DNA of 63,091 bases. Origin: an uncultured Oscillospiraceae bacterium (GTDB taxonomy: Bacteria; Bacillota; Clostridia; Oscillospirales; Oscillospiraceae). A program made the translations under genes and the position numbers. The notes beneath the pieces are model-generated. The model was not told the DNA's origin. It searched no databases and saw nothing but the letters and a program-made list of their open reading frames with translations. Of this stretch, positions 1 through 63,091 are shown one piece after another; the first letter of the stretch is position 1, and the number at the start of each line of letters is the position of its first letter. The stretch spans positions 1-63,091 of the forward strand of contig CALWWW010000011.1 in assembly GCA_944385365.1 (NCBI GenBank), read 5' to 3'.

Positions 1-126
1 CTCCATTTTGAAGTTTCAAAAGGCGGAGCTTGGGGGAAGGGCCTGCGGGCCCCTCACCCCAAACCCCCTCCTCAACAGGGGAATGGTCACGCCGCCTTCG
101 GCGGACGCTCCTGGAGGCGACAGCCG
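1..126. other. Unassigned GC-rich segment at window start
   Basis: No gene is recognised here. The segment has short hairpins (GGGCC/GGCCC near 43-56 and CCGCC-TTC-GGCGG near 101-113) and runs of C and G. The frame of the following response regulator stays open through it to base 1, but the encoded residues are Pro/Gly/Arg-rich and do not resemble the start of a receiver domain. It may be a repeat or junction sequence that replaced the 5' end of the regulator, or an assembly edge. Confidence 0.4.
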
Positions 127-720
127 ATGCGGGAGTTGGAGTACGAAGCGCCGACGTATCTGGAGGCCGGAAATTACGACGCGGTGATTCTGGACATTAT
201 GATGCCCAAGCTGGACGGGCTGGAAGCGCTGCGGCGTCTGCGGCAGCAGGGCAACGCCATTCCCGTTCTGCTGCTAACCGCCAAATCGGAGGTGGCGGAC
301 AAGGTCACCGGCCTGGACATGGGGGCCAACGACTATCTGACCAAGCCCTTTTCCACCGCTGAACTGCTGGCCCGCATTCGGGCCATGACCCGGAGCCAGG
401 CCGGGGGCCAGGTGACCAGCCGCCTCACCCTGGGCAATATCACGCTGGATCAGGCCACCTTTGAGTTGTCCTCCCCCCACGGCAGTTTTCGTCTGGCCAA
501 CAAAGAATATCAGATGATGGAGCTGCTGCTGCGCAATCCCCGGCAGCTCATTCCCACGGAGCGGTTCCTGGAGCGGATTTGGGGCTATGACAGCGAGGTG
601 GAATTGAATGTGGTTTGGGTTTACATCTCCTATCTGCGCAAGAAGCTGGCCGCCCTGAAAGCGGACATTCAGATCAAAGCCACCCGAAACGCCGGTTACT
701 CTCTGGAGGAACGGCCATGA
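127..720 (+). CDS. OmpR/PhoB-family response regulator, 5'-truncated
   Basis: DNA-binding response regulator of a two-component system. The visible receiver half begins at its second or third beta strand: the likely phospho-acceptor is Asp23 in VILDIMMPK, followed by the LTAKSE threonine/serine region and the KPF lysine loop. The winged-helix output domain occupies roughly residues 100-195 and ends normally in NAGYSLEE. About 30 residues are missing compared with the usual 220-230, including the N-terminal acidic pair that binds Mg2+. The Met at 127 is only the first ATG in an open frame and has no convincing ribosome binding site. The kinase start overlaps the stop by 4 nt. As drawn it may not be phosphorylatable; it may be a pseudogene or a chimeric assembly edge. 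Confidence 0.75.
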   Translation: MRELEYEAPTYLEAGNYDAVILDIMMPKLDGLEALRRLRQQGNAIPVLLLTAKSEVADKVTGLDMGANDYLTKPFSTAELLARIRAMTRSQAGGQVTSRLTLGNITLDQATFELSSPHGSFRLANKEYQMMELLLRNPRQLIPTERFLERIWGYDSEVELNVVWVYISYLRKKLAALKADIQIKATRNAGYSLEERP

Positions 721-1994
721 TCAAAAAACTGCGCCGCAAACTCATTGTGGCCTGTATGGTCTCTCTGACCGTGGTTCTGACTGTGATTCTGGGCGGCGTC
801 AACATCATGAGCTATCAGAAAGTCATTGCCGACGCCGACACGGTGCTTACCCTGTTGGGCAGCAACGACGGCACCTTCCCCAAAAACCGCAGCGGGCCGA
901 GAATCCCGCCGGAGGGGGACCCGCCTGCGGACGGCGGGACGGGGAACCGAGCGTTCTTCTTCCCCAAGGAGCTGTCGCCGGAAACGCCCTATGAATCCCG
1001 CTTTTTCTCCGTTCTTCTGGATGAAAACAACCAGGTACTCCAGACCGATACCGGCCAGATTGCCGCCGTGGACGCGGAGACGGCGGCGGTGTACGCCCAG
1101 TCGGTGGCAGAGTCGGGACAAACCAGCGGATTCCGGGACGATTACCGCTATCTGATGCTGGCCGAGGGGGGCAACACACGGATTATTTTTCTGAACTGCG
1201 GCCGGAGCCTGTCCGCATTCCGCACCACCCTGCTGGCCAGTGTGGCCCTGTCGCTGCTGGGCCTTCTGGCGGTGCTGGCGCTGCTGCTGATTTTGTCCCA
1301 CCGCATTGTCCGCCCTATGGCCGAAAGCTACGAAAAGCAGAAACAGTTTATCACCGACGCGGGCCACGAATTAAAAACCCCCATGACCATCATCGGCGCC
1401 GATGTGGATTTGGCCGAGATGGAGTGCGGCGAAAACCAATGGCTCAGCGACATTCGCCGCCAGGCCCAGCGTCTGACCGGTCTGACCAACGACCTGATCT
1501 ACCTCTCCCGGATGGAGGAGGAGCAGCCCCGGCTGCAATGGATTGAATTTCCCCTCTCCGATATGGCCGAGGAGATGGCCCAGTCCTTCCAGGCACTGGC
1601 CCGGAGCCAAGAAAAGGAGCTGATTCCGTCCATTCAGCCCATGCTCTCCTGCTGCGGGGATGAAAAGTCCCTGCGGCAGCTGTTTTCCATCCTGCTGGAC
1701 AACGCCCTGAAATATTCCCCCTCCGGCGGCCGTCTGGAACTGCGGCTGGAGCGGCAGGGGCGGCGTGTACAGCTCACCGTGTCCAATACCACATCGGAGC
1801 CGGTGGAACCGGAGAAGCTCCCCCATCTCTTTGACCGCTTTTACCGTTCCGACCAGTCCCGGAACAGCCAGACAGGCGGCTACGGTCTGGGCCTGTCCAT
1901 TGCCAGAAGCATCGTCCTGGCCCACAAGGGCAAAATCCGGGCGGAAAGCCGGGATGGACAGTCGTTGTCGGTGATTGTGACGCTGCCAATTTAA
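717..1994 (+). CDS. Sensor histidine kinase
   Basis: Membrane-bound sensor kinase, 425 residues, partner of the regulator upstream (ATGA overlap at 717-720, with GGAGG just upstream). One membrane segment lies at about residues 9-28 and a second at about 165-190, bracketing an extracytoplasmic region with no recognised sensor fold. The dimerisation/phosphoacceptor helix has the H-box GHELKTPMT with the phosphorylated His near residue 218. The ATPase domain shows the N-box LLDNALKYSP, a DRFYR F-box-like stretch and the G-box YGLGLSIA. All kinase motifs look intact, unlike those of its partner. The signal sensed cannot be told from sequence. Confidence 0.9.
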   Translation: MIKKLRRKLIVACMVSLTVVLTVILGGVNIMSYQKVIADADTVLTLLGSNDGTFPKNRSGPRIPPEGDPPADGGTGNRAFFFPKELSPETPYESRFFSVLLDENNQVLQTDTGQIAAVDAETAAVYAQSVAESGQTSGFRDDYRYLMLAEGGNTRIIFLNCGRSLSAFRTTLLASVALSLLGLLAVLALLLILSHRIVRPMAESYEKQKQFITDAGHELKTPMTIIGADVDLAEMECGENQWLSDIRRQAQRLTGLTNDLIYLSRMEEEQPRLQWIEFPLSDMAEEMAQSFQALARSQEKELIPSIQPMLSCCGDEKSLRQLFSILLDNALKYSPSGGRLELRLERQGRRVQLTVSNTTSEPVEPEKLPHLFDRFYRSDQSRNSQTGGYGLGLSIARSIVLAHKGKIRAESRDGQSLSVIVTLPI

Positions 1995-2086
1995 TTTTTA
2001 TTTTTTAACTTCAATTATGGTTTGCGGTTTATTCTTATGGCAGAAACAGAAACACAACGCACCCATTTGGGAAAGGAGCTTGCCAT

Positions 2087-3148
2087 ATGAATGACCAAAT
2101 GCAGAAAACCAGTTGGAATGAACCCTCGCAGACCATGGACCACGGCGCGCCGGAGCAGCCCCGCCGTCCCCAGCGGAAACAGCACAGAATCTTGCGGCGG
2201 CTGACCGCCCTGACCCTCAGCGCGGTACTGTTTGGGACCGTGTCGGCGGGTACCTTTTATGGCATGAATCAGCTGCTGCCCCAGGAGGATTCCGGCACAA
2301 CAGCCGTCTCCACGGCCAGCAGCACCGAGGACGCCTTCCTCTCCAATCTGTCCAGTACCGCTTATTCCGGCGTCCGCTACGGTATGGATGTATCCGATAT
2401 CGCAGCCGATGCCCTGCCCAGCGTGGTGGCCATCACCAATATTTCCGTCCAGGAGGTCAACAGCTTCTTTCACCGGTACGGAGCCAACGGCGGCGGTGAA
2501 CCGCTGCTGCAAGAGACCACCAGCTGCGGTTCCGGCATCCTGATTGCCAACGACGGCACATACTTCTATATTGTCACCAACGCCCATGTGGTAGAGGATG
2601 CCAGCACCCTCTCCGTCAGCTTTGTCGATCATTCGGTCTATGAGGCCCAGCTGTGCGGCACCGACACCGAACTGGACCTGGCGGTGCTCAAGGTTGCCGT
2701 CTCCGACCTGTCCGCCGACACCCTTTCACAGATTGCAGTGATTACAGTGGGCGATTCCGATGAACTGGCGGTGGGTGAGCAGGTCGTGGCCATCGGCAAC
2801 GCCCTGGGCTATGGTCAATCGGTGACCACCGGCATTGTCAGCGCCCTGGACCGCAGCATGACCAGCGACAGCGGCACCACTTCCACCTACATCCAGACCG
2901 ACGCGGCCATCAACCCCGGCAACCGCGGCGGCGCTTTGCTGAATCTGGACGGGGAACTGGTGGGCATCAACACGGCCAAAGTCGCGGACACCGATGTGGA
3001 GGGCATCGGCTACGCCATCCCCATTTCCGATGTCATGGAACGGATTGCAGAACTGATGACCCAGACCACAGACCTGAGCCAGACCAATTCCACCCAGTCG
3101 TCGGGAACCGCTGGTTTCGGCTGGCGCGGAACTGCCCCCATGGCATAA
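2087..3148 (+). CDS. HtrA/DegP-like protein with Ser-to-Arg active site, no PDZ
   Basis: Trypsin-fold (S1C) envelope protein, 353 residues, preceded by AAAGGAG eight bases before ATG. A cytoplasmic Pro/Arg-rich tail is followed by one membrane segment (about residues 40-62), then the protease fold. His167 (TNAHVV) and Asp197 (ELDLAVL) of the catalytic triad are present, but the GNSGG nucleophile motif reads NPGNRGG, with Arg280 (codon CGC at 2924-2926) in place of Ser. The protein ends shortly after the protease fold in a Ser/Thr/Gly tail, so the PDZ domain usual in DegP/HtrA is absent. An AGC-to-CGC change would suffice for the substitution. It is probably a non-catalytic chaperone-like or decaying paralogue. 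It follows the two-component pair and may belong to its regulon; that link is inference. Confidence 0.88.
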   Translation: MNDQMQKTSWNEPSQTMDHGAPEQPRRPQRKQHRILRRLTALTLSAVLFGTVSAGTFYGMNQLLPQEDSGTTAVSTASSTEDAFLSNLSSTAYSGVRYGMDVSDIAADALPSVVAITNISVQEVNSFFHRYGANGGGEPLLQETTSCGSGILIANDGTYFYIVTNAHVVEDASTLSVSFVDHSVYEAQLCGTDTELDLAVLKVAVSDLSADTLSQIAVITVGDSDELAVGEQVVAIGNALGYGQSVTTGIVSALDRSMTSDSGTTSTYIQTDAAINPGNRGGALLNLDGELVGINTAKVADTDVEGIGYAIPISDVMERIAELMTQTTDLSQTNSTQSSGTAGFGWRGTAPMA

Positions 3149-3175
3149 CAGAATCCATCCCATATCGCACAAAAG

Positions 3176-3214
3176 CAGCCAGCGAGCGCCACAGTAAATG
3201 GCGCTCGCTGGCTG
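3176..3214 (+). terminator. Hairpin after the HtrA-like gene
   Basis: A perfect 16 bp stem (3176-3191 with 3199-3214) around a 7 nt loop is followed by only TTTG. The stem is very stable but the U-tract is weak, so this is a probable but imperfect intrinsic terminator. Confidence 0.6.
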
Positions 3215-3283
3215 TTTGCTATGGTACTGCCATGGGCGGCGGGATTGGACGGGCCATTGACAGTACCATGGATGGGACGGTAA

Positions 3284-3373
3284 GATAAAGGCAGCGACGG
3301 CCTGCGTCCGGTGAGTTTCAAGCTGGAAGCCACGGACGAGGTCTCTCAAATCCAATACACCCCGGTTCGGTGA
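3284..3373 (+). pseudogene. C-terminal remnant of a TIGR04076-type gene
   Basis: Just after an in-frame TAA the sequence encodes DGLRPVSFKLEATDE and then a short tail to TGA at 3371-3373. This closely matches the end of the intact TIGR04076 gene at 4081-4130 (GFRPVSFLVEALDE). No start codon or N-terminal part is present, so it looks like the last ~25 codons of a lost or rearranged paralogue left in front of the operon. Confidence 0.55.
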
Positions 3374-3410
3374 CGGCACACGCCACCCGACAATATAAGG
3401 AGCACCCACT

Positions 3411-3821
3411 ATGATTCGAGACATCTGCAAAGACGAGACCTTTCTCGCCCAAAAGGCCGAGCCCGCCACGCCGGACGACCTTCCCGTTGCCGCCGACCTG
3501 CTGGAAACCCTGGAATACCACAAAAACGGCTGTGTGGGCATGGCGGCCAATATGATCGGCGTCAACAAGCGGATCATTGCCTTTGACAACGAAGGCACCT
3601 ATATGGTCATGTTCAACCCGGAACTGGTGAAAAAATCCGGCCCCTATGACGCGGAGGAGGGCTGTCTCTCCCTCACCGGCACCCGTCCGGCCAAGCGCTG
3701 GCAGTCCATCAAGGTCCGCTGGCAGAATGAGCAGTTCCAGGTACGGCTGAAAACCTTTACCGGCTGGACCGCCCAGATCATTCAGCACGAGCTGGACCAC
3801 TGCGAGGGGATTCTCATATGA
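3411..3821 (+). CDS. def: Peptide deformylase, short divergent form
   Basis: Predicted metallo-deformylase removing the formyl group from nascent N-termini. At 136 residues it is shorter than typical enzymes (150-180). Motif 2 EEGCLSL and motif 3 HELDH provide the metal-binding Cys and the two His plus Glu. Motif 1, normally GxGxAAxQ, reads GMAANMIG, with Asn in place of the catalytic Gln. AAGGAG lies eight bases before ATG. It is the first gene of a coupled operon with a TIGR04076 gene, SDR, flavodoxin, hydrolase and DUF5714-ArsC, an unusual setting for a translation housekeeping gene, so an auxiliary role is possible. The fold assignment is secure; activity is inferred. Confidence 0.88.
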   Translation: MIRDICKDETFLAQKAEPATPDDLPVAADLLETLEYHKNGCVGMAANMIGVNKRIIAFDNEGTYMVMFNPELVKKSGPYDAEEGCLSLTGTRPAKRWQSIKVRWQNEQFQVRLKTFTGWTAQIIQHELDHCEGILI

Positions 3822-4132
3822 AAAAATGCAAGATCACCGTCATGCGCATGGCCCGGTATGAGGACCTGATGGCCCAGTACGAAAACCCCATCACCCACGC
3901 CTGCGATATGGCGGTGGGGCAGGTCTTTATTGCCAACGGCTGGGAGAAGCCTGAGGGCTTTTGTCAAAGCGCCTGGGACACCCTCTCCCCCTTTGTGCTG
4001 GCCCTGAGCCACGGCGGCGGAAATTTTTACGACGGCTGGATGCAGAATCCCAAGTCCGCCATGCTCTCCTGCAACGACGGGTTTCGTCCGGTGAGCTTTC
4101 TGGTGGAAGCGTTGGACGAGGACGCGGAGTGA
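3818..4132 (+). CDS. TIGR04076 family protein
   Basis: Small cytosolic protein of 104 residues with no known biochemical function. The family signature is visible: a KKCKITV N-terminus, a VGQVFI segment, a CQSAWDTLSPFVLAL block and a terminal CNDGFRPVSF motif with a conserved Cys. Its ATG overlaps the deformylase stop (ATGA), indicating translational coupling. A broken copy of its C-terminus lies just upstream of the operon at about 3284-3373. Paired Cys and the flavodoxin two genes on suggest a redox or cofactor-related role, but that is inference. Confidence 0.8.
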   Translation: MKKCKITVMRMARYEDLMAQYENPITHACDMAVGQVFIANGWEKPEGFCQSAWDTLSPFVLALSHGGGNFYDGWMQNPKSAMLSCNDGFRPVSFLVEALDEDAE

Positions 4133-4158
4133 GGTAATCCTATGATGTTTGAAAAAAA

Positions 4159-4860
4159 GTGGCCGTCGTCACCGGCGGCGCGCGGGGCATCGGCAAGGCC
4201 ATTGTGGAGGAGTTTCAGAAAGAGGGCGCTGCGGTATGTGTCATCGATCTGCTGCCCAACGACTATTTTGTGGGCGATCTGGCCGACCAGACTGTTTTGG
4301 AGGACTTCGCCCGGAAAGTTCTGGCCGACCACGGCCATGTGGACTATCTTATCAACAACGCCCTGCCCCTGATGAAAGGCATCGACGACTGTACCTATGA
4401 CGAGTTCAACTACGCCCTGCGGGTGGGCGTCACCGCGCCCTTTTACCTTTCCAAGCTGTTCGCGCCCCATTTCGCCCCCGGCGGGGCCATTGTGAACATC
4501 TCCTCATCCCGGGACCGGATGAGCCAGCCCCAGACGGAAAGCTACACGGCGGCCAAAGGCGGCATTGCCGCGTTGACCCATGCCCTGGCCGTAACTTTCC
4601 GCGGCAAAGTGCGGGTCAACTCCATCTCCCCCGGCTGGATTGACACCGATTATACCGTCTATGAGGGCCCGGACGCCATCCAGCAGCCCGCGGGCCGGGT
4701 GGGCAATCCCCTGGACATCGCCAATATGGTGCTGTATCTCTGCTCAGACAAGGCGGGCTTTCTCACCGGCGAGAATATCTGCATCGACGGCGGCATGACC
4801 CGTCAGATGATCTACCACAACGATTTCGGCTGGACGCTGCAAGGGGGAAACCCGGAATGA
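4159..4860 (+). CDS. SDR-family oxidoreductase, start disrupted by A7 tract
   Basis: NAD(P)-dependent short-chain dehydrogenase, about 234 residues. It has the Rossmann motif TGGARGIG, NNA, the active-site Ser in NISSS, YTAAK (YxxxK), and the SPGWIDT region after the catalytic domain. The annotated frame opens at GTG 4159. However, the well-placed ribosome binding site (GAGTGAGG) serves ATG 4142, whose frame gives MMFEKK and then leaves the SDR frame at a run of seven A (4152-4158). With six A the two would join as one normal SDR start. The gene is therefore a slippage-prone, frameshifted or sequencing-error case, or it starts at GTG. Its 3' end overlaps the flavodoxin start by 4 nt. Substrate unknown. 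Confidence 0.82.
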   Translation: MAVVTGGARGIGKAIVEEFQKEGAAVCVIDLLPNDYFVGDLADQTVLEDFARKVLADHGHVDYLINNALPLMKGIDDCTYDEFNYALRVGVTAPFYLSKLFAPHFAPGGAIVNISSSRDRMSQPQTESYTAAKGGIAALTHALAVTFRGKVRVNSISPGWIDTDYTVYEGPDAIQQPAGRVGNPLDIANMVLYLCSDKAGFLTGENICIDGGMTRQMIYHNDFGWTLQGGNPE

Positions 4861-5315
4861 AAACCGCCATCTGTTACTATTCCCGCCACCACGGCAACAC
4901 CCGCAAGGTTTTGGAAGCCATGGCCGAAGCGGGCGGGGTCGATCTCTTCGATGTGAGCGCCGGTCAGCCCGTCCGGCTGGAAGAATATGACTGCATCGGC
5001 TTCGCGTCCGGCATCTATGGGTTTGAGATGCACAAATCAGTAGTAGAATTGGCCCGGCAGTCTCTTCCCCAGGGAAAACCGGTATTTTTCGTCTATACCT
5101 ACGGATTAAAGGCCGGTACCGGGGCCAAGGCCCTCCATGGGATTGCAGCGGAGAAGCACTGTCCCGTGCTGGGTGAATTTTCCTGCAAAGGCTATGACAC
5201 CTTCGGCCCCTTCAAGCTGGTGGGCGGGACCGCCAAGGGCCACCCGGACGATCAGGACCTGGAAAACGCCCGCCGGTTTTATCGAGGGCTTCAAAATGGA
5301 AAGGCAAACGCATGA
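4857..5315 (+). CDS. Flavodoxin family protein
   Basis: FMN-binding electron carrier of 152 residues. The N-terminal phosphate-binding loop reads YYSRHHGNTRKV, corresponding to the flavodoxin T/SxTGNT motif, and FASGIYGFEMHKSV supplies the 60s loop around the isoalloxazine ring. Helix-strand alternation follows the flavodoxin fold. It is coupled by ATGA overlaps both upstream (SDR) and downstream (hydrolase). It is a plausible electron donor for another product of the operon; the partner is not known. Confidence 0.87.
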   Translation: MKTAICYYSRHHGNTRKVLEAMAEAGGVDLFDVSAGQPVRLEEYDCIGFASGIYGFEMHKSVVELARQSLPQGKPVFFVYTYGLKAGTGAKALHGIAAEKHCPVLGEFSCKGYDTFGPFKLVGGTAKGHPDDQDLENARRFYRGLQNGKANA

Positions 5316-6001
5316 ACACAGAACAAGTTTTGATCGGTACAATTCCTGCCGTTTTATACGGTGCGCCTGCGGAGCAGGGATACCTGTTTCTCCACGGCCA
5401 GATGGGCTATAAAGAGGAAGCTGAAGCCTTTGCCCAGGTGGTCTGCCCAAAAGGATATCAAGTGCTGTCCATCGACCTGCCCGGCCATGGAGCGCGTCAG
5501 GACCGGGGCGAGGAATTGACGCCCTGGACAGCGGTCCCCGACATTCAAGCGGCGCTGGGTTGGGTAGCCCCTCGCTGGCACACCGTCTCCCTCCGGGCCA
5601 CCAGCATCGGGGCGTACTTTGCCATGCTGGCCGTTGATGCCCCGGCACGCGCCCTTTTGGTCTCTCCCGTCCTGGACATGGAAGCCCTGATTCAAACCAT
5701 GATGGGCTGGGCCGGCGTGACCGAGCGCCAGTTGCAGGAACAGGGAACCATTGCCACCACCTTCGGCCAGACGTTGTCCTGGAACTACCTGTGCTGGGTA
5801 CGGGAACACCCGGTCCACCAGTGGACCTGTCCCGTCCGCATTCTCTACGGAAGTAAGGACAATTTAACGCCCCGTCCAATGGTTGAAGCATATGCCCGGC
5901 AGCACAGCGCCGGGCTGACCGTGATGGAGGGTGGAGAGCACTGGTTCCATACCCCCGAACAACTGGCCGTACTGCGAAACTGGGAGGAGACTGAGACATG
6001 A
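5312..6001 (+). CDS. Alpha/beta hydrolase
   Basis: Cytosolic alpha/beta-hydrolase fold enzyme of 229 residues. The oxyanion strand is LFLHGQMGYK, the nucleophile elbow is ATSIGAY (Ser in an A-x-S-x-G context rather than G-x-S-x-G), the acid is Asp in YGSKDNLTP, and the base is His in GGEHWFH. The lid region (about residues 120-165) is helical. ATGA overlaps tie it to the flavodoxin before it and the DUF5714-ArsC gene after it. It resembles serine esterases or acyl hydrolases; the substrate is unknown. Confidence 0.85.
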   Translation: MNTEQVLIGTIPAVLYGAPAEQGYLFLHGQMGYKEEAEAFAQVVCPKGYQVLSIDLPGHGARQDRGEELTPWTAVPDIQAALGWVAPRWHTVSLRATSIGAYFAMLAVDAPARALLVSPVLDMEALIQTMMGWAGVTERQLQEQGTIATTFGQTLSWNYLCWVREHPVHQWTCPVRILYGSKDNLTPRPMVEAYARQHSAGLTVMEGGEHWFHTPEQLAVLRNWEETET

Positions 6002-7098
6002 GCAAAGAAGAATGTTTGATCTGCAAAGCACCGCTGGAATATCTGGTGCAGGACCAGATGATGGAGTGCGCCATCTGCCACAAGCAAGAGCCCAGCAAAA
6101 CCCGCTGCATCAACGGACACTATGTATGCAGCGACTGCCACACCCAGGGCATGGACAGCATTTTCGGTCTGTGTCTCTCGGAGACCTCCACGGACCCTGT
6201 TGCCATTCTCCGGCGGATGATGGACCTGCCGTTCTGCCATATGCACGGCCCGGAACACCATGTGATGGTGGGCGCGGCCCTGCTCACCGCCTATAAAAAC
6301 GCCGGGGGCGTTCTGGATTTGGAAGCAGCCCTGCACGAGATGTACAGCCGGGGCAAGGCCGTTCCCGGCGGCGCCTGCGGCTTTTGGGGCGCCTGCGGCG
6401 CGGGCATCAGCGCGGGGCAGTTTCTGGCCATTGCCACGGAGTCCACGCCCCTGGCCCAGGAGCCCTGGGGATTGAGCAATCAGATGACCGGCCGGGCCCT
6501 GGACAGCATCGGCAAGGTGGGCGGCCCCCGCTGCTGCAAGCGGGATTCCTATTTGGCCATTCTGGCCGCCGTGGACTTTGCGCGGGAACATCTGGGGGTG
6601 TCCATGACGCGGACCGTCCCCGTCTGCACCTATCTGAAACAGAACAACCAGTGCATCGGCAAACGCTGCCCCTTTGCGCCCATCAACCGCAAACGCCCCA
6701 AGGTGGCCTTTCTCTGCGTCCATAACTCCTGCCGCAGTCAGATGGCGGAAGCACTGGGAAAGCATCTGGCCGGGGATGTATTCGAGAGTTTTTCCGCCGG
6801 GACCGAACCCGGCGCGCAGATCAACCCCGACGCGGTGCGTCTGATGCGGCAGGTCTACGGCATTGACATGGCCCAGTCCCAGCACAATAAGCCCCTTTCC
6901 GCCCTGCCGGCGGTGGATATTGTGGTCACCATGGGCTGCAATATTCAGTGTCCCACCCTGCCCTGCTCCCATCGGGAGGACTGGGGTCTGGACGACCCCA
7001 CCGGCCAGCCGGACAGCGCGTTCCTCGCTGTCATGAAACAGATCGAGGAAAAAGTTTTGGACCTGAAACGCCGCGTGGAAGCAGGCCAACTGGGATAA
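5998..7098 (+). CDS. DUF5714 - thioredoxin-type arsenate reductase fusion
   Basis: Two-domain protein of 366 residues. Residues about 1-235 match DUF5714: a CLIC...CAIC zinc-ribbon-like start with CNGHYVC-type Cys/His pairs, FCHMHGPEHH, GGACGFWGACGAG, GGPRCCKRDS and a CIGKRCPF motif, giving many putative metal ligands. Residues about 238-366 are a low-molecular-weight phosphatase-fold ArsC with the P-loop CVHNSCRS and the later Cys pair in MGCNIQCPTLPC, the three-Cys layout of thioredoxin-coupled arsenate reductases. The two are normally separate proteins. It is the last gene of the coupled operon and is followed by a terminator. The fusion suggests that a DUF5714 product or metal centre is linked to oxyanion or thiol chemistry. 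No arsenite pump or ArsR is nearby, so arsenic resistance is only one possibility. Confidence 0.85.
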   Translation: MSKEECLICKAPLEYLVQDQMMECAICHKQEPSKTRCINGHYVCSDCHTQGMDSIFGLCLSETSTDPVAILRRMMDLPFCHMHGPEHHVMVGAALLTAYKNAGGVLDLEAALHEMYSRGKAVPGGACGFWGACGAGISAGQFLAIATESTPLAQEPWGLSNQMTGRALDSIGKVGGPRCCKRDSYLAILAAVDFAREHLGVSMTRTVPVCTYLKQNNQCIGKRCPFAPINRKRPKVAFLCVHNSCRSQMAEALGKHLAGDVFESFSAGTEPGAQINPDAVRLMRQVYGIDMAQSQHNKPLSALPAVDIVVTMGCNIQCPTLPCSHREDWGLDDPTGQPDSAFLAVMKQIEEKVLDLKRRVEAGQLG

Positions 7099-7108
7099 TT
7101 CCATGAAA

Positions 7109-7140
7109 AAACCCGCCCGGAGTGCGTTCCGGGCGGGTTT
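7109..7140. terminator. Bidirectional terminator
   Basis: A 13 bp stem (7109-7121 with 7128-7140) rich in G/C. On the minus strand it is followed by six T, so it is a strong terminator for the gene at 7142-7348; in the plus direction it closes the operon with a shorter T run. Confidence 0.85.
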
Positions 7141-7141
7141 G

Positions 7142-7348
7142 TTATTCTGCCTGTTGTTCCAACTCCCGTTCAATCAGGGATACGGCGATGGTAAACGCCT
7201 GAATCCGCCGGTTGGCCAGGGTGATTTGGGATTTATACCGGGCGGGGTTCTCCTTTCCCTCCAGGGTTTTGACGGTCTCCCGCAGCTTGTGCAGGGTGTA
7301 ATCAATCTGCCGTTTGGCTTCCAGCAGTTCTTCTTTGGAATAGGTCAT
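7142..7348 (-). CDS. Small coiled-coil hypothetical protein
   Basis: Unrecognised 68-residue protein starting at an ATG with AGGAGG upstream. It is almost entirely charged alpha-helix (Lys/Glu/Leu-rich, heptad-like), probably a coiled coil, with no membrane segment or Cys. It is a monocistronic minus-strand gene bounded by the bidirectional terminator. No function can be proposed. Confidence 0.7.
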   Translation of the reverse strand: MTYSKEELLEAKRQIDYTLHKLRETVKTLEGKENPARYKSQITLANRRIQAFTIAVSLIERELEQQAE

Positions 7349-7491
7349 GTAGTGCCTCCTGTGAAACGCGATTGGCCCCGGACGGGGCCGGTGTTAAGAA
7401 TCCGGGCGAACCTGACGGGTTTCCCTGGTGGATTTTTGCCGGGCCGGGCGGTATACTGGGAGACAGAATTTGACGATAGGAGGACGATACT

Positions 7492-7941
7492 ATGCGTTTG
7501 GGAAGCAGCCTGTACCATGCCCGGAAAAAGAGCGGACTGACCCAGGAGGATGTGGCCGAAAAGCTGGGCGTCAGCCGCCAGACCATCTCCAAATGGGAGA
7601 CCGACGAGACGCTGCCCGATATCCGCCAGTCCAAGGGGCTGGCCATGCTCTACCATATGACGCTGGACGAGCTGATCGAATACGACTTCGACGAGCAGCA
7701 GGCCCAGCAGATGATTGACAGCGTCAGCGACGAGGCCCAGGCCCGGATTGACTGGAACAAGGTCTGGAGCAAGAAGTATCCCGTTCTGGGGACGTATCAC
7801 CAGACCGTGCGCATCGACGACTATGCCGCCCCCCTGCGGGAGCTGCTCACCCAGCTGCAAGTGGACTACGGCTACAACCACACCGACGCCCTGTTGGTCC
7901 TCAAAGACATTCTGGCCAGAGTTTGGAAAGGCCAGGTATAA
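7492..7941 (+). CDS. XRE-family transcriptional regulator
   Basis: DNA-binding protein of 149 residues. The Cro/CI-type helix-turn-helix covers residues 1-60 (KKSGLTQEDVAEKLGVSRQTISKWE). It is followed by a linker and an 80-residue C-terminal helical region (WSKKYPVLGTYHQTVRIDDY) that is not recognised. AGGAGG is spaced eight bases from ATG. It stands alone between two terminators, so its target is not evident from context. Confidence 0.87.
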   Translation: MRLGSSLYHARKKSGLTQEDVAEKLGVSRQTISKWETDETLPDIRQSKGLAMLYHMTLDELIEYDFDEQQAQQMIDSVSDEAQARIDWNKVWSKKYPVLGTYHQTVRIDDYAAPLRELLTQLQVDYGYNHTDALLVLKDILARVWKGQV

Positions 7942-7958
7942 CAGTTCCCCTATTCATT

Positions 7959-8008
7959 ACGCCCCCGATTCCGCGCCGGTTCCTTGTACGGCGCAGCGTC
8001 GGGGGCGT
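7959..8008. terminator. Nested hairpin between convergent genes
   Basis: Outer 10 bp stem (7959-7968 with 7999-8008) and inner 6 bp stem (7973-7978 with 7989-7994) between the convergent XRE and DUF2200 genes. There is no long T tract, so it is a probable bidirectional terminator of modest strength. Confidence 0.55.
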
Positions 8009-8022
8009 CGGTGTTGTTTCTG

Positions 8023-8376
8023 TCAATCCGCGGGCAATATCCGGTCCAGGGCCTTGCCTTTTGCCAGATCGTCCACCAGCTTGTCCAGGTAACGGATTTC
8101 CCGCATCAGGGGGTCCTCGATTTCCTCCACCCGGATGCCGCACACCTTGCCGGTAATCCGCGTCCGGTTGGGATGGGGGGCGGGAGCGTTGCGGAAGAAC
8201 TCGCCGTACGTCAGATCGGACTGCTCCATCCGGGCGATGTCCCCGGCGGTATAGCCGGTGAGCCAGGCGGTGACCTGGTCCACCTCCTGCCGGGTCCGGT
8301 CCTTTTTCTCCGCCTTGTTCACCAGCAGCGGATAGAGCTTGGCAAAGGGCATCTGCGTCACATCCATACGGGCCAT
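8023..8376 (-). CDS. DUF2200 family protein
   Basis: Small cytosolic protein of 117 residues matching DUF2200: the LYPLLVNKAEKK start, WLTGY, the APHPNRTRITG motif and the strongly conserved IEDPLMREIRYLDKLVDDLAKG block. No biochemical function is known for the family. It is the last gene of a three-gene minus-strand operon, only 4 nt from the macro-domain gene. Confidence 0.85.
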   Translation of the reverse strand: MARMDVTQMPFAKLYPLLVNKAEKKDRTRQEVDQVTAWLTGYTAGDIARMEQSDLTYGEFFRNAPAPHPNRTRITGKVCGIRVEEIEDPLMREIRYLDKLVDDLAKGKALDRILPAD

Positions 8377-8380
8377 ATGG

Positions 8381-8857
<477 letters not shown>

Positions 8858-8884
8858 GGCGCTGCCTCCCTCCTTTTCATGCAC

Positions 8885-9394
8885 TCAAAAATCGATCTGG
8901 TACGTTTCGTCGATGAGAATATACTCGACACCGTGGTTCCGGCAGGATTCCAGCGTTTGGGCATTGTCCCGCAGCAGCGTTTCCAGCGTGCAGTCCGAAT
9001 CGTCCCCTCGCTGTTCCACAACGTTGGCATACTTCTGAATTTCCGCAAAGTGGCCGCGAATATACGCTTCACTCATGACGAGACAGCGGTATTGTATCTG
9101 TGTGCGGTATTCCTCCGTAAAGTCCCGCTCCCAGTCAAAGGGAATATAGCAGCCCTCCACCGTGAGATTCTGCCGGTTTTCAATGGCCGTTTTGATCATT
9201 TCCCGCACCACCGGCCACAGATATTCCGTCAGGTCCCGGTCGCTGCTCATCGGGGTGAGGGCGGTATAGCCGCTTCGGATCAGGCCCATTTTCAGATGGT
9301 CGATGGAAAGATAGGGATACCCGTACCGCTCCAAAAGCTGCTGGGCCAGGGCGGTTTTCCCCGTATGCGACGCTCCTGCAATCAGAAAAACCAT
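8885..9394 (-). CDS. P-loop NTPase, small kinase type
   Basis: Protein of 169 residues with Walker A GASHTGKTALA near the N-terminus, a substrate-site SIDHLKMG segment and VEGCYIP where adenylate-kinase-like and zeta-toxin-like kinases carry catalytic or Walker B residues. The start at 9394 has GGGAGG upstream and removes 54 implausible residues of the longer frame. First gene of the operon with the macro domain and DUF2200 genes. The phosphorylated substrate is not known. Confidence 0.8.
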   Translation of the reverse strand: MVFLIAGASHTGKTALAQQLLERYGYPYLSIDHLKMGLIRSGYTALTPMSSDRDLTEYLWPVVREMIKTAIENRQNLTVEGCYIPFDWERDFTEEYRTQIQYRCLVMSEAYIRGHFAEIQKYANVVEQRGDDSDCTLETLLRDNAQTLESCRNHGVEYILIDETYQIDF

Positions 9395-9445
9395 TCTGTT
9401 CCCTCCCGGCTGCATGGGCTGCGGTGTCCCGCAGCAGATAGAAGT

Positions 9446-9474
9446 ATCATAGCACATGCGGCCCTGTCTGACAA
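9446..9474 (-). promoter_or_regulatory. Sigma-A promoter of kinase-macro-DUF2200 operon
   Basis: On the minus strand TTGTCA (9469-9474) and TATGAT (9446-9451) are 17 bp apart, about 50 bp before the P-loop gene. It diverges from the tetR promoter 45 bp away. Confidence 0.65.
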
Positions 9475-9515
9475 TCCGGAAGGATACGGCGGCCTCTGTT
9501 CCGCCGAAAACACAC

Positions 9516-9543
9516 TTGACAACGGCTTGAAAGTCCCTATAAT
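9516..9543 (+). promoter_or_regulatory. Consensus sigma-A promoter of tetR gene
   Basis: TTGACA (9516-9521) and TATAAT (9538-9543) are separated by 16 bp. The -10 box runs directly into an operator-like palindrome at 9542-9556, the layout of an autorepressed promoter. Confidence 0.85.
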
Positions 9544-9556
9544 GAACATTGTTCAT
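9542..9556. promoter_or_regulatory. Operator O1 (ATGAAC-ATT-GTTCAT)
   Basis: Perfect inverted repeat with 6 bp arms and 3 bp centre overlapping the -10 and expected start of the tetR promoter. A second copy of the core (TGAAC-N3-GTTCA) lies in front of the downstream membrane protein at 10172, supporting it as the binding site of the encoded repressor. Confidence 0.8.
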
Positions 9557-9570
9557 ATTGAGGTGATCGG

Positions 9571-10128
9571 ATGAATACCATTGTCACATCCAAAGAGGAA
9601 CTTCTGAAAACCAGCCGGGAGCTGATTCAGCGGGAGGGCTGGTCGGCGGTCAATATCCGCTCGGTGGCATCGGCCTGCGGCGTGTCGGTGGGGTCCATTT
9701 ACAACTATTTCGATTCCAAGGCCGCGCTGCTGACCGCCACGGTGGAAAGCGTCTGGTGTGAAATTTTCCACCGGCCCGAAGACGGGGCCGTGTTTCAGGA
9801 CACGCTGGCCTGTCTCACCTGGCTGTATGGTCGGATGGAATCCGGCGGCCAGCAGTACCCCGGATTTTTCAATCTCCATTCCCTGGGCTTTCTGGGGGTA
9901 GACAAGTCCGACGGAAAACGGCGGATGCAGCAGACGTGGCAGCACATCACCGATGGGCTGTGCGCTGTTCTGCGGCGGGATACCAATATCCGGCCCGACG
10001 CCTTTACGGAACAGTTCACGGTGGAACGCTTTGCGGACCTGCTGTTCTCTTTGATGCTGTCGGCGCTGCTGCGGCAGGACTACGACCCCACGACGGTACT
10101 GGAGCTGGTCCGCCGGACCCTCTATTGA
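9571..10128 (+). CDS. TetR/AcrR-family regulator
   Basis: Transcriptional repressor of 185 residues. The N-terminal helix-turn-helix reads NIRSVASACGVSVGSIYNYFDSKAALL (residues about 27-54), typical for TetR. The C-terminal ligand/dimer domain is divergent. It starts at ATG 9571 after GAGGTGAT. The promoter carries operator O1, and the only other copy noticed (O2) lies before the membrane protein gene directly downstream, so it probably represses itself and that gene. The inducer is unknown. Confidence 0.9.
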   Translation: MNTIVTSKEELLKTSRELIQREGWSAVNIRSVASACGVSVGSIYNYFDSKAALLTATVESVWCEIFHRPEDGAVFQDTLACLTWLYGRMESGGQQYPGFFNLHSLGFLGVDKSDGKRRMQQTWQHITDGLCAVLRRDTNIRPDAFTEQFTVERFADLLFSLMLSALLRQDYDPTTVLELVRRTLY

Positions 10129-10160
10129 ATAAAATTCCCACATGGCTGTGGGAATTTTAT
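10129..10160 (+). terminator. Hairpin between tetR and membrane gene
   Basis: Perfect 14 bp stem (10129-10142 with 10147-10160) with TGGC loop, starting A-rich and ending in AATTTTAT. It likely separates the tetR transcript from the downstream gene, which then would use its own O2-controlled promoter. Confidence 0.7.
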
Positions 10161-10171
10161 CTTCCGGAATT

Positions 10172-10184
10172 TGAACAACGTTCA
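10172..10184. promoter_or_regulatory. Operator O2 (TGAAC-AAC-GTTCA)
   Basis: Inverted repeat with the same half-sites and 3 bp spacing as O1, 18 bp upstream of the membrane protein start and just before its ribosome binding site. This suggests regulation of that gene by the adjacent TetR protein. Confidence 0.75.
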
Positions 10185-10202
10185 TTCAAAAGGAGGCTGC
10201 GG

Positions 10203-10910
10203 ATGAAAGTCAAGCGAAACCCCCTGCTGCTTCTGGCCTGTCTGGTATGGAGCGCAGCGGGGTTCAATATCCTGCGCATCGGTCTGCTGGCCTATCCGGC
10301 CTATAGCACTGTGGTGAATTATCTGCTGTCTGTGCTGGTTTTTTCGGTATTTCAGTGGATGATCTTTGGAAAACTGGTGAAAAAACACACGGCCAGAATC
10401 CAGTCCTATGGGGAGGAACGGCACTTTTTCCTGAAGTTTTTTGATGGGAAAGCCTTTGCCATCATGGCGGTGATGATGAGCGGCGGTACAATCATGAAAC
10501 GCTACATGAATACGGCGCTGCTGTACGCCATCCTTGCCATGGTAGGCGGCGTGTTTTATCGGGAATTTACCAAATTCAACAGCTTTACGGCCAAAACCAC
10601 CCTTTCCGTGGTACATACCCATTATTTCCTGCTGGGCATGGTGTTTTTCCTGCTGCTGCTGTTGCTGGAAAAGAGCTTTTCCTTTACCGGCCCGAAGACC
10701 GGCCGGGTGCTGGCGGTCTATCACATCGGTCTGAATCTGACGGCTGTGATGCTGGTGGTCCGGGGCGTGGTCCAGGTGCTGGGCGTCACGCTGTCCGCCG
10801 GTATGAACGCGTCCATCTCCGGCATGGCCGGTATCGGGCATGTCCTGCTGGGCGTCAGCCTGGTGCTGGTGCTTTTGCAGCTCAAGCGCAGTGTCACAGC
10901 CAAGGGCTGA
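10203..10910 (+). CDS. Membrane protein, apparent fusion with C-terminal DUF2871
   Basis: Polytopic membrane protein of 235 residues starting at ATG 10203 after AAGGAGG. Residues about 1-97 contain two membrane helices and a basic loop ending in FAIMAVMMSGG. From about residue 100 (MKRYMNTALLYAILAMVGGVFYREFTKF) the sequence matches the start and whole length of DUF2871, with four membrane helices and a conserved HTHYFLLGM. The internal Met is preceded by a GGCGG-like element, so the second half may once have been a separate gene; a deletion appears to have fused two neighbouring membrane genes. It is probably controlled by the TetR protein through O2. Function unknown; transport or small-molecule resistance is possible. 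Confidence 0.75.
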   Translation: MKVKRNPLLLLACLVWSAAGFNILRIGLLAYPAYSTVVNYLLSVLVFSVFQWMIFGKLVKKHTARIQSYGEERHFFLKFFDGKAFAIMAVMMSGGTIMKRYMNTALLYAILAMVGGVFYREFTKFNSFTAKTTLSVVHTHYFLLGMVFFLLLLLLEKSFSFTGPKTGRVLAVYHIGLNLTAVMLVVRGVVQVLGVTLSAGMNASISGMAGIGHVLLGVSLVLVLLQLKRSVTAKG

Positions 10911-10927
10911 CAATGAACCGTCCCCCC

Positions 10928-10956
10928 TTGCACAACCTCCGCCGCAGCGGTACAAT
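10928..10956 (+). promoter_or_regulatory. Promoter of flavin reductase gene
   Basis: TTGCAC (10928-10933) and TACAAT (10951-10956) with a 17 bp spacer, about 70 bp before the start codon. A GC-rich hairpin (GCGCCGCCGCGGCGC region, 10972-10987) lies in the leader. Confidence 0.6.
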
Positions 10957-11027
10957 GAAGACAGTCTTCCTGCGCCGCCGCGGCGCGGGGACCCGCTGCA
11001 TCATGTCTGAAACAGGAGGTCTTTTCT

Positions 11028-11588
11028 ATGCGTAAAAATTTTGGAGCCAAACCCTGGACCTATCCCCAGCCGGTTTTTATTCTGGCCGCCTACGGTGAGG
11101 ACGGCACGCCCGACGCCATGAACGCGGCCTGGGGCGGCATCAGCGACGACAAGGAACTGTCCATGTGCATCAGCGCCGGGCACAAGACCACGGCCAACAT
11201 TCTGGCCCGCAAGGCGTTCACCGTCAGCATGGCCACGGTGGACCAGCTGGTGGCCTGCGACTATGTGGGCATTGAATCGGGCAACCAGGTCCCCGAAAAG
11301 GTCTCCAAGGCCGGTTGGCACACCACTCCCTCGGAGTTTGTGGACGCGCCCCTCATCGACGAGCTGCCCATGGCTGTGGAATGCCGTCTGGTCAGCTATG
11401 ACCCGGAGAGCTGCCGTCTGGTGGGCGAGATCGTCAACGTCAGCGCCGACGAATCGGTTCTGGACGCCGACGGGAAAATCGACCCGGACAAGCTCCAACC
11501 CATTATTTTCGACCCCATCCACAACGCCTACCGCAAACTGGGCGAAAAGGCCGGCAACGCCTTCCGGGACGGGGCAAAGCTGAAATAA
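11028..11588 (+). CDS. Flavin reductase-like / flavoredoxin domain protein
   Basis: FMN-binding split-barrel protein of 186 residues. PVFILAAYGEDGTPDAMNAAWGGI and LARKAFTVSMA match the flavin reductase-like fold, which uses NAD(P)H or serves as an electron carrier in anaerobes. AGGAGG precedes the ATG. It is a single-gene unit ended by a bidirectional hairpin. The partner protein is unknown. Confidence 0.88.
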   Translation: MRKNFGAKPWTYPQPVFILAAYGEDGTPDAMNAAWGGISDDKELSMCISAGHKTTANILARKAFTVSMATVDQLVACDYVGIESGNQVPEKVSKAGWHTTPSEFVDAPLIDELPMAVECRLVSYDPESCRLVGEIVNVSADESVLDADGKIDPDKLQPIIFDPIHNAYRKLGEKAGNAFRDGAKLK

Positions 11589-11594
11589 GCAGAA

Positions 11595-11628
11595 AAAACG
11601 CGGGACAGTGCTTACTGTTCCGCGTTTT
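11595..11628. terminator. Bidirectional terminator
   Basis: 15 bp stem (11595-11609 with 11614-11628) flanked by A5 and T4 tracts between the convergent flavin reductase and trmD genes. It overlaps the last codons of trmD. Confidence 0.85.
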
Positions 11629-12358
11629 CATCTTCCAGCTCCCGAAGGAGTTTTCTGTCCTCCTTGGAGGACAAATCCAGCTGTTTATACATGTCCGGCC
11701 GCCGCTGCCGCGTCCGGAGAATGGACTGCTTCCGCCGCCACCGGGCCACATTGCCGTGGTGGCCCGACAGGAGGATTTTCGGCACCGATAAGCCGTGCCA
11801 CACCTCGGGCCGGGAATACTGGGGATACTCCAGCAGGCCGTTCCAATGGCTTTCGTCCTCAAAGCATTCCGGGTCTGACAGGACGCCGGGCACCATGCGG
11901 CAGATGCAGTCGGCCACAGCCATGGCCGGAATCTCGCCGCCGGTCAGGACAAAGTCGCCAAGAGAGATTTCCTCGTCCACACATTCATCGAGAAACCGCT
12001 GGTCAATGCCCTCGTAATGGCCGCAGACGAGAATGATGTTCTCCTGTTTCAGCAGTTCCCGCGCCTTCTGCTGATTGAAGGTGGTACCGCAGGGAGACAT
12101 GAAAATCGTATGGACCGGGCCGCCCACCTCGTCGCAGATGTGGGTCCAGCAGTTGTACAGGGGGTCGGCCTGCAATACCGCCCCATGGCCGCCGCCGTAG
12201 GGATAGTCGTCCACCTGGTTCTGCTTGTTGGTGGTGAAGTCCCGAATCTGGTGGGCCTCAATGCGGATAATGTCCCGTTCCTGGGCCCGGCCCAGGATGC
12301 TTTCGTTCATCATGTCCCCTACGGTGTCGGGAAACAGCGTCATGATGTCAATTCTCAT
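11612..12358 (-). CDS. trmD: tRNA (guanine37-N1)-methyltransferase
   Basis: SPOUT-class methyltransferase forming m1G37 in tRNA, 248 residues. The start MRIDIMTLFPD (12358) overlaps the 3' end of rimM by 11 nt. Motifs include the substrate loop PYGGGHGAV, the trefoil knot GHYEGIDQRF and SLGDFVLTGGEIPAMA, and the C-terminal helical domain ending in basic RRPDMYKQL. It is the last gene of the ylxM-ffh-rpsP-khpA-rimM-trmD operon, which joins protein targeting, ribosome assembly and tRNA modification. Confidence 0.97.
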   Translation of the reverse strand: MRIDIMTLFPDTVGDMMNESILGRAQERDIIRIEAHQIRDFTTNKQNQVDDYPYGGGHGAVLQADPLYNCWTHICDEVGGPVHTIFMSPCGTTFNQQKARELLKQENIILVCGHYEGIDQRFLDECVDEEISLGDFVLTGGEIPAMAVADCICRMVPGVLSDPECFEDESHWNGLLEYPQYSRPEVWHGLSVPKILLSGHHGNVARWRRKQSILRTRQRRPDMYKQLDLSSKEDRKLLRELEDENAEQ

Positions 12359-12845
12359 CGGTGCACATTCCCTCAATGAGCTTCACTTTCACGTAGCCCT
12401 CGTCCACATTGACATCCAGCAGGAACTCCTTCACCGCCGGAATCATATAGGAGCGCTGGCCCTTAACCACATAGACGTCGTTGCCGGGCATGGTGAGCAC
12501 ATCCTCCACCTTGCCGATCTCCACGCCGTCAGCCAGCACCGGCAGGCCGATGAGGTCGGCGATAAACACCGCGTCCTCCTCCAGCTCCACCTCGTCCCGG
12601 TCGATGCAGACCACGGTTCCCCGGAGCTTCTGGGCCGCCTCGACGGTATCCACGCCCCGAAGCTTGCACAGCACCACCGACTTGTGGACCCGTGCGCTCT
12701 CCACCTCATAGGCCGTGCCGTTCAGATAAAACGTGTCAAAGTCCACCAGAAATTCCGGGCCGTCGGCCCAGGGGTTGATTTTCACTTCGCCGCGGATGCC
12801 GTGGGTGTTGACAATCTCGCCGGCTTCCAAATACTGCTTGGCCAT
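12348..12845 (-). CDS. rimM: 16S rRNA processing protein RimM
   Basis: Ribosome maturation factor of 165 residues that binds S19 and assists assembly of the 30S head. The N-terminal beta-barrel has GEIVNTHGIRGEVKINPWAD and the C-terminal PRC barrel has IGKVEDVL and YMIPAVKEFLLDVN. The start at 12845 follows AAGGAGG. A structured repeat of about 160 nt separates it from khpA. Confidence 0.96.
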   Translation of the reverse strand: MAKQYLEAGEIVNTHGIRGEVKINPWADGPEFLVDFDTFYLNGTAYEVESARVHKSVVLCKLRGVDTVEAAQKLRGTVVCIDRDEVELEEDAVFIADLIGLPVLADGVEIGKVEDVLTMPGNDVYVVKGQRSYMIPAVKEFLLDVNVDEGYVKVKLIEGMCTDEN

Positions 12846-12899
12846 GGGCCGCCTCCTTAGAATCATTCGTTGTAAGTCTGTCATTCACAATAGCACAAT

Positions 12900-13057
12900 G
12901 CAGGGCCGCACCGCCGGGACCGCTGTCCACAACGAGGATTTTTGTGCCGCAAAAAAGTGCAGCTTCGCAGGAATACTGGATGTATTTCAAGAAGCTGCAC
13001 TGCATTTGTGGTGCAAAAGGGCCGTTGTGGGCTGTGGTCCCGGCGGTAAGGCCCTGC
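12900..13057. repeat. Structured dispersed repeat, copy 1
   Basis: Imperfect palindrome between khpA and rimM. Outer arms GCAGGGC (12900) and GCCCTGC (to 13057) enclose a core of about 98 nt (12930-13027) homologous to copies at 28689-28788 and 57686-57785. The core has arms GTGCAGCTT/AAGCTGCAC, then conserved CGCAG, and an inner helix GGAATAC/GTATTTC. It lies inside an otherwise tight operon and so is co-transcribed with it. Confidence 0.8.
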
Positions 13058-13108
13058 ATAATAAAATGGAAAATGCGTGGCAAACTGCCACGCACGATCC
13101 ATTGGGCC

Positions 13109-13336
13109 TTAATCAACGATCTCGACGGAAACCTTCTGCCCATTGCGCTGGGCAACGGACTTGATGATGGTGCGGATGTCCTTGGCAATGCGGCCCTGAC
13201 GGCCGATGACCTTGCCCATATCCTCGGGGGCCACCCGCAGCTCCAGGACAGTCGTCTCGCCCTCCACCTCAGTGACGGTGACGGCGTCGGGATTGTCCAC
13301 GAGATTTTTTGCCATATAGAGCAAAAGTTCCTTCAT
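13109..13336 (-). CDS. khpA: KH-domain RNA-binding protein KhpA
   Basis: Single KH domain of 75 residues with the RNA-binding GKVIGRQGR (GxxG) loop. KhpA partners with KhpB/Jag in Gram-positive bacteria and influences cell elongation and translation through RNA binding. It lies in the standard position between rpsP and rimM. Confidence 0.94.
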   Translation of the reverse strand: MKELLLYMAKNLVDNPDAVTVTEVEGETTVLELRVAPEDMGKVIGRQGRIAKDIRTIIKSVAQRNGQKVSVEIVD

Positions 13337-13356
13337 ACTGTCGTCTCCTTCGCAGC

Positions 13357-13596
13357 TTACAGTGCGCCGGCCTTCTTCAGCAGAGCCTTGACGGTGTCAG
13401 TGGGCTGAGCACCGTTCTTGATCCACTGCTGAGCCTTCTCCACGTCCACTTCGACGGTGGAAGGAGTGGTCAGGGGATTGTAGGTACCGATCTCCTCGAT
13501 GCAGCGGCCATCACGGGGGCTGCGGGAGTCAGCAACGACGATGCGGTAGAAGGGGTTCTTCTTGGCGCCCATTCTGCGCAGTCTGATCTTCACCAT
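13357..13596 (-). CDS. rpsP: 30S ribosomal protein S16
   Basis: Complete S16 of 79 residues beginning [31 protein letters not shown], which binds 16S rRNA in the 5' domain. AGGTG precedes the ATG, and the gene lies between ffh and khpA as in other Firmicutes. Confidence 0.98.
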
Positions 13597-13663
13597 GGGG
13601 ATTCACCTCCAAAAATATCATTGATCTATGGGAAAGGCGGGGAACCGCCCTTTGCCAACGGAA

Positions 13664-15031
13664 TTAGAACGGCAGTCCGGGGAAACCGCCGCCGCCGAAG
13701 CGGCCCATCTTGCCCATGCGCTTGAGTTTCTTTGCCGCGCCGGGACCGGCGAACTGCTTCATCATCTGCTGCATGGCATTGAACTGCTTCAGCAGCCGGT
13801 TGATCTCCTCCACCTTGACGCCGCAGCCGGCGGAAATCCGGCGTTTCCGGCTGTAGTTGAGACAGGAGGGATTGTCGCGTTCATAAGGGGTCATGGAGAG
13901 GATAATGGCCTCCACATGGGCCATGGCCTTTTCATCGATCTGGACATTTTGCAGCGCCGAGGCGTTGACGCCGGGCAGCATACCGAGAATGTCCTGAATG
14001 GGACCCATTTTGCGCATCTGCACCATCTGATCGTAAAAATCAGACAGGGTAAAACTGTTGGAACGGAGTTTTTGCTGCAACTCCTCGGCTTTCTTCTGAT
14101 CCAACGCCTGTTCGGCCTTTTCAATCAGGGAAAGCACGTCGCCCATGCCCAGAATCCGGGAGGCCATGCGGCCGGGATGGAAGGGCTCGATCTGGTCCAG
14201 CTTTTCGCCGGTACCCAAAAAGAGAATGGGCTTGCCGGTGACGGCCTTGACGGACAGGGCCGCGCCGCCTCTGGCGTCGCCGTCCAGCTTGGTCAGCATG
14301 ACGCCGTCGATATCCAGCATCTCATTGAAGGAGGACGCGGCGTTGACGGCGTCCTGGCCGGTCATGGCGTCCACCACCAGGACAATGTCCGTGGGGTTGA
14401 CGGCGGCCTTGATGGCCTTTAGCTCCTCCATGAGGGCTTCGTCGATGTGGAGCCGTCCGGCGGTATCGAGGAAGACCATATCGTTGCCGTGCTTTTCGGC
14501 GTGGGCAACGGCGGCCTTGGCGATTTCCACAGGGTTGGTCTGGCCCATCTCAAAGACGGGAATCTCCAGCTTTTCACCTACCACCTGCAACTGCTTGATG
14601 GCGGCGGGACGGTAGATATCGCAGGCCACCAGCAAGGGCCGCTTGCCCTGCTTCTTGAAATGGCCCGCCAGTTTTGCGCCGTTGGTGGTTTTACCGGCGC
14701 CCTGGAGGCCCACCAGCATGACCACCGTAGGGGGCCGGGAGGAAATCTTGAGCTTTTCGTTTTCGCTGCCCATGAGGGTCGTCAGCTCTTCATTGACGAT
14801 CTTGACGATCATCTGGGCCGGGGTCAGACTCTCCATCACGTCGGCGCCAATGGCCCGCTCGGTGACGGCCTTGACAAAGTCCTTGACCACCTTATAGCTG
14901 ACGTCGGCTTCCAGCAGGGCCAGACGGATTTCCCGCATGGCCTCCTTCACATCGGCCTCGGTGATCCGGCCCTTACCGCGGAGCTTTTTGAACGCGGCAG
15001 AGAGTTTTTCGGTCAAACCTTCAAATGCCAT
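13664..15031 (-). CDS. ffh: Signal recognition particle protein Ffh (SRP54)
   Basis: GTPase of the signal recognition particle, 455 residues. N domain about 1-85. G domain has GLQGAGKTTNGAKLA (G1), DTAGRLH (G3) and TKLDGDARGG (G4). The Met-rich M domain from about 300 has the signal-peptide groove and the SRP RNA-binding helix-turn-helix, where the usual SGSG motif reads ISAGCG. It ends in a Gly/Met-rich tail. It is preceded by ylxM, its usual partner, 3 nt away. Confidence 0.98.
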   Translation of the reverse strand: MAFEGLTEKLSAAFKKLRGKGRITEADVKEAMREIRLALLEADVSYKVVKDFVKAVTERAIGADVMESLTPAQMIVKIVNEELTTLMGSENEKLKISSRPPTVVMLVGLQGAGKTTNGAKLAGHFKKQGKRPLLVACDIYRPAAIKQLQVVGEKLEIPVFEMGQTNPVEIAKAAVAHAEKHGNDMVFLDTAGRLHIDEALMEELKAIKAAVNPTDIVLVVDAMTGQDAVNAASSFNEMLDIDGVMLTKLDGDARGGAALSVKAVTGKPILFLGTGEKLDQIEPFHPGRMASRILGMGDVLSLIEKAEQALDQKKAEELQQKLRSNSFTLSDFYDQMVQMRKMGPIQDILGMLPGVNASALQNVQIDEKAMAHVEAIILSMTPYERDNPSCLNYSRKRRISAGCGVKVEEINRLLKQFNAMQQMMKQFAGPGAAKKLKRMGKMGRFGGGGFPGLPF

Positions 15032-15034
15032 CTG

Positions 15035-15382
15035 CTACTCCTTTATGGTATCCGCCGCCCGGAGAATGTCTCCGGCCAGGGAACGGGTCTTTGCATCGTC
15101 GGATTGGCTCAGCTGCCCGGCGGCGTCGCAGATGACGGCCATGGCCTTTTGCAGCTGTTCTTCCCGGCACCGGCAGCCCAACTTTTCCTCCATATGGCGG
15201 AGCATGGTCTCGGCGCGGGCGATGGAATCGTGGACGCCCTGGCGGCTGATACCCACCTCGGCGGCAATCTCGGCCAAAGAGTAGTCCTGGTTGTAATACA
15301 GGTCGAAGCACTCCCGCTGCTTGTCGGTGAGCAGCTGGCCGTAGTAGTCGTAAAGAAGGGTCATGTTGACGGAATCTTTCAT
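15035..15382 (-). CDS. ylxM: YlxM-type HTH protein (UPF0122)
   Basis: Sigma-region-4-like helix-turn-helix protein of 115 residues (LTDKQRECFDLYYNQDYSLAEIAAEVGISRQGVHDSI). In Firmicutes it is encoded directly before ffh and is thought to act on the SRP pathway rather than as a sigma factor. The start at 15382 was preferred because AAGGAGG lies just upstream. First gene of the operon, driven by the promoter at 15427-15455. Confidence 0.92.
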   Translation of the reverse strand: MKDSVNMTLLYDYYGQLLTDKQRECFDLYYNQDYSLAEIAAEVGISRQGVHDSIARAETMLRHMEEKLGCRCREEQLQKAMAVICDAAGQLSQSDDAKTRSLAGDILRAADTIKE

Positions 15383-15426
15383 GGCGCCTCCTTCTCTGCA
15401 AAGGTCTATCCCTTGACAGCTCACTT

Positions 15427-15455
15427 ACTATACCAGACTTTCTGCCCCCTGTCAA
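15427..15455 (-). promoter_or_regulatory. Sigma-A promoter of the ylxM-trmD operon
   Basis: TTGACA (15450-15455) and TATAGT (15427-15432) on the minus strand, 17 bp apart, about 45 bp before ylxM. Confidence 0.85.
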
Positions 15456-15564
15456 GTAATTTGTTTTACACGAGTTCCCATTTACATCAGGCCGAATTTG
15501 TGTTAACATAATAGTAATTTCCCATTTTCACTGTATGTATTCACAGGAGGTGCGTTTTTTCCCC

Positions 15565-18500
15565 ATGAACCCTCGTTTCCATAAATGGGCCCCGTCGCTG
15601 CGGCGGGCGGCGGCGCTGGCCGCTGCCACTGCCCTGCTGGTGGGCATGGTCCAAGCCGCAACTACCCTCGGGTACACCCTGCGTCAGGATTCCATTGAGC
15701 TTTCCGCCACGGCCACGCTGACCCACGGCCAGAGTACCGGCACCGCGTCCGGCGGCGGACAGCAGACGGAGAACATCCTTACATATACGCCCGATTCCAC
15801 CGTGCGGCCCGTGGTGGCTTTCGGCTCCACCCTCTATGGCCGCAGCGATGCCAACTATGTGGCCCAATATCTGGCAGGCCGGAATCTGACGCCGGTGGCC
15901 GCCGTCAACGGCGGATTCTTCTCCATGTCCACCGGCGTACCCATGGACCTGGTCCTCACCGAAGGCATTCTCCGCTCCAGCGGCGACAATCTGGCGGTGG
16001 GCTTCCGGGCCGACGGCTCCACCATCATGGGCGACCCCAAGCTGCAAGTCCAGGTGCTCTTCCCCAATGGCCGCAGCGGTGTCGCCAACTATAATAAGAC
16101 CGTCACCAAGGGCAACGGTCTGGTGGTCTACTCCCAGGACTTTGACACCAAGACCAAGAACACCCTGTCCTCTTATAATGTAGTGCTGGACACCGACAGC
16201 GCCACGCTGTCGCCGGGCCAGACCGTCACCGGCACCGTCACAGCCATTGTGGAGGATACGGCCTCCTGCACCATTCCCACCGGGGACATGGTGGTGTCCA
16301 TGGCCACCGAGTCCGACTATCAGTACACCCTGACCAACGACCTGGGCGGCCTGAAAGTGGGCGACACGGTGCAGATCAGCTGCACCATGGACAGCGCCTG
16401 GTCCGACGTGGTCTATGCCCTGGGCTGCGATGAGCCCCTGGTCCAGAATGGACAAGCCATGACCAGCTTTGTGCTCAACACCGCCAACAAGCGGGCGGCC
16501 CGTACCGCCGTAGGCGTCAAGGCCGACGGCACCCTGGTCCTCTACACCGTGGACGGAGCCCAGAGCGGCTATTCCGCCGGTATCACCCTGCCGGAGCTGG
16601 CCCAGCGCATGGTGGAACTGGGCTGTGTTACGGCGCTGAATCTTGACGGCGGCGGCTCCACCACCTATGTGGCCCAGTATCCAGGCAGCACAGCCATGAC
16701 CACCATCAACAAGCCTTCGGACGGGCAGCTGCGCCGCTGCGCCAACTTTATTTTCCTGGTCAAGGATACCCAGCCCGCCGGTGAGGCCGTCAATCTGCAC
16801 CTGTACCCCTGGGACGGCGTAGTATTGGCCGGCGGCCGTCTGGCCATGACCGTCAAGGCCACCGACAGCCGCTACACCGCCACCACCCTGCCGGAACTGG
16901 TGTCCTACAGCGCCACCGGCGGCACCATTGACGAGCGCGGCATCTTCACCGCCGGGGCCGAAGACACCACGGCCACCGTCACAGCCACCGGCGGCAACGC
17001 CTACGGCGCCCGGAATGTCCGGGTCATCACGTCCCCGTCGGCCATCACCGTGGAAAATGAGTCCACCGGCAAGGCCGTGACCTCCATTTCCGTGGCCGCC
17101 GGGCAAAGCCTTGATCTGACCGCCGCCGCCAAGCTGTACAACTACACCGTCACGGCCCAGGATGACTGTTATCAATGGACCGTCACCGACGGTCTGGGCG
17201 TCATCGACGGCAACGGCAAATTTACCGCCGCCGAGCTGACCACTGCAACCAGCGGCACCATCACCTGTACCGCCGGAGACACCAGCGCTTCCATCGCCGT
17301 CACTGTGGCCCCGCTGCCGCCGGAAGGCGCCGTACTGGAGGGTCTGGAACCGGGCTTTACGGCCTTCTCCTCCGGCACCGGTCTGAACCTGTCGTCCAAC
17401 AGCAGCCGTTCCTATGTTCGCTACGGCACCGGCAGTCTCCGGGCCTCCTATGACCTGTCCAAGGCCGACGCCGCCGCCAGCTCCAAAGCCCAGGTGACGG
17501 CCCAGCTCCAGGCCACCCTGCCCGCCAAGGCCGACCATGTGGGCCTGTGGATTTACGGCGACAACTCCGGCAACAGCTTCTCCCTGCGATTCACCGACGG
17601 CACCAACGAGTCCTCCCTGTGGGTGACCCAGCTGAATTTCACCGGCTGGAAGTATGTCACAGCGGCCATCCCCGCCGGGGCCACCTCCATTTCCGGCCTG
17701 GCCGTCACCGCCGGAGACGGGGCCACAACCATAGTGGGCACCGTCTATGTAGATCAGATTGTGGCCACCTCCGGCGAGATGGAGGACACCACGCCCCCGT
17801 CTCTGACCGCCTCCGTCAGCGGCACCACCCTGACGGTCTCCGCTTCCGAAAGCGGCAGCGGCGTGACCTCCGTCACCGTCTCCATTGACGGCAAGAGCAG
17901 CGTTGTGCCCCTCAGCGGCGGGCAGGCCACCGTGGCCCTGCCCACCGACGGGCAGGCCCATCAGGTCCGCATCACCGCCGCCGACCAGTTCGGCAACCTG
18001 AGTTCTCAGACCGTCAGCCAGAGCGGCACGCTGAACAATCCCTTCTCCGATCTGGACGGCCACTGGTCCGCCGACTTTGTGGCCTACTGCAACCGCCAGG
18101 GCATTCTGTCCGGCTCCACCGGGGCCGATGGAAAAATGATCTACCGGCCTGACGATTCCATGACGCGGCAGGAGTTCACCGTGGCATTGATTCGCTTCCT
18201 GGGCGTGGACAGCAGCCAGTACGCCGATACCACCCTGCCCTTTGCCGACAGCGGTTCCATTGCTTCCTGGGCCATGAACGACATGAAAGCCGCCTATGCC
18301 CTGGGGCTGGTCACCGGTTCTTCTTCCAATGGACAGCTGCTGGCCAATCCCACCTCCACCATCACCCGTCAGGAGGCCATGACCATTCTGGGCCGGACCC
18401 AGCCCATGGGCTACGGTCTCGATCCGCTGACCGCCTTCCCCGACAGCGGTCAGGTGGGCGGCTGGGCCAGGGATTACATCGCCGCCATGGTGACCAGAGG

Positions 18501-18588
18501 TATCATCTCCGGTTCCAACGGCAAGCTGGACCCCAACGGCACCGTCACCCGTGCCCAGGTGGCCAAGATGCTGTATAATCTCTATTGA
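15565..18588 (+). CDS. Exported phosphodiester glycosidase-domain protein with SLH anchor
   Basis: Large surface protein of 1007 residues. The signal peptide has a basic N-terminus and the core ALAAATALLVGMVQA (to about residue 33). A NAGPA/DUF2233 phosphodiester glycosidase domain covers about 80-395 (AAVNGGFF, LNLDGGGSTT). Two Ig-like (Big2-type) repeats lie at about 410-580, a sugar-binding-like beta domain at about 590-735, and another Ig-like domain at 740-815. Three S-layer homology repeats at about 825-1007 attach it to the cell-wall polymer. The start at 15565 was chosen because AGGAGG (15545-15550) lies upstream; an earlier ATG at 15535 precedes that site. It probably trims GlcNAc-1-phosphodiester or related glycans at the cell surface; the substrate is inferred. 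Confidence 0.9.
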   Translation: MNPRFHKWAPSLRRAAALAAATALLVGMVQAATTLGYTLRQDSIELSATATLTHGQSTGTASGGGQQTENILTYTPDSTVRPVVAFGSTLYGRSDANYVAQYLAGRNLTPVAAVNGGFFSMSTGVPMDLVLTEGILRSSGDNLAVGFRADGSTIMGDPKLQVQVLFPNGRSGVANYNKTVTKGNGLVVYSQDFDTKTKNTLSSYNVVLDTDSATLSPGQTVTGTVTAIVEDTASCTIPTGDMVVSMATESDYQYTLTNDLGGLKVGDTVQISCTMDSAWSDVVYALGCDEPLVQNGQAMTSFVLNTANKRAARTAVGVKADGTLVLYTVDGAQSGYSAGITLPELAQRMVELGCVTALNLDGGGSTTYVAQYPGSTAMTTINKPSDGQLRRCANFIFLVKDTQPAGEAVNLHLYPWDGVVLAGGRLAMTVKATDSRYTATTLPELVSYSATGGTIDERGIFTAGAEDTTATVTATGGNAYGARNVRVITSPSAITVENESTGKAVTSISVAAGQSLDLTAAAKLYNYTVTAQDDCYQWTVTDGLGVIDGNGKFTAAELTTATSGTITCTAGDTSASIAVTVAPLPPEGAVLEGLEPGFTAFSSGTGLNLSSNSSRSYVRYGTGSLRASYDLSKADAAASSKAQVTAQLQATLPAKADHVGLWIYGDNSGNSFSLRFTDGTNESSLWVTQLNFTGWKYVTAAIPAGATSISGLAVTAGDGATTIVGTVYVDQIVATSGEMEDTTPPSLTASVSGTTLTVSASESGSGVTSVTVSIDGKSSVVPLSGGQATVALPTDGQAHQVRITAADQFGNLSSQTVSQSGTLNNPFSDLDGHWSADFVAYCNRQGILSGSTGADGKMIYRPDDSMTRQEFTVALIRFLGVDSSQYADTTLPFADSGSIASWAMNDMKAAYALGLVTGSSSNGQLLANPTSTITRQEAMTILGRTQPMGYGLDPLTAFPDSGQVGGWARDYIAAMVTRGIISGSNGKLDPNGTVTRAQVAKMLYNLY

Positions 18589-18596
18589 ATGTGACA

Positions 18597-18630
18597 AAAC
18601 GGGAGCGCCGCAGACGCGGCGCTCCCGTTT
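18597..18630 (+). terminator. Terminator of the SLH protein gene
   Basis: Perfect 15 bp stem (18597-18611 with 18616-18630), loop AGAC, ending in CGTTT. Confidence 0.8.
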
Positions 18631-18651
18631 GACGTAGTGTGGCGGGAATGA

Positions 18652-18933
18652 GAAGTTCAGCAGGCACACCCATTTGATCTCGTAGGGCGGGACCTGCGTG
18701 TCCCGCCGTGCGGCAACCCCTGGCGGTTACTGGACAGCACTGGGGCGAATCCGCATCCACATCCGTAGGGCGCGGCATCCCTGACGCGCCCCTGGCACAA
18801 TCTGTCCGGGGCCGTCAAGGATGCCGGCCCCTACATTGTTGTTGGTCGATGGTGCAGACCAGCGGCGGGACACATAGGTCCCGCCCTACAAATGCAATTC
18901 AGGTCCCATACTGTACTTCGTATTACCGCCATA
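18652..18933. repeat. Composite REP array, copy A (four GTAG-footed hairpins)
   Basis: This non-coding stretch is a ~282 bp repeat nearly identical to 46194-46476. It holds four palindromic units each with GTAG (or CTAC) at the foot: forward units at 18682-18707 and 18765-18791, reverse units at 18808-18834 and 18864-18889, giving a forward-forward-reverse-reverse layout. The feet match those of the REP palindromes elsewhere in the window. Confidence 0.85.
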
Positions 18934-18938
18934 ACTGG

Positions 18939-18982
18939 CCAGCCGGGTGGACTGCAATATCCATTGCGGCCCGCCCGGCTGG
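18939..18982 (-). terminator. Terminator of the CYTH gene
   Basis: Stem CCAGCCGGG/CCCGGCTGG (18939-18947 with 18974-18982) with an inner GCAAT/ATTGC pair, immediately after the CYTH stop on the minus strand. No clear T tract. Confidence 0.6.
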
Positions 18983-18986
18983 TCGT

Positions 18987-19571
18987 TTACAGGCTTTTCG
19001 CCAAAGCGTTGGCACGGGCAAACTTGCTTGCCGTCAGTGCCGTCAAACCATAAGTGGATGCCACCGTATCGGCAAAGCGGCGGGTGGTCTCCTCGTCGCC
19101 CTCCTTATGCTCCACTTCGATCTCACACAGGGGCGCTTCCTTTCCGCCGCCCCGCAGGACGCCGTCATCCAGCGCCACCTCCGCCTGGGCCTTGCCCAGA
19201 GCCACCGTCAAACACCGGCGGGTAAACGATGCGCCGCAGACCTCCCGCAGATCGCGGCCGTCGGTCAGCTGCCGCAATTCCGCCGGAGCGCCCGCCGCCG
19301 TCAGCTGTTCCACTGCCGCCGCCGCGTCATCGCCCTGCCACTCCCATTCGCCTCTGGCTTCGCCGCTGCCCGGCGTCTTGAGGCAATAGACGGAGCGGCC
19401 GTTCTCCATGCGCTGCCGGAACGTCCAGCGCCGCGCCGCAAACGCATTCCGCGGCGTATCCAGATACCGGGTCTCCATGACAATCTGCCGCCAGCCGCCG
19501 GGATGCTCCCGCTCCGCCGCGTCCAATGTCGCCCGGTCCGCCGAAAATTTCCATTCCAGTTCCCGTCCCAT
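18987..19571 (-). CDS. CYTH domain protein
   Basis: Protein of 194 residues with the triphosphate-tunnel fold. The N-terminal ELEWKF corresponds to the ExExK metal/phosphate motif (with Trp inserted as ELEWK), and the later EIEVEHKEGD supplies acidic tunnel residues; TLDTP-like YLDTPRN and a basic RQRMENG follow. Members hydrolyse inorganic triphosphate or thiamine/nucleoside triphosphates. It is monocistronic; the substrate is not determinable. Confidence 0.86.
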   Translation of the reverse strand: MGRELEWKFSADRATLDAAEREHPGGWRQIVMETRYLDTPRNAFAARRWTFRQRMENGRSVYCLKTPGSGEARGEWEWQGDDAAAAVEQLTAAGAPAELRQLTDGRDLREVCGASFTRRCLTVALGKAQAEVALDDGVLRGGGKEAPLCEIEVEHKEGDEETTRRFADTVASTYGLTALTASKFARANALAKSL

Positions 19572-19669
19572 ACGTTCCTTCCTCTCTGTGGTATTGCTCC
19601 ACTATTGTACTACCCAATTCCCCCCATGGCAAGGGCCATTTCCCGACACGTTATTTTTCCAGTTTTTGT

Positions 19670-19675
19670 TATACT
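19670..19675 (+). promoter_or_regulatory. Possible -10 box for spoIIE
   Basis: TATACT 22 bp before the likely start. No good -35 box is visible at 17 bp; a TGTCGGG on the minus strand at about 19651-19657 weakly resembles the Spo0A box. Spo0A-dependent promoters often have atypical spacing, but support here is thin. Confidence 0.3.
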
Positions 19676-19696
19676 TTGAAAAAACACTATGGGGAG

Positions 19697-21688
19697 ATGG
19701 AGAACTTGAAAGAAACCCTCGCCGCCATTCGGTCCGTACCGGACCGGATGGCACCGCCCATGGCGGCGGTGCTGCGAAGCCGCGTCCTGGGGCTTTTGAT
19801 CCGCACCGTGGCCACCATGGGCCTGTCTCTGCTGCTGACGGGGGCCCGGCTGGGCAGCCAGGCCCTGCCCCTGGCCGTCTGCCTGACGGCGGCCGCCGGT
19901 TCGGCTTTGCAGTCCCTGGCCGCCATGCTGGGGGCCGTACTGGGCTATCTCTACTTTCAGGGTATGCCGCTGGGCCTGGAATATGCAGCCGCCGCCGGAT
20001 TGGTGTTTGCTGCTGTCTGCGTGGTAGGCTGTCTGCACCCGCCCCGCTGGTGCATAGCCGTTCTGGCCACATTGCTCACCGCCCTGGCCGGACTGCTGTT
20101 TCTGGCCCAAGCCCGGTTTTCACCGGCAGCGCTGATCTGGTACGGTCTGCGGCTGGCCCTGGTCTATCCTGTGACCCGCAGCTTTTCCAGGGCGCTGGCG
20201 GGCCGGACCGCGGACCGGCTCTGGCTGTTGGGCTGCACCCTCTGCGGGTGCGCTGCCGTGGAACTGACGGCAGGCATTACATTGGGACAGGTGGCCGCCG
20301 TGGCCCTGGGAGCGGCATCCTCCGGCACCGCGCCGGGGCTGGCCATCTGCGCCGCCGCTGGGCTGGCTGTGGATCTGTCCTCCCAGGCCACCGTAAGCCT
20401 GACAGCGCTGCTGTGCGCCGCCTCTCTGGTGACGCTGTGGCTTCCGGTGCGTATTCGGCCCCTGCGGGTCCTGCTGTTTTTTACGACTGTGGCTCTGGGG
20501 GTTCTGCTCACCGGCGGCGATATGCCCCAGCTGCTGCCGGCAGCCGGTCTGGGAGCCGCCGTCGGGCTGCTGGTTCCCCCTTCCCTGCTGCCCTTGGAAA
20601 GCCGCAGCCAGATGGTGGCCCACCGGCTGGAGCTGGCCGCCGCCGTGCTGGATGAAATCGGCCAATCTCTGGATAACCGCCGCCGCCGGGAACCGGTGGG
20701 GGCTTCCATGATTTTCGACCGGGCTTCCGATCAGGTCTGCGGCGGCTGCGTCCTCTGGGGCCAGTGCTGGCAGCAGCACAGCAGCGAGACGTACCACGCC
20801 CTTTGTGCCGTGGCCCAGCCCATGCTGGAACGGGGAACCGTCCAGCGGTCCGACTTCCCCCACAGCTTCACCGACCGGTGCTGCCGCCTGGACGGTCTCA
20901 TTGCCGCCATCAACCGGGGTTTGGACGACATGGTGTGCCGCCGTCAATACGACAGCCGCCTGCGGGAAAGCCGGGCGGTTCTGGTGCGGCAATACCGGTT
21001 TCTTCGGGACTACTTACTGCAAACGGCGTCGGAGGACCCGGCGGTCCGGGAACCGCTGCTCCGCTACCGGCCGGAACTGGGCGTGGCCGGGGCGGGCCGG
21101 GGCGGACAAGCCCTGTCCGGCGACCGGGGCGCCTGCTTCCGGACGCCGTCGGGGCTCTACTGTCTGCTGCTGTGCGATGGCATGGGCACCGGTCCCGAAG
21201 CCGCCGCCGAAAGCGCCGCCGCCATCCGGACCGTGGCGGGCCTGATTCGGGCCGGGGTCCATCCGTCGGCGGCGTTGGAAACCCTCAACGGCGCATATAT
21301 TCTCCGGGGGGACGGCTGTTTTTCCACGGTGGATTTGCTGGCCGTCAGTCTGGTGACCGGCGAAGGGACCCTCTATAAATGGGGCGCGGCCCCGTCCTAT
21401 CTGAAGCGGGGCGCCACCGTAAAACGCATCGGGACAGCCGCACCTCCGCCGGGCCTTGGGGTTGGAGAAGGCCACAAGGCGGCGGAGTATGGGCTGTCCC
21501 TGGGAGATGGAGCGCTGCTGGTGCTGCTCAGCGATGGAGCCGGTGGAGAATCGGCTGCACAGCAGATCGCCGCCTGGGGGGATGGAGACCCCAAGGTTCT
21601 GGCAGCTGCGCTGATCGGACAGTCAGCAGCGGATGGAGAGGATGACCGGACGGCTCTGGCAATCTGCCTGCGACCCGGTGCGGTCTGA
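19697..21688 (+). CDS. spoIIE: Stage II sporulation protein E (SpoIIE) homologue
   Basis: Membrane-bound PP2C-type serine phosphatase that dephosphorylates SpoIIAA and so activates sigma-F in the forespore. 663 residues here, compared with about 830 in Bacillus. About ten membrane segments span residues 30-320, then a regulatory segment with a Cys-rich CGGCVLWGQCW element. The C-terminal phosphatase (about 455-663) has the metal motif CDGMGTGPEAA and LLSDGAGG. The start is uncertain: ATG 19697 has GGGGAG immediately adjacent, and TTG 19706 is better spaced from it. It marks the organism as a spore former. Confidence 0.93.
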   Translation: MENLKETLAAIRSVPDRMAPPMAAVLRSRVLGLLIRTVATMGLSLLLTGARLGSQALPLAVCLTAAAGSALQSLAAMLGAVLGYLYFQGMPLGLEYAAAAGLVFAAVCVVGCLHPPRWCIAVLATLLTALAGLLFLAQARFSPAALIWYGLRLALVYPVTRSFSRALAGRTADRLWLLGCTLCGCAAVELTAGITLGQVAAVALGAASSGTAPGLAICAAAGLAVDLSSQATVSLTALLCAASLVTLWLPVRIRPLRVLLFFTTVALGVLLTGGDMPQLLPAAGLGAAVGLLVPPSLLPLESRSQMVAHRLELAAAVLDEIGQSLDNRRRREPVGASMIFDRASDQVCGGCVLWGQCWQQHSSETYHALCAVAQPMLERGTVQRSDFPHSFTDRCCRLDGLIAAINRGLDDMVCRRQYDSRLRESRAVLVRQYRFLRDYLLQTASEDPAVREPLLRYRPELGVAGAGRGGQALSGDRGACFRTPSGLYCLLLCDGMGTGPEAAAESAAAIRTVAGLIRAGVHPSAALETLNGAYILRGDGCFSTVDLLAVSLVTGEGTLYKWGAAPSYLKRGATVKRIGTAAPPPGLGVGEGHKAAEYGLSLGDGALLVLLSDGAGGESAAQQIAAWGDGDPKVLAAALIGQSAADGEDDRTALAICLRPGAV

Positions 21689-21774
21689 CCTTAGTGTACC
21701 ACGGCGGCGGCAACAGTTCTGTCGAAGTTCGTCGACCGGGAAATATTTCCCAATTTATACCATCCAAATTCCTG

Positions 21775-21811
21775 AAAAAGGACGTGCTGCGCAGCGCAGC
21801 ACGTCCTTTTT
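21775..21811. terminator. Bidirectional terminator
   Basis: 16 bp stem (21775-21790 with 21796-21811) with A5 on one side and T5 on the other, between convergent spoIIE and the diguanylate cyclase gene. Confidence 0.9.
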
Positions 21812-21824
21812 GATCGGCAGCAGC

Positions 21825-23072
21825 CTATCGAACCCGGTCGGGTGTTTCGGCTTTATGCTTGCTTTTCATGGCGTACATCTCCCGGTCGGCCCGTTCCAGA
21901 ACCTTCTCGAAGGACTCCCCTGCCTCCCACTGGGCCACGCCGTAGCTGAGGACCATGGGCAGTTCGATCTCCTTGGCCCGCTGGTCCAGGGTGGCGGTGA
22001 CCGACTTCATCCGCTGCCGGGCGTTGGGCAATCCCGCCCCCACAAAGGCCAGCAGAAATTCGTCGCCGCCATAGCGGCAGACCACATCCTTGTCCTGGCG
22101 GCAGCACTGGGCCAGAATCTCCGCCACCGTCCGCAGATAGCGGTCGCCCTCCTTGTGGCCCAGATTGTCGTTGACGTATTTCAGGCCGTCCAAATCCACC
22201 ATGCAAAGGCACATCCGCCGGTGGGCCTGGGACGCCTCCAGAATCCGCTGCTGACCCGTCAGCCGCGTCAGTACGCCGGTGAGTTCATCCACCTCAATGG
22301 TCTCCAGCAGGGCCTCCTCCTCCCTGGCCCGCCGGTCCAGGTCCTCCTGCATCATCACATTGCAGTCGCTCATATAGCTGAGCATACTGACACGGATGGC
22401 ATAGCGCAGGGCGAAGAGATAGCCCAAGGCAATATAAATACAGGAGCACAGGCTCCACAGCTTGGTGTGGAGCTCGTTGGATGTCTCCCCGATATTTTCA
22501 TACAGATAGGCCTGCATGGCCAGAAACACCAGCGCCAGCACCATACTGGCCGCCAGAAACCGCAGCTGATACCCGCCTGTCAGCAGGTAGCGCATGGATT
22601 GCCGTTTCCGCGCATCGGCATAGCGCCGAAACACAAAGTATCCCGACAAGAACCCCAACGGCACCGGCACCGGGGCCCAAAGGTCTCCGGAATGCACACT
22701 GTTATCAAAGGCATACAGGGGCTTTTGCAGGAGAATGGCCAGCAGAGACCGATAAAACAGCATGGCGCTGAGGCCGCAGATCACCGTCTCCAACGCCATA
22801 CCCGCAGCCAGCCAGCGGCGAATGTGCATCAGGTACCGCAGTTCCAGATAGAGCACCGGCAAGATAATCAGCCAGTTGCCCATAAGACCAGTTTTTGCCA
22901 TATTGCACAGGATGAACAGCGTACCGTTGATGGCCGCCGGAAGCAGGATATACCGCCGGGGCACCTGATTGATCTGCTCCCGGTCCAGGCTCACGGCCAG
23001 AATCGCCATACCCCTTTGGAACAGAAACAGGGTGAACAGATATCCCCCCAGGAGGAGCGCTTTTATGGTCAT
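21825..23072 (-). CDS. Membrane diguanylate cyclase, no I-site
   Basis: GGDEF protein of 415 residues predicted to make c-di-GMP from two GTP. The N-terminal half has about six membrane segments without a recognised sensor family. The catalytic domain (about 255-405) has DELTGVLTR, the metal Asp in MVDLDGLKYVND and an intact RYGGDEF near residue 335. The product-inhibition RxxD site five residues before GGDEF reads QDKD, so feedback inhibition may be lost. Its ATG overlaps the stop of the upstream cyclase by 4 nt, so the two are made together. Confidence 0.93.
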   Translation of the reverse strand: MTIKALLLGGYLFTLFLFQRGMAILAVSLDREQINQVPRRYILLPAAINGTLFILCNMAKTGLMGNWLIILPVLYLELRYLMHIRRWLAAGMALETVICGLSAMLFYRSLLAILLQKPLYAFDNSVHSGDLWAPVPVPLGFLSGYFVFRRYADARKRQSMRYLLTGGYQLRFLAASMVLALVFLAMQAYLYENIGETSNELHTKLWSLCSCIYIALGYLFALRYAIRVSMLSYMSDCNVMMQEDLDRRAREEEALLETIEVDELTGVLTRLTGQQRILEASQAHRRMCLCMVDLDGLKYVNDNLGHKEGDRYLRTVAEILAQCCRQDKDVVCRYGGDEFLLAFVGAGLPNARQRMKSVTATLDQRAKEIELPMVLSYGVAQWEAGESFEKVLERADREMYAMKSKHKAETPDRVR

Positions 23073-24253
23073 ACTGCGACCTCCTCAATCCGTTTCTTGT
23101 CGCTGTACATGCGTTGGTCGGCCAACGTCAGCAGGTCCTCCAAATCGTCCGCCTCGCCGCTCTCCACCACACCAGCGCCGAAGGCAAACTGATCCAGATC
23201 GCTGGCCATATGTTGGCGGATGACCTCCAGCCGCTTCTCGGCGTTCTCCTTGGAGCAGCCCAGCAGAATCAGAATAAATTCATCGCCGCCCAGCCGTGCC
23301 AGAATATCGGTGTCCCGGATTTGCTTCTGCACGCTGAGCGCAAATCGCTGCAAATAGGCGTCACCGGCGGCATGGCCCAGGGTGTCGTTGATCTTCTTGA
23401 GGCCGTTCAGGTCCAGATACACCAGGGAAAAGGGCGTCCGATAGCGTTTCAGCTGGGTCAATGCCTGTAGGACAAAGCCCCTGGACCGGGCGCCGGTCAG
23501 GTTGTCAAATTGAGCGTTGCTGCGCAGATTGTCCAACCGCTGATCGGACTCTATCAGCGACGCCGACAACATATAATAGCTGTTTTCCACGTGAAATTTC
23601 CGCAGAATCTCCGCCAGACTCAGCAGATAGCAGCTGATATAGATCAGGGCGATGAAACTGCTGCACAGCAGCACCGCCATATGGGGGTCCACCGGAAAGC
23701 GGAACTGGGACAACACCGCCTGCAAAAACAGGTAAACCAACGTCAGGTTGAGAAACCAGTAGAGATGGCGGAAATCCCGCTGTTCCTCCGGCTCAATGTG
23801 GAAGTCGATCTTGCTGTGCCTGAACAGAGACGCGCATTTGATGGCCGCTGTCAGCAGCATGGCCACCCCAATGGTGGTACTGAGCATAACGTCCTGGGCC
23901 ACCACCATATTGCTGTCCCATCCGACCAGAATCAGGGACAGCACCCCCATAACGGTCATATGGATACAGCCGAAGACGGCAAAGCGCATTCGGATTGAAT
24001 AGTTGAACATATTGCTGGGTGTGGGTATCACCCGCTCCTGAATCATACACAGCAGCAAAAACAAGAGATAAAAAATCGGCAGACGGAAAGGCGGCAGCAG
24101 CATAGCCAGCGCCGGCACGAAGGCCGGCAGCGTATAGCCCAGCCGCATACGCCAGGACAATGGTCCCAGGCCGTTTTTCCGCCAGATCAGCAGACGGATG
24201 TAACTTTCCGTCAGCACCGTAATCATCACCAACGACACCAATGCCAGGTCCAC
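23069..24253 (-). CDS. Membrane diguanylate cyclase with I-site
   Basis: GGDEF protein of 394 residues starting at GTG 24253, seven bases after AAAGGAGG; the longer ATG frame to 24361 has no such site and no signal. About seven membrane segments lie in residues 1-225, then a linker and a catalytic domain with DNLTGARSRGF, YLDLNGLKKIND and LARLGGDEF near residue 321. Unlike its downstream twin it retains the RDTD inhibition site. First gene of the two-gene cyclase operon. Confidence 0.92.
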   Translation of the reverse strand: MDLALVSLVMITVLTESYIRLLIWRKNGLGPLSWRMRLGYTLPAFVPALAMLLPPFRLPIFYLLFLLLCMIQERVIPTPSNMFNYSIRMRFAVFGCIHMTVMGVLSLILVGWDSNMVVAQDVMLSTTIGVAMLLTAAIKCASLFRHSKIDFHIEPEEQRDFRHLYWFLNLTLVYLFLQAVLSQFRFPVDPHMAVLLCSSFIALIYISCYLLSLAEILRKFHVENSYYMLSASLIESDQRLDNLRSNAQFDNLTGARSRGFVLQALTQLKRYRTPFSLVYLDLNGLKKINDTLGHAAGDAYLQRFALSVQKQIRDTDILARLGGDEFILILLGCSKENAEKRLEVIRQHMASDLDQFAFGAGVVESGEADDLEDLLTLADQRMYSDKKRIEEVAV

Positions 24254-24304
24254 AGCCGGTCTCCTCCTTTCCTGTCGGCTTGCCAGTGGTTTTGTGTCAG
24301 TGCA

Positions 24305-24334
24305 ATTATACCTATGCGGTTCATATCCTGTCAA
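24305..24334 (-). promoter_or_regulatory. Sigma-A promoter of the cyclase pair
   Basis: TTGACA (24329-24334) and TATAAT (24305-24310) on the minus strand with an 18 bp spacer. Confidence 0.8.
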
Positions 24335-24344
24335 GAACGTGTAA

Positions 24345-24373
24345 AAGCCCCTGCCGGACACCGACAGGGGCTT
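24345..24373 (-). terminator. Terminator after pnp
   Basis: Stem AAGCCCCTG/CAGGGGCTT (24345-24353 with 24365-24373) with an inner CGG/CCG pair, followed on the minus strand by TTAC. It lies between the pnp stop and the cyclase promoter. Confidence 0.75.
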
Positions 24374-24401
24374 CGATTACGTCAATCTCACTGGGCAGCG
24401 G

Positions 24402-26528
24402 TTATTTCTGCTGCTGGGCCATTTCCCGCAGAGCATCCTTGCGGCTCAGGTTGACGCGGCCCTTCTCGTCGATCTCCATGACCTTGACCCAGGTCATATC
24501 GCCGATGTTGAGCACGTCTTCCACCTTCTCCACGCGGCGGTTTTCCAGCTTGGAGATGTGAACCAGACCGTCCTTGCCGGGCACCAGCTCCACAAAGGCG
24601 CCGATGGGCAGGATGCGGACCACCTTGCCGTAATACAGCTTGCCCACCTCGGGGACGAAGCAGATGTCGTCGATCATCTTCTTTGCAGCCTCGGCGGCAG
24701 AGCCCTCGATGGCGGAGATGAACACGGAGCCGTCGTCATCAATATCGATTTTCGCACCGGTATCGGCACAGATCTTCTGGATGGTCTTGCCGCCGGAGCC
24801 GATGACCTCGCGGATCTTGTCCACCGGAATCTTGATGGACAGCATCTTGGGCGCGTACTCGGACACCTCGGGCCGGGGCTCGGCGATGCAGGGCAGCATG
24901 ATCTGCTCCAGAATCTCCAGACGGGCCTTGCGGCAGATTTCCAGGGCGTTCTCGATGATCTCCATGGTGAGGCCGTCGTTCTTCAGGTCCATCTGAATGG
25001 CGGTGACGCCTTCGGTGGTACCGGCCACCTTGAAGTCCATCTCGCCGTGGAAGTCCTCCACGCCCTGGATGTCAATAAAGGTTCTCCACTCGCCGGTCTC
25101 CGGCTCGGAGATCAGGCCGCAGGAGATACCGGCCACGGGGCGCTTGATGGGCACACCGGCGTCCATGAGGGCCAGGGTGGAGCCGCAGATGGAGGCCTGG
25201 GAGGTGGAACCGTTGGAGGACATGATCTCACTGACCACGCGGATGGCGTAGGGGAACTCCTCCACGGAGGGGATCATGGGCAGCAATGCCTTCTCGGCCA
25301 GATTGCCGTGACCGATCTCGCGGCGGGAGGTGGAGCGGCTGCCCCGGGCCTCGCCGGTGGAGAAGGACGGGAAGTTGTAGTGGTGGATATACCGCTTGGT
25401 CTCCTCGTCGTAGATGGTGTCCAGCTTCTGCTCCATGGACAGGGTGTTCAGGGTGCAGATGGAAAGGGCCTGGGTCTGGCCGCGGGTGAACAGGCCGGAA
25501 CCGTGGACTCTGGGCAGAACGCCGACCTGGGCGGACAGGGGACGGATTTCGTCCATCTGACGGCCGTCGACGCGCTTACCGGCCAGCAGCCACTTCTTGA
25601 CGACCTTCTTCTGCATCTTGTACAGGCAGACCTCAATGTGCTGCTCGTAGTCCTCGTACTTCTCGGCGAACTTCTCGGCAAAGTCCAGACGGGTCTTGGC
25701 CAGACGCTCCTCGCGGACGTTCTTGTCGGGGGTGTCCAGGGCATACTCGATCTGATCCATGCCGTAGGCCATCAGATCATCCAGCATCTCGTGGTTGACG
25801 GCGGCCTTTTCAAAGGTGAACTTGGGCTTGCCGATGGCGTCCACGATGGTGTTGATGAAGGCCACGATCTTCTGGTTGGTCTCGTGGGCCAGACGGATGG
25901 CGCCCATGAGGATATCCTCAGGGACTTCGTCGGCCTCGGTCTCGATCATGACCACCTTCTCGGCGGTGGAGGCGATGCAGCAGAACATCTTGGCCTCGCG
26001 GCGCTGCTCGGAGGAGGGGTTGATGATATACTCACCGTTCAGGTACGCCACTTCGGTGGTGGCCATGGGGCCGTTCCAGGGCACATCGGAGTAAGCGGTA
26101 GCGATGAATGCGCCCAGGGAAGCCACGACCTCCACGGGGTTCTCGTAGTCGTTGGCCAGGATGGTGCAGGTGATGACCACATCGTTGCGCAGCTCGTCGT
26201 CGAAGAAGGGGCGCATGGGACGGTCGATCAGGCGGGAGTTGAGGATGCCGCGCTCGGAGGGACGGCCCTCGCGGCGGTTGAAGGAGCCGGGGATGCGGCC
26301 CACGGCGTACATACGCTCCTCAAACTCGATGGTCAGGGGGAAATAGTCGATGCCGCTCTTGGGGGCGGAGGAGGCCACAACGGTGACCAGCACCACGGTG
26401 TCGCCGTACCGGCAGATGCACTCGCCGTTGCACAGCTCGGCCACCTTGCCGGTCTCGACAGTAAAGGTACGGCCGCCGATTTCGGTTTCAAAAATGTGGT
26501 GGTTGGGGAATTGCTTTTTGGTAATCAT
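24402..26528 (-). CDS. pnp: Polyribonucleotide nucleotidyltransferase
   Basis: PNPase, the phosphorolytic 3'-5' exoribonuclease, 708 residues. Two RNase PH-like cores (about 10-235 and 315-550; RREGRPSERGILNSRLIDRP and the active-site ISCGLI/DIQGVEDFHGEMDFKVAGT region) are linked by a helical domain. KH (IGSGGKTIQKI) and S1 (YGKVVRILPIGAFVEL) domains follow at about 555-695. The start follows AAAGGAG. It forms the classic rpsO-pnp pair; a long leader hairpin precedes it. Confidence 0.98.
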   Translation of the reverse strand: MITKKQFPNHHIFETEIGGRTFTVETGKVAELCNGECICRYGDTVVLVTVVASSAPKSGIDYFPLTIEFEERMYAVGRIPGSFNRREGRPSERGILNSRLIDRPMRPFFDDELRNDVVITCTILANDYENPVEVVASLGAFIATAYSDVPWNGPMATTEVAYLNGEYIINPSSEQRREAKMFCCIASTAEKVVMIETEADEVPEDILMGAIRLAHETNQKIVAFINTIVDAIGKPKFTFEKAAVNHEMLDDLMAYGMDQIEYALDTPDKNVREERLAKTRLDFAEKFAEKYEDYEQHIEVCLYKMQKKVVKKWLLAGKRVDGRQMDEIRPLSAQVGVLPRVHGSGLFTRGQTQALSICTLNTLSMEQKLDTIYDEETKRYIHHYNFPSFSTGEARGSRSTSRREIGHGNLAEKALLPMIPSVEEFPYAIRVVSEIMSSNGSTSQASICGSTLALMDAGVPIKRPVAGISCGLISEPETGEWRTFIDIQGVEDFHGEMDFKVAGTTEGVTAIQMDLKNDGLTMEIIENALEICRKARLEILEQIMLPCIAEPRPEVSEYAPKMLSIKIPVDKIREVIGSGGKTIQKICADTGAKIDIDDDGSVFISAIEGSAAEAAKKMIDDICFVPEVGKLYYGKVVRILPIGAFVELVPGKDGLVHISKLENRRVEKVEDVLNIGDMTWVKVMEIDEKGRVNLSRKDALREMAQQQK

Positions 26529-26554
26529 GCAGAACTCCTTTCACTGGTGGGAAG

Positions 26555-26628
26555 GACACGGAACGTTAGCACTTGAAACAGCCGCCGAATACTCAGCAGT
26601 TCTTTCAACTGCTAACCTTCTCCGTGTC
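26555..26628 (-). promoter_or_regulatory. Long leader hairpin before pnp
   Basis: In the rpsO-pnp interval, arms 26555-26562 (GACACGGA) pair with 26621-26628, 26565-26571 (GTTAGCA) with 26610-26616, and an inner AGCAGTT/AACTGCT hairpin occupies 26595-26613 (alternative pairing with the second arm). In E. coli an RNase III-processed stem here mediates PNPase autoregulation; a comparable role is inferred. Confidence 0.6.
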
Positions 26629-26644
26629 ATTCTCTTTTAAAAAA

Positions 26645-26663
26645 GGGCGGCCAAAGGCCGCCC
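26645..26663 (-). terminator. Terminator after rpsO
   Basis: GGGCGGCC/GGCCGCCC stem with AAA loop, followed on the minus strand by T6. It would end most rpsO transcripts before pnp. Confidence 0.85.
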
Positions 26664-26674
26664 CTATGGGTTAC

Positions 26675-26941
26675 TTACTTACGGATGCCCAGCTTGGCAA
26701 TGATGGCACGATAACGGTTGATGTCCTTGCGGGCCAGGTAGTCCAGCAGGTTGCGGCGCTTACCGACCATCATCAGCAGACCGCGGCGGCTGTGGTTGTC
26801 GTGCTTGTGCACGCGCAGGTGCTCGGTCAGCTCGTTGATGCGGGCAGTCAGGATAGCGATCTGCACCTCGGGGGAACCGGTGTCGCCCTCGTGGGTAGCG
26901 TTCTCGGCAATAACCTTGGCCTTGGTTTCCTTCAGAATCAT
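26675..26941 (-). CDS. rpsO: 30S ribosomal protein S15
   Basis: S15 of 88 residues ([35 protein letters not shown]...), with the RNA-binding [19 protein letters not shown] block. ATG 26941 is eight to nine bases after AAAGGTGG; the in-frame GTG four codons earlier lies within that site and is rejected as start. Confidence 0.97.
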
Positions 26942-27045
26942 GGGATGATCCACCTTTCATAAAATTGTATCCCTCAGGCTAAGTACCGGGCTGGCGGAAA
27001 TGCCCTGTGTACAGCGGCGCTGTCCCGGAACTGAGCGCGGGGTCC

Positions 27046-27097
27046 GCTAACTTTGCGTTAGCTATACTACAATATCACAGGATACCCGGAATGTAAA
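27046..27097 (-). promoter_or_regulatory. rpsO promoter and 5' leader hairpin
   Basis: TTTACA (27092-27097) and TATTGT (27069-27074), 17 bp apart, on the minus strand. The transcript would begin near a GCTAAC-GCAAA-GTTAGC hairpin (27046-27062), followed by a ~105 nt leader with further pairing potential, consistent with S15 leader autoregulation seen in other bacteria. The regulatory role is inference. Confidence 0.6.
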
Positions 27098-27192
27098 GAT
27101 TTTTTCCCCGATTTTCAAAAATTTTTCGGGCCGTTTGGGCGCACCTCCGGCAGCTGCCCATCATAGACTGTCGGGAAAGGAGGAATTTTGAA

Positions 27193-27618
27193 ATGTGGAA
27201 TCCCTATGAGTCCAACGACCGCACCGGCGACGTGCGCTACTTCGGCTACGCCGTCCAGCAGGTGGCCCCGGCGGGCGAACTGCTGATGGCCCGGTACTGC
27301 CCCGCCGAGGACACAGAGCCGTCTTCCACGGTGTATCTGCCCGGCGGCCGGTATCTGATCGCCTACAGCGTCAACGCGTCGGCGGCAGAACCGGCAGCGT
27401 CCGATACGGCCACCCTGGGCATTGCGCCCCGGTTCAACGGCGTGCCCTTCCCCCGGGGCGGCAGCTTTGCCACGGTGCCCGACGACGGCAGCGCGCCGCT
27501 GAACAGCACCTTTGTCATCACCCTGCCCCGGGCCGTCAACACCTTGAGTTTTACCAATACCGGCAGTCTGAATACATCCTATCAGCTGCTCAACGTCACC
27601 GTCAGCCGGTTACGCTGA
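27193..27618 (+). CDS. Small BclA/C1q-like jelly-roll protein
   Basis: Protein of 141 residues with AAAGGAGG before ATG. No signal peptide or membrane segment. It is rich in short beta strands; LPGGRYLIAYSVNASAA, RFNGVPFPRGGSF and a final TNTGSLNTSYQLLNVTVSRL strand resemble the C-terminal beta-sandwich of BclA-type exosporium and collagen-like proteins, without collagen repeats. A spore-surface or cell-surface role is therefore possible but not shown. It converges with the HAD gene, overlapping by 9 nt, and no terminator separates them. Confidence 0.6.
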   Translation: MWNPYESNDRTGDVRYFGYAVQQVAPAGELLMARYCPAEDTEPSSTVYLPGGRYLIAYSVNASAAEPAASDTATLGIAPRFNGVPFPRGGSFATVPDDGSAPLNSTFVITLPRAVNTLSFTNTGSLNTSYQLLNVTVSRLR

Positions 27619-28335
27619 CGGCAGCGCTTCGGCCCAGGCCAGAAGGTCTTCCAGGCTGCCCATGGAGAACTCCTCCGTGGGCAGCTGTTTGTCGTTGACG
27701 AGACAATCGGCGATGAGCAGGACCTCCATGCCCAAGGACTGGGCCACGCCGTCCTCCAGCACATCGTTGCCGATCATGATGCAGTCGCCCGGCTGTACGC
27801 CCAGCCGGCCGCACACCTGGCGGTAGTACTCGGGGTTGGGCTTGGCGTAGGTGCTGGTCTCAAAGGTGGTCACCAGGGGGAACGTCACGCCCTCCAGACC
27901 GGCCCAGCGGAGCCGGGACGCCATGGCGATCTCCGGGAAAATGGGATTGGTGGCCACGGCCACGGTATAGCCCTTATCTTGCAGGGTGGTAACAATTTTC
28001 CGGCTCAGTTCCGAGGGGCGGCACACGTCCACGCAGCGCTGGAACTCCTTGGCGTAGTAGTCGAGAAATTCCGGCTCCTGGTCGTAGTAATCCAGGCCCA
28101 ACGCCTGGGAGAACACGGCGGCGAAGGCCTCCCGGTTGGTTCGGGAGCCGTCGTTTTTCACCATGGCCCCGGTACCGGCCCACACGGCCTTGATCACCTC
28201 CTGAGGGTTGAACTGGGGAAAGCGGCCGCAGAGGGTCTTGAAATAGGCTTCCGTAAAGGTTTTCATTTCCAGCGGCAGCAGGGTGCCGTCCAGGTCGAAG
28301 AGAACCACCGGACGGGGTGCAGTTGTAAAAGCCAT
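27610..28335 (-). CDS. HAD-family hydrolase
   Basis: HAD-superfamily phosphatase of 241 residues. Motif I FDLDGTLLP carries the nucleophile and acid Asp; motif II VAVATNP supplies the Ser/Thr position (Thr); motif III Lys lies in AKPNPEYY; motif IV is MIGNDVLEDG. A helical C1 cap lies at about residues 20-95. The start at 28335 is nine bases after AAGGAG; longer frames upstream run into repeats. Substrate unknown. Confidence 0.88.
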   Translation of the reverse strand: MAFTTAPRPVVLFDLDGTLLPLEMKTFTEAYFKTLCGRFPQFNPQEVIKAVWAGTGAMVKNDGSRTNREAFAAVFSQALGLDYYDQEPEFLDYYAKEFQRCVDVCRPSELSRKIVTTLQDKGYTVAVATNPIFPEIAMASRLRWAGLEGVTFPLVTTFETSTYAKPNPEYYRQVCGRLGVQPGDCIMIGNDVLEDGVAQSLGMEVLLIADCLVNDKQLPTEEFSMGSLEDLLAWAEALPSA

Positions 28336-28456
28336 GTACATGCGCTCCTTTTTCCATAGTACACCGCTATTGTGCCAGAGACCGGCAAAAAACGCAAGTC
28401 TTTCCCGCCGCCGTGTTGCACCGAACTCCACCCGCCGGGTCGATACGGTCCACTCC

Positions 28457-28480
28457 GTAGGGCGGGGGCTTGCCCCCGCC
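28457..28480 (+). repeat. REP palindrome, single copy
   Basis: GTAG foot followed by GGCGGGGGC-TT-GCCCCCGCC, identical to the units at 41206-41229 inside the transposase gene. It lies in the 629 bp gap between the HAD and nifU genes. Confidence 0.85.
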
Positions 28481-28500
28481 GCCGGTAACAGGTCCGTGAA

Positions 28501-28545
28501 AAGGCCGCCGTCCACCACCCACGACGGGGTGGGGACGGCGGCCTT
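28501..28545. terminator. GC-rich hairpin in the nifU-HAD gap
   Basis: 13 bp stem AAGGCCGCCGTCC/GGACGGCGGCCTT with a partly paired ACCACCC/GGGGTGG interior. It could be a terminator or part of the repeats around it; no T tract beyond CTT. Confidence 0.4.
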
Positions 28546-28688
28546 GCGGCATACGCCGCGGGGATTGCGCCATCTGCGGATGGCGCTTTGGGACGCTTGG
28601 AGTATTTCGCCCGTTGCGACGGGCGACCAAAGGCGCTGCCTTTGGAAACCGCGATTTGGGCTGTTCGCCGTCCGTTGGCAAGATTGGT

Positions 28689-28788
28689 CGGCGAGAGATT
28701 TTTCGTCAGGACAAGGTGCGGGTTCGCAGCCATACTGTATGTATGGCAAGAAACCGCAGCGCAGTCCTGGCGGAAAAGATCCGGCGAG
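28689..28788. repeat. Structured dispersed repeat, copy 2
   Basis: 100 nt element bounded by CGGCGAG at both ends, aligned with copies 1 and 3. The inner helix here is GCCATAC/GTATGGC instead of GGAATAC/GTATTTC, so paired positions changed together. Most of the 28336-28964 gap is taken by this element, the REP unit at 28457 and hairpins; no protein gene is supported there. Confidence 0.8.
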
Positions 28789-28888
28789 CACCGCAGACAC
28801 ACGGGCGGTGAATAGCCCACCAAAAGAAAAAAATCGAGTAAAACTTTTTTATTGGGCCGTAATTCCACAGCAGAACTGGGCTAAAACA

Positions 28889-28923
28889 CCGCCGCCGTCC
28901 CAAGGGGGCAGGGACGGCGGCGG
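28889..28923 (-). terminator. Terminator after nifU-like gene
   Basis: 13 bp stem CCGCCGCCGTCCC/GGGACGGCGGCGG around a 9 nt loop, followed on the minus strand by TGTTTTAG. Confidence 0.75.
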
Positions 28924-28964
28924 CGTTTGGGTATCTATTTGTATTGAACTGTTGACAAAAACGG

Positions 28965-29402
28965 TTATGCCGGGCAGTGGCAATGGTCGCAGCTGCCGGA
29001 GCAGCGGGGCTGCAATTTTTCCGGCACCGGCAGACCCTGCCGCTCGTAGTAGTCCCGCAGCGCCGCCTGGACGGCTTCCTCCGCCAGGACGGAGCAGTGG
29101 AGCTTCACCGGGGGCAGACCATCCAATGCCTCGACAACGGCCTTGTTGGTCAGCTCCATGGCTTCCTCGATGGTCTTGCCCTTGATCAGCTCCGTAGCCA
29201 TGGAGCTGGTGGCGATGGCCGCGCCGCAGCCGAACGTATTAAAGCGAACATCCCGAATGACATTGTCCTGCACATCCAGATAGATTTTCATAATGTCGCC
29301 GCACTTGGCGTTGCCCACTTCGCCCACGCCGTTGGCGTTATCCAGCTCGCCCACGTTGCGGGGATTCATAAAATGGTCCATGACCTTTGCACTGTATGCC
29401 AT
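28965..29402 (-). CDS. NifU/IscU-type Fe-S scaffold with Cys/His tail
   Basis: Scaffold for iron-sulfur cluster assembly, 145 residues. The three cluster-binding Cys are in GNAKCGD, FGCGAAIATSS and HCSVLAEEA, with the Asp near the first. The usual domain ends near residue 125; here a tail with QPRCSGSCDHCHCPA adds four Cys and one His, suggestive of an extra metal site. The stop of nifS lies 1 nt upstream, so the two are one operon. Confidence 0.93.
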   Translation of the reverse strand: MAYSAKVMDHFMNPRNVGELDNANGVGEVGNAKCGDIMKIYLDVQDNVIRDVRFNTFGCGAAIATSSMATELIKGKTIEEAMELTNKAVVEALDGLPPVKLHCSVLAEEAVQAALRDYYERQGLPVPEKLQPRCSGSCDHCHCPA

Positions 29403-29403
29403 A

Positions 29404-30588
29404 TCAGACGGCCTCCTTCTTCATCATATCTTTCCACACGGGAGACATATCCCGCAGCCGCTGGACCACCTGGGGCACCACGGCCAAAATGTGATCAATT
29501 TCTTCTTCAGTGTTGGTGTGGCACAGGCTCAGACGGAGGGAGCCGTGGGCCACCTCATGGCTCAGGCCAATAGCCAGCAGCACATGGCTGGGGTCCAGAG
29601 ACCCGGAGGTGCAGGCGGAACCGGAGGAAGCGGCCACGCCCATGGAGTCCAGGAGCAGCAGCAGCGCTTCACCCTCCACGCCGGGGAAGCTGAAATTGAC
29701 GTTGCCGGGCAGGCGGTGCTCGGCGCTGCCGTTGAGCCGTGCGTAAGGGATTTTTAACAAACCATCAATGAGCCGGTCCCGCAGCTTCGTCACATGGGCC
29801 GTATGCTGGTCCAGATGCTTGCAGGCTTCGTCCAGCGCCACGGCCATGCCCACGATGGCCGGGAGATTTTCCGTACCGGCCCGTTTTCCCCGTTCCTGGC
29901 CGCCGCCCTCGATGAGGTTTTGCAGCCGCAGGGTGCCTTTGCGGACGTAGAGGACGCCTGCGCCCTTGGGGCCGTGGAACTTATGGCCCGACAGGGACAG
30001 CAGATCGATGTTCTGGGCCGCCACGTCGATGTGCAGGTGGCCCGCCGCCTGGACGGCGTCGGTGTGGAACAGAACGCCCTTTTCCCGGCAGATTGCGCCA
30101 ATTTCCGCAATAGGCTGGATGGTGCCGATTTCATTGTTGGCGTACATGATGGTGACCAGCGCCGTGTCGGGCCGGATGGCGGCCTTGAGTTCCTCCACCC
30201 GGACGATGCCGTCCTCATGGACCGGCAGCAGGGTGATCTCCCAGCCCTGGCGCTCCAGCTTTTGCAGGGTGTGGAGGACAGCGTGGTGTTCAAAGGCCGT
30301 GGAAATCATATGGCGCTTGCCCTGCTTCTCCCCTGCCGCAGCGGCGGACAGAATGGCCTGATTGTCGGCTTCGCTGCCGCCGGAGGTAAAGGTGATCTCG
30401 TCGGCCTTGGCTCCCAGGCAGCGGGCCACGGTTTCCCGCGCCTCCTGCAAGGCGGCGGCCGCCGCCTGACCGAAGCTGTGGGGACTGGAGGGGTTGCCGT
30501 AGATTTCGTCGAAATACGGCAGCATGGCGGCCTTGGCCGCGGGGCTCATGGCGGTGGTGGCCGCGTTGTCAGCGTAAACTCGCAGCAT
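29404..30588 (-). CDS. Cysteine desulfurase (NifS/IscS-like)
   Basis: PLP enzyme of 394 residues delivering sulfur from cysteine to Nif[13 protein letters not shown] start; PLP Lys in [12 protein letters not shown]; active-site Cys in the [17 protein letters not shown] loop; [10 protein letters not shown] holds the PLP Asp. The start at 30588 follows GAGGA; the frame to 30615 lacks a good site. First gene of nifS-nifU, a minimal isc operon; no Rrf2 gene is inside it, but one lies at 32821. Confidence 0.95.
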
Positions 30589-30664
30589 GATACATTCCTC
30601 GTTTCTATCATTCACACAGGGGAAATTTTTTCTTCCCCTTTATTCCTATCTGTTTTATGTGCTT

Positions 30665-30693
30665 ATACTACACCATAATTTTCTTCCTGTCAA
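30665..30693 (-). promoter_or_regulatory. Sigma-A promoter of nifS-nifU
   Basis: TTGACA (30688-30693) and TAGTAT (30665-30670) on the minus strand, 17 bp apart. Just upstream of -35 lies an imperfect palindrome CCTATCGAGTTCCTAGG (30700-30716), a candidate Rrf2-type operator. Confidence 0.8.
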
Positions 30694-30735
30694 GATAAAC
30701 CTATCGAGTTCCTAGGAAAATATTTTGTAGAAAAA

Positions 30736-30763
30736 GAGCGCGGGTTTTTTCCTGCCCGCGCTC
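30736..30763 (-). terminator. Terminator of PadR-DUF1700-DUF4097 operon
   Basis: GAGCGCGGG/CCCGCGCTC stem (30736-30744 with 30755-30763), followed on the minus strand by T5. Confidence 0.85.
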
Positions 30764-30768
30764 CTTTG

Positions 30769-31731
30769 TCACTCCAATGCAATTTGAATGTCGCCGGTGT
30801 CTGTGTAGATTTCGCAGACGCCGCCGGTGATAGTTTTGGGAACGTCGATCTCCCCCGTGTCGCTTTCCACCAGGAACACTTTTTCCGACCGCAGCGTGCC
30901 GGTCACATCGCCCGTATCGGTCACAATGTGAAGCGCTCCGGCGTCACAGCCGTCAAGCTGTACCGCGCCGACTTCGCTCTGGAGCGTCAAGTCGCCGGCG
31001 GCCGTCACCCGGTCCAGCAGCAGGTCGCCGGTATCGGCGGTGGCCGTCAGGCTGCCGCATGTCACATCGGTGAGCCGGGCCGAACCGGTGTCCACTTCCA
31101 CCTCCATGTCCTTGTCGCAAGTCACGGACGTGACGGTCACATCGCCGGTGTCCGTGGCCAGGTCCAGCGAACCCGCCGACAAATTCTCCAGCTGCATGTC
31201 TCCCACATCCAGCTCGATCTTAAGCTGTTTGGAGACGGTAGCCCGGCACAGGACGCTGCTGGTGTCACCGGAAATTGCCACGGTTTCAAAGGAAAACGCG
31301 TCGGGCAGCTCCACCGTGCCCACGCTGCCGTCGATGGTCAGGGAGCCATATTCCCGCTGGGGCAGGTAGACGGTAATTTTGGGCGTTTCCAGCGTGATGC
31401 CGATGGATTCATACCATGCGTTTGCGTCCACCGCACGAATGTACAGCGTGCCGTTTTTTACCTCCACGGCGTGATGCATCATCTGCCGTTCATAGCAGAC
31501 CACTTTGCAGGTCTCGTCATCGGACGGGACGAACAGCAGGTCCGCCGCGTCGGTGTGGATGGACAGGTCCCGGAGTTCCTCGTCAAATTCATAGGTATTG
31601 GTCTCATACTTTACGGTGCCCAGCCAGGAAAAGTCCCAGTGATTGATGGTCATCACCACGCCGAAGATCAGGACGCCCAGCACCACCAGAACCGTCGCAA
31701 TCGTCAGCCATACCTTTACCGCCTTGCTCAT
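30769..31731 (-). CDS. DUF4097 beta-helix-like membrane-anchored protein
   Basis: Protein of 320 residues with one N-terminal membrane segment (about 7-28) and an extracytoplasmic right-handed beta-repeat domain. Short repeats of the form TDTGDVTV, VDTGSARL, ADTGDLLL, TDTGDVTG, SDTGEIDV recur about every 20-25 residues, the DUF4097 hallmark. It is the last gene after PadR and DUF1700, a conserved trio thought to respond to envelope conditions; its ATG overlaps the DUF1700 stop by 4 nt. Confidence 0.9.
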   Translation of the reverse strand: MSKAVKVWLTIATVLVVLGVLIFGVVMTINHWDFSWLGTVKYETNTYEFDEELRDLSIHTDAADLLFVPSDDETCKVVCYERQMMHHAVEVKNGTLYIRAVDANAWYESIGITLETPKITVYLPQREYGSLTIDGSVGTVELPDAFSFETVAISGDTSSVLCRATVSKQLKIELDVGDMQLENLSAGSLDLATDTGDVTVTSVTCDKDMEVEVDTGSARLTDVTCGSLTATADTGDLLLDRVTAAGDLTLQSEVGAVQLDGCDAGALHIVTDTGDVTGTLRSEKVFLVESDTGEIDVPKTITGGVCEIYTDTGDIQIALE

Positions 31732-32330
31732 GCTGCCGCCTCCTTTTTAACGAAACAGGTTTTCAATGCCAGGAGCAGTTTCCCAGTCAGCCGCAAAATG
31801 CCCTTGGTCACTTCCTTACACCCGAAGAACAGGAAAATCGACAGGCCCGCGCAGGCCAGCCCCACGCCAATCACAGCAATCCCCGCCAGCACATTGCCCC
31901 GGCAGGCAAACACCGTGCCCAAAACCACGCCGCTCAGGGCCGAACCAATCAGGGCGCTTTCCACCAGCCACAGGGACAGAATGAGCGACCATACGACCAC
32001 ATAAAACGACACGACAATGGCGGCGGCGCTGACCAGCAGGGACAGCCACAGGGGCGACCCCAAAACCAGCAGCACAATCTCCCATGCTTTCAGGGTGTGC
32101 TTGGGCTTCATTTTTTCCTTGACCAGCTTCGTCAGAGGAATATCCGCCACAATCTGCGCCAGCACCTCCTCCACCGGGCCGATCTCCTCCACGGCTTCCG
32201 CTTCGGTGCAGCCCTCCTCCATCCGGTCGTCGATCATTTCACTGTAGAACGTCAAACGCTCTTCCACGTCCTCCTGCGGCAGGCCGGACAGTCCGTTCCG
32301 CAGCCGCGTCAGAAAGGTCTGTTTATCCAT
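31728..32330 (-). CDS. DUF1700 membrane protein
   Basis: 200-residue membrane protein. The N-terminal helical part (MDKQTFLTRLRNGLSGLPQEDVEERLTFYSEMIDDRMEEG) is the DUF1700 signature; three to four membrane segments follow from about residue 80. The ATG at 32330 is nine bases after AAAGGAGG and overlaps the PadR coding end. Role unknown; encoded with a PadR regulator and DUF4097 protein. Confidence 0.88.
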   Translation of the reverse strand: MDKQTFLTRLRNGLSGLPQEDVEERLTFYSEMIDDRMEEGCTEAEAVEEIGPVEEVLAQIVADIPLTKLVKEKMKPKHTLKAWEIVLLVLGSPLWLSLLVSAAAIVVSFYVVVWSLILSLWLVESALIGSALSGVVLGTVFACRGNVLAGIAVIGVGLACAGLSIFLFFGCKEVTKGILRLTGKLLLALKTCFVKKEAAA

Positions 32331-32643
32331 GTTCCCCATCCTCCTTTGTCACAAATTGATAAATGGCCAGAATTTCTTTCCATTCTTCCTTGAATTCTTC
32401 AATGCGCTGCAAGCCCGCTTCCGTAATGTGGTAGTATTTCCGCAGCCTGCCGCCGTGCTCCGCCGTTCGGACCGTCAGCATCTTGGCCATCTCCAACCGT
32501 TTCAAAATGGTATACAGCGTCGATTCGGACAATTCGATATACGGTTTCATATCTTTGATGATCTTGTAGCCGTAGGAATCCTCGCTTTTGATGGCCGCCA
32601 GCACACAGACGTCCAAAAGGCCCCGCTTCAGCTGAATATCCAT
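32323..32643 (-). CDS. PadR-family transcriptional regulator
   Basis: Winged-helix repressor of 106 residues: DVCVLAAIKSEDSYGYKIIKDM, SESTLYTILKRLEMAKML and GGRLRKYYHITEAG are the PadR recognition and wing elements. It starts at 32643 with AAAGGAGG. The inverted repeat TTCGTG-N13-CACGAA over its promoter suggests autorepression and control of the DUF1700-DUF4097 genes. Confidence 0.93.
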   Translation of the reverse strand: MDIQLKRGLLDVCVLAAIKSEDSYGYKIIKDMKPYIELSESTLYTILKRLEMAKMLTVRTAEHGGRLRKYYHITEAGLQRIEEFKEEWKEILAIYQFVTKEDGEHG

Positions 32644-32655
32644 ATAATACCTCCT

Positions 32656-32696
32656 TTCGTGTAATACATCATATCACGAAGTATAGGCGTTGTAAA
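32656..32696 (-). promoter_or_regulatory. PadR operon promoter with operator-like inverted repeat
   Basis: TTTACA (32691-32696) and TATGAT (32668-32673) on the minus strand, 17 bp apart. TTCGTG (32656-32661) and CACGAA (32675-32680) form an inverted repeat enclosing the -10 box. Confidence 0.75.
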
Positions 32697-32729
32697 GGAC
32701 CCCGGTAAAATTTTTTAAGGCAGAAAAAA

Positions 32730-32757
32730 CGCAGAGAGGGCTGTCGCTCTCTCTGCG
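32730..32757 (-). terminator. Second terminator after Rrf2 gene
   Basis: CGCAGAGAG/CTCTCTGCG stem followed on the minus strand by T6. Confidence 0.8.
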
Positions 32758-32784
32758 CTGTTGTGTTCCAATATGGTGCAAAAT

Positions 32785-32813
32785 AACGCCTGCCGCGATG
32801 ACCGGCAGGCGTT
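32785..32813 (-). terminator. First terminator after Rrf2 gene
   Basis: 11 bp stem AACGCCTGCCG/CGGCAGGCGTT with a 7 nt loop, directly after the Rrf2 stop; TATTTTG follows on the minus strand. It is in tandem with the hairpin at 32730. Confidence 0.8.
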
Positions 32814-32820
32814 TGGGAAC

Positions 32821-33252
32821 TCAGTGTTCCTCCAGTTCCGATGCAATGGTCTGGTCCACCAGATCGCGCAGGGTGACGCTTTCCAGATAGTCGTCGATCA
32901 GATGATCCAGATGGAGCCACAGGGGCAGCGTCTCGCAGCGGGTGGCGCGGCTGCACGTGCAGCGGCGGTTTTCCAGACAGGCCACCGGTGACAGAGAACC
33001 CTCCGTCAGCTTCAGGATAGACCCCACCGTGTATTCCTCCGGCTTGCGGGACAGGCGGTAGCCGCCGGACTTGCCGCGGGTACTGTTGACAAACCCCGCC
33101 TTGTTGAGCACGGAGACAATCAGCTCCAGGTACTTGGCCGAAACCTCCTGCCGTTCTGCAATATCCCGCAGAGAAACGGCGTCCTCGCCCGGATGCTGGG
33201 CCAGATCGATCATAATGCGCAGGGCATAACGGCCTTTGGTGGATATCTTCAT
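32821..33252 (-). CDS. Rrf2-family regulator (IscR-like)
   Basis: Winged-helix regulator of 143 residues: MKISTKGRYALRIMIDLA, SLRDIAERQEVSAKYLELIV and STRGKSGGYRLSRKPEEYTVGSI. The wing region has ACLENRRCTCSRATRCETLPLW, with Cys spaced as expected for Fe-S ligation in IscR-type members. The start at 33252 follows GGGAGGTG. It stands alone, 2.2 kb from nifS-nifU, whose promoter has a partly similar site, so it may control Fe-S or cysteine genes. Confidence 0.9.
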   Translation of the reverse strand: MKISTKGRYALRIMIDLAQHPGEDAVSLRDIAERQEVSAKYLELIVSVLNKAGFVNSTRGKSGGYRLSRKPEEYTVGSILKLTEGSLSPVACLENRRCTCSRATRCETLPLWLHLDHLIDDYLESVTLRDLVDQTIASELEEH

Positions 33253-33277
33253 GGTCAACACCTCCCAAGTTATCCCC

Positions 33278-33306
33278 ATTATACAATAGGAATGCTCGGT
33301 TCGCAA
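33278..33306 (-). promoter_or_regulatory. Promoter of Rrf2 gene
   Basis: TTGCGA (33301-33306) and TATAAT (33278-33283) on the minus strand with 17 bp spacer. The spacer contains CGAGCATTCCTA, partly like the CGAGTTCCTA upstream of nifS. Confidence 0.7.
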
Positions 33307-33356
33307 GTGGTAGCTATAAAATTACCTATGTTTTGCATATGTTTTTTCCTATGGAT

Positions 33357-34046
33357 CTAGTCCCGATGGACCGAATCATAGCCGCGGCCCTCCCGATACG
33401 CCGTCATGATATCCTTGAAAATCTCACCGCAGGAGGGCGGCGTCCAGGTGATGGCGTTGGCGCCCGCCTCGATGGTCCGGCGGATGGAGTCCTCCTGGGC
33501 GCCGCCGGTGGCAATGATGGGCACATAGGGGAACCGTTCCCGGATGGTGCGGACCACCTCCGGTGTATGGGCGGCGGCGGAGACGTTGAAAATGCTGGCG
33601 CCGGCCTCCATGCGGCCCTCGAAATCCTCGTCGGCCCGGGCCACGGTGACCACCACGGGAATGTCGATGGTCTGGGCCGCCTCGGCAATGACCTGATTGG
33701 TGGTTGGCGCGTTGACCACCACGCCCATGGCCCCCTGCATTTCGGCGAACATGGCCAGGTTCACCACTCTGGGGCCCTGGGTCAGGCCGCCGCCCACGCC
33801 CACAAACACCGGAATATCGGCAGCCAGCATCAGCGCCTGGGTGATGATGGGCTGGGGCGTAAAGGGATAGACGGCAATGACGGCGTCGGCGTTGACATTG
33901 CGGATGATGCTGACGTCGGTGGTGAAGACCAGGGACTTGATCCGCTTGCCGAAGACCAGAATGCCGGAGCAGTCGCGAATGCACTCGGGCACCTTGAGGG
34001 TCACGCGGCGCAGAGCGCCCTCCACCGGTGTGGGAAATGTTTTCAT
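33357..34046 (-). CDS. Beta/alpha-barrel protein of unknown function
   Basis: Conserved Clostridia protein of 229 residues with a TIM-barrel-like pattern of short hydrophobic strands: SLVFTTDVSIIRN, ADAVIAVYPFTPQPIITQALMLAADIPVFVGVGGGLTQG, GVVVNAPT, IPVVVTVA, SIFNVSAAA, IIATGGAQED and NAITWTPPS. Gly-rich loops after strands resemble phosphate-binding sites. Automatic annotation usually says only hydrolase. The minus-strand -10 TATAAT at about 34094-34099 precedes it; no clear -35. Confidence 0.75.
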   Translation of the reverse strand: MKTFPTPVEGALRRVTLKVPECIRDCSGILVFGKRIKSLVFTTDVSIIRNVNADAVIAVYPFTPQPIITQALMLAADIPVFVGVGGGLTQGPRVVNLAMFAEMQGAMGVVVNAPTTNQVIAEAAQTIDIPVVVTVARADEDFEGRMEAGASIFNVSAAAHTPEVVRTIRERFPYVPIIATGGAQEDSIRRTIEAGANAITWTPPSCGEIFKDIMTAYREGRGYDSVHRD

Positions 34047-34170
34047 GGTTGCTCACCCTTTCCGGATCACGCTGTACAGCTGTGAGTTTTTCTTATTATA
34101 TCACAGAATTTTTGCGAGGATATTGCAAAATTGTGAAGTTTTTCTCCCGCATTTCTTCCCGCTGCCGCCC

Positions 34171-34199
34171 TTGCAAACGCCGCGGAAAACTGGTAAAAT
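34171..34199 (+). promoter_or_regulatory. Promoter of miaB-mutS operon
   Basis: TTGCAA (34171-34176) and TAAAAT (34194-34199), spacer 17 bp, about 38 bp before miaB. Confidence 0.7.
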
Positions 34200-34236
34200 A
34201 AAATGATATTTTGAACGATAATGGGAGGATACCCCC

Positions 34237-35640
34237 TTGGAACGTAAGACCACTGTGATCTCATCGGAACAGCTGCGCCAGCAGCAGGACTTCTGCGGCC
34301 GCATCCGGCAGCGCTGGGAATCTTCCGGCGTTGTGCCCACGGCCTTTGTGGACACCTACGGCTGTCAGCAGAACGAAGCCGATTCCGAACGCATCCGCGG
34401 TATGCTGGAGCAATGCGGCTACACCATGCAGGACAGCGAGGAAGGGGCCGACGTCATTGTCATCAACACCTGCGCCGTCCGGGAACACGCCGAGCAGCGG
34501 GTTCTGGGCAACGTGGGCGCGCTGGTCCACACCAAGCGCCGCCATCCGGGCCAGAAGATTTTCCTCTGCGGCTGCATGATGGGCGAGCCCGCCGTGGCGG
34601 AAAAAATCCGCAAGAGCTACGTCCATGTGGACGGCGTCTTTTCCACCCATCACCTGTGGGAGTTCCCCTCCCTGCTGTACCGGGTCCTGGACACCGGAAA
34701 ACGGGTCTTTGCCACGGAGGACGAGGCCGGTTCCATTGCCGAGGGTCTGCCGGTGGTGCGTTCCAGCGCCTTCAAAGCCTGGGTCAGCATCATGTACGGC
34801 TGCAACAACTTCTGTACCTATTGCATCGTGCCCTATGTCCGGGGCCGGGAGCGGAGCCGCAAGCCCGAGGACGTCATTGCCGAGGTGAAGGAGCTGGTGG
34901 AAAACGGCTGCCGGGATATCACCCTGTTGGGCCAGAACGTCAACTCCTACGGCAAGGACCTCGACTGCGGCGTGGACTTCGCGGACCTGCTGGCGGAATT
35001 GGCCCAGCTGCCCGGCGAATTCCTGCTGCGGTTCATGACCAGCCACCCCAAGGACGCCACAAAAAAGCTGTTTGACACCATGGCCAAGTATCCCAAAATC
35101 GCCCGCCATATCCATTTGCCCTTCCAGGCGGGCAATGACCGGGTCCTCAAGGAGATGAACCGCCGCTATACGGCGGCGCAGTATCTGGAACTGGTGGATT
35201 ACGCCCGCTCCGTCATGCCCGATATCGTTTTGACCTCCGACGTCATTGTGGGATTCCCCGGCGAGACCGACGAGGAATTTGAAGATACGCTGAAATTGGT
35301 GGAACGCGTCCGGTACGACGCCCTGTTTACCTTTATCTATTCGCCCCGCACCGGCACCCCGGCAGCAGAGATGCCCGACCCGGCCACCCGTCAGGAGAAG
35401 CTGGCCCGGTTTGACCGGCTGTGCGCAGCTCAGAACCGCATTTCCGAGGAGAAGCATCAGGACTATGTTGGTAAGACCGTCCGGGTCCTGGTGGACGGCG
35501 TCGATGACGGCGTTTTGACGGCCCGTACCGGCGGCAACCGCCTGGTCCGCCTGGAAAACGGCACCGAGGACCTCATCGGCCAGTATGTTGATGCCACCAT
35601 CACCGGCGCCAATACCTGGTCCCTCCTGGGAAAGCTGTAA
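34237..35640 (+). CDS. miaB: tRNA-2-methylthio-N6-dimethylallyladenosine synthase
   Basis: Radical SAM methylthiotransferase acting on A37 of tRNA, 467 residues. The N-terminal domain has the three cluster Cys in YGCQQNEAD, NTCAVREHAE and LCGCMMG; the radical SAM motif is YGCNNFCTYCIVP; the C-terminal TRAM domain covers about 395-467. It starts at TTG 34237, seven bases after GGGAGGA; no ATG is better placed. It and miaA downstream act in the same modification. Separated from mutS by a REP pair. Confidence 0.97.
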   Translation: MERKTTVISSEQLRQQQDFCGRIRQRWESSGVVPTAFVDTYGCQQNEADSERIRGMLEQCGYTMQDSEEGADVIVINTCAVREHAEQRVLGNVGALVHTKRRHPGQKIFLCGCMMGEPAVAEKIRKSYVHVDGVFSTHHLWEFPSLLYRVLDTGKRVFATEDEAGSIAEGLPVVRSSAFKAWVSIMYGCNNFCTYCIVPYVRGRERSRKPEDVIAEVKELVENGCRDITLLGQNVNSYGKDLDCGVDFADLLAELAQLPGEFLLRFMTSHPKDATKKLFDTMAKYPKIARHIHLPFQAGNDRVLKEMNRRYTAAQYLELVDYARSVMPDIVLTSDVIVGFPGETDEEFEDTLKLVERVRYDALFTFIYSPRTGTPAAEMPDPATRQEKLARFDRLCAAQNRISEEKHQDYVGKTVRVLVDGVDDGVLTARTGGNRLVRLENGTEDLIGQYVDATITGANTWSLLGKL

Positions 35641-35657
35641 GATTCCGACCACATTGT

Positions 35658-35731
35658 GTAGGGCGGGGGCTTGCCCCCCGCCGCAATGGGTAACCCATAC
35701 CGAACACGGCGGGGGCAAGCCCCCGCCCTAC
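35658..35731. repeat. Inverted REP pair between miaB and mutS
   Basis: Forward unit 35658-35682 (GTAG foot; stem with one extra C) and reverse unit 35708-35731 (ending CTAC) face each other across a 25 nt spacer that itself has a palindrome ATGGGT-A-ACCCAT. This resembles a paired-REP (BIME-like) arrangement. Confidence 0.85.
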
Positions 35732-35789
35732 GTTGTACCGCATACAATACCGTTTGCAACGATTCCATCCAAACAAAGGAGGCCGCTAC

Positions 35790-38417
35790 ATGGCCCAGCA
35801 GCAACTGACCCCCATGATGCAGCAATACCGGCAGATCAAAAACGATCATCCGGACTGCATTCTCTTTTTCCGCCTCGGCGACTTCTATGAGATGTTCGAC
35901 GAAGATGCCCGCACCGCTGCCCGGGAACTGGACCTGACCCTCACCAGCCGAGACCGCACCAAGGCCAAGGACGATCCCAACCGGATTCCCATGTGCGGCA
36001 TTCCCTACCACTCCAGCGAGGGCTATATTGCCCGTCTGGTGGCCAAGGGCTACAAGGTGGCCATCTGTGAACAGATGGAAGACCCGGCCACGGCCAAAGG
36101 TCTGGTCAAACGGGACATCACCCGCATTGTCACCCCCGGCACCGTCACCGAAAGCTCCATGCTGGACGAGCGGCGCAACAACTATTTTGCCTGTGCCTAT
36201 GGCCGGGACGGCATCTTCGGCCTGTGCTTCTGCGACGTGTCCACGGGCTCCTTTTACGCCACCTGTCTCTCCGGCCCCCATGCCGTGGAGCAGACCATCA
36301 ACGAGCTGGCCCGCTTCTCCCCCTCCGAATTGCTGCTGGGCGGCGAGGCCGATGATGTGACGCTGCTGCCCGAAGCCCTGAAAAGCCGTCTGCACTGCTG
36401 TGTGGACCGGGGCGACGACGCCCTCTTCGCCCTGGACGCCGCCACCGCTGTGGTGGAACAGCAGTTCCGGCAGAGTTTGGCTGCGCTGGGTCTGGAAGCT
36501 GTCCCCGCGGTGGTCTGTGCCGCCGGCGCCCTGCTGGCCACCCTCCACCGGGTACAGAAGTCGGAGCTGGGCCACATTCGGGCCATGGATTACTATCTGT
36601 CGGGCCGGTTCCTGGAACTGGACCTGACGGCCATTCGCAATCTGGAATTGACCGAGACGCTGCGTTCTAAGGAAAAGCGGGGCAGTCTCCTGTGGGTCCT
36701 CGATAAAACCGTCACCGCCCTGGGCGGACGGCTCCTGCGGAGCTGGTTGGAGAAACCCCTCCTGTCCCCGGCCCTCATCGGCAAACGGCTGTCCGCCGTG
36801 GAAGAACTGGTACAGAAAACCGTGGACCGGGAAGAGCTGCGGCAGCTTTTGAGGGAGGTCTCCGATTTTGAACGGGTCATGGCCCGCATTGTCAACGGCA
36901 CGGCCAACGGCCGGGATTTGCTGTCCCTGTCCAATGGCTGCGCCTGTCTGCCTGAATTGAAACAAGCCCTGGGCCAGCTGGATTCCTCCATGGCCCGGAC
37001 CCTGGCCGAACAGCTGGACGACCTTTCCGATTTGAAAGCCCGCATTGACCGGGCCATTGTGGACGATCCCCCCTTTACGGTCCGGGAGGGCAAGCTGATT
37101 CGCCCCGGCTACAGCGAGGAGGCCGACCGGCTGCGGGATATCCTGTCCGGCGGCAACGGAGCCATGGCCGAAATCGAGGCACGGGAAAAGGAATTGACGG
37201 GCATCAAGACGCTGAAAGTGGGCTACAACCGGGTATTCGGCTACTATATCGAAATTTCCAAGAGCCTCAGCGAACAGGCCCCGGCCCACTACATCCGCAA
37301 GCAGACTTTGACCAACTGCGAGCGCTACATCACCCCCGAATTAAAGGAACTGGAAAATACCATTCTCACGGCCAAGGACCGCATCACCTCCCTGGAATAT
37401 GAGTTGTTCAACGAGGTCCGGGAGTGGCTGGCGGGACAGGCCGACCGGGTGCGGCTGACGGCGGGAGCCGTGGCCACCGCCGATGTGCTGTCCAACCTGG
37501 CCCATGTGGCCGTCCACAACCACTATTGCCGCCCCGAAGTGGACCTGTCCGGCGAAATTGTCATCAAGGACGGACGCCATCCGGTGGTGGAGCAGATGCT
37601 GGAGGGCAGTCTCTTCGTGGCCAACGACACCACTCTGGGCGTCGGCGGCGACAATGTGGCCATACTCACCGGCCCCAATATGGCCGGTAAATCCACCTAT
37701 ATGCGTCAGGTGGCCCTCATGGTCCTCATGGCCCAGATGGGCAGCTTTGTTCCAGCCAAATCGGCCCGCATCGGCATTGTGGACCGGCTGTTTACCCGGA
37801 TCGGCGCGTCGGATGATCTGTCCTCAGGCCAGTCCACCTTTATGGTGGAAATGACGGAGGTAGCCGAGATTCTCCGCAACGCCACGCCCCGCTCCCTGCT
37901 GATTCTCGATGAAATCGGCCGGGGTACCTCCACCTTTGACGGCATGGCCATCGCCCGGGCCGTTTTGGAGCACACGGCGGACCGGAAGAAGCTGGGGGCA
38001 AAAACCCTGTTCGCCACCCATTACCACGAGTTGACCGTCATGGAACAGGAGCTCCAGGGCGTGAAAAACTACAATATCGCCGTGAAGAAGAAGCAGGACG
38101 AAGTGATTTTCCTGCGGAAAATCGTCCCCGGCGGGGCCGACGACTCCTTCGGCGTGGACGTAGCCAAAATGGCGGGGCTGCCCGACTCGGTGATCCGCCG
38201 GGCCCGGCAGCTGCTGCACCAGCTGGAAGCCGGCGACGGCGCGCCGTCTCCCGCTCCCGCCGCCGCGCCGTCCATGGACGATCAGGTGTCTTTGATGGAC
38301 ATGACCGGCAGCGAGCTGCGGCAAAAGCTCCAGGCCATGACCGTGGAGACCATGACCCCCATTGAAGCCCTCAACGCCCTGTACCAGCTGAAGCAGCTGG
38401 CCGACAAGGGCGTATAA
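35790..38417 (+). CDS. mutS: DNA mismatch repair protein MutS
   Basis: Mismatch recognition ATPase, 875 residues. The N-terminal mismatch-binding domain has RLGDFYEMF (Phe-x-Glu wedge); connector, lever and clamp domains follow; the ATPase has Walker A GPNMAGKSTYM, LSSGQSTFMVEM and Walker B LILDEIGRGTSTFDG. A Pro/Ala-rich linker precedes the C-terminal dimer helix (ELRQKLQAMTVETMTPIEALNALYQL). The start at 35790 follows AAAGGAGG. It is co-directional with mutL, 0.75 kb downstream. Confidence 0.98.
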   Translation: MAQQQLTPMMQQYRQIKNDHPDCILFFRLGDFYEMFDEDARTAARELDLTLTSRDRTKAKDDPNRIPMCGIPYHSSEGYIARLVAKGYKVAICEQMEDPATAKGLVKRDITRIVTPGTVTESSMLDERRNNYFACAYGRDGIFGLCFCDVSTGSFYATCLSGPHAVEQTINELARFSPSELLLGGEADDVTLLPEALKSRLHCCVDRGDDALFALDAATAVVEQQFRQSLAALGLEAVPAVVCAAGALLATLHRVQKSELGHIRAMDYYLSGRFLELDLTAIRNLELTETLRSKEKRGSLLWVLDKTVTALGGRLLRSWLEKPLLSPALIGKRLSAVEELVQKTVDREELRQLLREVSDFERVMARIVNGTANGRDLLSLSNGCACLPELKQALGQLDSSMARTLAEQLDDLSDLKARIDRAIVDDPPFTVREGKLIRPGYSEEADRLRDILSGGNGAMAEIEAREKELTGIKTLKVGYNRVFGYYIEISKSLSEQAPAHYIRKQTLTNCERYITPELKELENTILTAKDRITSLEYELFNEVREWLAGQADRVRLTAGAVATADVLSNLAHVAVHNHYCRPEVDLSGEIVIKDGRHPVVEQMLEGSLFVANDTTLGVGGDNVAILTGPNMAGKSTYMRQVALMVLMAQMGSFVPAKSARIGIVDRLFTRIGASDDLSSGQSTFMVEMTEVAEILRNATPRSLLILDEIGRGTSTFDGMAIARAVLEHTADRKKLGAKTLFATHYHELTVMEQELQGVKNYNIAVKKKQDEVIFLRKIVPGGADDSFGVDVAKMAGLPDSVIRRARQLLHQLEAGDGAPSPAPAAAPSMDDQVSLMDMTGSELRQKLQAMTVETMTPIEALNALYQLKQLADKGV

Positions 38418-38436
38418 CAGAAGAAAGGAATCCTCT

Positions 38437-39156
38437 ATGGCAGTGATGAAACGCAGCGTTCCCGGCCCCTCCATGACCCGGACCGAGCTGATATGCGGTA
38501 TCATTTATCTTCCCATCTATATCATCGGCCTGTCCTTCGGTCTGAATCTGGTGTTCGGCCTGCTGGACGTTCACCCCTCGGACGTGACGGCCAACCTGTG
38601 GTATTTTGCGCTGAATTTCCTCTTTTTGGCCCTGATTTTTCGCCGGTGGCTCCTGGCCTCCCTCCCCACGGGACGGTGGAAGTTCTGGCCGTTTTTGCAG
38701 GCCGTGGTCCTGGGCTTTGCGCTGTATTACGCGTTGTCGTGGCTCCAGGGTGTGATCTATGCGCTGTTTTCCCTCTCGCCGTCCAGCCCCAACGACACTT
38801 ACGTGGACAGTCTGGTCAACGCGAAATTTACGGCCATGGCCATCTCCATTGTGGTGCTGGGGCCCTTTGCGGAAGAAATCCTCTTCCGGGGCGTGATCTT
38901 CGGCAATCTGCGCCGTCTCCATCCGCTGGCGGCCTATATCGTCTCTGTGGTCCTCTTTGCGGCCATCCATGTGGTGAGCTATATCCCCCAAATTGGTTGG
39001 AGCGCCGCGCTGCTGTCGGCCATCGGGTATTTCCCCGGCGGCATTGCCTTGGCCTGGACCTATTCCAAGGCGGATTCCATCTGGGCCTCCATGACGCTCC
39101 ATGCCATTCTCAACGGCATCGGTGTGGGACTACTGCAACTGGAAGGATTGGGTTGA
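38437..39156 (+). CDS. CPBP-family intramembrane metalloprotease
   Basis: Membrane protein of 239 residues with about seven membrane segments. The Abi/CAAX motifs are present: EEILFRGVIFGNLRR (EExxxR), FAAIHVV and the last-helix LHAILNGIG. Such proteins process prenylated or signal-bearing peptides, or confer bacteriocin self-immunity in other genomes. Wedged between mutS and mutL; AAGAAAGGA precedes its start. Confidence 0.9.
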   Translation: MAVMKRSVPGPSMTRTELICGIIYLPIYIIGLSFGLNLVFGLLDVHPSDVTANLWYFALNFLFLALIFRRWLLASLPTGRWKFWPFLQAVVLGFALYYALSWLQGVIYALFSLSPSSPNDTYVDSLVNAKFTAMAISIVVLGPFAEEILFRGVIFGNLRRLHPLAAYIVSVVLFAAIHVVSYIPQIGWSAALLSAIGYFPGGIALAWTYSKADSIWASMTLHAILNGIGVGLLQLEGLG

Positions 39157-39160
39157 TTCT

Positions 39161-41098
39161 ATGGCAGTCATTCAACAGCTGTCGGCCCATGTGGCCGACC
39201 TCATTGCCGCCGGTGAGGTGGTGGAGCGTCCGGCCAGCGTCGTCAAGGAACTGCTGGAAAACGCCGTGGACGCCGGGGCCAAACACATTACGGTGGAGAT
39301 TCAGAACGGCGGCATGACCTTTCTGCGGGTCACCGACGACGGCTGCGGCATGGGCCCCGACGACGCGGAGACGGCCTTCCTCCGCCACGCCACCAGCAAG
39401 CTGCGCTGCGCTGACGATCTGGCGTCCATTGTGACCATGGGATTCCGGGGTGAAGCCTTGGCGGCCATTGCCAGCGTCAGCCGTATCGACCTTTTGACCC
39501 GGCTCACCGGGGCGGCCTCCGGTACGGCCCTCCATCTGGAGGGTGGACAGGTCACGGAACACACCGAGGCCGGATGCCCCGACGGCACCACCATTCTCGT
39601 CCGGGACCTCTTCTACAACACCCCCGCCCGGATGAAATTTATGAAATCCGACGCCACCGAAAGCTCCCATGTCTTTGCCGCCGTCCAGCGGCAGGCCCTT
39701 TCCCATCCCGACGTGGCCATCCGCTTTTTGAAAGACGGCCAGGAGCTGCTCAGCACCCCCGGCGACGGGGAACTTCGCAGCGCCATCTATTGCGTCTACG
39801 GGCGGCAGTTTTCCGCTGGTCTGGTGCCGGTGGAAAGCCATTGGGAGCACTATACCCTCCGGGGCTTCGTGGGCAAGCCCACGGCCACTCGTGGCAACCG
39901 GTCGGGCCAGCACTTTTTCGTCGGCGGGCGGCCCGTCAAGTCCAAGCTGCTGACCTCGGCGCTGGAGCAGGCCTATCAGAATCAGATGATGCAGGGCCGG
40001 TTCCCCTGCTGTGTGCTCCACTTGGATTTGCCGCCCCATCTGGTGGACGTCAATGTGCATCCGGCAAAAACGGAGGTCCGGTTCCTGTCGGAACGGGCCG
40101 TCTTTGACGCCGTCCACTACGGCGTGTTGGGGGCCTTGTCCCATGCGGTGGACCGGCCCGAATTGAAATTGGCCAAGGACCCGGCGCCCACCGCCGCGCC
40201 CCAGCCGAAACCGGGCTTTTTCAAAACCATGGACTCGTCCCAGTTCCGGGAGTTTGCCCAGGCCGTGGCCGACGCCCCCAAGGTCACGCCGAACAAGGAG
40301 ACCATGACGGCGGTGTTTGCGCCCCGCACGGTGGAACCGCCGGTTCCCCCTGTGGCCCCTGTAACACCGGAGGCCCCGGTCGTTGTCCCCTCGGATACCC
40401 AAGATAAGGAACGGCTGGACTTTCTGCCCACGGAAGCAGAAATGCTCTCGCTGGGCTCCCCCACCAATTCGTCGGCGGCAGAAGCTGCGCCGGCAGAGCC
40501 GGAACAGCAAGCTCTTTCCATGCCGGAAGTCCCCGATTACCGCATTGTGGGGGAAGTTCTGAACACCTATATTGTCATTGAACAGAACGGAGAACTGCTG
40601 TTTCTGGACAAGCACGCCGCCCATGAACGGCTGCTGTTTGAAAAGCTGCGGGCCTCGGAGCAGCAGATCATGGGCCAGCAGCTGTTGACGCCCATTCCCG
40701 TGGAGGTCTCCCGCCAGGAGGCGGCGGCCCTGCTGGAAAACGCGGAATTGCTGGAGCAGTTTGCCTTTACGGTGGAGGAATTTGGCGACGGTGCTGTCAT
40801 GGTGCGGCAAATTCCCGCCGATCTGCCCCAGGAGCAGGCCGAAGCCACCCTGCAATCGTTGGCCACGGCATTGTCTGAGGGCCGCCGGGCAGACCCGACA
40901 GCTCTGCGGGACCATATTCTCCATTCCATTGCCTGTAAAGCGGCCATCAAGGCCGGTTGGCACACCACCGACGCCGAACTGGCCGATCTGGTGGCCCAGG
41001 TCCTGTACCGGCCCGACATCCAGCATTGTCCCCATGGCCGCCCGGTCTGCATCACCGTCACCCGCAGCCAGTTGGAACGCCGGTTTGGAAGGGGATAA
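39161..41098 (+). CDS. mutL: DNA mismatch repair endonuclease MutL
   Basis: 645 residues. The GHKL ATPase has LIAAGEVVERPASVVKELLENAVDAGA, DDGCGM, HATSKL and GFRGEALAAIASVSR; a Pro/Ala-rich linker lies at about 335-470. The C-terminal dimer/endonuclease domain has DKHAAHERLLFE (DQHAxxExxxxE type with Lys for Gln), ACKAAIKAG and CPHGRP, so nicking activity is expected as in organisms lacking MutH. It starts at 39161 just after the CPBP stop. The transposase gene follows after 2 nt. Confidence 0.96.
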   Translation: MAVIQQLSAHVADLIAAGEVVERPASVVKELLENAVDAGAKHITVEIQNGGMTFLRVTDDGCGMGPDDAETAFLRHATSKLRCADDLASIVTMGFRGEALAAIASVSRIDLLTRLTGAASGTALHLEGGQVTEHTEAGCPDGTTILVRDLFYNTPARMKFMKSDATESSHVFAAVQRQALSHPDVAIRFLKDGQELLSTPGDGELRSAIYCVYGRQFSAGLVPVESHWEHYTLRGFVGKPTATRGNRSGQHFFVGGRPVKSKLLTSALEQAYQNQMMQGRFPCCVLHLDLPPHLVDVNVHPAKTEVRFLSERAVFDAVHYGVLGALSHAVDRPELKLAKDPAPTAAPQPKPGFFKTMDSSQFREFAQAVADAPKVTPNKETMTAVFAPRTVEPPVPPVAPVTPEAPVVVPSDTQDKERLDFLPTEAEMLSLGSPTNSSAAEAAPAEPEQQALSMPEVPDYRIVGEVLNTYIVIEQNGELLFLDKHAAHERLLFEKLRASEQQIMGQQLLTPIPVEVSRQEAAALLENAELLEQFAFTVEEFGDGAVMVRQIPADLPQEQAEATLQSLATALSEGRRADPTALRDHILHSIACKAAIKAGWHTTDAELADLVAQVLYRPDIQHCPHGRPVCITVTRSQLERRFGRG

Positions 41099-41100
41099 TC

Positions 41101-41586
41101 ATGGAAAAGCGAAAGCGCCCACGATTAAAGCACTATGATTACAGCCAAGCAGGCTACTATTTTATCACCATCTCTGTTGCACAAAGGATGCCTGTTTTGT
41201 CCCGTGTAGGGCGGGGGCTTGCCCCCGCCGAACTGCCCACCGTCTCGCTGACTGCTATCGGCCATATCGCATATGTTCAGTTGATGTCCCTGCCCAAGCG
41301 GTATCCCAATTTGCGAATTGAGCGCTGCGTAATTATGCCGGATCATATTCACATGATTCTATGCTTTGAGGAGACGGCGGGGGCAAGCCCCCGCCCTACG
41401 GTTCCGGATATCATCGGTGCATACAAATCCCTGGCAACACGTGCTATCAATCAAGCAATGCACACACCGGGAAAGCAGTTTTTTCAGCCCTCTTTCTACG
41501 AACATATCATACGCTCAGAAGCATCCTATATTGAGATTTGTCGTTATTTGGATGAAAATCCACAAAAATGGCTGCTCCGTAAGTAA
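41101..41586 (+). CDS. REP-associated tyrosine transposase (RAYT) containing two REP sequences
   Basis: Y1/HUH-family single-domain nuclease of 161 residues. KRPRLKHYDYSQAGYYFITI is the family start; the metal-binding HUH motif is MPDHIHMIL (His82, His84); the catalytic Tyr is in SFYEHIIRSEASYIEICRYL (Tyr133 or Tyr143), and DENPQKW closes the domain. Codons 36-43 (VGRGLAPA) are exactly a forward REP unit and codons 92-100 (AGASPRP) contain the inverted unit, so two palindromes flank the HUH region without breaking the frame. It lies 2 nt after mutL and 13 nt before miaA, interrupting an otherwise standard operon. It is expected to recognise the GTAG foot and hairpin of REPs, as shown for the E. 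coli relative; activity here is inferred. Confidence 0.9.
   Translation: MEKRKRPRLKHYDYSQAGYYFITISVAQRMPVLSRVGRGLAPAELPTVSLTAIGHIAYVQLMSLPKRYPNLRIERCVIMPDHIHMILCFEETAGASPRPTVPDIIGAYKSLATRAINQAMHTPGKQFFQPSFYEHIIRSEASYIEICRYLDENPQKWLLRK
41206..41229 (+). repeat. REP palindrome inside the RAYT gene (forward)
   Basis: GTAG foot, then GGCGGGGGC-TT-GCCCCCGCC. 24 nt long, hence eight in-frame codons. Identical to the unit at 28457. Confidence 0.9.
41376..41399 (-). repeat. REP palindrome inside the RAYT gene (reverse)
   Basis: Exact reverse complement of the unit at 41206-41229, ending in CTAC. The pair encloses the 146 nt that encode the HUH motif. Confidence 0.9.
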
Positions 41587-41599
41587 GGAGGAACGCCCT

Positions 41600-42547
41600 A
41601 TGCACGATATTATCGCCGTGGTGGGACCCACGGCGTCGGGAAAAACGGGTCTGGCCATCGGGCTGGCCAAGGCGCTGGACGGCGAGGTGCTGTCCTGTGA
41701 CTCCATGCAGCTCTACCGCCACATGGACATCGGCACCGCCACGCCCACGGCGGCGGAAATGGACGGCATCCCCCACCACATGATGAACGTCATTGACCCG
41801 GCGGAGGACTTTTCCGTCAGCCGCTATGTGGAGATGGCAGACGAATGTCTTCGGGACATTCTGGCGAGAGGAAAACGGGCCATTGTCTGCGGCGGCACGG
41901 GGCTGTATTTGGACAGCCTGCTGCTGGGCCGCTCCTTTGCCTGTCCCGCCACGGGCCACCGCCGCCGTCTGGAGGAACAGGCGGAACGGGAGGGCATCGA
42001 GCCCATCCGGGAATTTTTACGCACCGTGGACCCGGATTCCTATGAACGGCTTCCCGCCGGAGACCACCGGCGCATTATCCGGGCCGCCGAGGTCTATCTG
42101 GAAACGGGCGTCACCATCACCGAACACAACCGCCGGACCAAACTGCTGCCGCCCCGCTACGAAGCCCGGTGGATTGGTCTGGATTTTGCCAACCGCGCCG
42201 CCCTCTACGCCCGCATCGACCGGCGGGTGGAGCAGATGATGGAGCAGGGCCTGCTGGAGGAAATCCAGGCCCTGCTGGACCGGGGCGTTCCGCCCACGGC
42301 CACCAGTCTCCAGGCCATCGGCTACAAAGAGCCCATGGCGGCCCTGCGGGGGGAGATCACCATGGCCGAAGCCGTGGCGAAAATCCAGCAGGAGTCCCGC
42401 CGCTATGCCAAACGGCAGCTGACATGGTTTCGCCGCAACCCCGCCATCTCCTGGATTGTCCAGCCCGACGAGCCCGACGCCCGTCAGACGCTGAAAACGG
42501 CCCTGCATCTGCTGCGGGACGGCATTTCGGGGGATTTCGCACCATAG
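41600..42547 (+). CDS. miaA: tRNA dimethylallyltransferase
   Basis: Transfers the dimethylallyl group to A37 of tRNA, 315 residues. P-loop GPTASGKTGLA, DSMQLYRHMDIGTA, GGTGLYLDSLL and RRYAKRQLTWFRR are family motifs. The start at 41600 follows AAGGAGG. Its product is the substrate for MiaB encoded upstream. hfq follows, as in many bacteria. Confidence 0.97.
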   Translation: MHDIIAVVGPTASGKTGLAIGLAKALDGEVLSCDSMQLYRHMDIGTATPTAAEMDGIPHHMMNVIDPAEDFSVSRYVEMADECLRDILARGKRAIVCGGTGLYLDSLLLGRSFACPATGHRRRLEEQAEREGIEPIREFLRTVDPDSYERLPAGDHRRIIRAAEVYLETGVTITEHNRRTKLLPPRYEARWIGLDFANRAALYARIDRRVEQMMEQGLLEEIQALLDRGVPPTATSLQAIGYKEPMAALRGEITMAEAVAKIQQESRRYAKRQLTWFRRNPAISWIVQPDEPDARQTLKTALHLLRDGISGDFAP

Positions 42548-42611
42548 ACATGGTAGATTATGGGTATCCCATTCCCGGCCCCAGGCCGGAACAGACAAAG
42601 GAGAGATACCC

Positions 42612-42851
42612 ATGCAACACCCCTACAATTTACAGGAACAATTTCTCAAAGCCGTCCGCCGGGAGCAGTCCCAGGTCACCGTTTTTTTGATGAACGGCTT
42701 CCAGCTGCGCGGCGTGGTCACCGGCTACGACAACTACGCCGTCATCATCCAGTCGGAGGGGCGGCAGAACATGATTTACAAGCACGCCATATCCACCATA
42801 TCTCCCGCCGTCGCCGTGTCGCTGCGGGAGCAGACGACGCCCGCGCCGTGA
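42612..42851 (+). CDS. hfq: RNA chaperone Hfq
   Basis: Sm-like protein of 79 residues forming hexamers that bind small RNAs and mRNAs. LQEQFLKAVRREQSQVTVFLMNGFQLRGVVTGYDNYAVII is Sm1 and the Sm2 motif is YKHAIST. AAAGGAG precedes the ATG. Downstream of miaA, as is usual. Confidence 0.97.
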   Translation: MQHPYNLQEQFLKAVRREQSQVTVFLMNGFQLRGVVTGYDNYAVIIQSEGRQNMIYKHAISTISPAVAVSLREQTTPAP

Positions 42852-42887
42852 CGCTTCCTCCGGCCCGCGGGGTCGGAAGGAGTCTCC

Positions 42888-44123
42888 ATGAAGCTGCAAC
42901 TACTGTCCAAATCCGGTAAATTTTACAACCATCTCATCGTATTGATCGCCGTGGCGGCCCTGCTGTTCTATGCGGGCTACATGGCCATGAACTATTTTCA
43001 AGATCCCCTTTCCACCATTCCCGCCGTGGAGGTCTCCGTCAGCGAAGGCCGTTCCGTGGAGGGCTGGGTGGTCCGGGAGGAGCAGCTCCTGACCTCTTCC
43101 AGCGCCATCACCGTTCCGGAGCGCAGCGAAGGGGAAAAGGTCGGCGCCGGACAGGCGGTGGCCATGGGCTACAGCGACGCCGACGCCCAGACGCGGCAGG
43201 ACCAGATCGAAGCCCTGTCGGCCCAGCTGGAACAGCTGACCTATGCCACCACCGTGGCCGCCGATGCCGGTGACACCACTTCCCTGGACGACGCCGTCTT
43301 TCAGCAGATGACGGACTGGGCCAAGCTGGCGGCCAGCCAGTCCCTTTCGGAGAGCGTGGACGTGGGCACGGCCTTCAAGGGCCTGATTCTCCGCCACGGC
43401 GCCGACGACGGCGCCCTGTCGGTCCTCAACAATCAGATTACACAGCTCCAGTCTCAGCTCACCTCTCTGAAAACCCAGGCCGTCGGCGACACCATCTCCA
43501 TCAACGCCCCGGTGTCCGGCTGCTTTTCCGGCGACGTGGACGGCTATGAATCGGTGCTGACGCCGGAACTGCTGTCCTCCCTGTCCATTGCGCAGCTGGA
43601 ATCCCTGGAGCCCGCCCCCATCGACAGTACCGCCTTTGGCCGTCTGATCACCAGCTCCCGCTGGTACTATGTGGCGGCGGTGCCCACGAAAAACCTGGAG
43701 GAGCTGGAGGTGGGTGACACCGTAACGGTGCAGTTCTCCATCAGCGGCAGTGAAAGCCTGCCCATGCAGGTGTACCGTCTGGGCGACGACGAAAACGGCC
43801 AGAGCTTGTTGGTGCTGTCATCGGAGTCGTCCCTGCAATCGGTGACACTGCTGCGCCGCCAGCAGGCCGATATCATTCTCCGGTCCCACCATGGCCTGCG
43901 GGTGCCCAAGGAGGCCATCCGCACCGACGCGGAGGGCAATACCGGCGTCTATATTCTCGAAACCACCTCCGCCCAGTGGAAGCCCGTCACGTTGCTCTAT
44001 GATGACGGCGACAGCTATGTGGTGGAACTGGATAAATCGGTCACGGACAATCTGTGGCCCGGCGACGAAATCATCGTCAACGCCAAAGAACTATACGATG
44101 GGAAGGTTGTGATCACCTCATGA
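42888..44123 (+). CDS. HlyD-family membrane fusion-like protein
   Basis: 411 residues, with an N-terminal membrane anchor at about 15-35 (LIVLIAVAALLFYAGYMAM), then a lipoyl/hairpin region with coiled coil (about 95-205) and a C-terminal beta-barrel with NLEELEVGDTVTVQFSISG. It resembles HlyD/RND-type adaptors, but no transporter gene is adjacent. In Clostridia this protein is regularly encoded before yggS-sepF-divIVA, so it may belong to the division/envelope cluster. Its stop overlaps the yggS start. Confidence 0.82.
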   Translation: MKLQLLSKSGKFYNHLIVLIAVAALLFYAGYMAMNYFQDPLSTIPAVEVSVSEGRSVEGWVVREEQLLTSSSAITVPERSEGEKVGAGQAVAMGYSDADAQTRQDQIEALSAQLEQLTYATTVAADAGDTTSLDDAVFQQMTDWAKLAASQSLSESVDVGTAFKGLILRHGADDGALSVLNNQITQLQSQLTSLKTQAVGDTISINAPVSGCFSGDVDGYESVLTPELLSSLSIAQLESLEPAPIDSTAFGRLITSSRWYYVAAVPTKNLEELEVGDTVTVQFSISGSESLPMQVYRLGDDENGQSLLVLSSESSLQSVTLLRRQQADIILRSHHGLRVPKEAIRTDAEGNTGVYILETTSAQWKPVTLLYDDGDSYVVELDKSVTDNLWPGDEIIVNAKELYDGKVVITS

Positions 44124-44812
44124 TCCACGAAAATGTACAGACCATCCGGGCCGCCATGGCCCGGGCTGCCGAGGCCGCCGGCCGCGACCCCAAGGAGATT
44201 CTGCTGTGCGCCGCCACCAAGATGAACGACGCCGACGCCGTCCGTCAGGCGGTGGCCGCCGGTGTGGACTGCTGCGGCGAAAACCGGGTGCAGGAGCTGC
44301 TGGAAAAGCAGCCCCAGGGCGCTTATGATGGCGTACCCGTCCACTTTATCGGCCATTTGCAGACCAACAAGGTCAAGCAGGTGGTGGGCCGGGTGGCCTG
44401 CATCCAGTCGGTGGACCGGCTGCCCCTGCTGGAGTGCATCCAGAAGGAAGCCGCCAAGCAGGGCATTGTCCAGGATATTCTGCTGGAAGTCAACGTGGGC
44501 GGCGAAGCCAGCAAGTCGGGATTCACCGTAGAGGAAGCCGCCGCCGTGGCGGCCCGGATGGGCGAATTTCCCGCCGTTCACCTGCGCGGACTCATGGCCA
44601 TTCCCCCGATCAGCCAAAATCCTGGGGATAATTCCAAGTTTTTTGCACAAATGCGCAACCTTTTTGTTGACATTAAGGGGAAAAAGTGCGACAATGTCTT
44701 TATGGACTGCCTATCCATGGGCATGTCGGACGATTTTACCGACGCCATTGCTGAGGGCAGCACCATGATACGCGTGGGCACCGCCATTTTCGGCGCCCGT
44801 AACTACGGATAA
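44120..44812 (+). CDS. YggS/YlmE-family PLP homeostasis protein
   Basis: PLP-binding alanine-racemase-fold protein of 230 residues without catalytic partner domain. PLP Lys in LCAATKMN; GENRVQELLEK, HFIGHLQTNKVKQVV and LSMGMSDDFTDAIAEGSTMIRVGTAIFG follow. It buffers PLP and affects amino-acid balance. ATGA overlap with the HlyD-like gene; sepF follows, as is standard in Firmicutes. Confidence 0.95.
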   Translation: MIHENVQTIRAAMARAAEAAGRDPKEILLCAATKMNDADAVRQAVAAGVDCCGENRVQELLEKQPQGAYDGVPVHFIGHLQTNKVKQVVGRVACIQSVDRLPLLECIQKEAAKQGIVQDILLEVNVGGEASKSGFTVEEAAAVAARMGEFPAVHLRGLMAIPPISQNPGDNSKFFAQMRNLFVDIKGKKCDNVFMDCLSMGMSDDFTDAIAEGSTMIRVGTAIFGARNYG

Positions 44813-44853
44813 GGCAACGTGGATCGTTTTTACTAATAGGAGGATTTTGCAAC

Positions 44854-45357
44854 ATGCGTTTTATGGACGAACTCAAGCGTTTAGCCAAGCCCTTCTCCGA
44901 GGACTCGGAGGACTTTGACAACTACGATGATGGTCTCAACGATGAGGCTCCCAATGTGCCCCCGGCTTCCAAGGCCTCTGTGGCCCCGGCCTATGATATG
45001 AACGATCTGGGTCTCGGCTCTGCCACCGCCACGGTCAACAATGACAACCGCAGCAACAAAGTTGTCAGCATCCATCCCACGGTGCAGATGCAGGTGATTC
45101 TCGTCAAGCCGGAATCCTTTGACACCGTTACCGAAATCGCCGAGCACCTGCGGGCCAAGCACGCCGTGGTGCTGAATCTGGAGAAGACCGACGCCGCCAT
45201 CGCCCGCCGCCTGGTGGACTTCCTCTCCGGTTGTGCCTACGCTCTCGACGGCAAGATCAAGAAGATCGCCATTTCCACCTATCTGATCACGCCCTACAAT
45301 GTGGATATCATTGGGGATGTCATCGATCAGCTGGAAAACAACGGCGTATATCTGTAA
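44854..45357 (+). CDS. sepF: Cell division protein SepF
   Basis: Membrane-binding FtsZ anchor, 167 residues. The short amphipathic N-terminus MRFMDELKRLAKPF is the membrane helix; an acidic linker follows; the SepF core (VVSIHPTVQMQVILVKPESFDTVTEIAEHL ... RRLVDFLSGCAYALDGKIKKIA) covers about 65-155. AGGAGG precedes it. Works with FtsZ at the septum alongside DivIVA encoded next. Confidence 0.96.
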   Translation: MRFMDELKRLAKPFSEDSEDFDNYDDGLNDEAPNVPPASKASVAPAYDMNDLGLGSATATVNNDNRSNKVVSIHPTVQMQVILVKPESFDTVTEIAEHLRAKHAVVLNLEKTDAAIARRLVDFLSGCAYALDGKIKKIAISTYLITPYNVDIIGDVIDQLENNGVYL

Positions 45358-45379
45358 TCGCTGAAAGGAGCTCTGCCCT

Positions 45380-46120
45380 GTGTTTACCCCTCAGGAGATC
45401 GAAGAAAAAACATTTGTCAAAGCCGTCTTCGGCGGCTATGACATGGCCAGTGTGGACGAATTTCTCGAGCCGCTGACCGAGGACTACATCACTCTGTACA
45501 AGGAGAACGCCGTCCTCAAAAGCAAGATGAAAATTCTGGTGGAAAAGCTGGAAGAGTACCGCACCCAGGAAGACAGCATGAAGAAGGCCCTGGTGGCCGC
45601 TCAGAAGACCTCCGACACCATGGTGGCCGAAGCGGAGAAGAAGTGTGCCCAGCTGACCAGCCAGGCGGAAAACATTGTCCGCACCAAGATTCAGGAATCC
45701 CAGCAGCAGATCAGCGCCGAAGAGGACCGCATTGAGCGGGCCAAGCAGGCCGCCCGGAACTTTATCGAGATCATCGAAAAGGATGTGGCCCGCCATTTGG
45801 ACCTGCTGAACAACCTCAAGCTCATGAACCTGGGCCCCCAGCCCTCCGCGTCCTCCTTTGACTTCCACGCCGAGCCCCAGGCTCCCAAGGCGGAGACCGT
45901 GGAGCCCATTACCGTTCAGGTGCCCGTGGGCAAGATCCGCGAAGCCGAGGCCCAGCAGGAGAGCGAGGCCGAGGAGATTGCCCATCAGATTGAGCAGAAT
46001 CTGGAAAAGGTCATTGGTCCCAACGACGACGGCGATCTGGAAAAGACCCGTGTCGCCCATAAGAACGACAAGTTCGCCGACTTGCAGTTCGGCAAGAACT
46101 TCTCCCCCGACCGGGAGTAA
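45380..46120 (+). CDS. divIVA: DivIVA domain protein
   Basis: Coiled-coil polar/septal organiser of 246 residues starting at GTG 45380 after AAAGGAG. The N-terminal motif TPQEIEEKTFVKAVFGGYDMASVDEFLE is the membrane-curvature-binding DivIVA head; a long coiled coil spans about 35-145 and a Pro/Glu-rich tail follows. Last gene of the plus-strand cluster before a terminator. Confidence 0.94.
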   Translation: MFTPQEIEEKTFVKAVFGGYDMASVDEFLEPLTEDYITLYKENAVLKSKMKILVEKLEEYRTQEDSMKKALVAAQKTSDTMVAEAEKKCAQLTSQAENIVRTKIQESQQQISAEEDRIERAKQAARNFIEIIEKDVARHLDLLNNLKLMNLGPQPSASSFDFHAEPQAPKAETVEPITVQVPVGKIREAEAQQESEAEEIAHQIEQNLEKVIGPNDDGDLEKTRVAHKNDKFADLQFGKNFSPDRE

Positions 46121-46135
46121 TTGCAAAAGGAAAAT

Positions 46136-46169
46136 CGAGGCGCTGCCCTGGAGCAGCGCCTCGGTTTTT
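46136..46169 (+). terminator. Terminator after divIVA
   Basis: 11 bp stem CGAGGCGCTGC/GCAGCGCCTCG (46136-46146 with 46153-46163), then GTTTTTG. Confidence 0.9.
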
Positions 46170-46193
46170 GTTTCCGCTGTTTGGCGGTTACCG

Positions 46194-46476
46194 GAAGTTC
46201 GGCAGGCACTCCCATTTGATCTCGTAGGGCGGGACCTGCGTGTCCCGCCGTGCGGCAACCCCTGGCGGTTACTGGACAGCACTGGGGCGAATCCGCATCC
46301 ACATTCGTAGGGCGCGCGGCATCCCTGACGCGCCCCTGGCACAATCTGTCCGGGGCCGTCAAGGATGCCGGCCCCTACGTTGTTTGTCGATGGTGCATAC
46401 CAGCGGCGGGACACATAGGTCCCGCCCTACAAATACAATTCAGGCCCCGCATACTGTACTTCGCATAACCGCCATA
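46194..46476. repeat. Composite REP array, copy B
   Basis: Nearly identical to 18652-18933: same four GTAG-footed hairpins in forward-forward-reverse-reverse order, differing by a handful of substitutions and indels of 2-3 nt. It fills the 400 bp gap between divIVA and the CorC-like gene; no protein gene is supported in this interval. Confidence 0.85.
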
Positions 46477-46486
46477 CTGTGAAACA

Positions 46487-46513
46487 GGGCGCGCTGCCGT
46501 TGGCAGCGCGCCC
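46487..46513 (-). terminator. Terminator of the CorC-like gene
   Basis: 12 bp stem GGGCGCGCTGCC/GGCAGCGCGCCC with 3 nt loop just after the minus-strand stop; the following TGTTTC is a weak T tract. Confidence 0.75.
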
Positions 46514-46520
46514 ATAAACT

Positions 46521-47822
46521 TTATTTCTCGAATTTACCGTTTTTCTTACCGTTTTTCGTCTCATCGTCGGGCTCAATCTCCAGGACACGGACCTGAATTT
46601 CCATGACCCGGCGGTGCTCCACCTTGGTAACGGTGACGTCCAGGCCCTCAGCCTGGAAGTGGTCGCCGATCTCCGGCACCCGGCCCACCTGTTCCATGAC
46701 CCAGCCGGACACGGTGACGGCGTCGGAGTCGTCGCTGCCCTTAACTTCAAACAGATCATACAGGTCATCCAGGTCGGCGGTGCAGCCGATGAGGTAGCTG
46801 CCGTCCTCCTGTTTCCGGAACAGCTCCACCACTTCGTCGTGCTCGTCCCAGATCTCGCCCACCAGTTCCTCCATGATATCCTCCATGGTGACAATACCCT
46901 CGGTGCCGCCGTACTCGTCAACGACGACGGCCATATGGGCCTTGTTCCGCTGGAGCATTCGCAGCAATTCGGAAATCTTGGTGGTACCGGTGGTGTACTG
47001 AATGGGGGCCTTCAGATGGAAGATATCGCTGAGGCCGCGGTAACGGGCCGCATAAAAATCCTTCTCATGAATCAGGCCGATGATATTATCGATATTGTCG
47101 TGATAGATGGGCAGACGGGAATATCCGCTTTCCACAAACAGCCGTGCCACTTCTTCCACCGTGGCGGTGTCCTCGGCTGCCACCAGGTCCACGCGGGGTG
47201 TCAGGATTTCCGACACCTCCAAATCGCTGAACTCGATGGCATTGCGGATCAGATCGCTCTCATGCTCGTCGAGACCGCCCTCATTCTCCGCCTGATCGAC
47301 CATGCCCACCAGCTCCTCTTCGGTAATGCCGTCGTCGCCGTTGTTGCGGAACACCAGCGACAGGAGCTTTTTCCACATGGTGAACAGGAAGTTGGCCGGG
47401 GTCAGAATCCAGGTGAAGAACCGCAGCAGCGGCGTGGCAAACATGGCCCAGGCTTCGGGGTTCTCCTTGGCCAGGCTCTTGGGGGAAACCTCGCCGAAGA
47501 TCAGAATGACGATTGTCAGCACCGTTGCGGATACCGTGGGGCCGCGGGTCTCACCGATGAGCCGGATAAACAGCACGGCGCCGATGGTGGTGGCCACGTT
47601 GTTGACAATGTTGTTGCCGATGAGGATGGTGGAGAGCAGCTTGTCGTAATCCTCCGCCAGCGCCAGCGTTTTGGCAGCCCGGCGGTCGCCGTTTTCGGCG
47701 CGGTTTTTCAGACGGATGCGGTTGAGCGATGTAAAGGCCGTTTCTGTAGCGGAAAAATAACCGGACATGGTGACCAGGGCCAGCAGGGCCACGATCATCA
47801 CTAAATTACCTGTACTGTCCAT
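46521..47822 (-). CDS. CNNM/CorC-type DUF21-CBS membrane protein
   Basis: 433 residues. A DUF21 transmembrane domain (about 1-180, with [21 protein letters not shown] and a [13 protein letters not shown] loop), two CBS domains (about 205-325, with [29 protein letters not shown]) and a CorC_HlyC C-terminal domain (about 345-425). Family members export Mg2+ or affect its efflux. A Lys/Asn-rich tail follows. No good ribosome binding site is visible before the ATG at 47822; the leader has an imperfect TATCAG/CTGATA hairpin. It lies 64 nt after ribF and may be read through from that operon. Confidence 0.92.
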
Positions 47823-47886
47823 TTGGGACGAATCAACTCTACTTTCATCATAAATTTTATCAGCGTGACAAGCACTGATATGTTCT

Positions 47887-48849
47887 TTAGTTTATCACAT
47901 CATTCTCCCCATTGTAAAGGGAGAATTCCGCGCTCCCCGGCTGTTCCCGGTGGGCAAAATAGGCGCGGGTCTGGTCGGCATTCAACAAAATAGCCTGCCG
48001 AAGCTGGTCTAATCCGTCAAATTTCTGTTCCGGGCGAAGAAATTCGTAAAAATCGACCCGAACTTCCCGGTCATATAAATTTCCTGTAAAATCCAGCAGC
48101 CACGGCTCCACGGTCACCGCGCCCACACCGTCCACCGTGGGCCGGACGCCCACATTGGCCACGGCGGCATAGGACCGCTCCCCCACCCAAACCCGGGTGG
48201 CATAAACGCCGTAGGCCGGAGCCAGAACGCCGTCGGGCAGCAGCAGGTTGGCCGTTGGGGTGCCCAGCTGGCGGCCCAGCTGGCGGCCGTGGACCACCCG
48301 GCCCGTCAGACAGTGGGGATGGCCCAGCAATGCATTGGCCCCGGCCACGTCGCCCCGCTCCAGCAGGGCGCGAATGCGGGTGGAGGAGACGGCGCTGCCG
48401 CCCATTTCCACCTTGGGGATCACGTCGCAGCCCATACCCAGCCGGGTGCACAGCTGCTGGAGCCGGACGGCGTCGCCTTCGCCCCGCCATCCGAACCGGT
48501 GATCTTCGCCGCAGACCACATGGACCGCCCCATATTGCCGGTGCAGCAAATCGCTGACGTAGGACCGCCAGGGCATCTGGGCCGTCTCCCGGTCAAAGGG
48601 ACAGATCAGCACCTCGTCCATGCCGTACAGCCGGACCATCAGGCCCGCCCGCTCCTCCGGTGTGCTGAGCAGGGGCACCGCCCGTCCGCCCAGCACCGAC
48701 GCGGGATGATGGTCAAAGGTCAACGCCGCCGCAGGCAGACCCAGCCGGTCCGCCACCTGGCGGGCCCTGGCCAGCAGGGCCCCGTGACCCCGATGGACGC
48801 CGTCAAAAAATCCAATGGCAATGACACGTTGTTGTTCCAATGGCGTCAC
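47887..48849 (-). CDS. ribF: Bifunctional riboflavin kinase / FAD synthetase
   Basis: Makes FMN and FAD from riboflavin, 320 residues. The N-terminal adenylyltransferase has GFFDGVHRGHGALL and SSTRIRALLERGDV; the C-terminal kinase (about 180-305) has GRVVHGRQLGRQLGTPTANL. It overlaps truB by 4 nt in the standard truB-ribF order at the end of the nusA-infB operon. Confidence 0.96.
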   Translation of the reverse strand: MTPLEQQRVIAIGFFDGVHRGHGALLARARQVADRLGLPAAALTFDHHPASVLGGRAVPLLSTPEERAGLMVRLYGMDEVLICPFDRETAQMPWRSYVSDLLHRQYGAVHVVCGEDHRFGWRGEGDAVRLQQLCTRLGMGCDVIPKVEMGGSAVSSTRIRALLERGDVAGANALLGHPHCLTGRVVHGRQLGRQLGTPTANLLLPDGVLAPAYGVYATRVWVGERSYAAVANVGVRPTVDGVGAVTVEPWLLDFTGNLYDREVRVDFYEFLRPEQKFDGLDQLRQAILLNADQTRAYFAHREQPGSAEFSLYNGENDVIN

Positions 48850-49703
48850 ACCTCAAAAAAACTTTTTTCCGTCCAGAGTTTTCCCTTCCGGAACCGGCCC
48901 ACCATGAGAAATTCTCCGTCGGGACCGTAGACGCGGCACCGGCCCCGGCCCTCCATGGCAATGGCCGCGCCGTTGCGGCAGGGCTTCACCTGCTCCGCTG
49001 TCAGCGTCACCGCCGGCAGGTCGGCAAACAGGCTGTCCACGGGCCGCAGATACTGTTCCGGATGCTCCGCTGCAATCAGGGTTTCCAGGGGGATACTGTC
49101 GGCCAATGTAAAGCACCCGGCCTTCGTCCGCCGCAGACTGGACATGCAGCCGCCGCAGCCCAGCGCCGCGCCGATGTCGTGGCAGAGGGTGCGGATATAC
49201 GTTCCCTTGGAACAGAGGACCTCCAGCCGCAGCTCTTCCCCCTCCAGCAGCCGCAAGCTGTGGATGGTAATGCGGCGGGGCTTCCGCTCAATCTCTTTTC
49301 CCTGCCGGGCCAGCTGGTACATCTTCTGGCCGTTGATTTTCACCGCGGAATACATGGGCGGAATCTGATCGATTTCCCCGGTGAACCGGGGCAGTATCGC
49401 TTCCACGTCGGCCCGGCTCACGGTGACCGGGTATTCCTCCAGCGTCTCACCGGTGGTGTCCTGGGTGTTGGTGACGCGGCCCAGACACAGGCCCGCTTCA
49501 TAGCCCTTTTCCGCCGATTCAAAAAACTCCACCGCACGGGTGGCCCGGCCCACAAACACCGGCAGAACGCCGGTGGCCATGGGGTCCAGGGTGCCGCCGT
49601 GGCCGATGCGCTTCTGGTGGAACACACCCCGCAGCTTGGCCGTCACGTCCTGGGACGTCCAGCCCTGGGGCTTGTCCACAATGACAATGCCGTTTGCCGC
49701 CAT
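48846..49703 (-). CDS. truB: tRNA pseudouridine55 synthase
   Basis: 285 residues. Catalytic Asp in GGTLDPMATGVLPVF; YEAGLCLGRVTNTQDTTG, PPMYSAVKINGQKMYQLARQGK and the C-terminal PUA-like region are typical. Start at ATG 49703 after GAGGTG, overlapping the stop of nrnA by one base or so. Confidence 0.96.
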   Translation of the reverse strand: MAANGIVIVDKPQGWTSQDVTAKLRGVFHQKRIGHGGTLDPMATGVLPVFVGRATRAVEFFESAEKGYEAGLCLGRVTNTQDTTGETLEEYPVTVSRADVEAILPRFTGEIDQIPPMYSAVKINGQKMYQLARQGKEIERKPRRITIHSLRLLEGEELRLEVLCSKGTYIRTLCHDIGAALGCGGCMSSLRRTKAGCFTLADSIPLETLIAAEHPEQYLRPVDSLFADLPAVTLTAEQVKPCRNGAAIAMEGRGRCRVYGPDGEFLMVGRFRKGKLWTEKSFFEV

Positions 49704-49705
49704 GG

Positions 49706-50656
49706 TCACACCTCAATGCCTTCAGCCCGCAGGGCGTCCAGCACCATGGCACGGGCCTCCTCATAGGAAGCCGTCACTGTAGCGCCCGCCGCCGCCTTAT
49801 GGCCGCCGCCGCCCAGATGGGCGCAGATGGCCGACGCGTTGGCACAACTGGCCGTCCGAAGCGACACCTTCTGCTGACCACCGGCCTGTTCCCGGATGGT
49901 AATGCCGATCTGTACGCCGGACACGTTGCGGGAGAAACCGGAAATGGAGTCCAGCTCCTCTTCCCGCAGGCCCAGTTCCTCCATCCAGGACAGGGGGATG
50001 TGGCAGAGAGCCACTTTGCCGCCGGCGAAAAATTCCAGGCTGTCGGTGAGCCGGGATTCCAGCCGCAGACGGGAAATGGACCGGGTGCCGAAAAATTCCT
50101 TGTTGATGGGATAGGCGTCACAGCCCGCGTCGATCAGTTCCGCCGCCACCCGCAGGGTGTTGGCTGTGGTGTTGGCGTACTGGAAGCAGCCGGTATCCGT
50201 AGACACGGCCAGATAGAGGGCCGAAGCGATGTCCACTGTCAGATCCACCCGAAGCTCCCGCAGAATCCCGTAGATCAGCTCGCCGCAGGCGGCCAGCTCG
50301 CCCTCCACACAGTCGCAGTGGGCAAAGCCCGTATTGGAACCGTGGTGATCCAGTGCCAGCTGAATGTGTCCGGCCAGGGGCCGGGCGTTGTCCGGCAGCA
50401 AAGCCTCCGAAGCAATGTCCACGGAGACGATGGTATCGTCGGCGGCGGGTTCCTCACAGAGCAGCCCGTCGTACCACTGGGCGTACCGGGGACCGAACTG
50501 GGGATTGCGGAGGATGTGGGCCGTTTTGCCCAAACTCCGCAGACCGCGGCAGAGGCCCACGGCACAGCCGATGGTGTCGCCGTCGGGGTTGCGGTGGGTC
50601 AGAATGCAGAAGTGGTCATGGGCCAGCAGCCACGCCGCGGCTTCACTCCTCGTCAT
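49706..50656 (-). CDS. DHH/DHHA1 phosphoesterase (NrnA-like)
   Basis: 316 residues. Metal ligands in HRNPDGDTIGC, VDIAS and the DHHGSNTGF motif; the C-terminal DHHA1 RNA-binding domain ends with HLGGGGHKAAAGATV. Bacillus NrnA degrades oligoribonucleotides and pAp. Conserved position between rbfA and truB; overlaps rbfA by 14 nt. Confidence 0.93.
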   Translation of the reverse strand: MTRSEAAAWLLAHDHFCILTHRNPDGDTIGCAVGLCRGLRSLGKTAHILRNPQFGPRYAQWYDGLLCEEPAADDTIVSVDIASEALLPDNARPLAGHIQLALDHHGSNTGFAHCDCVEGELAACGELIYGILRELRVDLTVDIASALYLAVSTDTGCFQYANTTANTLRVAAELIDAGCDAYPINKEFFGTRSISRLRLESRLTDSLEFFAGGKVALCHIPLSWMEELGLREEELDSISGFSRNVSGVQIGITIREQAGGQQKVSLRTASCANASAICAHLGGGGHKAAAGATVTASYEEARAMVLDALRAEGIEV

Positions 50657-51017
50657 GGCGTTCCCCCCTCTGCTCCTCCTTGTCGTGGAGCTTGGCGATC
50701 AGATCAAAAATGTGTGCGCCGTGCTCGATGGAATCATCCAGCTCAAAGACCAGCTCCGGCGTATAGCGCAGCTGGAGCCGGTTTCCGATTTCCCGGCGCA
50801 GGAAGCCGCCGGCGGACTTGAGGCCCTTCAAAACATCGCGGCTCCGGTCCTTTTCCAGGACGCTGATATAGACCTTGGCATAGCGGAGATCGCCGGTGGT
50901 CTCCACACGGGTCACGGAGATCATGGCCTGGACGCGGGGGTCCTTGAGCGTGCGCAGCAAATCGGCCAGCTCCCGCTGGATCTCCTCGTTGATTCTTCCG
51001 ATGCGATTGGATGCCAT
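50643..51017 (-). CDS. rbfA: Ribosome-binding factor A
   Basis: 30S maturation factor of 124 residues with a KH-like fold: NRIGRINEEIQRELADLLRTLKDPRV, TRVETTGDLRYAKVYISVL and FLRREIGNRLQLRYTPELVF. Start at 51017 after AAGGAGG. The tail is acidic/basic mixed. Separated from infB by a REP pair. Confidence 0.96.
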   Translation of the reverse strand: MASNRIGRINEEIQRELADLLRTLKDPRVQAMISVTRVETTGDLRYAKVYISVLEKDRSRDVLKGLKSAGGFLRREIGNRLQLRYTPELVFELDDSIEHGAHIFDLIAKLHDKEEQRGERHDEE

Positions 51018-51053
51018 AAAGATTGACCTCCTTGAAACGATGATACCGCACCG

Positions 51054-51129
51054 TGTAGGGCAGGAGCTGGCCCCTGCCGTGTTCGGTACGGTGTCGGTTG
51101 ATGGCGGCGGGGGCAAGCCCCCGCCCTGC
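51054..51129. repeat. Inverted REP pair between infB and rbfA
   Basis: A degenerate forward unit (51054-51077, GTAG foot with stem GGCAGGAGC/GGCCCCTGCC-like) faces a well-kept reverse unit (51106-51129, ending CTGC). It lies inside the nusA-infB-rbfA operon. Confidence 0.75.
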
Positions 51130-51167
51130 AGATTGCGTAATTGTCAATTCCCGGATATCCCGGCGGC

Positions 51168-53513
51168 TTACTCCTTGATCTGCTCCATGACGAAGCACTC
51201 GAAGACGTCGCCTTCCTTGATATCGTTGAACTTGTCGATGGTGATGCCGCACTCATAGTTGGCAGCCACTTCCTTGACGGAGTCCTTGAAGCGCTGCAGG
51301 GAGCCCAGCACACCCTCGTGAATGACGATATTGTCGCGCAGGACGCGGACCTGGGCGTCCCGGGTGATCTTGCCGTCCTTGACGTAGCAGCCGGCAATGG
51401 TGCCCACGGAGGAAACCTTGTAGGTTTCGCGGACCTCGGCGTGGCCGATGATGGCTTCCCGGAACTTGGGGTCCAGCATGCCCTTCATGGCGGCTTCAAT
51501 CTCGTTGATGGCATCATAGATGACGCGGTACATGCGCATATCCACCTTGGAGCGCTGGGCCGAAGCGGCGGCAGCGGCATCGGGGCGGACGTTGAAGCCG
51601 ACAATGATGGCGTTGGCCGTGGAGGCCAGCAGCACGTCGGACTCGTTGATGGCGCCGACGCCGGTGTGGATGACCTTCACGCGGACCTCGTCGTTGGAGA
51701 TCTTCAGGAGGCTGGCCTTGACGGCCTCGGCGGAGCCCTGCACATCGGCCTTGACGATGATGTTCAGCTCCTTCATGTTGCCCTCCTGAATCTGGGCAAA
51801 CAGATCGTCCAGGGTGACCTTGGTCATGGCCTTGGCGGCGCGGGCCTTCTCCTCGGCCTTGCGCTCTTCCACCAGCTGACGGGCCATGCGCTCGTCCTCA
51901 ACGGCGTTGAAGATATCGCCTGCGCCGGGGACTTCGCCCAGACCCGTGATCTCCACGGGGACGGAGGGACCGGCTTCCTTGACGGTCTTGCCCTTGTCGT
52001 TGGTCATGACGCGGACACGGCCCACGGCGGTACCGGCAATGATGATGTCGCCCTGATGCAGGGTGCCGTTCTGGACCAGCAGGGTGGCAATGGGGCCGCG
52101 GGTTTTGTCCAGACGGGCCTCGATGACGGTGCCCTTGGCGCGGCGGTTGGGGTTGGCTTTCAGCTCCTGCATTTCGGCGGTCAGCAGGACCATCTCCAGC
52201 AGGTTGTCGATGCCCTGGCCCTTCTTGGCGGAGATGGGCACCATGATGGTGTCGCCGCCCCACTCCTCGGGCACCAGATCGTATTCGGTGATCTGCTGCT
52301 TGATGCGGTCGGGGTTGGCCTCGGGCTTATCCATCTTGTTGATGGCCACGATAATGGGAATTTCCGCGGCCTTGGCGTGGTTGATGGCCTCGACGGTCTG
52401 GGGCATGATGCCGTCGTCGGCGGCCACCACCAAGATGGCGATATCGGTGCACATGGCGCCGCGGGCACGCATGGCCGTAAAGGCGGCGTGGCCGGGGGTA
52501 TCCAGGAACGTAATGGGCTGGTTGTTGATCTCCACCTGATAGGCGCCGATGTGCTGGGTGATGCCGCCGGCCTCACCGGAAACCACGTTGGTCTTCCGGA
52601 TGGCGTCCAGCAGGGACGTCTTGCCGTGGTCGACGTGGCCCATGACCACGACGACGGGGCTGCGGGGCTGCAGCTCGTCGGCGGTATCCTCGTGGTCGTC
52701 GATCAGACGTTCCTCGATGGTGACGACAACCTCTTTTTCCACCTTGCAGCCCAGCTCCATGGCCACCAGGGCGGCGGTGTCATAGTCGATGACCTGATTG
52801 ACGGCGGCCATAACGCCCAGCTTGATCAGCTGCTTGATGACCTCAGCAGCCGTCTTCTTCATGCGGCTGGCCAGCTCGCCCACGGTGATCTCGTCGGGAA
52901 TCTTGACGGTAAGGGGCGTTTTCTTGGCAATTTCCAGCTGGAGCCGGCGCATTTTCTCCTGCTCCTCGTTGCGGCGCTTGTTGCCGAAGTTGCCCTTCTT
53001 CTTGTTGTTGCTGCCCTGCTTGCCGCCGATGCGCTGCTTGCCGCCCTTGGCGTTCTGCATCCGCTCGGACACCAGGGAGTCCACCCGGTCGTCGAACCGC
53101 TCGGCGTTGACCGTAACGGCGGAGGTGTCAACCACACGGCGCTCGCGGCGGCGTTCGTCCTTCTTGGGCTCCTCTTTCTTCTGCTCACTCTGGGGAGCGG
53201 CGGGCTTGTTCTCCTTTTTGGCAGCGGGGGCCTTGGGGGCCTCGGCAGGCTTGTTCTCCTGCTTCTCTGCGGTTTTCTCTGCGGTCTTGGCCGGAGCCTT
53301 GGCCTCGCCGGTGGCCTTCAGGGCCTCTTCCAGCGACGCCACCTGATGGCTCTTGGTAAATACATCGAACAGCAGATTCAGCTGGTCTTCCTCCAGGACC
53401 TGCATATGGTTCTTGGGCTTGCCGAAGTGCTTCTCGTACAGCTCCATGATGACCTTGGTGGGTACCCCGAAGTCCTTGGCGACCTCGTGGATGCGATATT
53501 TCATTAAACTCAT
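51168..53513 (-). CDS. infB: Translation initiation factor IF-2
   Basis: GTPase placing initiator tRNA, 781 residues. N-terminal IF2_N ([25 protein letters not shown]), a Lys/Ala/Glu-rich linker with paired AEKTAEK repeats (about 75-150), then G domain [15 protein letters not shown] (from about 288), DTPGHAAF and NKMDKP, and the C1/C2 fMet-tRNA-binding domains. Start at 53513 after GGAGGTGG. Confidence 0.98.
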
Positions 53514-53528
53514 ATAGCCACCTCCGAG

Positions 53529-53948
53529 TTACTTTTTCCCGTGTTTGATATTGTTACGATGGGCCTTTTCCTCCCGCCGCCGCTGCTGGACCCGCTCCAC
53601 CCGGCGGTCCAGGTCGGCCAGCAGCTCGGCGTACTTCTCCGGCTGACCCAAAGCGTTGACAAACGCTCTGGCCAGCGCCACATCGGTGATGGCGGCCATG
53701 GCGCAGACAGCGCGGCCGCAGGCGTGGCCCAGTTCCTCTTTCGTATAGGGCACGCGGATAAACGTGGTTTTACCGGCATGGGAGAAGGTTTTCACCCGGC
53801 CGTAGGTGTTGTCGGCGGCGTCGGACGCCACCACAATCAGCCGGGCCTGACCGGCGCGGCTGGCCGCGCCCACGTTTTCCTCGCCCAGCTGGATATTGCC
53901 GCCCTTGCGCGCCAGGGACAGCAGGTTCAGCGCACGATTACGATCCAT
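53529..53948 (-). CDS. ylxQ: L7Ae-like RNA-binding protein YlxQ
   Basis: 139 residues. L7Ae fold with LLSLARKGGNIQLGEENV and ARLIVVASDAADNTYGRVKTFSHAGKTTFIRVPYTKEELGHACGR; a basic C-terminal extension (VQQRRREEKAHRN) follows. It may bind kink-turn RNA. Between ylxR and infB, as in most Firmicutes. Confidence 0.9.
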   Translation of the reverse strand: MDRNRALNLLSLARKGGNIQLGEENVGAASRAGQARLIVVASDAADNTYGRVKTFSHAGKTTFIRVPYTKEELGHACGRAVCAMAAITDVALARAFVNALGQPEKYAELLADLDRRVERVQQRRREEKAHRNNIKHGKK

Positions 53949-54213
53949 CGTCTCCCGCCTCCATTCTCTCCACAAGGGTATCGTAAACCGACTGGGGGAT
54001 GGCCGTCGCAAAGCCCCGCTCCAGGGCCTTGGACTTGATGGCCCGTTTCAGGCAGTCGGTATTGGGGCACACATAGGCGCCGCGGCCCGGCGCCTTGCCG
54101 CGAAAATCCACCGTGATGTCACCGTCGGGCGATTTGACCACCCGCACCAGTTCCTTTTTCGGTTTCATCTCCCGGCAGCCGACGCATTGGCGCATGGGAA
54201 TCTTTTTGGGCAT
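53938..54213 (-). CDS. ylxR: YlxR family RNA-binding protein
   Basis: 91 residues. MPKKIPMRQCVGCREMKPKKELVRVVKSPDG and the GRGAYVCPN motif define the family; YlxR homologues bind RNase P RNA and have been called RnpM. Overlaps ylxQ by 11 nt. Confidence 0.93.
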   Translation of the reverse strand: MPKKIPMRQCVGCREMKPKKELVRVVKSPDGDITVDFRGKAPGRGAYVCPNTDCLKRAIKSKALERGFATAIPQSVYDTLVERMEAGDDGS

Positions 54214-54241
54214 GGCGTCTCCTCCTTCCGGGGTTGGGTCG

Positions 54242-55462
54242 TTACGCCTGCTCCCCGGCGGGTTCCTCCGCCGTGTCGGCAGCAGGCTCCTGCTCCGCCG
54301 TCACAGTCTCTTCGGGCATCTCCGGCGCTTCCTCCTCAGCGGGGGCCGGTTCCTCCTGCTCTGCAGGGGCCACGATGGGCTCCAGCTGGTCCTCCATGGA
54401 CTGGGGCTTGATATCGATTTTGCAGCCGGTGAGACGGGCGGCCAGACGGGCGTTCTGGCCCTCCTTGCCGATGGCCAGGGACAGCTGATCGTCGGGGACG
54501 ATGACGCGGCAGGCCTTCTGACCGGGAATCATGGTGACGGACACCACATCGGCGGGGCTCAATGCTGAGGCCACAAACTGGGCCAAATCCTCGGACCACA
54601 CCACGATATCCATCTTCTCGCCGTGGAGCTCCTCCACCACAGCGCCGACGCGGCCGCCGCGGGGGCCGACGCAAGCGCCCACGGGGTCAATGTTCTCCTC
54701 GGTGGCGCAGACGGCGATCTTGGTGCGGGAACCGGCTTCGCGGGCGATGGACTTGACCTCCACCAGGCCGGACTCGATCTCGGGCACTTCCAGCTCGAAG
54801 AGCCGCTTGACCAGGCCCGGATGGGTCCGGGACACAATGACCTGGGGACCGCGGTTGGAACGGCGAACCTCCACCACATAGACGCGGATCAGATTGCCCT
54901 CGGTGTAGACCTCGCTCTTCACCTGCTCGGAGCCGGACAGCAGCGCGTCGGTGCGCTCGCTGTTGCCCAGGGCGCCGGTGCTGACGGCGTTGGAACCGAT
55001 GCGGACAATCATATCCCTGGTATTGGGGTCAATGCGCAGAACGGTACCCGTGAGAATCTCATGCTCCTTGGAGGAGAAGTTGTCGAAAACCTTGCCCCGC
55101 TCGGCCTCGCGGATGCCCTGGATAATGACCTGCTTGGCGGTCTGGGCGGCGATCCGGCCGAAGTTCTTGGTGTCCACATCCACGTTGATCAGGTCGCCCA
55201 GCTGCACATGCTTGTCGATCTTGCGGGCGGCTTCAATGTTGATTTCCGTGGCGGGCAGCATGACGTCCTCCACCACTTCCTTCTGGGCGTACATCCGCAG
55301 GACGCCGTCGTTGAGCTCCACGGTGACATTCTCCGTATAGCCCACCTTGTTTTTGCTGTAGGCATTTTTCAGCGCGTCGGAGATCTTCTCCAGCATGTAG
55401 TCCTTGGGGATGCCCCGCTCCTTCTCCAGCTGGTCCAGAGCTGCGTAAATCTCGGGATTCAT
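54242..55462 (-). CDS. nusA: Transcription termination/antitermination factor NusA
   Basis: RNA polymerase-binding elongation factor, 406 residues. N-terminal domain (about 1-125), S1 domain (about 135-200), KH1-KH2 (about 205-345, with VGACVGPRGGRVGAVVEELHGEKMDIV and AIGKEGQNARLAARLTG). The tail from about 350 is a low-complexity Glu/Ala/Pro region, unlike the acidic repeats of enterobacteria. It probably controls its own operon through the leader hairpin at 56041-56067. Confidence 0.97.
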   Translation of the reverse strand: MNPEIYAALDQLEKERGIPKDYMLEKISDALKNAYSKNKVGYTENVTVELNDGVLRMYAQKEVVEDVMLPATEINIEAARKIDKHVQLGDLINVDVDTKNFGRIAAQTAKQVIIQGIREAERGKVFDNFSSKEHEILTGTVLRIDPNTRDMIVRIGSNAVSTGALGNSERTDALLSGSEQVKSEVYTEGNLIRVYVVEVRRSNRGPQVIVSRTHPGLVKRLFELEVPEIESGLVEVKSIAREAGSRTKIAVCATEENIDPVGACVGPRGGRVGAVVEELHGEKMDIVVWSEDLAQFVASALSPADVVSVTMIPGQKACRVIVPDDQLSLAIGKEGQNARLAARLTGCKIDIKPQSMEDQLEPIVAPAEQEEPAPAEEEAPEMPEETVTAEQEPAADTAEEPAGEQA

Positions 55463-55495
55463 TGGGTAAATTCCTCCTCTTAGTCGGTAAGACGG

Positions 55496-55948
55496 TTAAA
55501 ATTCCACATAGAGCCGCACCAGGGCGACTTCGTTCTTTTCAAAGGTCATGGGACCGGCGGCGGTTTCGATGGTCACGCGGCCGTCCTCATACTGCCGCAG
55601 CACGCCCACAAATTCCTTGGCGCCGTCTTTGGGCCGGTACAGCCGGACGGTGACCTTCTGACCCAGACATTTCGTGAAGTGCTGGGGCAGGCGCAGCGTC
55701 CGTTCCAGTCCGGCGGAACTGACTTCAAAGTGGTAGCTGTCGGGGATGGGGTCCTTCTCATCCAGGATGGGGTCCACCGCCCGGGACACGGCTTCACAGT
55801 CGTTGATGTCCACGCCGCCCTCCTTGTCGATATAGAGCCGCAGGAACCACTCGCCGCCCTCGCGGACGTATTCCACGTCCCACAGGGAGCATCCCTGGGC
55901 CTCCACCACCGGCTCGGCAAACTGCCGGACCTGTTCGGTGATCTTCAT
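55496..55948 (-). CDS. rimP: Ribosome maturation factor RimP
   Basis: 150 residues with VRQFAEPVVEAQGCSLWDVEYVREGGEWFLRLYIDKEGGVDINDCEAVSRAVDPILDEKD and SSAGLERTLRLPQHF. Start at 55948 after AAAGGGGA. First gene of the nusA-infB operon. Confidence 0.95.
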   Translation of the reverse strand: MKITEQVRQFAEPVVEAQGCSLWDVEYVREGGEWFLRLYIDKEGGVDINDCEAVSRAVDPILDEKDPIPDSYHFEVSSAGLERTLRLPQHFTKCLGQKVTVRLYRPKDGAKEFVGVLRQYEDGRVTIETAAGPMTFEKNEVALVRLYVEF

Positions 55949-56040
55949 ATGGCAGATTCCCCTTTCCGCCGCTGCAAGCGGCACGCGTACAGCCGCCGCG
56001 TTTTCACCGGAACGGTGCCTGCGGACGCTGTCATTCCAAT

Positions 56041-56067
56041 AAGAAAGACTGGGGAAAAACCCCAGCC
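56041..56067 (-). terminator. Leader attenuator of the rimP-nusA operon
   Basis: On the minus strand a GGCUGGGG/CCCCAGUC hairpin with U5 loop is followed by UUUCUU, placed about 25-50 nt after the promoter and 90 nt before rimP. In Bacillus a NusA-stimulated leader terminator provides feedback on nusA; the same logic fits here. Confidence 0.65.
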
Positions 56068-56096
56068 TTCATCCTACTACATCTTAAATCGTACAC

Positions 56097-56125
56097 ATTA
56101 TATCACTATTCTATGTATATTGCAA
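56097..56125 (-). promoter_or_regulatory. Promoter of the rimP-nusA-infB operon
   Basis: TTGCAA (56120-56125) and TATAAT (56097-56102), 17 bp apart on the minus strand. Confidence 0.8.
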
Positions 56126-56214
56126 GCAATTTATGAAAATTTCTTGAAAAAACAGGGTGTTTTTTGGAATAGAACCGGCGGAAAAGTCCGGTTTCAGCCC
56201 CCATATCCACAAAA

Positions 56215-56237
56215 GAGACCGCCTATACGGCGGCCTC
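56215..56237 (-). terminator. Terminator of CBS-domain gene
   Basis: Stem GAGGCCGCC/GGCGGTCTC on the minus strand, then TTTTGTGG; it overlaps the last codons of the gene. Confidence 0.75.
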
Positions 56238-56651
56238 CTGTTTTGTGTGAACAAAGAAGTTTTTCAGACAATACTGCATGATTGCCTTTCTGGTGACGAT
56301 GCCGATAAACGCCTGGCGGTCGTCAATGACCGGCACAAAGTTCTGGTCGGTGGCCTTGGTCACCAGGTCCTCAATGTTGGTGGTCACCGACACGGCGCTG
56401 TTGTCCCGCCGGTGGGCGATCTCCATAATGTTGTGGTTTTCCGTTTGCTTGATGTCCATGACACACAGCTTTTTCAGTGCCCACAGCAAATCGCCTTCGG
56501 TCAGCGTGCCGCAGTATGTACCGTCCTTACGTAGAATGGGCAAGGCGGAATAGCCGCACTGTTCCATCCGCTCCAGGGCCTGACGCAGCGTGTCATTCTC
56601 CTCCAAATAGGAGCAGGTGGCTTTGGGTGTCAGAAAAAACAAAATATTCAT
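56223..56651 (-). CDS. Two-CBS-domain protein (CbpB/DarB-like)
   Basis: 142 residues forming one CBS pair (Bateman module): YLEENDTLRQALERMEQCGYSALPIL...GTLTEGDLLWAL and AVSVTTNIEDLVTKATDQNFVPVIDDRQAFIGIVTRKAIMQYCL. Free-standing CBS proteins of this size in Bacillus bind c-di-AMP and regulate Rel or pyruvate carboxylase; nucleotide specificity here is not shown. Downstream of tpiA, with a terminator between. Confidence 0.85.
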   Translation of the reverse strand: MNILFFLTPKATCSYLEENDTLRQALERMEQCGYSALPILRKDGTYCGTLTEGDLLWALKKLCVMDIKQTENHNIMEIAHRRDNSAVSVTTNIEDLVTKATDQNFVPVIDDRQAFIGIVTRKAIMQYCLKNFFVHTKQEAAV

Positions 56652-56721
56652 GACACATCCCCTTTCGCCCTTATTGTATCACAGATTTTCTGCAAAGGCA
56701 TGAAAATTTTGTAAAGGCAGA

Positions 56722-56753
56722 AAAACAGGCGCAGAAAAATCTGCGCCTGTTTT
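56722..56753 (-). terminator. Terminator after tpiA
   Basis: 14 bp stem (56722-56735 with 56740-56753), AAAA loop, and TTTTT on the minus strand. Confidence 0.9.
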
Positions 56754-56779
56754 GTGCATAATTCCGAGCGGCTTTTCGC

Positions 56780-57556
56780 TTACACCGTGGGCTGGTTGGC
56801 AGCCTCGATGATCTGCACAAACTTCTCGGGCACCAGGGAAGCGCCGCCGATGAGGCCACCGTCGATGTCGGGCTGAGCCAGCAGCTCGAAGGCGTTCTTC
56901 TCATTCATGCTGCCGCCGTACAGGATGGAGATGGCGCGGGCAATCTTGGCGCCGTACAGCTTGCGGATGACGGTGCGGATGTGCTCGCAGACTTCCTCGG
57001 CCTGCTCGGGGGTAGCGGTCTTGCCAGTGCCGATGGCCCAGATGGGCTCGTAGGCCACAACGATCTTGCGGATCTTCTCCTCGGGCACGCCGTGGAGGGC
57101 GCACTTGACCTGCATGGAAATCCAGTCCTCGGTGATGCCCAGCTCTCTCTGCTCCAGGGTCTCGCCCACGCAGACGATGGGCATGAGCTCAGCCTTCAGA
57201 GCAGCGTGGACCTTGGCATTGACGTCGGCGTCGGTCTCGCCCATGGCGCGGCGCTCGGAATGGCCGATGATGACGTACTTGCAGCCGGCGTCCACCAGCA
57301 TGTTGGCGGCAATCTCACCGGTGTAAGCGCCGGAGGCGTTGGCGTTGCAGTTCTCAGCGCCGATGCCCACGCGGGTCTCTCTCATGCAGCGCACAGCCAT
57401 GGGAATGCACACGGCGGGCACGCACAGAGCCACATCGCACCAGCGGCCCTTGGGCATGATGGACTTGAACTCGGTCATGAATTCCTTGGTCTCAGAGGGG
57501 GTCTTGTTCATCTTCCAGTTGCCGGCGATGATGGTCTTGCGGTACTTTCTGTTCAT
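56780..57556 (-). CDS. tpiA: Triosephosphate isomerase
   Basis: Glycolytic isomerase, 258 residues. Catalytic Lys in GNWKMNK, His in IIGHSERR, Glu in [23 protein letters not shown] (with loop 6), and the phosphate loop [20 protein letters not shown]. Follows pgk after the structured repeat, in one transcript. Confidence 0.98.
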
Positions 57557-57685
57557 GTTTCTCGTATCTCCTCAACGATTACTTTTTTCCGGTTCCGGCG
57601 GCAGCGCCGCCGGAGTGATTTGCATTATCAGCTTCTATGTGCAATTCTGCCAAGGGGCTTCTGCTGACGCTTTGACAAGAGTCCT

Positions 57686-57785
57686 CGGCGAGGATTTTTT
57701 CGTCGCAGCAACGGTCGGCTTCGCAGGAATACTTTGTGTATTTCAAGAAGTCGGCCGGCAGCTGAGGCGGAAAAGGACCGGCGAG
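57686..57785. repeat. Structured dispersed repeat, copy 3
   Basis: 100 nt element, CGGCGAG at both ends, in the 266 bp pgk-tpiA spacer. Arms GGTCGGCTT/AAGTCGGCC (two wobble pairs if the plus strand is RNA), conserved CGCAG, inner helix GGAATAC/GTATTTC. All three copies have the same orientation relative to the flanking minus-strand genes. The rest of the spacer (57557-57685) has a GCGGCAGCGCCGCCG hairpin at about 57598-57614. Confidence 0.8.
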
Positions 57786-57822
57786 GGCCGCAGACACAAG
57801 CGTCTGCAGATGCCCACAAAAA

Positions 57823-59022
57823 TTACTTGTCTTCCAGGCAGGCGATGCCGGGCAGCTCCAGGCCCTCCAGGAACTCCAGGGAAGCGCCGCCGCCGGTGGA
57901 GATGTGGGTGATCTTGTCGGCAAAGCCCAGCTGCTCGCAGGCCGCGGCGCTGTCGCCGCCGCCGACGATGGTGATGGCCTCGGAATCGGCCAGAGCCTGG
58001 GCCACGGCGATGGTACCAGCGGACAGGACGGGGTTCTCAAAGATGCCCATGGGGCCGTTCCACACGACGGTCTTGGCGGAGCGGACAGCGTCGGCGTACA
58101 GCTTGCAGGTCTCCTTGCCGATGTCCATGCCAATCATGTTGTCGGGATGGGCCTCCACGGAGAAGGTCTCCACAGCGATCTCGCTGTCGATGGGATCGGG
58201 GAAGTGGTCGGCGCCCACGGTGTCAATGGGCAGCAGCAGCTTGACGCCCTTCTCCTCGGCCTTCTTCATCATGTCCTTGCAGTAGTCCAGCTTCTCAGCA
58301 TCCAGCAGGGACTTGCCGATGCCGTAGCCCTTGGCGGCCAGGAAGGTGTAAGCCATGCCGCCGCCGATGATCAGGGTGTCCACCTTCTCCAGCAGATTGT
58401 TGATAACATTCAGCTTGTCGGAAACCTTGGCGCCGCCCAGGATAGCGACGAAGGGACGGGCGGGGTCGGACAGAGCCTTGCCCATGATGCTGATCTCCTT
58501 CTCGATCAGATAGCCGCAGACGGCGGGCAGGTAGTCGGCCACACCGGCGGTGGAGGAGTGGGCGCGGTGCGCGGAGCCGAACGCGTCGTTGACGAACAGA
58601 TCGGCCATGGAAGCCAGGTCCTTGGACAGCTCGGGATCGTTCTTGGTCTCGCCCTTCATGTACCGGGTGTTCTCCAGCAGCATGATCTGACCGGGCTGCA
58701 GAGCGACAGCCTTGGCCTTGGCGTCGTCGCCAACCACATCGGCGGCCATAATGACTTCCTGGCCCAGCAGCTCGCCGAGGCGCTCGGCCACAACCTTGAG
58801 GCTCAGCTCAGGCTTCCACTCGCCCTTGGGCTTGCCCATGTGGGAGCAGGCGATGACGGCAGCGCCGTTCTTCAGCAGATACTGAATGGTGGGCAGGGCA
58901 GCGACGATGCGCTTGTCGCTGGTGATCTTACCGGCCTTCAGGGGAACATTGAAGTCACAGCGCAGCAGGACCTTTTTGCCCTTGACGTCGATATCCTCAA
59001 TGGATTTCTTGTTGTAATTCAT
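57823..59022 (-). CDS. pgk: Phosphoglycerate kinase
   Basis: 399 residues. Substrate Arg/Asp in [42 protein letters not shown] and the nucleotide loop [11 protein letters not shown] are complete. Transfers phosphate from 1,3-bisphosphoglycerate to ADP. Preceded by trmL 33 nt upstream, followed by tpiA. Confidence 0.98.
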
Positions 59023-59055
59023 GTTTGTTGACCTCCAATATCATGTTACTCCAAT

Positions 59056-59541
59056 TTACCAGTTGACCATCAGCCCCTGGTCGGACAGATGGGGAAATCC
59101 CTGCTGGCGCAGGGCCTCAAAGGTGACAATCGCCACAGAATTGGCCAAATTCAAACTGCGGGCCTCCGCCCGGATGGGGATACGCAGACAGCAGTCCGGA
59201 TGCTGCCGCAGCAGCGATTCCGGCAGTCCCCGCGTCTCCTTGCCGAACAGCAGGTAGCAGTTGTCGGAAAAGGAAGCCTCGGCGTAACTGCGGGGAGCCT
59301 TGGTGGTCATAAGCCACATCTGCTCCACGGTGTTGCGCTGGAAAAAATCCTCCAGATTTTCATAAACCCGGACGTCCACCAGATGCCAGTAATCCAGTCC
59401 GGCCCGTTTGACAGCCTTTTCCGAAATGTCAAAGCCCAGGGGTTTGATTAAATGAAGCACGCTGCCCGTGGCGGCGCAGGTTCTGGCAATATTGCCGCAG
59501 TTTTGCGGGATCTCCGGCTCCACCAGTACGATATGCAGCAT
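59056..59541 (-). CDS. trmL: tRNA (cytidine34-2'-O)-methyltransferase TrmL
   Basis: SPOUT methyltransferase of 161 residues: MLHIVLVEPEIPQNCGNIARTCAATG, LLFGKETRGLPESLL and IPIRAEARSLNLANSVAIVTFEALR are the knot motifs. Starts at 59541 after GAGAGG. First gene of trmL-pgk-tpiA as far as visible. Confidence 0.94.
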   Translation of the reverse strand: MLHIVLVEPEIPQNCGNIARTCAATGSVLHLIKPLGFDISEKAVKRAGLDYWHLVDVRVYENLEDFFQRNTVEQMWLMTTKAPRSYAEASFSDNCYLLFGKETRGLPESLLRQHPDCCLRIPIRAEARSLNLANSVAIVTFEALRQQGFPHLSDQGLMVNW

Positions 59542-59590
59542 ATACAAGCCTCTCTATACAAAATCTCCGCCTTTCGGCTTTCACTTTCCT

Positions 59591-59619
59591 ATTCTATGAT
59601 AAACTGCTGCGAAATTCAA
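59591..59619 (-). promoter_or_regulatory. Promoter of trmL-pgk-tpiA
   Basis: TTGAAT (59614-59619) and TAGAAT (59591-59596), 17 bp spacer, minus strand. Confidence 0.65.
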
Positions 59620-59714
59620 CTAGAAAATTGCATTTTTCTTTTCTTTACAGGGAATCCCTCGAGAAACCCGGCTGTTTTTGTGGAATCCGATTGCAAGGCC
59701 CCTCTTGACGGCAA

Positions 59715-59745
59715 AGGGCCGCGGCGCTATGTGCGCCCCGGCCCT
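59715..59745 (-). terminator. Terminator of M56 gene
   Basis: 13 bp stem with one mismatch (59715-59727 with 59733-59745) after the minus-strand stop at 59777; TTTGCCG follows. Confidence 0.65.
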
Positions 59746-59776
59746 CTGCTTTCCAGTCATTTTGGAGATTTTCGTC

Positions 59777-61585
59777 CTACCAGCCGGCGGCTGCCAGTTC
59801 TCCGTGCCAGCCGTCCGCTGTCTGCGTAATCCGGACCCATCGCGTTGTCTCATAGGCGCCCGTGGGAAACGCGGGATCACCGCCTTTATAGGGTACGGCT
59901 CCAGCGGCCAACGCCATCTCCCGGGCGTCCACATTTCCCGGCACAAAGACTGTGGAGACGGAAACCGCCCATTCTGTTTCTCCCAGTGTTCCCTCCTTGC
60001 GCAGTTGTTTCGTCTCCTCCTCCGCCGTCTCTGCCACACAGCGGACAAATTCATAATAATAGTGGCTGTCATCGGCCACCGATTGGTGCGCTTCCTCTAA
60101 GATCCGGCAGAATGCCTGTGCCGCAGCAATTTCGTCCCGGCCCTGGTTATAAAGCGTCGCACCATCGGCCAGCTGGTCATAGAACTCCACTTCGTCAAAC
60201 CACATTCGGACCAAATCGCCCACCAGAAGCTCCGAATTCGTATTCGTGGCCTGGAACTGCTGTATGGTGCCGTCCTCCAGCATCAATTCCACATACTCTG
60301 CATCGTCACACACCCGCATTCTGTAGGTCCCTGTCTCGGATGCCGGGTACAGCCAGACCACCGCGCTGGAGGCCACATCCATCACCGCCGGTTCATACCG
60401 GTAACTGGCCAGTTGCGCCGCATATGTCTTCCAGTTGGGGCACGCGCTGCCGTCGTAGAGAGAAGAAACGCCCTGCTCAGACCGCTGCAAAGCCAGCAGC
60501 ACATCCGGCGAAGTGAACTGCTCCAACGCCGCCGCCAGCTCCGGACTTCTGCCGTCCTCTATGGTTGTCGGCTCATGCTCCACCTCCACATCCGCCGGTT
60601 CCTCGGGTGCATTTTCCGGTTCCGCGCCGGTAAATGTGCATCCCACTGCCCCGACCATCAATACCGCCGTCACCAGCGCAATCCCCGCTGTGGTTTTCGG
60701 CCGCTTTGCCAGCAACCGAATGCGCTCCTTGAATCCGCCGCCGGTCATGGTGGTGGCCGTCACTAACAGTCGGGCCGGTTTCCGACAGCTCAATGCAATC
60801 AGTGTCCGGCCATACGCGGCCCGTTCCTCCTCTCCCAACCGCGCAACCGTGGCCTCATCACAAGCCAATTCTCCGTCACGCCGGGACAGCAGCGCCGCCC
60901 ACCAAACCAGCGGGTTATACCAGTGCAGTGCCAGAGCCACACACCGTAAAATGGACCAAATATGGTCTTTATGGCGATAGTGGGTCATCTCGTGGGCAAC
61001 GGCATAGCGCAGCGTCTTCTCGTCGGCAGACACCTCCGGCGTCACATAGACCGCCGGAGGCAGCAGGCCAAAGAGGCACGGCGTCTCCACCGCCGCCGTC
61101 TCGTAAACCGGCAGAGGGCAATTCGGCACACGCAATGGTTTCCGGCTTCGACGCAGCCGCCGGACAAACCGCAGATTGGTCCCCAGAAACCAAAGCGCCA
61201 TACCAGCTATACCAACGAGCCAAACTGTTGACGCATCCCAACCATTGGGGGTATTCGGCGGTTGGAATGTAAAATGGGGCATGGGGCCAGAAGCCACCTC
61301 CGCCGGTTGTAGGGAGGGGCGCATCCATCCAGATACCGTTACTTCTGGCGTACCATTCGCATCAGACGATCTATAGACCCACATCGCCCCGGCTCGTTGG
61401 ACCTGTTCTATGCCGGAAGCAGCGCTGATGGGTGATGTGCCGAAATTCACAGGAACCAGCAGCCGCACCAGCACCAGCAGCCACAGTCCATACTGGAACC
61501 GCAGCCCGATCCTGCCCCGCAGAGCATACCGCAAAAGAATGACCAGTGCCGTTAAAATTGTAGAGGAAACAATCCATTCAAGCAT
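59777..61585 (-). CDS. M56-family (BlaR1-like) membrane metalloprotease
   Basis: 602 residues. Four membrane segments with a cytosolic zinc protease loop carrying RYAVAHEMTHYRHKDH (HExxH near residue 198) in the first ~290 residues, a last membrane segment at about 295-315 (ALVTAVLMVGAVGCTF), then an extracellular domain of about 280 residues. The outer domain is not a penicillin-binding domain (no SxxK/KTG seen), so the signal is probably not beta-lactam. Encoded after a BlaI-type repressor, overlapping by 8 nt, which it is expected to cleave or inactivate. Start at 61585 after GGAGG. Confidence 0.9.
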   Translation of the reverse strand: MLEWIVSSTILTALVILLRYALRGRIGLRFQYGLWLLVLVRLLVPVNFGTSPISAASGIEQVQRAGAMWVYRSSDANGTPEVTVSGWMRPSLQPAEVASGPMPHFTFQPPNTPNGWDASTVWLVGIAGMALWFLGTNLRFVRRLRRSRKPLRVPNCPLPVYETAAVETPCLFGLLPPAVYVTPEVSADEKTLRYAVAHEMTHYRHKDHIWSILRCVALALHWYNPLVWWAALLSRRDGELACDEATVARLGEEERAAYGRTLIALSCRKPARLLVTATTMTGGGFKERIRLLAKRPKTTAGIALVTAVLMVGAVGCTFTGAEPENAPEEPADVEVEHEPTTIEDGRSPELAAALEQFTSPDVLLALQRSEQGVSSLYDGSACPNWKTYAAQLASYRYEPAVMDVASSAVVWLYPASETGTYRMRVCDDAEYVELMLEDGTIQQFQATNTNSELLVGDLVRMWFDEVEFYDQLADGATLYNQGRDEIAAAQAFCRILEEAHQSVADDSHYYYEFVRCVAETAEEETKQLRKEGTLGETEWAVSVSTVFVPGNVDAREMALAAGAVPYKGGDPAFPTGAYETTRWVRITQTADGWHGELAAAGW

Positions 61586-61967
61586 CTTTATTCGCCTCCA
61601 GTCCGTCCAGAATGGCGTGGAGATCGTCGATTTCCTGTTGGGATAGCCGTTGTTTTTTTGTAAAGGTGCTGACCAGCAGGGAGAGGCTGCCCCGGTAGGC
61701 CCGCTGCAATAAATCTTCCGTCTCCTGGAGCGCCGCGTCCTCCCGATCGATTGCCGCTGCAAACACCTTGACCCCGTCCCGGCTATCACCGGTGACTGCA
61801 CCTTTTTGCTCCAGCCGCCGCAGTAACGTCAGTGTGGTGCTGCGGCTCCACCCCACCGTCTGTTCCAGCCACGCCACCGTCTCTCGTCCCGTCCGGGGGC
61901 CCTGGGACCAGAGACATTCCATTACCTGCCACTCTGCCGCCGTCAGGTCTATGCGCTTCTGTTTCAT
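61578..61967 (-). CDS. BlaI/MecI-type repressor
   Basis: Winged-helix repressor of 129 residues: LTAAEWQVMECLWSQGPRTGRETVAWLEQTVGWSRSTTLTLLRRLEQKGAV binds DNA; the C-terminal part dimerises and holds the cleavage region. TACA-N2-TGTA operator elements lie in its promoter. Forms a sensor-repressor pair with the M56 protein; target genes beyond itself are not in the window. Confidence 0.94.
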   Translation of the reverse strand: MKQKRIDLTAAEWQVMECLWSQGPRTGRETVAWLEQTVGWSRSTTLTLLRRLEQKGAVTGDSRDGVKVFAAAIDREDAALQETEDLLQRAYRGSLSLLVSTFTKKQRLSQQEIDDLHAILDGLEANKDA

Positions 61968-61989
61968 CGGTTCACCTCCTCCACGGTTG

Positions 61990-62035
61990 GTTACATCTGT
62001 AACTACACCATATCACAGCAGATTACACTTGTCAA
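61990..62035 (-). promoter_or_regulatory. BlaI-pair promoter with two operator sites
   Basis: Minus-strand TTGACA (62030-62035) and TATGGT (62007-62012), 17 bp spacer. GTTACA-TC-TGTAAC (61990-62003) is a perfect BlaI/MecI-type operator just downstream of -10; TACA-CT-TGTC (62024-62033) is a second, imperfect one over the -35. Confidence 0.85.
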
Positions 62036-62050
62036 CAGCTCACATCAAAG

Positions 62051-62079
62051 AAAGCCGAAGCGGTTACCGCTCCGGCTTT
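62051..62079 (-). terminator. Terminator of small membrane protein gene
   Basis: 13 bp stem AAAGCCGAAGCGG/CCGCTCCGGCTTT (one mismatch) overlapping the stop codon at 62064; CTTTGATG follows on the minus strand. Confidence 0.7.
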
Positions 62080-62468
62080 TTCTTGGTATAGGCAAAATAG
62101 ATCACATGGAATACGGCAGAAAAAATCACGCAGAACATCCGTATTCCGTTATTGGCCACCATAGCACTGTCCGCTCCGTAGAGGGCCTCGGAAGCCGCGT
62201 TGATGTACCATCCCAAAACCAGCAATGCCACCGACAAAGCCAAGCGCAGACCCAGCAGCGGCGCGCCGCCCCGGCACACCTCCTGTACCTGCTGCCGGAC
62301 CTTGTACGCCAGCAGCACAATGGCGACCATGGCGGCACTGGCCACGCCCCAAATAAAATACAGCAGTATCAAAACGGTATTATCCCATCTGGTCAGCAGG
62401 TCCGCCACTGCCGTTGCACAGATCAGTAACCCAACCACACTGATGATATCCAGCGTCTTCCGATTCAT
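62064..62468 (-). CDS. Small four-helix membrane protein, unknown
   Basis: 134 residues starting at 62468, with GGAGG in the 12 bases upstream. Four predicted membrane segments (about 10-27, 32-55, 73-92, 103-127) and a basic C-terminus KKKPER. No family recognised. Transcribed downstream of the 5S rRNA gene, before the BlaI pair. Confidence 0.7.
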   Translation of the reverse strand: MNRKTLDIISVVGLLICATAVADLLTRWDNTVLILLYFIWGVASAAMVAIVLLAYKVRQQVQEVCRGGAPLLGLRLALSVALLVLGWYINAASEALYGADSAMVANNGIRMFCVIFSAVFHVIYFAYTKKKPER

Positions 62469-62526
62469 TCTATGTACCTCCAATAAAATCAAAAAACGAG
62501 GATCGCTGTTGCAATCCTCGTTCTCT

Positions 62527-62640
<114 letters not shown>

Positions 62641-62642
62641 AA

Positions 62643-62671
62643 CTTACTTTTCCTTTGAAAAGAAAAGTAAG
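62643..62671 (-). promoter_or_regulatory. Precursor stem upstream of 5S rRNA
   Basis: CTTACTTTTC/GAAAAGTAAG stem directly before the 5' end of the 5S gene; probably a processing or termination hairpin in the tRNA-5S transcript. Confidence 0.5.
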
Positions 62672-62780
62672 CAAAAGAAACTTTATTGTTTTCTTCTCCT
62701 TACCGTTCTTTTCAACAGTAAGCTATTTAATTTTGCTCAATGATTATATCATCATTGTTCGTTCTTGTCAAGAACTTTTT

Positions 62781-62855
62781 TGGTGACCCGTACCGGATTC
62801 GAACCGATGTTAACGGCGTGAGAGGCCGCTGTCTTAACCACTTGACCAACGGGCC
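62781..62855 (-). tRNA. tRNA-Glu (anticodon CTC)
   Basis: Minus-strand cloverleaf: acceptor GGCCCGT/ACGGGTC, anticodon arm GCGGC-CTCTCAC-GCCGT giving CTC, T-loop GGTTCGAATCC, CCA encoded (62781-62783). 75 nt. Confidence 0.95.
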
Positions 62856-62869
62856 ATGTGCGCCTTTAG

Positions 62870-62913
62870 TCGGAACGTAATGCGACATGCCGGTGGCATG
62901 TTGCATCGTTCCG
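62870..62913. other. Long palindrome between tRNA-Lys and tRNA-Glu
   Basis: TCGGAACG (62870-62877) pairs with CGTTCCGA (62906-62913) and an inner ATGC-G-ACATGCC stem pairs with GGCATGT-T-GCAT. No T tract follows, so it looks like a processing or spacer structure rather than a terminator. Confidence 0.6.
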
Positions 62914-63015
62914 AGTCCCTGTCCAAGAAGCCGAGCCGCAAGGCGATGGCTGATTGGATGTCGGAACATCGATGACGCTATCATCAACATCGTACTTTCG
63001 TACAACGCTAATTCC

Positions 63016-63091
63016 TGGTGCACCTTCAGGGACTCGAACCCGGGACCCACTGATTAAGAGTCAGTTGCTCTACCAACTGAGCTAAAGGTGC
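63016..63091 (-). tRNA. tRNA-Lys (anticodon CTT)
   Basis: Minus-strand cloverleaf: acceptor GCACCTT/AAGGTGC, D-loop AGCTCAGTTGGTAGAGC, anticodon loop CTCTTAA giving CTT, T-arm GGTTCGAGTCC, CCA encoded (63016-63018). Its 5' end is the last base of the window. Confidence 0.96.

Follow-up and report, generated by a model that had tools for sequence, protein, structure and literature searches.

RAYT genes have been described as always flanked by two inverted REPs (Nunvar 2010; PMC2817692), an arrangement referred to here as the classical REPtron, with E. coli yafM/TnpAREP as its example. Two inverted REPs and the spacer between them make up a REPIN (PMC6006769, PMC3116915), and TnpAREP is reported to process the REP, not the complementary iREP (PMC8266576). 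REPs also occur within tnpAREP genes themselves; in subclass 2.4 of Quentin 2018 they are in frame, generally lie between HuH and Y, and come in addition to flanking REPs, and the insertions were regarded as peripheral, with possibly little impact on the protein (PMC6006769). REPs inside unrelated genes are known as well (PMC3733652).

REPs within tnpA-REP genes are already in print, and the addition made here is a paired, inverted layout around the HUH motif. In the passages of the literature examined, we found no description of a two-site, inverted, co-varying layout, a negative result that extends to those passages only. The term RAYT does not occur in the text of the RepRanger paper.

Two in-frame REPs in a RAYT-type gene

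The locus lies in the window, the whole stretch of 63,091 nucleotides analysed here from an uncultured Oscillospiraceae bacterium. The features on which the comparison rests are the following.

41101..41586, + strand: RAYT-type Y1/HUH transposase gene, an open ORF of 161 aa plus stop
41206..41229, + strand: site 1, in-frame REP with its GTAG foot on the sense strand, residues 36-43
41230..41375, + strand: segment between both REPs, 146 nt, coding for the HUH core
41344..41352, + strand: HUH motif codons His82, Ile83, His84; both His are invariant in 56 aligned sequences
41376..41399, - strand: site 2, in-frame REP with its GTAG foot on the antisense strand, within residues 92-100
28457..28480, + strand: dispersed copy, an identical 24-mer by sequence match
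35658..35731, both strands (35658-35682 + and 35708-35731 -): REPIN-like inverted pair of family 1 with a 25-nt spacer and GTAG outward as in the gene

The sequence of site 1 (41206-41229) is GTAGGGCGGGGGCTTGCCCCCGCC, of which site 2 (41376-41399) is the exact reverse complement. An earlier note, made from the letters of the window, had described two such exact reverse complements in a RAYT gene, identical to a copy at 28457, encoding residues 36-43 and about 92-100 and flanking H82 and H84; all of this was confirmed. Its further statement that a unit length of 24 nt keeps the frame is right for the window ORF, which is intact, and does not hold generally: in relatives, the internal units are mostly 23 to 26 nt long and fall in more than one reading phase. 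In a protein model, site 1 corresponds to the turn between strands 34-37 and 47-50, and site 2 to the loop that leads from the HUH strand (82-89) to helix 101-120.

Exact inverted repeats reach a length of 25 nt in the window gene, compared with no more than 11 in any of 300 synonymous-codon shuffles. Across 160 relatives, GTAG hairpins numbered 138, where synonymous shuffles predict 0.7, and a chance origin of the internal hairpins was rejected by this comparison. The window gene begins 2 nt after mutL and ends 13 nt before miaA. It sits within a mutL-miaA-hfq gene row (window 39101-42851).

A Y1_Tnp domain with HUH was recognised in the window protein by Pfam (25.8 bits, cut-off 23). The best NCBIfam model is NF047646, on which the protein scores 61.1 bits, below the equivalog cut-off of 80, and we therefore term the gene RAYT-type and not a certified equivalog; the second RAYT of the window genome (C32) scores 73.5 bits on the same model. 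In agreement with a RAYT/TnpAREP assignment, a cognate GTAG REP family is dispersed in the genome. The 24-mer of the gene, designated family 1, occurs at 83 places of the 2.58-Mb assembly with at most one mismatch, the gene's own two counted, and the reversed pattern used as a control gave 0 matches.

The window gene resembles the classical REPtron in that inverted cognate REPs are tied to a RAYT gene and dispersed in the genome, and differs from it in having no flanking REP (PMC2817692): no REP pair flanks the gene, and the nearest other listed family-1 place is 35708-35731. Given the tight gaps to its neighbours, the absence of flanking REPs, and the lack of two-sided hairpins around two-site relatives (see below), we do not file it as a classical REPtron. 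With the REPIN it shares two inverted REPs and a spacer, which here differs in being 146 nt of sequence coding for the HUH core (PMC6006769, PMC3116915). This layout was seen inside the gene; among the matches listed, those outside it covered only the REP parts, so that a unit with the 146-nt spacer was not seen to recur. Like intragenic REPs and Rickettsia palindromic elements, the two units are palindromic repeats in frame within a gene; unlike those, which are scattered over unrelated genes and mostly at different sites (PMC3733652), they occupy two fixed sites in the gene of their presumed cognate enzyme. Site 2 (41376-41399) is an in-frame REP between HUH and Tyr, as in subclass 2.4, with which the gene also shares an HUH-Y1 protein, in-frame GTAG REPs, and a variable HUH-Tyr loop (PMC6006769).

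The two-site layout among relatives

RAYT homologues were found in 89 of 300 genomes of the window genome's family and in 32 of 398 genomes of its phylum, and 80 genome-contig loci with organism names provided a further source. Regions were taken for the first 60 family rows, 60 later ones, plus two, and for 20 phylum rows. The first set comprised 161 of 182 extracted genes, after removal of three without a HUH match and 18 duplicates. The second set came from the 60 later family rows, of which 54 were classified (five without HUH and one duplicate were dropped). Site-to-site scores used 156 of the 161 genes and the synonymous-shuffle test 160; stem changes were counted in copies of equal length only, and loci with short flanks were left out of the flank counts.

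GTAG/GTGG hairpins stood both before and after the HUH codons in 80 of the 161 relatives. The pair was inverted in 79 of these 80, with 74 F/R (forward at site 1, reverse at site 2), three R/F, and two F/FR, in which a forward copy is followed by an overlapping pair; the remaining gene was a weak R/R. Five genes had site 1 only, 35 had site 2 only, and in 41 no internal REP was detected. All 26 two-site genes of the second set were inverted. Records of a Flavonifractor (L112) and a Gemmiger (L125) also show the layout. The relatives here depart from subclass 2.4, where internal REPs are added to flanking ones (PMC6006769), since half of the first set has matching REPs in inverted orientation both before and after HUH, and flanking REPs are mostly absent.

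Site-2-only genes include cyanobacterial (L186), Chloroflexi (L177, L179), planctomycete (L180), and Bacteroidota-type (L168, L171) loci. L177, L179, and L180 have two hairpins in the single post-HUH loop, and L168, L171, and L186 one double-foot hairpin; either arrangement, confined to one loop, is nearer to the published picture. The flipped R/F groups, L049/L126 and L055, stand apart on the tree. The tree is poorly resolved, with 21 of 158 inner branches starred; it needs 31 changes, yet starred branches force only 4, which speaks neither for nor against a single origin of the two-site layout.

Repeat arrays were also observed in RAYT loops. The G653 genes L222, L220, and L221 bear very long in-frame arrays in the post-HUH loop, with about 25 GAPCQN-like repeats in L222, and the REP-encoded peptide is repeated in tandem in L150 (1271-1897) and L189 (10001-10579).

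Match of the two copies to each other and to their genome

Of the 63 genes collected first, internal hairpins were present in 56, and in 45 of these at both sites. In these 45 genes, the similarity between a gene's own 5' and 3' copies was 0.90, compared with 0.28 for foreign copies (10,000 permutations, maximum 0.42). A gene's own palindrome was also found in its flanking DNA, with 47 matches in 27 of the 56 genes, whereas permutation gave a mean of 4.3 and a maximum of 19. When site 1 was compared with the reverse complement of site 2 with no hairpin detection (156 genes), the score was 17.0 for own and 7.4 for foreign pairs, and 6.4 for control segments. A site-to-site score of at least 14 was reached by 94 of the 156 genes and by 3.6% of foreign pairs. 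Forty distinct stems occur among the 80 two-site genes, and on a weak tree they imply no fewer than 45 changes. The copies were identical in 40 of 76 genes and in 10 of 26 in the second set; where copies of equal length differed, 16 compensatory stem changes in 13 genes were counted, against eight pairing-breaking changes in seven genes.

Three RAYT-gene palindromes were followed over 12 genomes. They were frequent in carriers (83, 24, and 24 places for family 1, 30 for the second palindrome, 12 and 29 for the third) and absent or rare in most other genomes. Exceptions were G039, with 16 places of the first palindrome, G297, with 3 of the first and 8 places of the third, and G171, where the third occurs at 74 places. 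Five congeners without the window gene had 14, 11, 0, 0, and 0 family-1 places; a RAYT homologue was found only in G053 of these five, and it bears a different REP. The second RAYT of the window genome likewise has its own, different internal palindrome, with more than 50 matches elsewhere.

The earlier note had asked whether the internal palindromes of homologues match the REPs of their own genome; the match to the own genome exceeds that to others, with the three exceptions above. REP and transposase are thus physically linked, since the internal palindromes match their own genome's DNA more, and the units of the window gene belong to the 83-place family of that genome.

No RAYT matching these REP families was found in G039 (16 copies) or G171 (74 copies). 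Two further RAYT loci were checked for the 74-copy family of G171; one had another palindrome, and in the other no GTAG hairpin was detected. In the window genome (G000), families 3 to 5 had no cognate among the two RAYTs compared; the genome also has a third Y1_Tnp gene (C54). The proposition that every dispersed REP family has its RAYT was not borne out for G171, for G039, or for families 3 to 5 of G000. G171 and G000 thus have REP families of dozens of copies for which a search of the assembly itself gave no matching RAYT. One of them, family 3 of G000 (GTAGGGCGCGGCATCCYTGACGCGCC), is present at 54 places (at most one mismatch, by strand counts). It is carried inside RAYT L317 of the congener G053, at site 1 only, and occurs at 37 places in that genome.

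Other REP-bearing sequences were noted in the window genome. The family-1 copy at 51106-51129 of the window has a GCAG foot, not GTAG, and a few more such copies are listed. Two closely similar compound elements (window 18682-18889 and 46224-46430) consist of nested REPs of different families, with a family-2 REP outside and REPs of other GTAG families inside, inverted; more pairs of family-2 copies lie about 180 bp apart elsewhere in the genome. Of 122 REPs, 98 fall inside ORFs of at least 120 aa, a count that is uninformative because mechanical ORFs overlap on both strands.

Silent-site conservation and peptide change

Fourfold third-base identity, taken where the same amino acid is encoded and backbone identity is below 60%, was 0.72-0.78 inside the palindromes and 0.29-0.31 outside. 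Restricting the comparison to 15 genes that all encode VG[RQ]GLAPA gave 0.87-0.88 in the palindromes against 0.28-0.30 outside. For the codon counts at both sites, genes were picked by peptide and not by DNA. The Val codon of site 1 was GTA in 88 of 91 genes (22% elsewhere; 26 of 28 in the second set), and the Gly that follows it was GGG in 87 of 91 (26% elsewhere). Similarly, the Pro codon of site 2 was CCT in 96 of 104 (19% elsewhere; 22 of 27 in the second set). These conserved silent bases fall in the GTAG foot and at the beginning of the stem. The foot of site 2 is on the antisense strand only, and its silent base shows about the same degree of conservation as that of site 1.

Two reading phases were used by 70 and 6 of 76 genes at each site; in the second set of 26, the counts were 23 and 3 at one site and 19, 6, and 1 at the other. 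The earlier note had held that homologues keeping the peptide without the palindrome would argue for a coincidental match. The outcome was the opposite, with palindrome and foot kept and the peptide changed. A varied peptide, a varied phase, and silent conservation together indicate that the peptide is not what is kept, and peptide conservation as the driver was rejected on this basis. Selection could account for the silent conservation, as could repeated overwriting from the REP pool of the genome, or the two together. In a strand test of DNA against RNA, G.T and A.C pairs numbered 14 versus 9 at site 1 and 14 versus 6 at site 2, and 7 versus 9 and 7 versus 6 when only distinct palindromes were counted.

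REPs outside and inside the gene

No own REP lay within 600 nt in 61 of 71 two-site genes, and GTAG hairpins on both sides within 300 nt were found in 0 of 75 (one side in eight). In genes without an internal REP, hairpins within the same 300 nt were present on both sides in 8 of 39, on one side in 9, and on neither in 22. A forward cognate REP lay upstream of 8 of 20 -/R genes, which have only the reverse copy at site 2, compared with 3 of 69 F/R genes (p 0.0002, a nominal value that overstates the significance because the genes are related). The other 12 of the 20 had no upstream forward cognate within 400 nt; an upstream reverse cognate and a downstream forward cognate were each found in 2 of 20. 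The same contrast, stated beforehand for the second set, was not significant there (1 of 1 -/R versus 3 of 23 F/R, p 0.17), with a single -/R gene available.

Under a pooling by missing side that was framed post hoc, the partner was outside in 10 of 27 genes versus 3 of 69, and in the second set in 4 of 5 versus 4 of 23 (nominal p 0.015). Over both sets, and again by post hoc pooling, 14 of 32 single-site genes had the partner outside on the missing side. Of the genes with no internal REP, 6 of 39 had a matching, outward inverted flanking pair (3 of 39 the opposite way round), as did 8 of 22 in the second set. We read these arrangements as a single bracket around the HUH codons in three states; the trade-off is partial, as many single-site and no-site genes have no visible partner.

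Discussion

We propose that the window gene and its two-site relatives represent an internalised REPtron, in which two cognate REPs in inverted orientation enclose the HUH segment and are retained as a substrate at the DNA level. On the sequence evidence, we place the probability of this reading at about 60%. It starts from the position of the two REPs, their inverted orientation and mutual match, their membership of a dispersed family, the silent-site conservation, and the rarity of a flanking pair. In the classical REPtron the pair lies outside the gene; here both copies are part of the coding sequence and map to loops of the modelled protein, one on either side of the HUH codons. Since the GTAG feet point outward in the gene, each DNA strand shows one REP hairpin, and the enzyme may bind or cut the internal copies while the gene is single-stranded, for example during replication. 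The dispersed REPs could also derive from the internal pair as their donor or template, and the pair would travel with the enzyme on transfer. Concerted evolution, through gene conversion or RAYT-driven exchange, may keep the copies alike.

Internal REPs could also arise by self-infestation without function, whereby a RAYT inserts REPs near its own gene and only in-frame loop insertions survive, unused. Consistent with this, intragenic REPs are known in unrelated genes (PMC3733652), both sites are loops of the protein model, and little effect on the protein was considered possible for subclass 2.4 (PMC6006769). However, inserts under no selection would be expected to decay, or to differ from gene to gene in where they lie and which way they point, and the two fixed sites, the inversion of 79 of 80 pairs, their mutual match, the conserved silent foot bases, and the compensatory stem changes make self-infestation unlikely. 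The earlier note had suggested autoregulation. On that reading, RAYT would bind the hairpins in its gene or its mRNA and thereby hold down its own synthesis. The hairpins are cognate and predicted to be stable as RNA (-17.8 and -18.6 kcal/mol), and the minimum-energy fold of the whole transcript pairs site 1 with site 2. Nonetheless, the GTAG foot of site 2 is antisense only and its silent base is conserved all the same; as TnpAREP is reported to process the REP and not the iREP (PMC8266576), an mRNA target cannot explain both sites, and the transcript as binding target was not sustained. Divergence between the copies, moreover, keeps the local hairpins and breaks the long-range stem. We regard autoregulation as quite unlikely, and its mRNA form is less likely than an internalised REPtron; repression at the level of the gene's DNA is conceivable.

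The predicted RNA structures, the hairpins and the stem between site 1 and site 2, might instead act as a brake on the mRNA by lowering translation or attracting RNase III, with RAYT binding irrelevant. Such a brake would have no need of an unpaired GTAG foot, or of any resemblance to the REPs dispersed through the genome, which makes it very improbable. The long-range mRNA stem as a conserved unit is in turn disfavoured by the 16 compensatory within-hairpin changes between copies. A role at the protein level, with the REP-encoded loop peptides selected, for example, as REP contacts, fits the presence of both loops in the protein and their co-variation with the REP, the latter being given by construction. 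This role is scarcely credible in view of peptides that differ widely and are read in different phases while silent sites are conserved.

The internalised REPtron can be taken a step further, tentatively and short of what we would call probable. The gene may be its own transposon end, the pair having moved inward stepwise (outside-outside, outside-inside, inside-inside), with each step bracketing the HUH segment. The core would then sit within a REPIN-like unit, and enzyme and substrate would evolve as one piece, inseparable by transfer or deletion without loss of the enzyme.

The layout bears on the question of how REPs remain attached to a single transposase and how the specificities of the two shift in concert. 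If the internal pair is the substrate, the coding sequence of each such gene would display the REP that its enzyme recognises. Any genome would then yield its cognate pairs on reading, the many natural pairs would allow specificity to be modelled, and function would be testable through synonymous recoding. One and the same stretch here carries a protein code and a DNA site of the transposase type, the latter maintained at silent positions.
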